DNA of 32,478 nucleotides from an uncultured Pseudomonadota bacterium (lineage in GTDB: Bacteria; Pseudomonadota; Gammaproteobacteria; CAJXQU01). The DNA lies in contig CAJXQU010000008.1 in the NCBI GenBank assembly GCA_913058255.1, forward strand, positions 1-32,478. Reading direction: 5' to 3'. The position numbers and the translations under genes were made by a program. Under the pieces are notes generated by a model. It did no database searches, was not told the DNA's origin, and saw only the letters and a list, made by a program, of their open reading frames with translations. Positions 1 through 32,478 of the stretch are shown here, piece by piece (the first letter of the stretch is position 1; every line of letters starts with the position of its first letter).

Positions 1-57
1 TTGGGATGAAAAACTAGCATAAAAAGCTTGACTTGGAACCACAGTCTCTTGTTAGGT
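1..57 (-). other. Partial attC-like site at window edge
   Basis: GTTAGGT at 51-57 (ACCTAAC on the minus strand) starts five bases after the stop codon of the first cassette gene, where an attC core is expected. The partner core lies beyond the window, so only half the site can be judged. Confidence 0.45.
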
Positions 58-62
58 GATAC

Positions 63-464
63 TTATTTCCAAGTTGTAATTTCATTTATATGTAGTTCTA
101 ACTCAGTAATTATTTCAGACCCAGATGACCAATCAGCTTTATTATAAAGTAATATATTACCTTCAAATAGCTTTGGTACAGCATAGCCCTTTATAGGTTT
201 ACTTGTGTAATTCAAATTATTATTTAAGTCAAAAAGGCACAACTGCATTTTTGGGCCTTCCGATTCTTTTATAGAAACCCATTCTTGTAGGGCAATGTAT
301 TGTTCATTTTTAGACCAAATAGGGTTCGAGCTAAATAATCGGTCTTTTATTTTTACTCCATCGAGTTCTAGCTCGAAATATGCAGGGCCAAAACGAATTT
401 CACCTACATTTAGTAACTTAGCTAGGTGCTTTTTATTCGAGCTTTTAAATATTTCGTTATTCAT
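63..464 (-). CDS. Cassette-encoded hypothetical protein, 133 aa
   Basis: I do not recognise this protein. It has no signal peptide or membrane segment. The middle, with an NPIWSKNEQYIAL stretch, alternates hydrophobic and polar residues like beta strands and loosely recalls single beta-propeller blades; this is only an impression. The open frame extends upstream to 587, but that part runs through the attC site at 537-597. ATG at 464 is the first usable start after the attC core, so I chose it. No strong Shine-Dalgarno sequence is visible. The gene lies in a cassette with an attC core directly after its stop and has no promoter of its own, so expression would depend on read-through from an upstream cassette promoter. 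Confidence 0.6.
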   Translation of the reverse strand: MNNEIFKSSNKKHLAKLLNVGEIRFGPAYFELELDGVKIKDRLFSSNPIWSKNEQYIALQEWVSIKESEGPKMQLCLFDLNNNLNYTSKPIKGYAVPKLFEGNILLYNKADWSSGSEIITELELHINEITTWK

Positions 465-536
465 CTTTGTTTGCTCGATTATGTATGAGGAGGAATATTT
501 TATTAAAAACTGTGATTGTGTTTTTGCGTCGCAGAC

Positions 537-597
537 ACCTAACGCCTTGCTCAGCGGAACGAGCGTAGCGAGGTTCCGATGAAGCAACTTGTTATGC
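537..597 (-). other. attC recombination site
   Basis: A 61-bp site with outer cores ACCTAAC (537-543) and GTTATGC (591-597). Inner boxes TTGCTC and GAAGCAA pair with one extrahelical base, the typical attC asymmetry. A central CGGAAC/GTTCCG stem encloses a 12-base loop. It separates the first and second cassette genes. Confidence 0.8.
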
Positions 598-624
598 CTT
601 TAAATCTACTTTTTAAAATTGCAT

Positions 625-906
625 TTATGTTTTGTAATAGGTTCCTTTTGGAGGTGAAGAAAACAAACTCATTGCTGATTGCATATCTTCGGCTGGAAAC
701 CCTTCAATAGACTTTTTATGATCTTCTATACTTTCCCATTTTTCTATTACAGCAAAAATTGATGAATCATCATTGTTTTGCAATACCTCGCATGAAATAC
801 ACCCTTGGGATGAATTGATATATGGCAATAATGATTTTAAAAAATCATGTAAATCTCCTGATTTACCTTCAGATGCTTGAAATTCATTTATACGAGTAAC
901 TTCCAT
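625..906 (-). CDS. Antibiotic-biosynthesis-monooxygenase (ABM) fold protein, 93 aa
   Basis: The size and pattern match the dimeric alpha/beta-barrel ABM family, which includes YgiN-like quinol monooxygenases and some heme-degrading enzymes. Visible marks are an opening strand (EVTRINEFQA), a helix with KSGDLHDFLKSLLPYI, the central GCISCEVLQNNDD strand and the AVIEKWESIEDHKKS segment that resembles the family's W-x-s-x-e-a-h motif. ATG at 906 is preceded by AGGAAG at good spacing, so it is preferred over the upstream ATG at 939. The gene is cytoplasmic, with no signal peptide. It is the second cassette of the array. Family membership is fairly clear; substrate and reaction are not. Confidence 0.75.
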   Translation of the reverse strand: MEVTRINEFQASEGKSGDLHDFLKSLLPYINSSQGCISCEVLQNNDDSSIFAVIEKWESIEDHKKSIEGFPAEDMQSAMSLFSSPPKGTYYKT

Positions 907-946
907 TTTTCTTCCTATTGGATATTTTGATTTCAACATTATATAA

Positions 947-979
947 CAACCCTACTGACACCATTATGTCAGTAGGGTT
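947..979. terminator. Strong hairpin upstream of ABM gene
   Basis: AACCCTACTGACA at 949-961 pairs with TGTCAGTAGGGTT at 968-980, a 13-bp perfect stem around the short loop CCATTA. On the plus strand it is followed by T-rich sequence. It may act as a terminator between cassettes, or as an mRNA structure just before the ABM gene's leader. Confidence 0.5.
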
Positions 980-987
980 TCTAAGAA

Positions 988-1086
988 GCATAACGCCTGA
1001 GCTCAGAGGCGTTTGATGCGGCGGCTGTTTTTACGATAGCAAAAATGGCCGACGGGTCAAACGTCCTTTGCAGCGATTTGTTAGGC
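988..1086 (-). other. attC recombination site
   Basis: A 99-bp site with cores GCATAAC (988-994) and GTTAGGC (1080-1086). Internal GTTTGA (1011-1016) and TCAAAC (1057-1062) pair, with GGCGGC/GCCG-type complementarity inside. It lies between the second and third cassette genes and starts about 20 bases after the stop of the YHYH gene on the minus strand. Confidence 0.8.
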
Positions 1087-1106
1087 ACCTGTTGCTCGCA
1101 TCAACG

Positions 1107-2123
1107 TTACGCGGGTGGTGGCGGACGCCTATCTGTTACCTCACAAGTTTGACTGCTATCCTCTAGAGCACAACCCTGTTCAGCGCGGAAGCATCCTAGG
1201 ATTTGATTTTTGCCTGGGTCATTAACATGGTAATGGTAGCCAAGACTGCTGAATTCGTGGCCGCGGCAAGCATCAAGATCGTCAGGTTCTTTGCTGTCTT
1301 TGTTTAGCTGGCTATACAACTTATAACCATCTAGTGCGTAACCAATCATGGGCGCGTGATTTTCTATTGAATCTTTCTCTGTGGCGCACCCTGTTACTGC
1401 ATGATAATGGTAACCCGCATGAGGATTTATATGCCCGCCGCAATCATCAAACGGTGCCAAAGTATATGCGCCAAGAATGGCGTCAACGGGAGCTGGCGCA
1501 TCGAATTTAACACCGCTGAATGCGAGGCCAATACCACCATGTGGATGAACCCGCTGAGAATTAGTTAGTGGAACGGGGTTTACTGGAATCAAATAAGTAA
1601 CGGCCTTCCTACTATCAACATAAGACGGCAGGCACTCGACGCAATGATTTTGATATTTCGGATCGACATCAGGCCGTGCTGCTGCTAGGCATGCTTCTTT
1701 GCTGTTGGTCACGTTTACTGCGCCCGTTTCGGGATTAAATAATTGCCACTTACTGTCTTTATAAAATTTAGCTAGGTTCGCAATAAATTGTCCATCAGCG
1801 TTGTGCACTTTGCCGCCATCTAACCATATGCCAGATTTATCTGCTCCGTCACTAATATTCCGAGGGCACCACGGGCCGAGTTCGTGCGTTGCCTCTGTCG
1901 GGGTTGTAGTAATACTGATGCAACTGGTTTTTGTACCGTTTGAAAGAGTGCAGTCAACCAGACTTTGCTTAACTTTAACGGAGCTTCCAGCAAACAAATC
2001 AGTTGCTTGAGCAAGATGAAAATTTTGAGTGTTTTCAACCGATTCACTATGTTGAGTTTCTGTACATGAAAGCAACGCTAATGCTAAGACTGTGCTGGTA
2101 AGCAAGGCATATCTGTTTTTCAT
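1107..2123 (-). CDS. YHYH-domain lipoprotein, 338 aa
   Basis: The N-terminus is a lipoprotein signal: MKNR, a hydrophobic run, then lipobox LLSC with Cys20. The rest is a YHYH-domain protein. It has GYHYHAVTGC and, about 60 residues later, GYHYHVNDPGKNQILGCF, plus PHGG and HPHAGYH histidine-rich segments and many paired cysteines, suggesting an extracytoplasmic, disulfide-bonded, possibly metal-binding fold. No enzymatic function is established for this family to my knowledge. The protein ends in a short proline tail. ATG at 2123 has AGAGGA six bases upstream. At about 1 kb this is large for a cassette gene, but the flanking attC (988-1086) and the GCCTAAC core at 2171 support cassette status. 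Confidence 0.8.
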   Translation of the reverse strand: MKNRYALLTSTVLALALLSCTETQHSESVENTQNFHLAQATDLFAGSSVKVKQSLVDCTLSNGTKTSCISITTTPTEATHELGPWCPRNISDGADKSGIWLDGGKVHNADGQFIANLAKFYKDSKWQLFNPETGAVNVTNSKEACLAAARPDVDPKYQNHCVECLPSYVDSRKAVTYLIPVNPVPLTNSQRVHPHGGIGLAFSGVKFDAPAPVDAILGAYTLAPFDDCGGHINPHAGYHYHAVTGCATEKDSIENHAPMIGYALDGYKLYSQLNKDSKEPDDLDACRGHEFSSLGYHYHVNDPGKNQILGCFRAEQGCALEDSSQTCEVTDRRPPPPA

Positions 2124-2170
2124 GTGTTTCCTCTATTCTCTATCAGATGGCATAAATGTTTGATTCAGGT

Positions 2171-2233
2171 GCCTAACAGCTTATTATAAAGAACCAAATA
2201 TTAACAGTCTATAAAGATTCTGCATAGTTAGGG
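2171..2233 (-). other. Possible degenerate attC or array boundary
   Basis: GCCTAAC (2171-2177) and GTTAGGG (2227-2233) are spaced 63 bp apart like attC cores. The interior shows almost no complementarity, so only the first core is convincing. It marks the upstream boundary of the YHYH cassette. Confidence 0.35.
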
Positions 2234-2266
2234 GAAATACAGAAGGTGAAGGTTTGATCTGTATCA

Positions 2267-2531
2267 CTACGGCGGATCAAAATGGCTTAACTGTGTCACT
2301 TCTTCTGTTGTTAGTACATCGACATTTTCACCCTTTGTGATTAATTCCATATCTTGTGATTTGGAGATCGTTCCTGCCTTAATCGCTGTTCTGAGTTTGT
2401 CATTATTAAAGTTAAGACTTACAGATACGCTGGGATGCAAAAGTGAAGACGTTTCATATTGTCCAATGATTACGAGTTCATCATTATGAATCGTTAACTC
2501 GTAGTGAATTAAAAAAGAAAATATTGTCCAT
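2267..2531 (-). pseudogene. Frameshifted or start-less small ORF
   Basis: On the minus strand a frame is open for 87 codons (2530-2267) and reads like protein (YELTIHNDELVIIGQYETSSL... ending LSHFDPP). It has no ATG, GTG or TTG near its beginning. An ATG at 2531 lies one frame off and hits a stop after 15 codons. A single-base indel in the T-rich run near 2512-2520 would join them. I do not recognise the product. It sits between the cassette array and lon and could be a decayed cassette gene. There is no GTTRRRY core at its own 5' end. Confidence 0.4.
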
Positions 2532-2567
2532 CAATTATTCTTTTTTAATTAAGAATATTAAAGATAA

Positions 2568-2591
2568 AAAAATACCAGTTTAGGTATTTTT
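2568..2591. terminator. Bidirectional intrinsic terminator
   Basis: AAAAATACC (2568-2576) and GGTATTTTT (2583-2591) form a perfect 9-bp stem with a 6-base loop and T-runs in both directions. It insulates the cassette region from lon. Confidence 0.65.
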
Positions 2592-2670
2592 CTTATTGTA
2601 TGAATTCGCGGGGGACATTAAGAATGTTTTGAAATGACTGCTAGAACACTAACAGCCATTCCACTAAAAG

Positions 2671-2693
2671 GAAAAAAGGCTTCGTGAGGAAGC
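2671..2693 (-). terminator. Intrinsic terminator of lon
   Basis: Directly after the lon stop codon, minus strand: GCTTC, loop of 5, GAAGC, then C and six T (complement of 2672-2677). A compact stem plus U-tract is typical of rho-independent termination. Confidence 0.75.
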
Positions 2694-5042
2694 TTACTTA
2701 ACCAAGGCGGTTTCTAGAGCTTCTTCGACCTGTTCAAGTAAGATAAATTTAAGCTTTTTCCTTGCCGACTCAGGAATTTCTTGGATATCACGCTCGTTAC
2801 GTTTCGGGATCATCACCGTTTTGATCCCTGCTCTGGCAGCTGCGATACACTTTTCTTTGAGTCCACCTATCGGTAGAACCAAACCACGTAGGCTAATTTC
2901 TCCAGTCATTGCGACATCTTTATTGATCTTTCGATCCGTCAGCAACGAGACTAAAGCCAAGTACATCGCAACACCGGCACTTGGACCATCTTTTGGGATC
3001 CCTCCGGCAGGCACATGCACATGAATATCTGATTTTTCTAAAAGCTCTTTTTCAATACCTAATGCTTCATGTCGAGATTTCAGTAAGGTGAAAGCTGCTT
3101 GTGCACTTTCTTTCATGACATCACCCAGCTGCCCCGTTAAGATCAATGCACCTTTACCCGGTGTTCTATTTGCTTCGACAAATAAGATATCCCCACCGAC
3201 TGGAGTCCAAGCCAATCCTGTCGCAACGCCTGGAACACTGGTGCGCATTGCCAGTTCACTTTCAAATTTATATGCACCCAATATCGCATCCAAATCTTCG
3301 ACGTCGATCTTTATTTTTTTCTTTTCACCTTCTGCAATTCTCACCGCCGCGTTTCTGAACACTGCTCCAATTTCACGTTCCAAATTACGCACACCAGACT
3401 CTTTGGTATAACCTTCTATAATGGTTTTGAGTGCTTTCGCCGTCAATGAGACTTGCGAAGCTTTCAGGCCATTGTGCTTCATCTGTCGTTTGATCAAGTA
3501 TTTCTTAGCGATATTATATTTTTCTTCATCGGTGTAGCCATTCAGTTCGATGACTTCCATACGATCACGTAGTGGCCCCGGAATTTCATAGATGACGTTA
3601 GCCGTACTAATAAATAAAACCTTACTCAGATCAAATGGTACGCCGAGATAGTTATCTTCAAACGTCGAGTTTTGTTCTGGATCAAGCACTTCTAATAAAG
3701 CTGCTGATGGATCACCATGAAAACTTGACGACAGTTTATCCATCTCATCAAGCATGAAGATCGGGTTTCGCGTGCCGGCTTTACGCAGGCTTTGGATCAC
3801 CTTACCCGGCATAGCACCGATATACGTCTTTCGATGTCCACGAATTTCTGCTTCGTCATGCACACCACCCATACTGGTGCGGATAAATTCCAATCCAATC
3901 GCGCGTGCGATACTTTGCCCAAGCGACGTTTTACCAACTCCAGGAGGACCAACAAAACACAAGATCGGGCTACGGCCATCAGGATTCAACTTACGAACCG
4001 CCAAGTATTCAAGAATACGTTTTTTTATTTTATCCAGACCGTAATGATCTTCATCAAGGATCTTACGTGCCTTTTCTATATCAATCTGTTCTTCGCTAAG
4101 GTTATTCCAAGGCAGATCCGTTAACCAGTCCAGATAAGTACGACTAACAGAATATTCAGAGGAAGACTCTGGCATTTTTTCCAATCGACGCAATTCTTTT
4201 AACGCTGTCTCTTCAACCGCTTCTGGCATTTCAGCCTTGATGATCGCTTCTGCAACTTCTTCGATCTCAGATCCTTCGTCTTCACCAAGCTCTCTTCTGA
4301 TCTCTTCCATCTGCTCGCGTAACATATATTCACGCTGACGATCATCAATTTTCTCTTGGGTTTTTACATGGATCTTGTTTGATATCCGCAACACTTCAAC
4401 ACGATGACTGACGTGTTTAATCACCTTGTTAAGACGCGTTTCTAGCTTTAGAGTTTCGAGAACATCTTGCTTTTGTTCTGGTTCGATATCGATAAAACTA
4501 GCGACAATATCGGTCAGATCAGAAGGTGATGTTATCCCTTGGATCGCGTTGGACAATTCCATCGGCGCATGGGGTAACAGCTCTAAACCTTCTAAAGCCA
4601 AGGCTTTCAATCGATGTACTCGCGCCTCAATTTCCGTGCTATTCGACTCATCTTCACGAATGAAATCTACTCGCGCCAACATAAAGGGATTGCCTTCAAT
4701 GAATTCTAGAATCCGGAATCGCTGCTCACCTTGAGTAATAACATGATGCACATCATCTTGAGGGTGGTTGCCATAACGCAGTATCGTTGCAGAGGTTCCA
4801 ATTCGGTGAAGATCAGCCGGCCCAGGCTTCTCCACATCTGCATCGTGCTGCATCAAAAGACCGATGCGACGTTTGCTCTCAAAAGCTTCTTCAATACCGG
4901 CAATGGAAAAATCTCGACCGACCTGCATTGGCATCATAACGCCCGGAAACATGACCATATTTCGTACCGGAACGATGATCAATACATCATCAGGCACAGA
5001 TGGAAGTAGTTCGGAGGAAGATGTAATATCGACTTTGCTCAC
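2694..5042 (-). CDS. lon: ATP-dependent protease Lon (LonA)
   Basis: LonA degrades misfolded and regulatory proteins in the cytoplasm as an ATP-driven hexamer. The product has 782 residues, close to the E. coli enzyme. Visible features are the N-terminal LON substrate domain (about 18-210), a coiled-coil linker (about 215-290), the AAA+ module with Walker A GPPGVGKT at 365-372 and Walker B FMLDEMD near 429-435, and the C-terminal protease domain with the Ser-Lys dyad: Ser688 in KDGPSAG and Lys731 in GGLKEK. The start is a GTG at 5042, preceded by a stop and by AGGG. It is not next to clpP-clpX as in E. coli; it follows folA instead. A heat-shock-type promoter lies upstream and a terminator directly follows the stop. 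Confidence 0.98.
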   Translation of the reverse strand: MSKVDITSSSELLPSVPDDVLIIVPVRNMVMFPGVMMPMQVGRDFSIAGIEEAFESKRRIGLLMQHDADVEKPGPADLHRIGTSATILRYGNHPQDDVHHVITQGEQRFRILEFIEGNPFMLARVDFIREDESNSTEIEARVHRLKALALEGLELLPHAPMELSNAIQGITSPSDLTDIVASFIDIEPEQKQDVLETLKLETRLNKVIKHVSHRVEVLRISNKIHVKTQEKIDDRQREYMLREQMEEIRRELGEDEGSEIEEVAEAIIKAEMPEAVEETALKELRRLEKMPESSSEYSVSRTYLDWLTDLPWNNLSEEQIDIEKARKILDEDHYGLDKIKKRILEYLAVRKLNPDGRSPILCFVGPPGVGKTSLGQSIARAIGLEFIRTSMGGVHDEAEIRGHRKTYIGAMPGKVIQSLRKAGTRNPIFMLDEMDKLSSSFHGDPSAALLEVLDPEQNSTFEDNYLGVPFDLSKVLFISTANVIYEIPGPLRDRMEVIELNGYTDEEKYNIAKKYLIKRQMKHNGLKASQVSLTAKALKTIIEGYTKESGVRNLEREIGAVFRNAAVRIAEGEKKKIKIDVEDLDAILGAYKFESELAMRTSVPGVATGLAWTPVGGDILFVEANRTPGKGALILTGQLGDVMKESAQAAFTLLKSRHEALGIEKELLEKSDIHVHVPAGGIPKDGPSAGVAMYLALVSLLTDRKINKDVAMTGEISLRGLVLPIGGLKEKCIAAARAGIKTVMIPKRNERDIQEIPESARKKLKFILLEQVEEALETALVK

Positions 5043-5174
5043 TTAGAATACCCTGAAATAAGTAGAATACTCAGACCGTATAAGTTGGATGAATCTGAGT
5101 TTCTATAAAACACTGATCAGTCTTAAACCGACTAACCTTTTATAATTTTTGCGGTGATACGTTCATACGTCCTT

Positions 5175-5202
5175 ATATATGGGCGTGCATTAGAAAAACA
5201 AG
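5175..5202 (-). promoter_or_regulatory. Sigma-32-like heat-shock promoter for lon
   Basis: Minus strand: CTTGTTT (complement of 5196-5202), 12 bases, then CCCATAT within GCCCATATAT (complement of 5175-5184). The RpoH consensus is roughly CTTGAAA, 11-15 bases, CCCCATAT. It lies just downstream of the folA stop, about 130 bases before the lon GTG. The -10 half is a near-perfect match and lon is a classical RpoH target. Confidence 0.65.
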
Positions 5203-5210
5203 CCTTTGCA

Positions 5211-5708
5211 TTAACTTGATGCCGTCACACGATCGAGCACGACAAAACTATAGTCATGATCATTTTTATCATCGGCACTAAACTCCGTTCTGGACAGCTC
5301 TTGCCATTCTGCAACATCTAACTCCGGAAACCAGGTATCGCCCTCAACTTCGGCATGAACTTCAGTCATATAAAGTTGATCCGCTGCTGGCAACACATCA
5401 ACATATAAACTGGCACCGCCGATCATCATCACTTCAGGCACATTTTCAACCAGCTTCAAAGCGGCTTCGACAGAAGTTACGACATCACAACCTTCTGCGA
5501 TAAACTCGGAGTTTCTACTGACCACAATGTTTTGTCGACCAGGTAATGGCCGGCCAATCGACTCGTGGGTTTTACGTCCCATAATGATCGGCTTACCCAT
5601 GGTAATGTCACGAAAATATTTCAGATCAGACGAAAGGTGCCACGGCAAACCGCCATCAATTCCGATAACACGATTTTTGTCCATGGCGACAACGAGGGAT
5701 AGTTTCAT
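5211..5708 (-). CDS. folA: Dihydrofolate reductase
   Basis: Reduces dihydrofolate to tetrahydrofolate with NADPH, regenerating the folate oxidised by thymidylate synthase encoded immediately upstream. At 165 residues it is a normal chromosomal type I enzyme. It shows the N-terminal strand LSLVVAMDKNRVIG, the GGLPWHLSSDL active-site segment with catalytic Asp28 and Trp23, the NADPH-binding GRKTHESIGRPLPGRQNIVVSR region, and the MMIGGASLY motif. It begins 3 bases after the thyA stop with no clear Shine-Dalgarno sequence, so it is probably translated by coupling to thyA in an lgt-thyA-folA operon. Confidence 0.97.
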   Translation of the reverse strand: MKLSLVVAMDKNRVIGIDGGLPWHLSSDLKYFRDITMGKPIIMGRKTHESIGRPLPGRQNIVVSRNSEFIAEGCDVVTSVEAALKLVENVPEVMMIGGASLYVDVLPAADQLYMTEVHAEVEGDTWFPELDVAEWQELSRTEFSADDKNDHDYSFVVLDRVTASS

Positions 5709-5711
5709 AAT

Positions 5712-6506
5712 TTAAATAGCGATAGGAGCGGCGATAGAAGGATGACTTTGATAGTTGATCAACTCAAAATCATCATATTTAAAATCAAAAATGGATGTCA
5801 CCGCAGGATTAATTTTCATTTCTGGCAGTGGTAATGTGTCGCGGCTGAGTTGCGTATCAACCTGTTCAAAATGATTTGAATAGATATGCGCGTCACCCAA
5901 AGTATGAACAAACTCACCCACAGCTAACCCTGTCACCTGTGCGATCATCATAGTTAATAGAGCATAAGACGCAATATTAAACGGCACGCCTAAAAAGATA
6001 TCGGCACTACGCTGATAGAGCTGACAAGACAACTTACCATCAGCAACATAAAACTGAAACAAAGCATGACAAGGCGCTAGCGCCATTTTATCCAGCTCAC
6101 CAACATTCCATGCGCTGACGATCAACCGTCGAGAATTTGGATCATTTTTAATCTGTTCAATAACCTGCGTAATCTGATCAATGGCAGAACCATCAGCCGT
6201 TGGCCAAGAACGCCATTGCGCACCATAAACGGGGCCTAACTCGCCCTGCTCGTTAGCCCATTCATTCCAAATACTGACACCATTATCTTGCAAATATTGA
6301 ACATTAGTATCGCCCTGCAAGAACCAAAGTAGCTCATGGATAATCGATTTAAAGTGGAGCTTTTTTGTTGTAACCGCTGGAAACCCAGCTGCTAGATCAA
6401 AACGCATTTGGTGACCAAAGACACTTTTTGTTCCTGTTCCTGTTCGATCACCCTTTTCGGTTCCGTGATCTTTCACATGTCTTAATAGATCAAGATATTG
6501 CTGCAC
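5712..6506 (-). CDS. thyA: Thymidylate synthase (ThyA)
   Basis: Converts dUMP to dTMP using methylenetetrahydrofolate, in the cytoplasm. The 264 residues equal the E. coli length. The nucleophile is Cys146 in [23 protein letters not shown] and [22 protein letters not shown] are the phosphate-, folate- and dUMP-binding segments. Translation starts at a GTG (6504-6506) that directly abuts the lgt stop TAG; AGAGGG inside the end of lgt gives a well-spaced ribosome binding site. The tight lgt-thyA junction is widespread in Gammaproteobacteria. Confidence 0.98.
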
Positions 6507-7292
6507 CTAAACGCCCTCTTTGTTGCGGTATGCAAAGATAATCAGAACCACACCAGCAAAAATCATCGGCAATGAATAAAGTTGTCCTAATGTCACCCAA
6601 TCAAAAGCGATATATCCGACATGCGCATCAGGCTCTCGAACCAACTCGATCAAAGAACGGAAAAAACCGTAACCTAATAAGAATAGACCTGAAACCGCTT
6701 TAAGAGGCCGACTTGAGCGTGAAAAGAACCATAAGATAAGAAACAACAAGAGGCCTTCTAACGCGGCTTCATAAAGCTGCGATGGATGTCGAGGTAATGG
6801 GCCTCCTCCGGGAAACACTATGCCCCATGGCCTATCCGTTGGAGCGCCCCAAAGTTCAGCATTAATAAAGTTTGCGATGCGACCAAACAATAGTCCTACA
6901 GGAACCACGGGCGCGGCAAAATCAGCAACCTCAAAAAAGGACTTATTGTTCTTTCTAGCAAAAAGGAAAAAGGCGATCAATACACCGACTAAACCACCGT
7001 GAAATGCCATACCACCTTCCCAAACCTTGAAAATAGAAAGAGGATCAGCGGCATAAGAATTTAATTTGTATAAAAATATATAACCTAAACGCCCACCCAA
7101 CACCGCACCGAGAGCAGCGAAAGTGACCAGATCTGAGACTTGATCACTATCCCAGTTCTCCTTAGATTTAGCTCGCCAGCTTAATAATAACCAGGCTAAG
7201 CCAATGCCCACAAGATAGCTTATCCCGTACCAGCGGATAGCCAGCGGACCTAGTTGAACAGCGATGGGATCGATATTAGGAAATTGAATCAT
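6507..7292 (-). CDS. lgt: Prolipoprotein diacylglyceryl transferase
   Basis: Inner-membrane enzyme that transfers diacylglycerol from phosphatidylglycerol to the lipobox cysteine of prolipoproteins, the first step of lipoprotein maturation. At least three lipoproteins in this window would be substrates. The protein has seven or so membrane segments, the conserved MAFHGGLVGV motif and the signature GRIANFINAELWG, followed by the FPGGGPLPRHPSQLYEA loop. I chose ATG at 7292 (MIQFPNIDP) because family members begin here with this motif. An ATG at 7322 and a TTG at 7325 would add 10 or 11 residues, and neither start has a clear ribosome site. First gene of the lgt-thyA-folA operon. Confidence 0.96.
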   Translation of the reverse strand: MIQFPNIDPIAVQLGPLAIRWYGISYLVGIGLAWLLLSWRAKSKENWDSDQVSDLVTFAALGAVLGGRLGYIFLYKLNSYAADPLSIFKVWEGGMAFHGGLVGVLIAFFLFARKNNKSFFEVADFAAPVVPVGLLFGRIANFINAELWGAPTDRPWGIVFPGGGPLPRHPSQLYEAALEGLLLFLILWFFSRSSRPLKAVSGLFLLGYGFFRSLIELVREPDAHVGYIAFDWVTLGQLYSLPMIFAGVVLIIFAYRNKEGV

Positions 7293-7387
7293 AAGAGGGC
7301 GAAATTCTAGCACGACTGACATCAAAAACTAGCTTATTTAACTTGAATTCAGGATATTTAGGCACATTGGTCTAATTCGTGCTATGG

Positions 7388-7427
7388 TGTCAATAACTTG
7401 ACACTGCAGCGAAAGATCGTTTCAAAT
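7388..7427 (+). promoter_or_regulatory. Inverted repeat with -35-like halves in divergent region
   Basis: TGTCAA (7388-7393), 4 bases, TTGACA (7398-7403): a perfect 6-bp inverted repeat midway between lgt and the secreted-protein gene. The right half is a perfect -35 box, and TCAAAT at 7422-7427, 18 bases on, could be a weak -10 for the plus-strand gene. It could be an operator, a promoter or both. Confidence 0.4.
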
Positions 7428-7534
7428 AATTTGGTCAAATAGCAGCTAGTAATTTTAGAGACTCATAGTCCGAAGAAAGAATCGGAAAAATGTATGTCAC
7501 GTGAGATTAATAATAACCAATACGAGGGATAATC

Positions 7535-8248
7535 ATGGATAGAAAACTCCTTTCAACGTTACAAGCGAGAGCAACAGCATTGCTCGCAATAGTTCTGATG
7601 AGTGCCACACTCTCAACTCAAGCAAACACTATTAAAGTACACGTTCTCGATGCGAATAAATTACGACCTTTAAAGAATGTAGCTGTTTGCTTAGGTACAT
7701 CAGCAAACACGCACCAGTTCGGCGCCGTGCGTACTGATTCAAAAGGCTATGTGCATTTCTCTGAGCTACCAAAAACACCTTTATTATTAACGGTGTCAGG
7801 TTCTCAACATAGAGGAATCCAACGAGTAATCCCTGTGGTAAGCAATACAACACTTGTAAGGACCATTCACTTGCCACTCGGTGGACTTGGCCCTGTTTGT
7901 GATGCCCCACCTACTATTATTGATATTAAACCTGATGATTCGAAAAATAATAGTTTAAGAATTGCTGCCATCAACCTCGACAAAGGTCACATAACAACAC
8001 ACAGCCGTAGTGTCGTCTTAAGCCCTAGAATTTCTGGAACACCAACTCACTATCGAATGAGTGAAGACCCTACTTTTAAAGACTCTAAATGGATCAAATA
8101 TCAAAAAACACCACTTTTTACCTTGAGTTCAGGTGATGGCCGTAAACGTGTCTATTATCAAGTCAGAAAAGCAATTGAACTCGACACAGGCTCAATTCAA
8201 ACGACATCTAATGTAGCTAGTGACTGGATCACACTCAAAACTCAGTAG
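7535..8248 (+). CDS. Secreted protein with carboxypeptidase-regulatory-like beta domain, 237 aa
   Basis: The N-terminal signal peptide probably ends at STQA-NT (residues 1-30). Residues about 31-115 look like a carboxypeptidase regulatory-like (transthyretin-fold) domain: KVHVLDANKLRPLKNVAVCLG, a turn, then AVRTDSKGYVHFSELP. The C-terminal part (about 150-237) resembles Ig/fibronectin-like beta domains seen in exported proteins, with YRMSEDPTFKDSKWIKY, FTLSSGDGRKRVYYQVR and a final SDWITL strand. No catalytic residues are apparent; a surface-binding or structural role is possible but unproven. ATG at 7535 is preceded by GAGGG at good spacing. It appears monocistronic and ends about 50 bases before the long hairpin at 8297-8337. 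Confidence 0.65.
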   Translation: MDRKLLSTLQARATALLAIVLMSATLSTQANTIKVHVLDANKLRPLKNVAVCLGTSANTHQFGAVRTDSKGYVHFSELPKTPLLLTVSGSQHRGIQRVIPVVSNTTLVRTIHLPLGGLGPVCDAPPTIIDIKPDDSKNNSLRIAAINLDKGHITTHSRSVVLSPRISGTPTHYRMSEDPTFKDSKWIKYQKTPLFTLSSGDGRKRVYYQVRKAIELDTGSIQTTSNVASDWITLKTQ

Positions 8249-8274
8249 TCTCTTTACGAAACCAGCTCACTCAT

Positions 8275-8337
8275 TTATTACTCTGCACCTATTATTACTC
8301 TGCACCTATCGTTTTAGACAAACGATAGGTGCAGAGT
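8275..8337. repeat. Tandem 17-bp repeat running into an 18-bp perfect hairpin
   Basis: TTATTACTCTGCACCTAT occurs at 8275-8292 and again at 8292-8309. The second copy forms most of the left arm of a perfect inverted repeat: 8297-8314 pairs with 8320-8337 (18 bp) around the loop TAGAC. No T-tract follows on either strand, so it is not a textbook terminator. It could be a 3' mRNA-stabilising hairpin, a REP-like element or a protein-binding site. Confidence 0.8.
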
Positions 8338-8425
8338 CAAACAGCTACATTTGAAATTTGAGTACGTCATTTATTAAGCTAACTTCCCTTCCCGAATCAG
8401 TTTAGGTAAAGAACGAATACTAAAG

Positions 8426-8446
8426 AGGAGCTTTCTTCAGTATAAT
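8426..8446 (+). promoter_or_regulatory. -10 element immediately before the Sco gene
   Basis: A perfect TATAAT (8441-8446) ends 6 bases before the ATG at 8453, which would place transcription start at or very near the start codon. AGGAG at 8426-8430 lies 22 bases from the ATG, too far for normal use. No clear -35 is seen. Confidence 0.35.
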
Positions 8447-8452
8447 CAGCGG

Positions 8453-9106
8453 ATGAATTTCTTATCAAAAAAACCCGTCATCATTCTGATCGCACTCATA
8501 AGCCTTATTGCTGGTGCACTCTTCTCTCAAAAGTTTAAATCCCCCGACACTGTTGCGCTCACACAGTCGCAAACCGGTATTCGTGGAATGCTTTGGCCTA
8601 ATCCCAAAACAATGACTGAATTTGAGCTCACCGATCAGGACAATCAACCTTTCAAACTTAATAATTTAAAAGGCCAATGGTCAATGATGTTTTTTGGCTA
8701 CACACATTGCCCTGATGTATGTCCCACTACAATGGCTTTACTGAACTCAATCGTTAAAGAGATACCACCTGAAAGGCAACCAGAAATTATTTTCGTTTCA
8801 GTCGATCCTGACAGAGATACTCATGAAAAACTGAAAGACTATATTACCTACTTCAACTCTGATTTTAAGGGCATTACTGGAACAGAACAAAACCTTGCTG
8901 TGCTAACCAAACAATTAGGGATCTTGACGCAAAAAATCCCTGATCAAAATTCAGCTGATGGAAGTGACTATATTATGGATCACTCAGCAGCCATTTTATT
9001 GTTCAACCCTAATGCAAAAATGATTGGGATTTTTTCTAGTCCTCATGATAAAGCAGATATAAAAAACCGTTATCTAGCGATCCGAGATTTTGTCGAAAAA
9101 CAATAA
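8453..9106 (+). CDS. SCO1/SenC copper chaperone
   Basis: Membrane-anchored, periplasm-facing thioredoxin-fold protein that delivers copper to, or reduces, the CuA centre of cytochrome c oxidase. It has 217 residues with an N-terminal anchor (about 8-25). The metal site is complete: Cys86 and Cys90 in GYTHCPDVCP and His177 in IMDHSAAILLF. FVSVDPDRDT is the usual second motif. The PCuAC gene follows after about 20 bases, forming a copper-delivery pair often seen together. No oxidase subunit genes are in the window. Confidence 0.92.
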   Translation: MNFLSKKPVIILIALISLIAGALFSQKFKSPDTVALTQSQTGIRGMLWPNPKTMTEFELTDQDNQPFKLNNLKGQWSMMFFGYTHCPDVCPTTMALLNSIVKEIPPERQPEIIFVSVDPDRDTHEKLKDYITYFNSDFKGITGTEQNLAVLTKQLGILTQKIPDQNSADGSDYIMDHSAAILLFNPNAKMIGIFSSPHDKADIKNRYLAIRDFVEKQ

Positions 9107-9125
9107 TAAAAATCGAATAGAGAAC

Positions 9126-9566
9126 ATGAAAAAAATACCGTTACTGATAAACGCTTTACTCATTCCTTTTTTAGCTTGGTCGGCACATGCTCAACCCATC
9201 ATCACGGCTGAAAAAATTTGGATTAGAGAAGCTCCTCCAACAATCGATGTATTAGCCGCCTATATGACATTGCATAACCCTACGGATCAAGATATCACCT
9301 TGATCTGCGTAAAAAGCCCAGCCTTTACAGACATCATGTTTCATAAGACAGAAATCGTAAATGATATCGCTAAAATGCGGCATGCCGATGAAATTATTAT
9401 TCCAGCACACACCAGCTTTGACCTTGCTCCTGGAGGTTTCCATATGATGTTGATGGGTAAAAAATATCAACTGAAAAAAGGCGATGAAGTTGAACTCACT
9501 TTAATCTTCAAAAAAATAAATAATAAAAAAATTATCGCTACAGTAAAAAAGTCCATTACTGACTAA
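9126..9566 (+). CDS. PCuAC-type periplasmic copper chaperone
   Basis: Periplasmic Cu(I) carrier of the PCuA(C)/DUF461 family that works with Sco proteins to load the CuA centre of cytochrome oxidase. ATG at 9126 (MKKIPLL) gives a clean signal peptide ending AHA-QP near residue 22 and has AGAG just upstream; the in-frame ATG at 9090 lies inside the Sco gene and is rejected. The copper ligands match the family pattern: MFHK, then KMRH 11 residues on, then FHMMLMG. LMGKKYQLKKGDEVELTLIF is the usual C-terminal segment. It is probably co-transcribed with the preceding Sco gene. Confidence 0.92.
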   Translation: MKKIPLLINALLIPFLAWSAHAQPIITAEKIWIREAPPTIDVLAAYMTLHNPTDQDITLICVKSPAFTDIMFHKTEIVNDIAKMRHADEIIIPAHTSFDLAPGGFHMMLMGKKYQLKKGDEVELTLIFKKINNKKIIATVKKSITD

Positions 9567-9608
9567 GCAATATTCCCTTCTTTTTAGATTTCAATAGAAC
9601 ATGTATTC

Positions 9609-10466
9609 ATGAAAATTATTGATCCAATTTTTATTCTGTTACAACGAGTCATTCCTCAACATTGGCTTTCTAACCAGATGTATAAACTAATGCGTTGTGA
9701 AAATGTTTTGATCAAAAATTTTCTGATCAACATGATTATAAAACAATACAAAGTGGATATGTCGATCGCCCTTGAGCAGGATATAAATAACTTCAGCCAT
9801 TTTAATAATTTTTTTGTACGTGAACTAAAAACAGAAGCGCGACCTTTTGCAACACAAGAGAATTCGATTGCATCACCTGTCGATGGTGCCGTCAGTCAAG
9901 TAGGTTCAATCGAAAATAAACAATTATTTCAAGCGAAAGGGAAAAGTTTTTCATTAAGTAGCCTGCTTGCTAATGATCGCGACCTAGTTGAAAAATTCTC
10001 TAATGGTTATTTTTCAACACTCTACCTTTCTCCGCGTGATTATCATCGCATCCATATGCCCATTGATGGCACTCTAAAAAAAATGGTTTATGTGCCAGGC
10101 GATCTTTTTGCTGTTAACCAGCGCACGGTAGAAAATGTTGAGAATCTTTTTGCAAGAAACGAACGTACCATCTGTATTTTTGAAACGAAACTTGGTCCGA
10201 TGGCGATGATTTTAGTCGGTGCCATCTTCGTTGGCAGCATGGAAACCGTCTGGCATCAAGGCACTATTACTCCGCCCTATGGCAAGAAGGTTCAGTTTTG
10301 GGATTATGATGGCAGTCTGAGCTTGAAAAAGGGAGAGGAAATGGGGCGTTTTAATATGGGCTCAACGGTGGTTCTTTTATTCGGTAAGAATCAAATGAGT
10401 TGGCTTGAACAGCTTCAATCAGGTTTACCGCTAAAAATGGGCGAGCAGATCGGCACAGCAGCATAA
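9609..10466 (+). CDS. psd: Phosphatidylserine decarboxylase proenzyme
   Basis: Makes phosphatidylethanolamine from phosphatidylserine at the inner membrane and self-cleaves to form a pyruvoyl group. It has 285 residues. The autocleavage site is GST at 251-253 (Ser252 becomes the pyruvoyl) in NMGSTVVLLF, where most bacterial enzymes have LGST. The charge-relay residues are present: Asp92 in SPVDG and His149 in SPRDYHRIHMP. HQGTITPP and FVGSMETVWHQG are family motifs. It follows the PCuAC gene by 42 bases and may share its transcript. A 6-bp hairpin (10457-10477) spans the stop codon. Confidence 0.96.
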   Translation: MKIIDPIFILLQRVIPQHWLSNQMYKLMRCENVLIKNFLINMIIKQYKVDMSIALEQDINNFSHFNNFFVRELKTEARPFATQENSIASPVDGAVSQVGSIENKQLFQAKGKSFSLSSLLANDRDLVEKFSNGYFSTLYLSPRDYHRIHMPIDGTLKKMVYVPGDLFAVNQRTVENVENLFARNERTICIFETKLGPMAMILVGAIFVGSMETVWHQGTITPPYGKKVQFWDYDGSLSLKKGEEMGRFNMGSTVVLLFGKNQMSWLEQLQSGLPLKMGEQIGTAA

Positions 10467-10516
10467 TTGAAGCTGCTCTTACTTAGTTTACTGGAGAAAA
10501 AAGTCCGACGAATAAA

Positions 10517-11140
10517 TCAGATCGCGTAGTGCAAACCACATTCACGATGAGACAAGACTTTAGTTGGATCAAAATAATCAACTTCTGTCGGCAAGTCATT
10601 TTCGTAGAGATAACCTTCAAGATCAATCTCGGTCCAATTAAACAAAGGTGCCACTTTATAAACACCACGTTTAGACAAGGTAACGATATCTAAAGACTGA
10701 CGAAATTCTGTTTGGTCTTTTCTGATCCCCGTCAACCAAACTTCTGGCTGCAAATCATCAAACGCACGGCTAAATGGCTCTAGCTTAACCTGTCGTGTGA
10801 ATTCCTCATGCAGTTCATCACCGACATCAGGCACCCCCCCCATAATCGAGTCACGACGTGCTGAGGTCATTTCAGGTGTGTAAATTTTCATGTTCAAGCT
10901 AAGCTGCTTGATCAACTTTTCGGCAAACAAATAGGTAGGCTTTGTATTGTAACCATGATCAGCCCACAATACCGGTGTGTCAGATTTTTGCTGAGTGACC
11001 AAGTGAAGAAGTGCCGCAGAGTGAGGACCAAATTTAGTCGTCACTATTAACTTACGATTCTGCTCAATCGCCCATTGGACAATTTCCACAGGTGATTTAT
11101 CCTTCAGCTCAGCGTTAACTTTTTCGAGATCTATCGTCAC
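10517..11140 (-). CDS. Divergent short CysH-like PAPS reductase family protein
   Basis: Member of the adenine-nucleotide alpha-hydrolase (PP-loop) CysH family, which reduces phosphoadenylyl sulfate to sulfite with thioredoxin. The catalytic cysteine is kept as Cys201 in HRECGLH close to the C-terminus. There are no CysCys pairs for an iron-sulfur cluster, so it belongs with PAPS-type rather than APS-type enzymes. It is 207 residues versus about 244 in E. coli and lacks much of the segment before the catalytic motif. The usual SSSFG PP-loop reads TTKFGPHSA, and the DTGY..PET motif reads ADHGYNTKPT. PAPS reduction is likely but altered specificity is possible. Convergent with psd, divergent from ttcA. 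Confidence 0.75.
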   Translation of the reverse strand: MTIDLEKVNAELKDKSPVEIVQWAIEQNRKLIVTTKFGPHSAALLHLVTQQKSDTPVLWADHGYNTKPTYLFAEKLIKQLSLNMKIYTPEMTSARRDSIMGGVPDVGDELHEEFTRQVKLEPFSRAFDDLQPEVWLTGIRKDQTEFRQSLDIVTLSKRGVYKVAPLFNWTEIDLEGYLYENDLPTEVDYFDPTKVLSHRECGLHYAI

Positions 11141-11166
11141 AATATTTGTTCACTGTCTTTACGTTT

Positions 11167-11192
11167 ACTAATAATATTAGTTGTTAATAACA
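11167..11192. promoter_or_regulatory. Two adjacent palindromes in the cysH-ttcA intergenic region
   Basis: ACTAATA-A-TATTAGT (11167-11181) is directly followed by TGTTA-A-TAACA (11182-11192). Both are perfect with a central A. They lie about 27 bases upstream of the CysH-like gene's start and about 113 bases before ttcA, where an operator would sit. Confidence 0.45.
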
Positions 11193-11304
11193 TTTAGATA
11201 TAACCAACACGGTTAATATGCCTATAATTTCATATTTTCCACTTTCGATAAAGTTTTATATCGGCTAGATTTACCTTTTTATAGGATTATTTAAGAATAT
11301 AGAT

Positions 11305-12168
11305 ATGCCACAAGACATAAAAAAACAAACGTTAGAGTTCAATAAACTGCATAAACGCCTACGTAGAAACGTCGGGCAGGCGATTGCTGACTACAACATG
11401 ATCGAAGATGGTGACAAAATCATGGTCTGTTTGTCAGGCGGCAAAGACTCCTACACCATGCTCGATATTCTGCTCAACATGCAGCGCACTGCGCCGATCT
11501 CATTCGAGCTTGTCGCTGTGAATCTTGATCAGAAACAACCTGGTTTCCCAGAACATGTTTTGCCCGAATACCTTGAAGAACTCGGAGTTCAGTTTCATAT
11601 CATCGAGGAAGACACTTACAGCGTCGTTAAACGGGTTATTCCAGAAGGCAAAACTACTTGTGGGCTGTGCTCACGAATGCGTCGCGGCAACCTCTATAGC
11701 TACGCTGAAGAACAGGGGTTTACAAAAATAGCCCTGGGGCACCATCGTGACGACATTATCGAAACCGTTTTTCTCAACATGTTCCATGGTGGCACATTAA
11801 AAGCTATGCCGCCGAAGCTGAAAAGTGATAACGGTAAACACATTGTCATTCGTCCAATGGCTTATGCTACTGAAAAAGACATTATCACTTATTCTGAAAT
11901 TAAAGGATTCCCGATCATCCCTTGCAATCTCTGTGGCGCACAAGATCATCTACAACGTGTTGCGATCAAGGGTATGTTAAATCAGTGGTCAAAAGTCCCC
12001 GGTAGAATCGAGAATATTTTTCGCAGCTTACAAAACGTCAAACCATCGCACTTGATGGATACCGATCTGTTTCCTTTTACAGAACTAGCTCAAGATAATG
12101 CTGCAGATCTACCTTTGGAAACCACCGATCAGAATGTGGTTAAGATTAGTTTTAATGAGAACACATAA
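11305..12168 (+). CDS. ttcA: tRNA 2-thiocytidine(32) synthetase TtcA
   Basis: ATP- and iron-sulfur-dependent enzyme that thiolates cytidine 32 of tRNA in the cytoplasm. It has 287 residues. The PP-loop is CLSGGKDS (42-49). The cluster-binding cysteines are Cys119 and Cys122 ([12 protein letters not shown]) and Cys207 in PCNLCG; Cys210 is adjacent. ALGHHRDD and FLNMFHGG are TtcA motifs. The start at 11305 is the first ATG in frame and gives the usual N-terminus. It is transcribed away from the CysH-like gene. Confidence 0.96.
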
Positions 12169-12439
12169 CGAATTAAAAGACATGCTTCTAGATATTCGAG
12201 AAAACGAATTCTTGCGCCGTTTGAAGACCAAGCTCCAATGTTGCAAACGTTTCATCACAGCCAGAGATAGCAGCTTGCCTCGCTATGCGATCTCACGCTA
12301 GTTCTCCCTGTCACGACAGGTTTAAACTCCAGCATGAACCCAAAATGTGTTTGCGATCAATAAAATGCTGCAAACAATCTCATTCTTCATCTAAACTCTC
12401 TCTTATGTTTTTCATCACAAATGACAAGGTTAATAGAAA
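12169..12439 (+). other. ttcA-dsbA intergenic stretch
   Basis: No convincing gene. A basic reading frame (start inside ttcA, end 12301) carries a coding-looking 40-residue tail, MLLDIRENEFLRRL and on, but it has no ribosome site and I do not recognise it. CCTGTC-AC-GACAGG (12307-12320) followed by TTT could be a weak terminator for ttcA. Confidence 0.4.
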
Positions 12440-13069
12440 ATGAAAAGTACGCTTTATTATGTCCTCGATCCTATGTGTTGTTGGTGCTGGGGTTTTCGGC
12501 CTGTTTTTACAGAATTATTAAAACTGCTACCCAAACAGGTTGAGGTAAAATATATCATGGGTGGACTTGCCGCTGACTCGGATCAACCCATGCCTCCTGA
12601 AACGCAAGCTTATATCCAAGAGCAATGGCGTTTAGTGACTGAAAAAACCGGGGCTGAGTTCAACTGGGATTACTGGACAATTTGTCAACCGCGTCGTTCG
12701 ACTTATCCAGCCTGTCGTGCTGTGATTGCAGCAGGCTTACAAGGGAATGAAAATATCCCGAAAATGATTTTAGCCATTCAAACAGCCTATTATTTGCAGG
12801 CACAAAACCCGTCAGATCTTGAAACACACGTCTTGCTAGCCAAAGAACTTGGCCTCGACATCACTCAGTTTAAGCAAGATCTGACTACCCCAGAAGTTGA
12901 AGACTTGTTACAAAAAGACTTCAAGAATCGTCGCAGGTTAGCAGTAAGTAGTTTTCCTACGGTATTGTTGGAATCTACTGATGGTCTACATTTTATTGCC
13001 CAAGGCGATGATTCTCTGGAGAATATTAAGAAACGTATGCAGGCATGTTCTTTGCTTAATGAACTTTAA
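12440..13069 (+). CDS. DsbA/FrnE-family thioredoxin-fold oxidoreductase
   Basis: A cytoplasmic protein of 209 residues with no signal peptide. The N-terminal thioredoxin strand YYVLDPMCCWCWGF carries a CxxC active site (Cys13-Cys-Trp-Cys16); most relatives have CSWC here, so the second cysteine at position 14 is unusual. An inserted helical domain (about 60-165) includes the FNWDYW and YPACRAV segments typical of DsbA-like FrnE proteins. The cis-Pro loop is AVSSFPTVLL (about 170-180). Likely a dithiol-disulfide oxidoreductase of unknown substrate. ATG at 12440 has no strong Shine-Dalgarno sequence; AAGG lies 12-15 bases upstream. Confidence 0.85.
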   Translation: MKSTLYYVLDPMCCWCWGFRPVFTELLKLLPKQVEVKYIMGGLAADSDQPMPPETQAYIQEQWRLVTEKTGAEFNWDYWTICQPRRSTYPACRAVIAAGLQGNENIPKMILAIQTAYYLQAQNPSDLETHVLLAKELGLDITQFKQDLTTPEVEDLLQKDFKNRRRLAVSSFPTVLLESTDGLHFIAQGDDSLENIKKRMQACSLLNEL

Positions 13070-13110
13070 GAACCTTAATAAAAAGTTCAAAAAACTGGGA
13101 ATATACCGAA

Positions 13111-13911
13111 ATGAGTCTAGAAATTAGCGATCTTGCGATCTTGCTCGTAGAACCTTCTGATACGCAACTAAAAATGATCAAAAAACATTTAAATGAAGAT
13201 GGTGTTGGTCAAGTGTCAGGGGCCTCTTCAGGCGAGCAAGCACTTCAGGATATGCGTAAATACGAGCCAGATCTTGTTATCAGTAGCATGTATTTACCCG
13301 ATATGACAGCAATTGATCTGGTCACTACTATGCGTAGCGATGAGGAGCTTGATCATATTCCTTTCATGTTAATCTCTAGTGAGACTCGCTTTGAACATAC
13401 CGATCCTATTCGTCAAGCTGGTGTCGTAGCGATTCTTCCTAAACCGTTTAATCATGCTGATTTAAGTTTGGCCTTGCGTGCATCCTTGGAGCACATTGAC
13501 CCCGATGAGATTGTTTTAAATAATTATGATGTCGATGATCTAAGTGTGCTAGTCGTCGATGACAGCGCCACAGCTAGACGCCATATATCGAGAATCCTCA
13601 ATAATCTGGGCATTGAAAAGCTGACCATGGCAGAGAATGGTAAAGATGCAATCGAAAAATTCTCCGAAAATAAATTTGATCTTATTGTTACTGACTTCAA
13701 CATGCCTGAAATGGACGGGCAAGAACTCATTGAATATATTCGTAATGATATTGGAGATACCTACATACCCATTCTCATGGTCACTAGTGAGAATGATGAG
13801 TCGCGGCTTGCCAATGTGCAACAAGCAGGCGTATCAGCCATACTCGATAAACCGTTTGATCCATCGAGTATAAAGCAGATACTCTATCAAGCGCTCGAAG
13901 AGACCGTATAA
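13111..13911 (+). CDS. Tandem-receiver response regulator without output domain
   Basis: Two CheY-like receiver domains in 266 residues and nothing else. The second (about 144-264) is intact: Asp150-Asp151, phospho-acceptor Asp195 in LIVTDFNMPEMDG, Thr225 and Lys247. The first (about 8-128) is degenerate: the acidic pair reads VEPSD, and the acceptor position is Ser59 in DLVISSMYLPDM; Lys111 is kept. It can therefore receive phosphate only on the second domain, and the first probably serves for binding or dimerisation. No histidine kinase is nearby. It follows the dsbA-like gene by 41 bases and could share its transcript. Confidence 0.9.
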   Translation: MSLEISDLAILLVEPSDTQLKMIKKHLNEDGVGQVSGASSGEQALQDMRKYEPDLVISSMYLPDMTAIDLVTTMRSDEELDHIPFMLISSETRFEHTDPIRQAGVVAILPKPFNHADLSLALRASLEHIDPDEIVLNNYDVDDLSVLVVDDSATARRHISRILNNLGIEKLTMAENGKDAIEKFSENKFDLIVTDFNMPEMDGQELIEYIRNDIGDTYIPILMVTSENDESRLANVQQAGVSAILDKPFDPSSIKQILYQALEETV

Positions 13912-14020
13912 TAGTTATGAGCAACTGACGGCTTTAGCCACCCTCTTACGTAGAAAACGAACAGAGCTAAAGGGTCACCCAAATAACATCTTGCTATTTA
14001 AATAAAAATCTGCGTGAGTT

Positions 14021-14050
14021 TTAACGCAATCTTTCTAGATGCGTTATAAT
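14021..14050 (+). promoter_or_regulatory. Sigma-70-like promoter for icd
   Basis: A perfect -10 TATAAT at 14045-14050 is preceded at about 18 bases by TTAACG (4 of 6 to TTGACA). It would give a leader of about 125 bases before icd. Confidence 0.5.
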
Positions 14051-14182
14051 CACAGAAGTTGTGGGAAGCCGCCACTTTTTAAAACAACAAATGATAAGAG
14101 CTAATTCTTATTTATTAGTTTATTTTCAATGCTTTATGCTACACCCTATCTATTTTAAAGAAAGAAAAAACTAACGAGGACA

Positions 14183-15481
14183 ATGATCTTGACTGATACA
14201 AATACACCATCCCAAGGTAGTAAAATTTCCATTTCAAATGGCATTCTAAACGTGCCAGATGAACCTATTATCCCTTTTATCGAAGGTGATGGAATTGGTC
14301 CTGATGTTTGGCGAGCCGCAGTTAGAGTTTTAGACGCTGCCGTTGAAAAATCTTATGCTGGTAAACGCAAAATCCATTGGATGGAAGTTCTTGCTGGCGA
14401 AAAGGCCAACATGGAAACAGGCAGCTGGCTTCCAGAAGAAACGCTCGATGCCTGTCGAGAATATTTAGTTTCGATCAAAGGCCCACTTACAACCCCTATC
14501 GGTGGCGGAATTCGCTCACTCAACGTAGCATTACGTCAAATCTTAGACTTATATGTTTGCTTACGTCCCGTTCGCTGGTATGAAGGTGTTCCTTCTCCAG
14601 TGAAGAAACCTGAATTAATCGACATGGTTATCTTTCGTGAAAATACTGAAGATATTTATGCTGGTATCGAATTTGAAGAAGGCTCAGAAGATAACAAACG
14701 CTTCTTAGATATTATGGAAAAAGAGTTTCCAAACTATTACCAAAAAATTCGTTTCCCAGCCACATCAGGGATCGGTATTAAACCCATCTCTAAGGATGGT
14801 ACTGAGCGATTGATCAGAGCTGCAATTAAGTATGCTATTGAGAATGATCGTAAGAGCTTAACCATCGTGCATAAAGGTAACATCATGAAGTTCACAGAGG
14901 GTGCTTTCCGTAACTGGGGCTACCAACTGGCTGAAACTGAATTTGCAGATCAAACGTACACATGGGATCAATGGGAGCAAACCAAAGCTGATAAAGGCGG
15001 CGATGCTGCAAATACTGAGCAAGAAGCCGCATTAGCATCAGGTAAAGTACTTGTGAAAGATGCAATAGCAGATATCACATTGCAACAAGTACTCACTCGC
15101 CCAACTGACTTTGATGTAATCGCTACAATGAACCTCAATGGTGATTACCTATCTGATGCACTCGCTGCACAGGTTGGCGGGATCGGTATAGCACCCGGAG
15201 GCAATATTAATTATGACACGGGCCATGCCATCTTCGAAGCCACACACGGCACAGCACCAAAATACGCTGGGCAAGATAAAGTCAACCCTGGTTCATTACT
15301 CCTTTCTGGTGAAATGATGCTACGTTATTTGGGTTGGACAGAGGCGGCTGACATCATTATTAAAGCAATGGATAAAACGATTGCAGATAAAACGGTTACT
15401 TATGATTTCGCACGTTTGATGGAAGGTGCAACTGAAGTCAAATGTAGTGAATTTGGTGATGCCTTAATCGCTAATTTGTAG
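14183..15481 (+). CDS. icd: NADP-dependent isocitrate dehydrogenase
   Basis: TCA-cycle enzyme converting isocitrate to 2-oxoglutarate, E. coli-type homodimer. It has 432 residues. The regulatory phosphorylation site is Ser112 in [13 protein letters not shown], the target of AceK encoded next. [12 protein letters not shown] is the N-terminal nucleotide strand; [16 protein letters not shown] and [16 protein letters not shown] mark substrate binding and NADP preference (Lys-Tyr). Two starts are possible: ATG at 14183, only 3 bases after GAGG, or TTG at 14189 with ideal spacing. The N-terminus is therefore uncertain by two residues. It is followed by aceK, so activity is probably switched for glyoxylate-shunt flux. 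Confidence 0.97.
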
Positions 15482-15512
15482 TTACTTAAAGGGATCTCTG
15501 ATTAAGTCATTC

Positions 15513-15526
15513 TTGATCACGATCAA
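15513..15526. promoter_or_regulatory. FNR/ANR-type box upstream of aceK
   Basis: TTGATCACGATCAA is a perfect match to the FNR-family consensus TTGAT-N4-ATCAA. It is centred about 73 bases before the aceK ATG, after the icd stop. AT-rich -10-like sequence (TATATT, 15545-15550) lies at a distance that could fit activation. Confidence 0.6.
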
Positions 15527-15546
15527 TATATTGGCCTTAAGTATTA

Positions 15547-15563
15547 TATTGAAACTCAATATA
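15547..15563. repeat. Small inverted repeat before aceK
   Basis: ATATTG, 5 bases, CAATAT. A short AT-rich palindrome between the FNR-type box and aceK; it could be part of the promoter or a second protein-binding site. Confidence 0.35.
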
Positions 15564-15592
15564 TCGTGAAGACTTAATCGGAGAAGCCTGTA

Positions 15593-17329
15593 ATGTCAGA
15601 TAATTATGATAATGGACACATCGTTCCAGAATGTTCACAAATTATTTACAACGGTTTTCAACGTTATAACAAAAACTTCCATCGCATCACTGATCGTGCT
15701 CATATTCGTTTCATCGAAAGAGACTGGAAAGGTCATCAACAAGATATCGCAGACCGAATAGAGCTCTATGAGAAATCTGCAAGTAGGATAGCTGAATCCG
15801 TTAGAAAATTACTTGAAGGGCATACTCAAGATCAAGAACTCTGGAGTGAAATTAGAACCTTTCTAGGAGAGCGATTAGAAAACATTCCTGACTCCGCATT
15901 TATAAAAACTTTTTTTAACTCCATCACTCGTCGCGTATTTGAATCAGTCGGTGGTACCGTTGGCTATAACCCAAACTTAGAATTTGTTTTTTCAAGTATG
16001 GATGGAAGAACTGAAAAATTAGGCTCACTCACTTTACGACGCTATCCATATTGGGGTTCATTAAAAACTTTATTTAAAAAAAACTTAGAAGAAATTAACT
16101 TCGGTGCAAAGTACTTTAATATAGATTCCAGTGTTGAAGCCATTGCCGACAAAATATCTAACTTCTGTCATAAAAATATAACTGGAAATGATGAGTTCAT
16201 ACGTTTTGAATTTATAGAGTCATTGTTTTATCAATCAGCAAGAGCTTATCTGGTCGGTAGAATTATAAAACGCCATTGTATCATCCCGATAGTGATTGCC
16301 TTTAAAAATACAGATGCCGGTATTACGCACGATGGTGTCTTCATGAGTGAGGAAGAAGTCAGTATCGTCTTCGGATACACACGTTCCTACTACTTTGCCG
16401 ATCCAAGCTCTGTTGAGGCCGCAGTACACTTCCTGAGCTCCATTCTACCCGACAAGCCTGTAGATGAATTGTTCACTGTTCTTGGTCGAGTGAGACAAGG
16501 AAAAAACGAGCGCTACAGAACATTTGCAAAACATCTTAATACCACTGACGATAAATTTGTGCATGCCGATGGTGATAAAGGTTTGGTTATGCTCGTCTTC
16601 AACTTACCATCTTACAACCTCGTATTTAAAGTAATCAGAGATCAGTTTGGCTTTCCAAAAACAATATCTCGCCAAGGTGTGATCGACAAATATCAACTCG
16701 TTTCAAAACATGATCGAGCAGGTAGACTTATCGATACCCAAGCTTTTTTTAAAATAGAATTCCCTGCTGATCGTTTCAGTGATGAACTGATTGAAGAGCT
16801 ATTAACTAAAGCTAAGAATTCCGTTGAATTGAAAGGTAATAAACTAATATTCAAACATATTTATGCAGAACGCTATGTCAGACCACTAAACCTTTATATA
16901 AAAGAAGTCAGTAAGGAAGATGCTGAATTGGCTATTTTAGATTATGGACAAGCATTAAAAGATCTAGCACAAACCAATATTTTTCCCGGTGATTTGTTAC
17001 TTAAAAATTTTGGGGTTACCCACCATAAGCGTGTCGTATTCTATGATTATGATGAAGTTGCACTAATCACTGAATGTAATTTTAGGGCCATACCTGAGGC
17101 CAATAATGATAACGATGAGATGCGTGCTGGTACGTGGTATCACGTTAGTGATAACGATATTTTCCCTGAAGAGCACCTGAAGTTTTTAGCTATGAATAAA
17201 GACTTACGTTCACTCTTTATGGAGGTTCATAATGAGTTACTAACTGTCGAATATTGGAGAAATATTAAGGCTCGCCAACTCGCTGGAGAAGTGTCAGCCG
17301 TCATCCCCTATTCTCGTTCGGCCCTATGA
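15593..17329 (+). CDS. aceK: Isocitrate dehydrogenase kinase/phosphatase AceK
   Basis: Bifunctional enzyme that phosphorylates Icd to divert isocitrate into the glyoxylate shunt and dephosphorylates it to restore TCA flux. At 578 residues it equals the E. coli length. The C-terminal kinase-like half shows PGDLLLKNFGVT, then FYDYDEVALI as the metal-binding Asp motif. The gene directly follows icd, unlike the E. coli aceBAK operon; the glyoxylate enzymes AceA and AceB are not in the window. GGAGAAG lies about 7 bases before ATG. The separate FNR-type box suggests control independent of icd. Confidence 0.97.
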   Translation: MSDNYDNGHIVPECSQIIYNGFQRYNKNFHRITDRAHIRFIERDWKGHQQDIADRIELYEKSASRIAESVRKLLEGHTQDQELWSEIRTFLGERLENIPDSAFIKTFFNSITRRVFESVGGTVGYNPNLEFVFSSMDGRTEKLGSLTLRRYPYWGSLKTLFKKNLEEINFGAKYFNIDSSVEAIADKISNFCHKNITGNDEFIRFEFIESLFYQSARAYLVGRIIKRHCIIPIVIAFKNTDAGITHDGVFMSEEEVSIVFGYTRSYYFADPSSVEAAVHFLSSILPDKPVDELFTVLGRVRQGKNERYRTFAKHLNTTDDKFVHADGDKGLVMLVFNLPSYNLVFKVIRDQFGFPKTISRQGVIDKYQLVSKHDRAGRLIDTQAFFKIEFPADRFSDELIEELLTKAKNSVELKGNKLIFKHIYAERYVRPLNLYIKEVSKEDAELAILDYGQALKDLAQTNIFPGDLLLKNFGVTHHKRVVFYDYDEVALITECNFRAIPEANNDNDEMRAGTWYHVSDNDIFPEEHLKFLAMNKDLRSLFMEVHNELLTVEYWRNIKARQLAGEVSAVIPYSRSAL

Positions 17330-17354
17330 AAAATACCTGAGGAGTAATCACCCA

Positions 17355-17726
17355 ATGGAACATGTCGCAATACTCGGAGCCAGCAATAATCCGTCTCGCG
17401 ACTCTTATAAAGCCCAAGTTCAATTAGTAGAACAAGGTCATAAAGTCTATCCTGTCTCTCTAAAAGAAAAAGAAATTTTAGGTGTAGAAGCTTATCAGTC
17501 TTTACAAGATATCGAGCAACAATTAGATACCATCACCGTGTATATAAATTCTCAATATTTTCACAAACTGCTTAATGATATTATTAACTTGAAACCACGA
17601 CGAGTTATTTTCAACCCCGGCTCTGAGGCGATCAAAGAAATGAAGTTATTAACAGAAGCTGGCATCATTGTTCAAGAAGCTTGTACCTTAGTTTTACTTT
17701 CCATCAATCAGTTTGAAGAATATTAA
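17355..17726 (+). CDS. CoA-binding domain protein (YccU-like)
   Basis: A 123-residue single Rossmann-like CoA_binding_2 domain. It has the nucleotide loop AILGASNNPSRDSYKA, the GHKVYPVSLKEKEILGVEAY strand-turn, DTITVYIN, FNPGSEA, and a conserved cysteine in EACTLVLL near the end. Proteins of this type bind CoA but lack the catalytic domains of succinyl-CoA synthetases; their role is unknown. It starts 26 bases after aceK with GAGGAG upstream and is probably in the aceK operon. Confidence 0.88.
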   Translation: MEHVAILGASNNPSRDSYKAQVQLVEQGHKVYPVSLKEKEILGVEAYQSLQDIEQQLDTITVYINSQYFHKLLNDIINLKPRRVIFNPGSEAIKEMKLLTEAGIIVQEACTLVLLSINQFEEY

Positions 17727-17977
17727 ATATAAGGAAATTCTGCTTCATTAAAAAATATCTCTATTGAGTTCAATATTTACAATCGGTTTTTTATGCTTAA
17801 ATATTAGTTACCTTTTTTAATATTCCAATTATAACTTGATAGAGATTATCTAATAATTTTTTGTGTGTAACTAAAGGTAGAATATTTTGGGTAGGAAACA
17901 AGTGAGCACTGACATTAATTTCCTTTTAATTACTTTTCCAATCAAGAATTATCACCGAAAGGTAACGTTAATTAAGG

Positions 17978-18952
17978 TTATCTAAACCATTCAACTGCGG
18001 CTTTGATCGCTTCGCTTGCTGAACGATATTGATATCCTAGTTCTGTCTTGGCTTTATCACTAGAAAAATACATTTTCTTTCTCGACATACGCACACCATC
18101 AACCGTCACTTTGGGTTCAACTCCATTCGTGAGCCTTGTCCAAGCTTCACTTATGTAGGCAATTGGCATGACTACCGAGTGAGCTAATCTAATTTTCGGC
18201 GGTTTTTGATCGGTTAGCCTCGCAATTAAGCTTAGAATGTCTTTCAAGCTCATATCTTCCCCACCTAAGATATAACGCTCCCCTATTCGTCCTTTATCAA
18301 AAGCAAGAAGATGCCCCCTCGCTACGTCTTCCACGTGGGCTAAATTTAAACCTGTATCTACATATGCTGGAGTTCTTCCATTTACCGCATCGAGAATCAT
18401 TCTACCTGTTGGTGTCGGTTTAATATCACCCGGGCCAATAGGTGTTGAAGGGTTAACAATAATAATCGGTAGGCTTTGCTCATTAATCAAGTTCCGCACA
18501 GCTTGCTCAGCAAGATATTTTGATCGTTTATAATGACCTACCATATTTTCTAAAGAAACGGGTGTTTCTTCACATGAGGGCGTTCCATCGGTATTTATGC
18601 CTAATGTTGCAACGCTACTAGTATAAATCATTCTTTCGATACCAGCTTCTGCTGCTGCTAACAAAAGAGTTCGGCTACCTTCTACATTAGTTTTATAAAT
18701 TGCCTTGGGGTTTGGTACCCACAATCGATAATCTGCTGCTACATGGTACAGGTTGCGACAATTTCTAACGGCTACTTTAAGTGATGCCGGATCATTTAAA
18801 TCACCTTCAAAAATTTCCACATCAAGACCTTTCAAGTTTTGACGATCACCATTCGGGCGGGCTAAAACACGAACAGACTCTCCCTTTTCTAATAACAACC
18901 GCGCAACGACCGAGCCAACAAACCCTGTTGCACCAGTAACAAGTGTGGTCAT
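17978..18952 (-). CDS. hpnA: Hopanoid-associated NAD-dependent sugar epimerase HpnA
   Basis: Extended short-chain dehydrogenase/epimerase of 324 residues. It has the nucleotide motif TGATGFVG near the N-terminus, Tyr141-xxx-Lys145 (YKRSK) with Ser112/113 in YTSSVATLG, and NPSTPIGPGD. The length, motifs and tight linkage to hpnN identify HpnA, thought to modify sugar groups of hopanoid head groups, though its exact substrate is not settled. Its ATG overlaps the hpnN stop as ATGA, so it is translationally coupled as the last gene of the hpnN-hpnA unit. Confidence 0.9.
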   Translation of the reverse strand: MTTLVTGATGFVGSVVARLLLEKGESVRVLARPNGDRQNLKGLDVEIFEGDLNDPASLKVAVRNCRNLYHVAADYRLWVPNPKAIYKTNVEGSRTLLLAAAEAGIERMIYTSSVATLGINTDGTPSCEETPVSLENMVGHYKRSKYLAEQAVRNLINEQSLPIIIVNPSTPIGPGDIKPTPTGRMILDAVNGRTPAYVDTGLNLAHVEDVARGHLLAFDKGRIGERYILGGEDMSLKDILSLIARLTDQKPPKIRLAHSVVMPIAYISEAWTRLTNGVEPKVTVDGVRMSRKKMYFSSDKAKTELGYQYRSASEAIKAAVEWFR

Positions 18953-21504
18953 ATTTTTTTATCCGTAATAGATAATAAAGCAGGTAAAACTATCAAGGTC
19001 ACTAACAAGGTAAGTAGTAGCCCGATAGTCAACAATACTCCCATACTGGCGGTACCTTGATGTGGTGAAATCGCAAGATTACCGAAACTACAAGCAGTTG
19101 TCATCGCACTGATAAATACCGCTCGTGCCGTGCTTGTGTTTAATAATGAGCCATTTTCAGGCAAGGCGGTTCTGAAACGATGAAGGACATGAACGGCACT
19201 ATCAACACCGATACCAAGTATTAATGGTAAAGCGATAATATTTGCGAAATTTAATTGAATACCTAGCAAGGTGCTAACGGCGCAGGTTAGCAATCCAGAT
19301 AAAATTAAAGTTCCTAATATTAATAAACTATCCGACTTCTTCTCTAGAAAGATCCATAAAATAAATATGATCATAATAATAGCGAGGCTAAATGCTTGTT
19401 GAAAAGCCTCGATGACAGCCTTACTCGCCTCTAGGTTTATCACCGGTGCACCCGTTGCATTGGGAGCGATCTCACGGACATCATCGACAAAGGTTTCTAG
19501 TGCAATATTATCATCAAGATCCGCTTGCGGAAAAACTTCTACCCTGTAACGTTTCCCCGACTTCCAACGTTCATAAATATCTCGAGGTAAAGAGTCAATA
19601 GTAACCTCTTCGGCCTCTAAGCTTTTATTAAGGCTTTGCAAACGTCCCGGCAAAGATGCAATCAAATTATGCTCCAATCGCTCAAGTTGTTTTGACTCTT
19701 TATTAAGTAGTTTTTCTAAACTCTGATTTAGATTATGTTCAGGTTCCTTAAGCTTAAGAGCCTCCGAGAAATTATGAAGAGATTGTTGCCGTTCTTGATC
19801 AGAAACAGTATTTTTTTCTACCATATCTTCCAAGCTCATAACCAAGCTCAAATCTTCGATTACCGCTAACTTATTCTCTTGTGCCATCGGGATAAAACTA
19901 TGCAATGTAACCACTTCATCAACCGAATCTAACCCTTGTAACCGATCAGCCAAGTTCCCTATTTCAGATTGGACAATATTGATCGATAATGGCGAACGTG
20001 AACTTTCAGCCAATAAATCTTGATATGCTTGTACAGACTCGGTCTCAGGATCCATCAAGTGAACTGGGTTATGATCAAATTCAACTTTAGGTAAAACAGT
20101 TAAGCTGAGCACCCCGAAACCACAAGCCAAGATCGTAATTAATTTAGCGTGTCGGAGCAGTTGTTGCTGGACTAAATTAGTAAACCTTGAGTGTTTGAGA
20201 GCAGTAACCTTATAGGGCAGCAATGTCAACAAAGCGGGCAATATTGTTAGGCTTAAAAATAAACTGATAAACATACCGGTACCTGAGATCAAGCCTAACT
20301 CAGCTACACCAGAATATGCTGTAGGCAAAAATGCATAAAAACCAATCGCCGTCGTAAAAGCACAAAGCAACAAAGAAGCCCCAATATGTTTACCACTAGA
20401 ATTCACTGCCGTATATTGTGATAACTCAACCCTTTGCTCTCGGAAACGTAAGCAGAGGTGGATAGCAAAATCCACTCCTAGACCAATATATAGCACCATG
20501 AAAGCGATAGAAATCATATTCAGCTCACCTATGGCAAATGTCGCAAAAGCAGCTGTCCAGATTAGTCCAACGATCAGTGTCAGCAATGTGGCGAAAACCA
20601 AAGAAAAGGATCGAAGTCCGACAACTAAAATAATAACAACTGCAATCAAAGCGATCAGTCCGCCAGTTTTTGCTCCACGAGAAACACTATCTAATTCTTC
20701 ATAAGACAATGCTACTCCGCCTGTTAATCGAACCTTCGCAGCATAGATTTTTTCCAGTTTCAGCTCATCAACAATGGCTCGTAATTTTTCTATTGCGGGC
20801 TCACCTGGCAACAGTTTTGAATAATCCAGCTTTGGTTGAACTGTGATCACTGCACGACGATCATCACGGTTTGTTTCTCGACCACTCATTAATTCATACC
20901 AAGACATTTGTAATGATTTATTGTCTAAGTGGGCAACAAGAGTTTGGTCTATTGAATTAAAAATACGATCAAGATCAAGCTCTTGTTCTGATGCTTCTAA
21001 AGCTTGGGTTAATGCTGAAAAAAGCCCTCTGGTATTTGGCTCTTTTTGTAACTTTGCTAAAAATGGCTGTACCTCAGCAAGATTTTCTGAAAGGTCTTCA
21101 AGCTCATCAATATCGAGGTAGAGTAAACTATTTTTCCTGAAAAAATCTGAATTTTTTATTTGAAAAATGCTTGAAAAAATCTCATTCTCTTGTCGCAATT
21201 TTTTTGAAAGTGCAATGCTTGCATCCTGAGTTTGATCCGGTGACGGCGACTCAATGACAATAGCGATATTATCTGAAAACTGAGGAAAGGCTCTCTTATA
21301 TTCAATATCATTTTTCCGCCAATCCAGTTCATTAGATAGCATATCAGCGGTATCGGTATTAATACCAAGATTTCCTTTGATATATATGACATTGTAGGCA
21401 GTACATAACAACGCAAAAATTAAAAATAACCAAGCATGTTTTTGTACAACATGTAGCCATTTACCTAATAAATTTTCGACATTCTTTGTAGCGTTCGATA
21501 ACAT
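18949..21504 (-). CDS. hpnN: HpnN hopanoid transporter (RND/MMPL family)
   Basis: Inner-membrane RND-type exporter needed in other bacteria to move hopanoids to the outer membrane. Two repeated halves each have a membrane segment, a large periplasmic loop and a cluster of membrane helices. GLGVDFAIHLCLRFREQR in the first half and LGIGVDSAVHVLHRFR in the second are the paired RND motifs. ATG at 21504 (MLSNATKN) gives 851 residues. The frame is open to 21546, but that extension starts with TTG inside the terminator of the upstream gene, so it is rejected. hpnA overlaps its end by four bases. Confidence 0.92.
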   Translation of the reverse strand: MLSNATKNVENLLGKWLHVVQKHAWLFLIFALLCTAYNVIYIKGNLGINTDTADMLSNELDWRKNDIEYKRAFPQFSDNIAIVIESPSPDQTQDASIALSKKLRQENEIFSSIFQIKNSDFFRKNSLLYLDIDELEDLSENLAEVQPFLAKLQKEPNTRGLFSALTQALEASEQELDLDRIFNSIDQTLVAHLDNKSLQMSWYELMSGRETNRDDRRAVITVQPKLDYSKLLPGEPAIEKLRAIVDELKLEKIYAAKVRLTGGVALSYEELDSVSRGAKTGGLIALIAVVIILVVGLRSFSLVFATLLTLIVGLIWTAAFATFAIGELNMISIAFMVLYIGLGVDFAIHLCLRFREQRVELSQYTAVNSSGKHIGASLLLCAFTTAIGFYAFLPTAYSGVAELGLISGTGMFISLFLSLTILPALLTLLPYKVTALKHSRFTNLVQQQLLRHAKLITILACGFGVLSLTVLPKVEFDHNPVHLMDPETESVQAYQDLLAESSRSPLSINIVQSEIGNLADRLQGLDSVDEVVTLHSFIPMAQENKLAVIEDLSLVMSLEDMVEKNTVSDQERQQSLHNFSEALKLKEPEHNLNQSLEKLLNKESKQLERLEHNLIASLPGRLQSLNKSLEAEEVTIDSLPRDIYERWKSGKRYRVEVFPQADLDDNIALETFVDDVREIAPNATGAPVINLEASKAVIEAFQQAFSLAIIMIIFILWIFLEKKSDSLLILGTLILSGLLTCAVSTLLGIQLNFANIIALPLILGIGVDSAVHVLHRFRTALPENGSLLNTSTARAVFISAMTTACSFGNLAISPHQGTASMGVLLTIGLLLTLLVTLIVLPALLSITDKKI

Positions 21505-21520
21505 ATTTTTCGATACCAAT

Positions 21521-21550
21521 AAAAAAGGCCTGTCGTTTACCGACAAGCCT
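21521..21550 (-). terminator. Intrinsic terminator of the glycine-zipper lipoprotein gene
   Basis: Minus strand: AGGCTTGTCG (complement of 21541-21550), loop GTAAA, CGACAGGCC and then six T (complement of 21521-21526). A 10-bp stem with one G-U pair. It lies between the lipoprotein gene and the hpnN start at 21504, so hpnN needs its own promoter or read-through. Confidence 0.8.
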
Positions 21551-21611
21551 CTATATTGTAACCGAATCTCGTGTTAGTTAGATGGATCTAAGACAGGTTG
21601 ACTAAGTTGAA

Positions 21612-22055
21612 TTAATTCGCCGCTTGCCAACGTCCATTGTATTGACGGCAAGCTGTTCCATAAACAGTTTCTCGACGTCCATCTATCGTCGCATTGGTGC
21701 GGTATTCACGACAAGGGCCTGATGCTGTTTCGTATGTTTGAGTCGGTGTAACTGCATACTGAACACCACTATCTGGATTTTGCCAGCTTGAAGTCGTGCC
21801 TGTACGAGTACTTTCCAATGTACGATTAGTTTTCATAAGATCTAACCCGTCCATACTAGCACCGACTGAACCGCCTATCATCGCACCAGCTAAGGTTCCT
21901 GCGGCTGTTGCGATTAGCTTGCCTTTACCATCACCGATAGTACTACCTAATAGACCGCCCAGTGCTGCGCCTGTGCCGGTTCCTATTTGTTGTTTGTTAC
22001 AGCCGCCCAGAAAAACAAGACTAGAGACTAACGCTAAAGTAATAAATTTTTTCAT
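21612..22055 (-). CDS. Glycine-zipper (17-kDa-antigen-like) lipoprotein
   Basis: A 147-residue outer-membrane-type lipoprotein. Signal peptide with lipobox FLGGC (Cys19). A glycine-zipper region follows (about 24-70: GTGTGAALGGLLGSTIGDG and GTLAGAMIGGSVGASMDG), then a soluble domain with PCREYRTNATIDGRRETVYGTACRQ as in the Rickettsia 17-kDa antigen/SlyB-like family. ATG at 22055 has AGGA at ideal spacing; the longer frame to 22166 lacks a ribosome site. The role is probably envelope integrity. It has its own terminator and an inverted repeat in its leader (22090-22117), so it is separately regulated between mlaA and hpnN. Confidence 0.85.
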   Translation of the reverse strand: MKKFITLALVSSLVFLGGCNKQQIGTGTGAALGGLLGSTIGDGKGKLIATAAGTLAGAMIGGSVGASMDGLDLMKTNRTLESTRTGTTSSWQNPDSGVQYAVTPTQTYETASGPCREYRTNATIDGRRETVYGTACRQYNGRWQAAN

Positions 22056-22089
22056 GAGATTGTCCTCACATATTGTGTTTGAGAATAAT

Positions 22090-22117
22090 ATTTTCACCTT
22101 TAAATTCTGGTGAAAAT
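22090..22117. promoter_or_regulatory. Perfect 9-bp inverted repeat in the lipoprotein leader
   Basis: ATTTTCACC (22090-22098), 10 bases, GGTGAAAAT (22109-22117), flanked by GAGA and TCTC that nearly extend it. It lies 35-62 bases before the lipoprotein start codon. It could be an operator or an mRNA stem-loop. Confidence 0.55.
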
Positions 22118-22239
22118 TCTCGCACTCAGTGCCTGAATGTATCCTTAATATCGCTATGTGAGACATCCAGAGTGTCGACCAGTTTCGGATTTTTTTAGTG
22201 ATAGTTATGTTCTAACCTTTAAAGCACTATCTAAAATTC

Positions 22240-23010
22240 TTACTCAATAATCAGAACGTCTTCGTCTAAGCTAGCACTCTCTTCATCATCAAAAAAATCT
22301 TCAAACTCTTCAACAGGAGGGTTGCCATCGTAAATTAGAGACGTTCGGTGCTGCCGATAAGCTTCACGTGTGAAGGCATAAGGGTCCAGCGCAGCAGCAT
22401 CACGGAAATTCGAGGCATCCAATAAATTAGCACGCGTGTTAATCACGTTAACAGCAGTGATTGGAGCAGCAATAGCCGCAGCAAAATAAGTTAGTGGGTT
22501 TAAAAGCGTACTCGTAACAATATCAGGCACATCACGTGTAGAGCTTGGTCCTAATAATGGTAAGTTTAAATAAGCGCCCTCACCCACCCCCCAAGTTCCA
22601 AGTGTTTGACCAAGGTCTTCATCATGTCTAGGAAGTGTTCCATGTCCAGCTGGATCGAATATTCCGCCAATTCCTACGGTACTATTAATGACAAAACGAG
22701 CAGTATCATCTAAACCTTGAGCAAACTTCCCTTGTAAAACATCATTCAAAATGACATTTAAATAGGCAAGGTTACTGAAAAAATTTGTAACGCCTTTCCT
22801 GACTGGCTTAGGTGTAATAGCTACATAGCCTTTAGCAATCGGCTGCAGAATATGTTTATCTAAACCATCATTAAAACCATAGATAGGCCGGTTAAGCCCT
22901 TCCAAAGGATCTGTTTCTTCTCTAACCCCACCTGTCTGACACCCTGTAAGCAAAAGAAACGTGCTCAATAAGATGAAATAGGATAGTACTCTCGATATTT
23001 TTGTTTCCAT
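22240..23010 (-). CDS. mlaA: MlaA (VacJ) family outer-membrane lipoprotein
   Basis: Part of the Mla system that removes misplaced phospholipids from the outer leaflet. It has 256 residues with lipobox LLTGC (Cys24). The family core is clear: DPLEGLNRPIYGFND, ARFVINSTVGIGGIFDPA, EDLGQTLGTWGVGEGAYLNLPLLGPSSTRD and DPYAFTREAYRQHR. An acidic tail (EEFEDFFDDEE...) ends the protein. GAGG lies about 8 bases before ATG. It follows the MlaC-like gene by 41 bases. In a hopanoid gene block the pair may handle hopanoids as well as phospholipids, which is an inference. The inner-membrane MlaFEDB complex is not in the window. Confidence 0.93.
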   Translation of the reverse strand: METKISRVLSYFILLSTFLLLTGCQTGGVREETDPLEGLNRPIYGFNDGLDKHILQPIAKGYVAITPKPVRKGVTNFFSNLAYLNVILNDVLQGKFAQGLDDTARFVINSTVGIGGIFDPAGHGTLPRHDEDLGQTLGTWGVGEGAYLNLPLLGPSSTRDVPDIVTSTLLNPLTYFAAAIAAPITAVNVINTRANLLDASNFRDAAALDPYAFTREAYRQHRTSLIYDGNPPVEEFEDFFDDEESASLDEDVLIIE

Positions 23011-23051
23011 GAAAAGCCTCTAACTCCTGCTCAATATATTTGCCAAAATCA

Positions 23052-23660
23052 TTATGGTTTTATGCCCAGTTTACGTACCTTCTCAAGCAATTTTTTTACC
23101 AAACCATCGAAGCCTTCCGTTTTCATTATTGTGGCATAGTCTGACTTTTTTAGAGAAAGATCACTAACGCCATCTGTTATGACGTTGATTATAAGCCACT
23201 TATCTTCTACTGAGTGCAAAATGTAGTTAAATGATACAAGTCGGTCTTCTGTAACAAATTGCGTTTTCAATACAACTCTTCCTCTCGTCATCATCTCATC
23301 ATTTAAGTATTCAAAAGACTGCCTAGAAAATCTCTTAAACTGTGATGTATAAGTAGCTATGCTCAATTTAGAAAAAACATCAATAAATTGTGATCTTTGT
23401 GCGTTATCAAGCTTTTTCCAATGTCGACCCAAAACAATTCTTGTAATGGTCTTAAAATCAAAACTGGCTAGAACTACTGGTTCTAAGTTGTTGTACCTTG
23501 CTTGATAATTAAGACTACCGCCTTCTTTCATTGACTGAAGCAAACTTTGGTGCAACTTAGCAACCACCTTCTCAGGAGTCGTATCGTTAGCAAAATTCAG
23601 CGAAGAATTTAACATTAAAAGTAAAACAGCGATCAGTTTCATGCCAAATAGTTTAGTCAT
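23052..23660 (-). CDS. MlaC/Ttg2D (HpnM-like) periplasmic lipid-binding protein
   Basis: A periplasmic lipid carrier of 202 residues. The signal peptide ends near NFANDT. The family pattern is visible: TPEKVVAKLHQSLLQSMKEG, FDFKTITRIVLGRHWKKLDNAQRSQFIDVFSKL, YTSQFKRFS, a beta segment VVLKTQFVT, and DKWLIINVITDGVSDLSLKKSDYATIM. Members beside hopanoid genes are called HpnM; those in mla operons are called MlaC. Context here with mlaA and hpnN favours the HpnM type, but sequence alone does not separate them. ATG at 23660 is chosen because it gives a proper signal peptide; an internal ATG at 23642 is possible, and the open frame to 23729 is unlikely. Confidence 0.88.
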   Translation of the reverse strand: MTKLFGMKLIAVLLLMLNSSLNFANDTTPEKVVAKLHQSLLQSMKEGGSLNYQARYNNLEPVVLASFDFKTITRIVLGRHWKKLDNAQRSQFIDVFSKLSIATYTSQFKRFSRQSFEYLNDEMMTRGRVVLKTQFVTEDRLVSFNYILHSVEDKWLIINVITDGVSDLSLKKSDYATIMKTEGFDGLVKKLLEKVRKLGIKP

Positions 23661-23856
23661 GTATTTTGTCTCTGTAGATATCAAGCTATGCTTTATCATC
23701 ACGTAAAAACTTAAATACTTCCTAGCCAATCATGAGTAAAAACGTCTTTTCCAGTTGGATCGTTCACCGCCATAATAACGATAAGCGGATATTATCGACA
23801 TTAACAGGTATAAAGCTCCTGCTATGGGTAAGCCTAGTACCCAAAAAAGGACTCAG

Positions 23857-23862
23857 ATTATA
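23857..23862 (-). promoter_or_regulatory. Candidate -10 box for the mlaC-like/mlaA unit
   Basis: TATAAT on the minus strand, about 200 bases before the MlaC-like start. No good -35 is seen. It lies just downstream of the hairpin at 23908-23932, as expected for a new transcription unit. Confidence 0.3.
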
Positions 23863-23907
23863 GTACAAAATCACCCGTAAATAGATAACAAACATAATAA
23901 ATAATGT

Positions 23908-23932
23908 GCTTTCCTTTATAAAAAGGGAAAGC
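23908..23932 (-). terminator. Candidate terminator downstream of hpnH
   Basis: GCTTTCCTTT pairs with AAGGGAAAGC (10 bp with one G-U) around ATAAA. On the minus strand it is followed by a moderately T-rich ACATTATTTATTATG. Probably ends transcripts from hpnH. Confidence 0.45.
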
Positions 23933-24207
23933 AGCAACCCAACTTAAAGTTTCCATGTAAGCAAGAATCATTTAGAGCCGTACAAAATAACAACAACGGG
24001 ACTGAATAATGGAGCTGTGTAAATGTCCTTCGTGCCACCATATTTCAAGAATCACTTAAGCTATCATAGGGTTTCAAGCTAATTGCAGTGTGTGTTAAAG
24101 CAAGCCAGATGATCTTACTTTGTTCTCGAAACTTTCTAGCCAAAGTACAATCATCGATTCAGACTGATTTCAATGCCGTAAACCCATCAATCTGATCTGT
24201 AGATTGA

Positions 24208-24414
24208 TCAGCGATTAAATTTATATAACGTTTTGGAATTTTCACGATCTAGAGAAGACAACATTTGTTTAACAACATGGGCTTCACTTCTTGCAAGAAT
24301 AATCGTTAACAGCTCAGCTTGTCGCAAATTAGCGACAGAATCATAAGGTCCTGCATCAAAGCTTTCTTTCACACCCCACATGGTGACCAAACAACTCGAA
24401 AAGTGACAAGCCAT
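24208..24414 (-). CDS. Small hypothetical ORF after hpnH, 68 aa
   Basis: A short frame starting 33 bases after the hpnH stop. The product is not recognised. The second half (GPYDSVANLRQAELLTIILA...) looks helical and protein-like, and codon choice resembles the neighbours. There is no clear ribosome site. The frame is the same as hpnH and is open from the hpnH TAA onward (80 codons in all), so it could also be a former or read-through extension. Real-gene status is uncertain. Confidence 0.35.
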   Translation of the reverse strand: MACHFSSCLVTMWGVKESFDAGPYDSVANLRQAELLTIILARSEAHVVKQMLSSLDRENSKTLYKFNR

Positions 24415-24447
24415 AAAACCAGACTTGCCAACAGCAGAGCTCAGCAG

Positions 24448-25566
24448 TTAAGCAACTCGCTGCTCATCCTTCTTCTCTGCAACAATCTTCACCTGAGGTT
24501 GTTGCAGGATTGGTTCCTCATACTGCATAGGTAGCTCAGGGGCCATTGGGCCATCCGTACGAGGTCCTTTCAAAAATACTTTCAAAGCCTTTAACGGGCT
24601 ACTAAACGTGTCATTAACCGCTGTCGGTTCATACCCACAATGAACCATGCAATCAGCACATTTAGGATTTTTACCCGTACCATACTTCTCCCAACTAGTG
24701 TCCTCGATCAATTCTTTAAAACTGTCCGCATAACCATCATCAACCAGTAAATAACAAGGCTTTTGCCACCCGAATATATTTCGAGTTGGATTACCCCAAG
24801 GAGTGCATTCGTAGGTTTGGTTCCCCGCGAGAAAATCCAAATACAATGAAGATTGGTTAAAACGCCATTTACGACCTTTCGCCAGTTTAAATAAACGTCT
24901 GAACAACTCTTTACTACCCTTGCGCTTCAAAAATACATCCTGTTGAGGAGCATGCTGATAGCTATATCCAGGTGAGATCGTGACACCTTCAACACCAAGT
25001 GTCATCATCGTGTCCATGAACTCGCCAACCTCTTCAGCCGTCTCATTTTGGAATAATGTGCAATTCACTGTGACACGGAAACCTTTGCTGACAGCTTCTT
25101 TGATGATGTAGACGACCTTTTTATAAACGCCATCACGGCACACCGAATGATCATGCCTTTTCTCATTGCCATCTAAATGTATCGAAAGCGTTAAATAAGG
25201 TGATGGCGAGTAATCTTTGATGTTTTTTTCCAACAATAAAGCATTGGTACAAAGATAAATAAATTTTTTCTTGTCGATTAAAGCTTGAACGATTTTCGGC
25301 ATTTCTTTATGAATTAATGGCTCGCCACCTGCGATAGAAACCATTGGAGCACCACATTCATCAACAGCAGCAATACAATCTTCATAGCTCAGTCGCTTAC
25401 TAAGGATATCATCAGAGTAGTCGATTTTACCGCAACCAGAACAAGCTAAATTACATTGGAATAAGGGTTCAAGCATTAAGACAAGAGGGTACCGCTCAAC
25501 ACGCTTCAACTTTTGGGTCATCAAGTAACGCGCTACTCTATACTGTTGGATCAAAGGTACGGCCAT
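24448..25566 (-). CDS. hpnH: Radical SAM adenosylhopane synthase HpnH
   Basis: Radical S-adenosylmethionine enzyme that adds the 5'-deoxyadenosyl group to diploptene (hopene), the first step toward extended C35 hopanoids. It has 372 residues. The cluster motif is CxxxCxxC: Cys38, Cys42, Cys45 in QCNLACSGCGKIDY. The N-terminus MAVPLIQQYRVARY and the segments SIAGGEPLIH and HLDGNEKRHDHSVC are characteristic. Cysteines near the C-terminal part (CADCMVHCGYEPTA) resemble an auxiliary site. AGAGGAA lies 12 bases before ATG, somewhat far. It diverges from dxs, which supplies the isoprenoid precursors. Confidence 0.94.
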   Translation of the reverse strand: MAVPLIQQYRVARYLMTQKLKRVERYPLVLMLEPLFQCNLACSGCGKIDYSDDILSKRLSYEDCIAAVDECGAPMVSIAGGEPLIHKEMPKIVQALIDKKKFIYLCTNALLLEKNIKDYSPSPYLTLSIHLDGNEKRHDHSVCRDGVYKKVVYIIKEAVSKGFRVTVNCTLFQNETAEEVGEFMDTMMTLGVEGVTISPGYSYQHAPQQDVFLKRKGSKELFRRLFKLAKGRKWRFNQSSLYLDFLAGNQTYECTPWGNPTRNIFGWQKPCYLLVDDGYADSFKELIEDTSWEKYGTGKNPKCADCMVHCGYEPTAVNDTFSSPLKALKVFLKGPRTDGPMAPELPMQYEEPILQQPQVKIVAEKKDEQRVA

Positions 25567-25627
25567 GTTAGTGTGAAGTTCCTCTATTATTCGTGATTGG
25601 GTAAAACAGCTCCCATCTGTCTAGCAC

Positions 25628-25655
25628 ATTATATAGTATTTAGTTCCTTAGCCAA
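25628..25655 (-). promoter_or_regulatory. Sigma-70-like promoter for hpnH
   Basis: Minus strand TTGGCT (complement of 25650-25655), 16 bases, TATAAT (complement of 25628-25633). The -10 is perfect, the -35 is 4 of 6. It gives a leader of about 55 bases before hpnH. Confidence 0.5.
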
Positions 25656-25733
25656 CCGCATGAACAATCCTCCTTGCATCCTGACTAAGCTCTCTCCATA
25701 ATTGCCGTATTTACGAACAATGAAACCACGCCA

Positions 25734-27620
25734 ATGGATAGTACTCGCCGTTTCCCACTTCTTTCAAAGATAGACTCGCCTGAGGATCTACGTCAGCTAA
25801 CAGAGTCTGAACTGCTTAAAGTGGCCAAAGAATTACGTGATTTTTTGGTTGATGTGGCAAGTCAGAGTGGAGGCCATTTTGCAGCCGGCATGGGTACGGT
25901 CGAGTTAACCATTGCATTACATTATATTTTCAATACCCCGGAAGATCGTCTCGTCTGGGATGTTGGTCATCAAGCTTATCCACATAAAGTGCTCACTGGA
26001 CGTCGTGATCGCATGACAACTATTCGTCAAAAAGATGGAATCACACCTTTTCCTAAACGTTCAGAAAGCCCTTACGACGCATTTGGTGTTGGTCACTCAA
26101 GCACCTCGATCAGCGCCGCTCTAGGCATGCAGATTGCAGCCGATCATGCGGGTATTGACAGAAAATGTGTCGCTATCATCGGCGATGGAGGTATGACCGC
26201 AGGTTTACCATTCGAAGCACTAAATCATGCTGGTGATGTTGGCTCAAACCTACTCGTTATCCTTAATGATAACAACATGGCCATTTCACCAAACGTTGGC
26301 GCACTGTCTAATCATTTTGCGCAAGTATTATCAGGGAAAATCTATTCCTCCGTTCGCGAAGGTGGTAAAAAAGTACTTTCCAACTTGCCTTCTGTAAAAG
26401 AACTAGCCCATAAACTTGAAGAGCATGCGAAAGGACTCATTGTGCCTGGCACCCTGTTTGAAGAGCTAGGATTTAACTATATAGGCCCTATTGATGGCCA
26501 TGATCTGCCTGTCTTAATGACAACCTTACGTAATATCAAAAAGCTTAAAGGCCCACAGCTGCTTCATATCGTCACCAAAAAAGGCAAAGGTTATGAGCGA
26601 GCAGAAAAGGATCCCGTTAAATACCATGGCGTAGCCCCTTTTGATCCCGACAAAGGTATTTTACCATCCGATCAACCTGCTCCCGTGACCTATACGAGCG
26701 TCTTTAGTGATTGGGTTTGTGATATGGCTGCGATAGATGATCGACTCGTCGCAATTACGCCAGCAATGCGTGAAGGCTCTGGCTTAATTCGCTTCGAACA
26801 AGAATATCCACAACGCTATTTCGATGTAGGAATCGCCGAACAACATGCCGTAAACATGGCGGCAGGAATGGCCTGTGATGGCATCAAACCTGTCGTTGCA
26901 ATCTACTCTACATTTCTCCAACGCGGGTATGATCAGCTACTGCACGATGTTGCATTACAGAACTTACCCGTGTTGTTTGCTATAGACAGAGCTGGCTTTG
27001 TCGGTGCAGATGGACCAACACATCATGGCCTTTACGATTACTCTTTCATGCGTTGTTTACCCAACATGGTGATTATGGCTCCTTCGGATGAAAATGAATG
27101 TCGACAAATGCTATATACCGGCATGCAGCTCGATCAACCCTCTTCCGTCAGATACCCTCGCGGTGGCGGTCCAGGCGTTAAGGTTCAACAAAAAATGATC
27201 GCATTAACTGTTGGGAAAGCAGAAATCAAACGACAAGGTAAGAACAAAAAGCTGGCCTTACTTGCATTTGGTTCCATGGTCTCACCCTCTATGGAAGTTG
27301 CTGAGCAACTCGATGCAACCGTCGTTAACATGCGTTTTGTGAAACCTTTGGATACTGAACTAATTACTCAATTTGCTAAAGAGTATGAGAATTTAGTGAC
27401 TCTTGAAGAAAATGTCATAGAAGGTGGAGCAGGCTCAGCTGTTTCGGAAGCCATCTCAGCAGCAGGGCTTACAACAAATATTCTTCATTTAGGAATTCCA
27501 GACCGACTTATTCAGCACGGTTCACAAACTGACAACTTAGAAGATAGTGGCTTGAGTACCAAACAAATAGTTGCAACTGTCCAAACCTATATCGACAAAG
27601 AGACTCAGCAACATACCTAG
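25734..27620 (+). CDS. dxs: 1-deoxy-D-xylulose-5-phosphate synthase
   Basis: Thiamine-diphosphate enzyme joining pyruvate and glyceraldehyde 3-phosphate, the entry and often limiting step of the MEP isoprenoid pathway that feeds hopanoids, quinones and undecaprenyl phosphate. It has 628 residues. The ThDP site is GDGGMTAG from residue 150 with LNDNNMAIS near 177-185. The catalytic glutamate is Glu369 in [15 protein letters not shown]. The [15 protein letters not shown] and [12 protein letters not shown] motifs are present. No Shine-Dalgarno sequence precedes ATG at 25734. Its position back to back with hpnH suggests a copy tied to hopanoid supply; whether another dxs exists cannot be seen. 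Confidence 0.97.
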
Positions 27621-27819
27621 GGGGATAAAGGTTGCTGCCGCTTAAACATTAATCAAGCTAGGCTATAATCAGAATCACCTACTGCTAAATTCACCTTAAT
27701 TTATAAATTAGCCTCAAAATATTTAAATACAACATACCGATAAACTTGCTACTTGCCGCTCAAGTTAGCAGTACTTCCTTCAAAAATCGCACTTTTATAC
27801 GTGTAACTACGTGAAACCT

Positions 27820-27842
27820 GTCTCCTGCAGGAGACGATTTTT
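27820..27842 (+). terminator. Palindrome with T-run: terminator or activator site
   Basis: GTCTCC-TGCA-GGAGAC (27820-27835), then GA and five T. It fits a rho-independent terminator for dxs or an RNA. It also lies about 75-90 bases upstream of the sigma-54 promoter, where an enhancer-binding activator would bind. Confidence 0.55.
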
Positions 27843-27908
27843 ATAAAAAAATAGCCCGACTTCCTTCCATAAGACTCTATCCCATTGTTTTTACAGAACT
27901 TATTATTA

Positions 27909-27924
27909 TGGCACGAATACTGCT
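27909..27924 (+). promoter_or_regulatory. Sigma-54 (RpoN) -24/-12 promoter
   Basis: TGGCACGAATACTGCT: GG at 27910-27911 and GC at 27922-27923 with exactly 10 bases between, against consensus TGGCACG-N4-TTGC (one mismatch). It lies about 95-110 bases before the ATG of the small PEP-CTERM-like protein. Confidence 0.7.
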
Positions 27925-28017
27925 ATTAAAATAAGTATATTCTGTCTATTACACCCATTCTTAAATGTGTATTTAGAACCATGGCAAATTATAGAAGTTA
28001 AGGTAAGGAGATACATA

Positions 28018-28287
28018 ATGAAAAAATCTAAAACGCTTATACTCTCAACAGTATTCGCAGTGGGCGCAGCCTTTAGTAGCGTTTCATCAGCAGAGTCCGT
28101 AGATATTAATGCTCATGCAGCAATATGGAGTACCGCGGCAGCAGGTATCTCAGGCGACCTAGTATCTTCAATTGTTGCAAACCAATCAATAGGTAGTAGT
28201 TCAGCCTCTCCATTTTCCGTTCCGCCTGCATTCTGGTTGTTAGGCACAGCAATGATCTTTCTTTTAAGAAAGCCTCACAATAGCTAA
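28018..28287 (+). CDS. Small secreted protein with PEP-CTERM-like sorting tail, 89 aa
   Basis: ATG at 28018 follows AAGGAG at 7 bases, so this start is chosen over the frame's first ATG at 27967. The signal peptide ends near SSA-ES (residue 25). The mature middle is only about 40 residues, rich in Ala and Ser. The C-terminus, SVPPAFWLLGTAMIFLLRK, has the layout of a PEP-CTERM sorting signal: short VP-P motif, hydrophobic helix with WLLG, then basic residues. Such tails are processed by exosortases in bacteria that make certain exopolysaccharides. The motif is one residue shorter than the common VPxPAA form. The sigma-54 promoter upstream fits known PEP-CTERM regulation. The molecular role is unknown. 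Confidence 0.75.
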   Translation: MKKSKTLILSTVFAVGAAFSSVSSAESVDINAHAAIWSTAAAGISGDLVSSIVANQSIGSSSASPFSVPPAFWLLGTAMIFLLRKPHNS

Positions 28288-28303
28288 GAACATCTCACAG
28301 ATT

Positions 28304-28342
28304 GATATAAAAAAGCCTCATAAATTGGGGATTTTTTATATC
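28304..28342. terminator. Bidirectional terminator after the PEP-CTERM gene
   Basis: GATATAAAAAA (28304-28314) and TTTTTTATATC (28332-28342) are perfect 11-bp arms around 17 bases in which GCCTC and GGGGA can also pair. A-run before and T-run after the core serve both strands: the PEP-CTERM gene and yhdP converge here. Confidence 0.75.
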
Positions 28343-28517
28343 TTAAAATTAATACTACGCCATTCATCGACTCTTAAAAAGCCTAAAAAAGCAATTATCT
28401 CCACCCTAGCTCGAGCTAGATAAAATGTTTCATACTGGTGAGCTAAGTGTATAAATGCCATAATATTTTCAAGAACATTCTAAACCAAAAAACTATAAAT
28501 CTTGCAAAATAAACCCT

Positions 28518-31500
28518 TTAATTTGTAGAAAATCCTCTAGCCCCTGCCTCCTTCCTAGGTTGTGTAAGAGGCTCAACAAGAGATTCTTTCCAACTACCTT
28601 TCAAGGTATATTGGCTTGCGAGTACTTTATCAATAGTCTCAGGGATAATGGGCACAATCTTTTCTGCTATTAACAAAGCCGCGCCAACCCCAGCACCCAC
28701 AGGCCCAAAAAGCACACTAGCTACTGGTAAACTATCAGAAACAGCAGGTGTCACTGTAATGACTTGATCATAGTCTTGCTCTACAAGCCCGACGCGCCCA
28801 ACAATGTCTATATTGGCAGAAGGACCAAGCATATTTAAATTATTTGTGTATGCGTTTCCTCGATCAATTTCAAAATCACCTGAAATTTCATCGAAACTAA
28901 ACCCCTCTTCAAATAGATCATTAAAGTCGAGTGATAACCGCCTCCCAAGTGACTGAATATTAAGCAAACCAAAAACTTTACCCACTCTATTTTTAACCTC
29001 AACTAAACGGCCATTCTCCACTTTCAGAGCCAAGCTTCCTTTTAACTTAGCCAGCTGAAACTCTGTAGGAGAGCTGTTCCACTTTGCATTAATATCAATA
29101 TCAGTTTTTCCTTCTGCAATACCACTAGAACCAAAACCAAACTGCTCTAACAGTGCTCCTAAAGACTCACCTTTTGCCTGCACTCTGAATTTAGAAGATT
29201 GTTGTTTATTTTTAAAAAGCCACTTTCCAACAATATCAACAGAAACATCCGCCGATGACAGCACTATTTTTTCAATGCTAGCACCCATCGCTACCGGCTT
29301 TACATGCATTTGCAAAGATCCTAATTTTAGCTCGTTATATTGAAACCTTTGACTTGATAAAAAAATCTCTGGCAGATCATTAGGATCAATACTGGCAACA
29401 TTCGACTTTCCTTTTGATGATACTAAAGTCAACCGTTCAAAATCTGCTTTAATAGCCTGTTCGGCCAGCTGGTAAGGAACACTAATCATTCCGTGAGCAG
29501 TATCATTTTCAACTTGTAATTCCCAAGAGTTTATACTCGATATCCCTAGAATATGATTGTTCTTGAAGGTTCGGTCTGCTGTTAATAACTGCCCTATAGA
29601 AAGATTAAATGAAAGAAGATCCTTCGTTGGTTTAGTTGAAACTGCTTTCCCAAAATAACGATTAATAAAATTTGACCAAGCAGAAATATCTAAGTCAGAT
29701 AATTTACCGCCTGCCTGCACAAGATAATTATCTTTATCGAAAGACATTGGTTTACCTGCACCAAAGTGTAAATCAACTTTTTTTAGGGTTGTTGTTGCCT
29801 TAACAGAACTTAATTTGATATTTCCTTTGATAACATCAGCATATTCGAAAGTAATTTGCCTGTTTGGTTTTTTAGATAGGGTTGTCGAAATTTTTAACTG
29901 CAGTGAATCGCTTTTTACTTTTCCTAACGGCGAAGGAGCTAAAATATTCATTCCTTTCAAGTTAGAAGTAATGACTAGGCCAGTATCTTCATCAGGCGAG
30001 CCTATATTAGTAGGCAAAGATAAACTAGCTTGCCAGGTAGTTGTACCACTAATGGATTTCAGCACTTGAAGCTGTTCATGCTTCATACCAATTTGAACCA
30101 TTCTATTGGTTATATATTGTCTATCTGCTAAACCCGTCAACCGAACATCTGATCGTGTACTGCCCTTACTTCTATCGACATCCAAGTTAATCGTTATTGC
30201 ACTTTCATAAAGACGCGCTTTTAAAGCCTTAGCGAACCATCGATTTTTCGTAAAAATAAAATCACCGTTAAGTGACTTAATTTTTATTCCTAAAGTATCA
30301 AGAGATAATGCATTTTTTTGTAAATGAACTTTGCCTTTTACTTTTATTTCTCTCCCTTTAGAAAGAGGTATTTCCAGGTGTAAATCTAAATTTAGAGGAC
30401 CTGTTATCTTTATATTTTTTAACTGTTTTCCAATAGATGCCTTTAACGGACTGTTATTGATGAATTTTATCCCATCTTTAACTTGCCCCTTTGCATTACC
30501 ATTGATCAGTAAACGGGGCTTTTCAGTTTTTAACTCTGGGAGTTCAACTGTTGTATTTTTCACGGGCGTGTCATCGATCACAGAGTAAGGTGCAGTGATA
30601 AACATGTTTTTTTCAGTAAACACAACTTCGGCAGTAATCTGTTCTATCCTAGGCCAACCTTTGAAGTAGTCCAAAACACCATTTTCTACATTAAGTCTAA
30701 CCTCAAAAAAACCTTGTTTATCCTCGAAAGGAAATTGATCTAGCGCTCCACGAAAAATAACATGACCTCCCGTTAACTGCCCATTAACAATAGCCTTATC
30801 TAACCATTCGGTTATTTTGGGTTTAAGCAAGTTAGAGGGAATCATCTTTACGATCGGCTCTACATTGCCACGAAAAAAAGTTCCTCTCAGGTCAAGCTCT
30901 GGTGAACTTACCAAGTCTTTTTTAATACTACCCGTCAGTTGAAATTTTAAATCCGGATCTAATAAAGTAATTTGAGGAATGATCATCAACCAACCTTGCT
31001 CACTATTTTTCCACTCAAGATCTCCCGATAACTGTTGTAGATGCAATGGTTCCTCTAACTCACCTGAATGAGTCTGGCGTTGTAAAATAAGATCATGACT
31101 AGTTAAATTCAAAGTGACTATGTCACCACTACTCAGGAAACTTCCTGAAAGATTTTTTACTCCTGGAATCTTCTTATAAGGATCTAACTTCAGATCAACA
31201 AACTCGCCTTTTATGACCATCGGAGAAGATGGGTTCTTCTGATTATATTGTATTTTTAAATTTACTAACTCACCTTTCGGTTGAAAATAGTTTAACTCTT
31301 TTCGTCGTGATTCAGGAATCACAGAGATTAAATCTTCTATACGAAGCTGATTCAATTCAATCTCAAATTCTGGGCTTTCCTCTGAAAAATCACTAGGTAT
31401 TTTTGCTTTAAGAACAAACGCTTGCCACTGTCTCTCTAGTGCTGCTACGGAGATGTTTGGTAAAACTAGGATCCAACCATTTGTGTTAGATTTTTCTAGT

Positions 31501-32405
31501 TGAAAAGTACTACTTACAGCATAAATCGAGTCAGAATTTTTTAACGAAAAGTGCCCTTTTAGATCTGATATTTGTGCATTCTTTAAAGTGATCTGAGTCG
31601 TAGAGTTTAATCGGGCATTATTTAAAGCAATGTTTTCCTTTTGCAAAATCGACGCTAAGGTCTCAAGCTTATCTACAGGAATAAGGTTGACCACATCCAG
31701 CTCTTCAGTACTGAACAACATCTTTGCATTCCACTCTGCACTCAAAGGGTCTCCCAAGACATCGATCACAAAATCAACAGATCCTTTACCTCCATCCAAA
31801 CGTGCTGAGCCGGATAAATCATGTTTATTTTTTAACGGCTTGTTCTTTAGTTGCAGTTCAACGGCTGTCAAACTGAGAGGATTCGGCTGCTCTATTTTTT
31901 CATGCCAAATGATGTTGGAATTCTTAACTTGTAAGTGTGGCTGCTCTAATAACCATTGAGTTAACCCATCATTATTTGTAGTAGGTTGCTCAGTTAATTC
32001 AAGTAGTGAAATCGTGCCATTCTTTTTATGTAAAAGCTCTACATTCAAACCAGATAGTTCAAGATGCGCGATAGTGACTTTCCAATCAATAAGCGAGCGA
32101 TAAAGGTCAACACTCAACATAGCCTGATCAAAATGAGTCAGTGTTTTATGACTGTTTCGATCGAGAACCTTGATCGTTGATAATTTTAACTGTGGAATAA
32201 CCCCACGCCATTCTATCGTGAGCTTACCAACCTCCACAGGAAGCCCTGTTGTTGTTTGCACCCATTCAAGAATACGCGGGCGGAGATCATCAATTTTTGA
32301 ACTTGTAAGTCCGATCAGACTGATCAATAACGCCGAAGTGACAATGACAGAAACTAGCGCGTACCAGCTGATATGGATCACTGCCCGCGAGACACGTTTG
32401 TGCAT
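28518..32405 (-). CDS. yhdP: YhdP family AsmA-like envelope protein
   Basis: Very large inner-membrane-anchored periplasmic protein of 1295 residues, similar in length to E. coli YhdP (1266). One N-terminal membrane helix (about 13-35) is followed by a long beta-rich region starting with the AsmA-type opening (RILEWVQTTTGLPVEVGKLTIEWRGVIPQL). The C-terminal part (NRVGKVFGLLNIQSLGRRLSLDFNDLF) is the characteristic YhdP/DUF3971 end region. In E. coli YhdP works with TamB and YdbH in moving phospholipids to the outer membrane. That matches the lipid theme of the MlaA/HpnN block nearby. Its ATG overlaps the stop of the upstream gene (TAATG), so it is likely translationally coupled. Confidence 0.93.
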   Translation of the reverse strand: MHKRVSRAVIHISWYALVSVIVTSALLISLIGLTSSKIDDLRPRILEWVQTTTGLPVEVGKLTIEWRGVIPQLKLSTIKVLDRNSHKTLTHFDQAMLSVDLYRSLIDWKVTIAHLELSGLNVELLHKKNGTISLLELTEQPTTNNDGLTQWLLEQPHLQVKNSNIIWHEKIEQPNPLSLTAVELQLKNKPLKNKHDLSGSARLDGGKGSVDFVIDVLGDPLSAEWNAKMLFSTEELDVVNLIPVDKLETLASILQKENIALNNARLNSTTQITLKNAQISDLKGHFSLKNSDSIYAVSSTFQLEKSNTNGWILVLPNISVAALERQWQAFVLKAKIPSDFSEESPEFEIELNQLRIEDLISVIPESRRKELNYFQPKGELVNLKIQYNQKNPSSPMVIKGEFVDLKLDPYKKIPGVKNLSGSFLSSGDIVTLNLTSHDLILQRQTHSGELEEPLHLQQLSGDLEWKNSEQGWLMIIPQITLLDPDLKFQLTGSIKKDLVSSPELDLRGTFFRGNVEPIVKMIPSNLLKPKITEWLDKAIVNGQLTGGHVIFRGALDQFPFEDKQGFFEVRLNVENGVLDYFKGWPRIEQITAEVVFTEKNMFITAPYSVIDDTPVKNTTVELPELKTEKPRLLINGNAKGQVKDGIKFINNSPLKASIGKQLKNIKITGPLNLDLHLEIPLSKGREIKVKGKVHLQKNALSLDTLGIKIKSLNGDFIFTKNRWFAKALKARLYESAITINLDVDRSKGSTRSDVRLTGLADRQYITNRMVQIGMKHEQLQVLKSISGTTTWQASLSLPTNIGSPDEDTGLVITSNLKGMNILAPSPLGKVKSDSLQLKISTTLSKKPNRQITFEYADVIKGNIKLSSVKATTTLKKVDLHFGAGKPMSFDKDNYLVQAGGKLSDLDISAWSNFINRYFGKAVSTKPTKDLLSFNLSIGQLLTADRTFKNNHILGISSINSWELQVENDTAHGMISVPYQLAEQAIKADFERLTLVSSKGKSNVASIDPNDLPEIFLSSQRFQYNELKLGSLQMHVKPVAMGASIEKIVLSSADVSVDIVGKWLFKNKQQSSKFRVQAKGESLGALLEQFGFGSSGIAEGKTDIDINAKWNSSPTEFQLAKLKGSLALKVENGRLVEVKNRVGKVFGLLNIQSLGRRLSLDFNDLFEEGFSFDEISGDFEIDRGNAYTNNLNMLGPSANIDIVGRVGLVEQDYDQVITVTPAVSDSLPVASVLFGPVGAGVGAALLIAEKIVPIIPETIDKVLASQYTLKGSWKESLVEPLTQPRKEAGARGFSTN

Positions 32406-32478
32406 TAATTAATAACATCCTTTGTATAGAGAAATTCTAATCGGTTCAGAAATTGATCAAATGTCCCAGTAAGTTTAA
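32405..32478 (-). CDS. C-terminal end of an unidentified upstream gene
   Basis: The minus strand is open from the window edge to a TAA at 32405-32407 that shares its last base with the yhdP ATG. The last residues read KLTGTFDQFLNRLEFLYTKD and then VIN. I could not assign it. Ribonuclease G (rng) usually precedes yhdP, but this tail is not recognisable as Rng. Confidence 0.5.
   Translation of the reverse strand, partial: KLTGTFDQFLNRLEFLYTKDVIN

Follow-up and report, generated by a model that had tools for sequence, protein, structure and literature searches.

A gene for a secreted protein of 89 aa with an exosortase-type C-terminal tail raises two questions: which activator controls it, and what so short a product is. 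It lies in a window of 32,478 nucleotides (the whole stretch of DNA that was analyzed) from an uncultured gammaproteobacterium whose genome, G000, comprises 2.78 Mb in 33 contigs. Two sister genomes of the same genus, G001 and G002, completed a comparison set of three draft genomes; in a scan of named genomes, the near relatives of G000 were uncultured gammaproteobacterial MAGs only. In this study, we report that the gene quite likely belongs, as judged from sequence comparison, to a regulon of exosortase-sorted surface proteins under an activator of the GlrR/QseF type.

The Short Gene and Its Product

The coding part of the locus and its neighbors are as follows.

25734-27620, + strand: dxs, upstream neighbor and synteny anchor (DXP synthase N-domain, E 6.6e-120)
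28005-28010, + strand: Shine-Dalgarno sequence AAGGAG (read from the sequence)
28018-28287, + strand: gene of the 89-aa secreted protein with exosortase-type C-terminal tail, ATG at 28018 (ORF, tail comparison)
28018-28092, + strand: signal peptide MKKSKTLILSTVFAVGAAFSSVSSA, with predicted cleavage after residue 25 (likeness to the 209-aa homologue of G001)
28216-28284, + strand: C-terminal sorting tail SVPPAFWLLGTAMIFLLRKPHNS, a VPxP motif with F-S in place of V-P (tail comparison)
28304-28342, + strand: inverted repeat followed by a T-run, probable terminator (repeat/terminator scan)
28518-32405, - strand: yhdP, downstream neighbor and other edge of the variable slot (PF13116, E 1.6e-230)

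The gene sits in a conserved slot between dxs and yhdP, the latter on the opposite strand, and its product consists of the signal peptide, about 40 residues and the tail. An earlier note on this DNA had described an 89-residue secreted protein with a PEP-CTERM-like tail, and the description held: the tail of the ORF resembles those of exosortase substrates in the sister species (E down to 8e-7; tblastn 1.5e-8), with the reservation that the A2 tail profile includes the 89-aa protein and its E-values are partly circular. Overall the tail matches those of the relatives, but the V-P that is near-invariant in the sorting motif is F-S here (FSVPPAFW), and PF07589, TIGR02595 and TIGR03370 gave no match to the protein at E up to 10. 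Therefore, its processing is uncertain. A search of the genome for an exosortase, which the earlier note had proposed, returned two exosortase genes (255.4 and 182.9 bits; cut-off 25.7); XrtD (TIGR04152, 569.7 bits; cut-off 400) was found within a glycosyltransferase operon, while XrtA was borderline (208.7 bits; cut-off 208) and had PrsT next after it. Given the ending VP(V/L)P(P/A)AxWL of the sister proteins, which is VPLPA-like in style, XrtD would be a likelier partner than XrtA.

The homologues in the slot are longer. A 217-aa homologue follows dxs directly in G002 (contig C104) and has the same kind of promoter, and beside yhdP in G001 there are a 209-aa homologue, a fragment-like ORF of 106 aa and a partial further copy. 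The signal peptide of the 89-aa protein is 69% identical to that of the 209-aa protein over 29 aa, but alignment with the homologues is confined to the signal peptide and the last ~55 residues (44%), and the approximately 120 residues between them are absent. On these alignments, the best reading of the protein is a copy of the surface protein of about 210 aa at the dxs-yhdP slot that has been shortened internally. Most simply, an internal stretch was deleted in frame, in a slot that sees duplication and loss of such genes.

Whether the shortened copy still serves the cell is a separate matter. That the ORF is a decaying, functionless relic of which only the promoter is left, a reading compatible with the regulatory model, has in our estimate slightly less than an even chance. 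Most of the mature domain is absent with respect to the homologues, the same slot in G001 holds the homologous 106-aa ORF that lacks a normal tail, and both the altered sorting motif and a low codon score (only 3% of gene chunks score lower) argue for decay. Against this, the frame, signal peptide, Shine-Dalgarno sequence, perfect upstream palindrome, promoter and terminator are all intact, and among these the promoter, frame, Shine-Dalgarno sequence and terminator argue that the gene is still expressed. A minor surface component and a copy in decay are about equally probable. The earlier note had instead suggested a very small matrix or signalling peptide, made as such and set free by an exosortase, and this we find improbable: the secretion signal and tail are present and the regulatory element has been retained, but a second short form was not found in the sister genomes, the slot homologues are of about 210 aa, and the part that would be released matches, in the alignment, the final portion of the larger domain. 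The suggestion has gained no direct support, and the protein looks like a shortened form of the larger surface protein.

Two further observations concern this slot. At L077:8464-9992 (G001, contig C53) there are tandem homologues beside yhdP, one of them fragment-like, which indicates gene birth and loss. An AlphaFold model of the 217-aa relative was of insufficient quality (mean pLDDT 58.6) to allow a fold search.

A Control Region Shared by Sister Genes

Three elements were recognized upstream of the 89-aa gene.

27819-27836, + strand: putative activator site (UAS) TGTC-TCCTGCAGGA-GACG (palindrome; motif and spacing as in sister genes)
27878-27890, + strand: IHF-like site TATCCCATTGTTT, with two mismatches to YAANNNNTTGATW, centered 24.5 bp upstream of TGG (promoter-set comparison)
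27909-27924, + strand: -24/-12 sigma-54-type promoter TGGCACGAATACTGCT (motif match, sister-gene comparison)

The near-perfect -24/-12 element claimed in the earlier note is present at 27909-27924: it shows GG-N10-GC in a TGGCAC...TTGC context, differs by one base from TGGCACGN4TTGCW and is kept at the orthologous position. The 16-bp palindrome that had been placed further upstream was likewise found, as a perfect inverted repeat, GTCTCCTGCAGGAGAC, at 27820-27835 inside the UAS, which is centered about 82 bp ahead of the -24 box GG. The final base of this UAS (TGTC-N10-GACG) departs from TGTC-N10-GACA, the exact form of which occurs in many sister promoters. The presence of rpoN in the genome is presumed from its many activators, one of which was confirmed to have GAFTGA.

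Taken singly, these motifs say little. The string TGGCACGN5TGC had four matches in the genome and two in the reversed control, and a -24/-12 match alone was discarded as evidence because it is at chance level. The exact palindrome occurs once in the genome, and a loose palindrome scan of the same genome, allowing one mismatch, was uninformative (188 matches against 193 in the control). It is the cross-genome comparison that makes the control region convincing, with the combined pattern, and not the -24/-12 string alone, being decisive. GAGAC-N62..90-TGGCAYGN5TGC gave four matches in the three genomes and none in the control, and all four precede genes belonging to the same protein family. The wider pattern TGTC-N10-GAC-N48..78-TGGYNYN6TGC gave 16 matches against one in the control; five were located within ORFs and 11 were intergenic, and all 11 of the latter precede genes whose products carry a PEP/VPLPA-CTERM-type tail. 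The same promoter and palindrome, which the earlier note had proposed to seek before other PEP-CTERM genes, are thus found at other PEP/VPLPA-CTERM genes, and this recurrence supports its reading of a sigma-54-type promoter with an upstream activator site. Judged by this comparison, the control region, made up of an activator site, a likely DNA-bending site and a sigma-54 promoter, is real and common to the sister genes.

The IHF-like motif YAANNNNTTGATW is centered 23.5-25.5 bp before TGG in 10 of the 11 promoters of the set. With at most one mismatch, it occupies this fixed place in 8/11 spacers, when 0.47 were expected and the maximum in 2000 shuffles was 4; it was noticed and tested in the same 11 promoters, the independent check being the class-wide gammaproteobacterial set described below. 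The copy before the 89-aa gene is weak. As for the UAS, counted from the -24 box GG, a census of 30 tail matches in the three genomes placed its center, where a UAS is present, mostly at -82 to -85, with others at about -73 and -62/-63 and one candidate near -103. The centers therefore step by approximately one helical turn, which fits the needs of a looping activator. Several PEP/VPLPA-CTERM genes (loci L100, L103, L106 and L117) have good -24/-12-like sites but lack a UAS in the usual spacing range, which speaks against the model in that these genes may answer to a second activator.

The Candidate Activator

For PEP-CTERM genes, an arrangement was reported in which a motif 1 of 17 nt, with TTTACA as its end, is followed by a spacer averaging 63 nt and by a sigma-54 motif, and it was tied to PrsK/PrsR (Haft et al., 2006; PMC1569441); the earlier note had assigned the 89-aa gene to this two-component system. 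The plan seen here, with activator site, spacer and sigma-54 motif, is alike, and the genome has PrsT (511.6 bits; cut-off 312.2) as well as genes of the XrtA type. However, no protein of the three genomes exceeded the cut-off of the PrsR model TIGR02915 (best score 376.7 bits against 502.6) or of the PrsK model TIGR02916 (best score 97.5 bits against 300), so the search for prsK and prsR advised in that note failed to recover either. None of the UAS sites listed ends in TTTACA, and they are 18-nt TGTC-N10-GACA sites instead of 17-nt ones; a PrsR-type motif looked for before the XrtA-linked PEP-CTERM gene was not seen; and the regulator adjoining EpsB is GlrR-like. The activator of the 89-aa gene is probably not PrsR, and we consider control by PrsK/PrsR distinctly improbable.

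The palindrome corresponds instead to the consensus of QseF (GlrR), TGTCN10GACA (PMC8745638), whose site has also been given as TGTN12ACA with IHF assistance (PMC6075780). An activator encoded on contig C19 of G000 shares 54.6% identity with E. coli GlrR, compared with at most 44.7% for the other activators examined; the recognition helix, ARMAGRNRTEFYKLL, is identical in the two proteins, and the activator contains the sigma-54-contacting GAFTGA motif. Its score against the GlrR equivalog NF011695 was below the cut-off (569 bits against 763) and, therefore, we call it GlrR-like rather than GlrR.

The order of genes at this locus is glmS, the activator, an Hpt-like protein, a hybrid kinase, EpsB (TIGR03013, XrtA/PEP-CTERM glycosyltransferase) and a chain-length protein (TIGR03007), with glmS and Hpt named by eye. 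Palindromes of the type TGTCN10GACR are located upstream of glmS and of epsB in 3/3 species. Besides the NF011695 score, it counts against the model that a scan of the own genome around the palindromes of glmS and epsB gave no -24/-12 element with three or fewer mismatches, and that the kinase of the activator is a hybrid, not GlrK. An Rfam search of the glmS-activator locus for a GlmY-type RNA gave only tRNA above the thresholds.

The glmY promoter region of E. coli K-12 served as a yardstick. It has the same elements, in the order UAS TGTCGCTTTCTGGCGACA, TAACTCATTGATT, UAS TGTCTCTTTTTAGCGACA and TGGCACAGTTACTGC; on the other side of the balance, its UAS and IHF-type sites are more distant from the promoter than those at the 89-aa gene. 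That the palindrome of the 89-aa gene is merely the intrinsic terminator of dxs and no activator site is highly improbable: the repeat does score as terminator-like (stem, 4-nt loop, then ATTTTTATAA) and A and T runs flank the stem in G002, but it lies 200 nt past the dxs stop, and the same motif is found at equal distance from -24/-12 elements before unlinked genes and also at E. coli glmY; the two roles could coexist.

Some other features were noted around these sites. Upstream of epsB, a block downstream of the palindrome, ATGTAACATGTTGTTATTAAAG, is kept in the three species (L068:10877-11190, L142:6783-7100 and L143:9953-10266); no -24/-12 element was seen there in the own genome, and the block is possibly another type of promoter or an operator. 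The segment L149:1-11322 (G000:C19:1-11322) is repeat-rich and by eye resembles a long CRISPR array; after it come type I-F-like Cas genes, also recognized by eye (Csy-like, a 984-aa Cas3-like and a 322-aa Cas1-like). Another good TGTC-N10-GACA palindrome of the own genome (L144:6989-7006; G000:C6:126988) has ATGGCATACTAATTGCT about 146 bp downstream and precedes an ORF for a 73-aa membrane-protein-like product, a possible further target.

Proposed Mode of Control

From the motifs, spacing, synteny, exosortases and activator, as compared at sequence level, we infer the following course of binding, activation, phosphorelay, IHF use, processing and function for the GlrR/QseF-type regulon. A sensor, probably the hybrid kinase and the Hpt protein encoded next to the activator, would phosphorylate the GlrR-like activator, which would bind the TGTC-N10-GACA palindrome, located some 82 bp ahead of the promoter. 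IHF would bend the DNA at its site just upstream of the -24 box, and the GAFTGA-bearing ATPase domain of the looped activator would then open the sigma-54 polymerase complex. The product would be exported via its signal peptide and held by the C-terminal tail, and an exosortase, most likely XrtD, would cut it and release or attach it, provided that the altered motif is still functional. Since glmS and exopolysaccharide genes bearing the same palindromes flank the gene of the activator, joint regulation of sugar-precursor supply, matrix synthesis and surface proteins is probable.

Occurrence in Gammaproteobacteria and Relation to Known Systems

In 369 gammaproteobacterial genomes, the pattern TGTC-N10-GACA-N50..78-TGGYAYN6TGC had 60 matches, compared with 9 in the reversed control. 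Outside the genus, 20 of the 27 loci examined were intergenic, many precede small secreted proteins and most have an IHF-like motif 24-27 bp before TGG, while a PEP-CTERM protein lay behind only one of the 27 (L206). This class-wide layout thus looks general for GlrR-type control, and its use for exosortase substrates would be the special feature of this genus. At L192 and L204, the UAS-IHF-sigma-54 layout stands before secreted proteins of 74 and 81 aa, respectively, with acidic, EF-hand-like motifs. In addition, an Rfam SAM_alpha riboswitch (42 bits) was found at L209:1680-1757, close to a class-wide UAS/sigma-54 match.

The regulon resembles the PEP-CTERM/EpsH regulon (PMC1569441) in its single genes behind long intergenic regions, with activator site, spacer and -24/-12 element, and in the presence of exosortase and EPS genes and of PrsT. 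It differs in the activator site, which is TGTC-N10-GACA here and a 17-nt motif ending in TTTACA there, and in that PrsK/PrsR do not pass the cut-offs while a GlrR-like activator is encoded at the XrtA-type EPS locus. In Aquincola tertiaricarbonis, the PEP-CTERM gene pepA has a mapped TGGCAC/CTGCTT -24/-12 promoter that needs RpoN (PMC9850573); gene type and promoter are alike, whereas PrsK/PrsR are present there and the protein is a different one. With QseE/QseF (GlrK/GlrR) and glmY of the Enterobacteriaceae (PMC6075780, PMC8745638), our system shares the TGTC-N10-GACA site, in most of its promoters an IHF-like site, a sigma-54 promoter, an identical recognition helix and a link to glmS. In contrast, its targets are exosortase-sorted surface proteins, a hybrid kinase and Hpt replace GlrK/QseG, the activator gene comes directly after glmS, and the single UAS is closer to the promoter. 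Regarding XrtD/VPLPA-CTERM sorting (TIGR04152, TIGR03370), XrtD passes its cut-off and the sister tails read VP(V/L)P(P/A)AxW, whereas the 89-aa protein, with FSVPPAFW, falls below the model.

PEP-CTERM genes have been tied to PrsK/PrsR since 2006, and here exosortase substrates carry GlrR/QseF-type sites instead, in a genus without recognizable PrsK/PrsR and with a GlrR-like gene between glmS and XrtA-type exopolysaccharide genes. No mention of QseF or GlrR together with PEP-CTERM was found in the open-licence papers searched. On the comparisons above, it is moderately probable that a GlrR/QseF-type activator holds the place of PrsR in this lineage and acts, by way of a UAS-IHF-sigma-54 layout widespread in Gammaproteobacteria, on the genes of exosortase-sorted surface proteins and probably also on glmS and exopolysaccharide genes. 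In E. coli, GlrR/QseF serves envelope homeostasis. It is known from that species for its control of glmY (PMC6075780, PMC8745638), and the identity of the recognition helix to that of E. coli GlrR makes the link directly testable. If true, this control would account for part of the GlrR regulon outside enterobacteria and would suggest that coordinating the production of cell envelope and matrix is an older, general role of GlrR.
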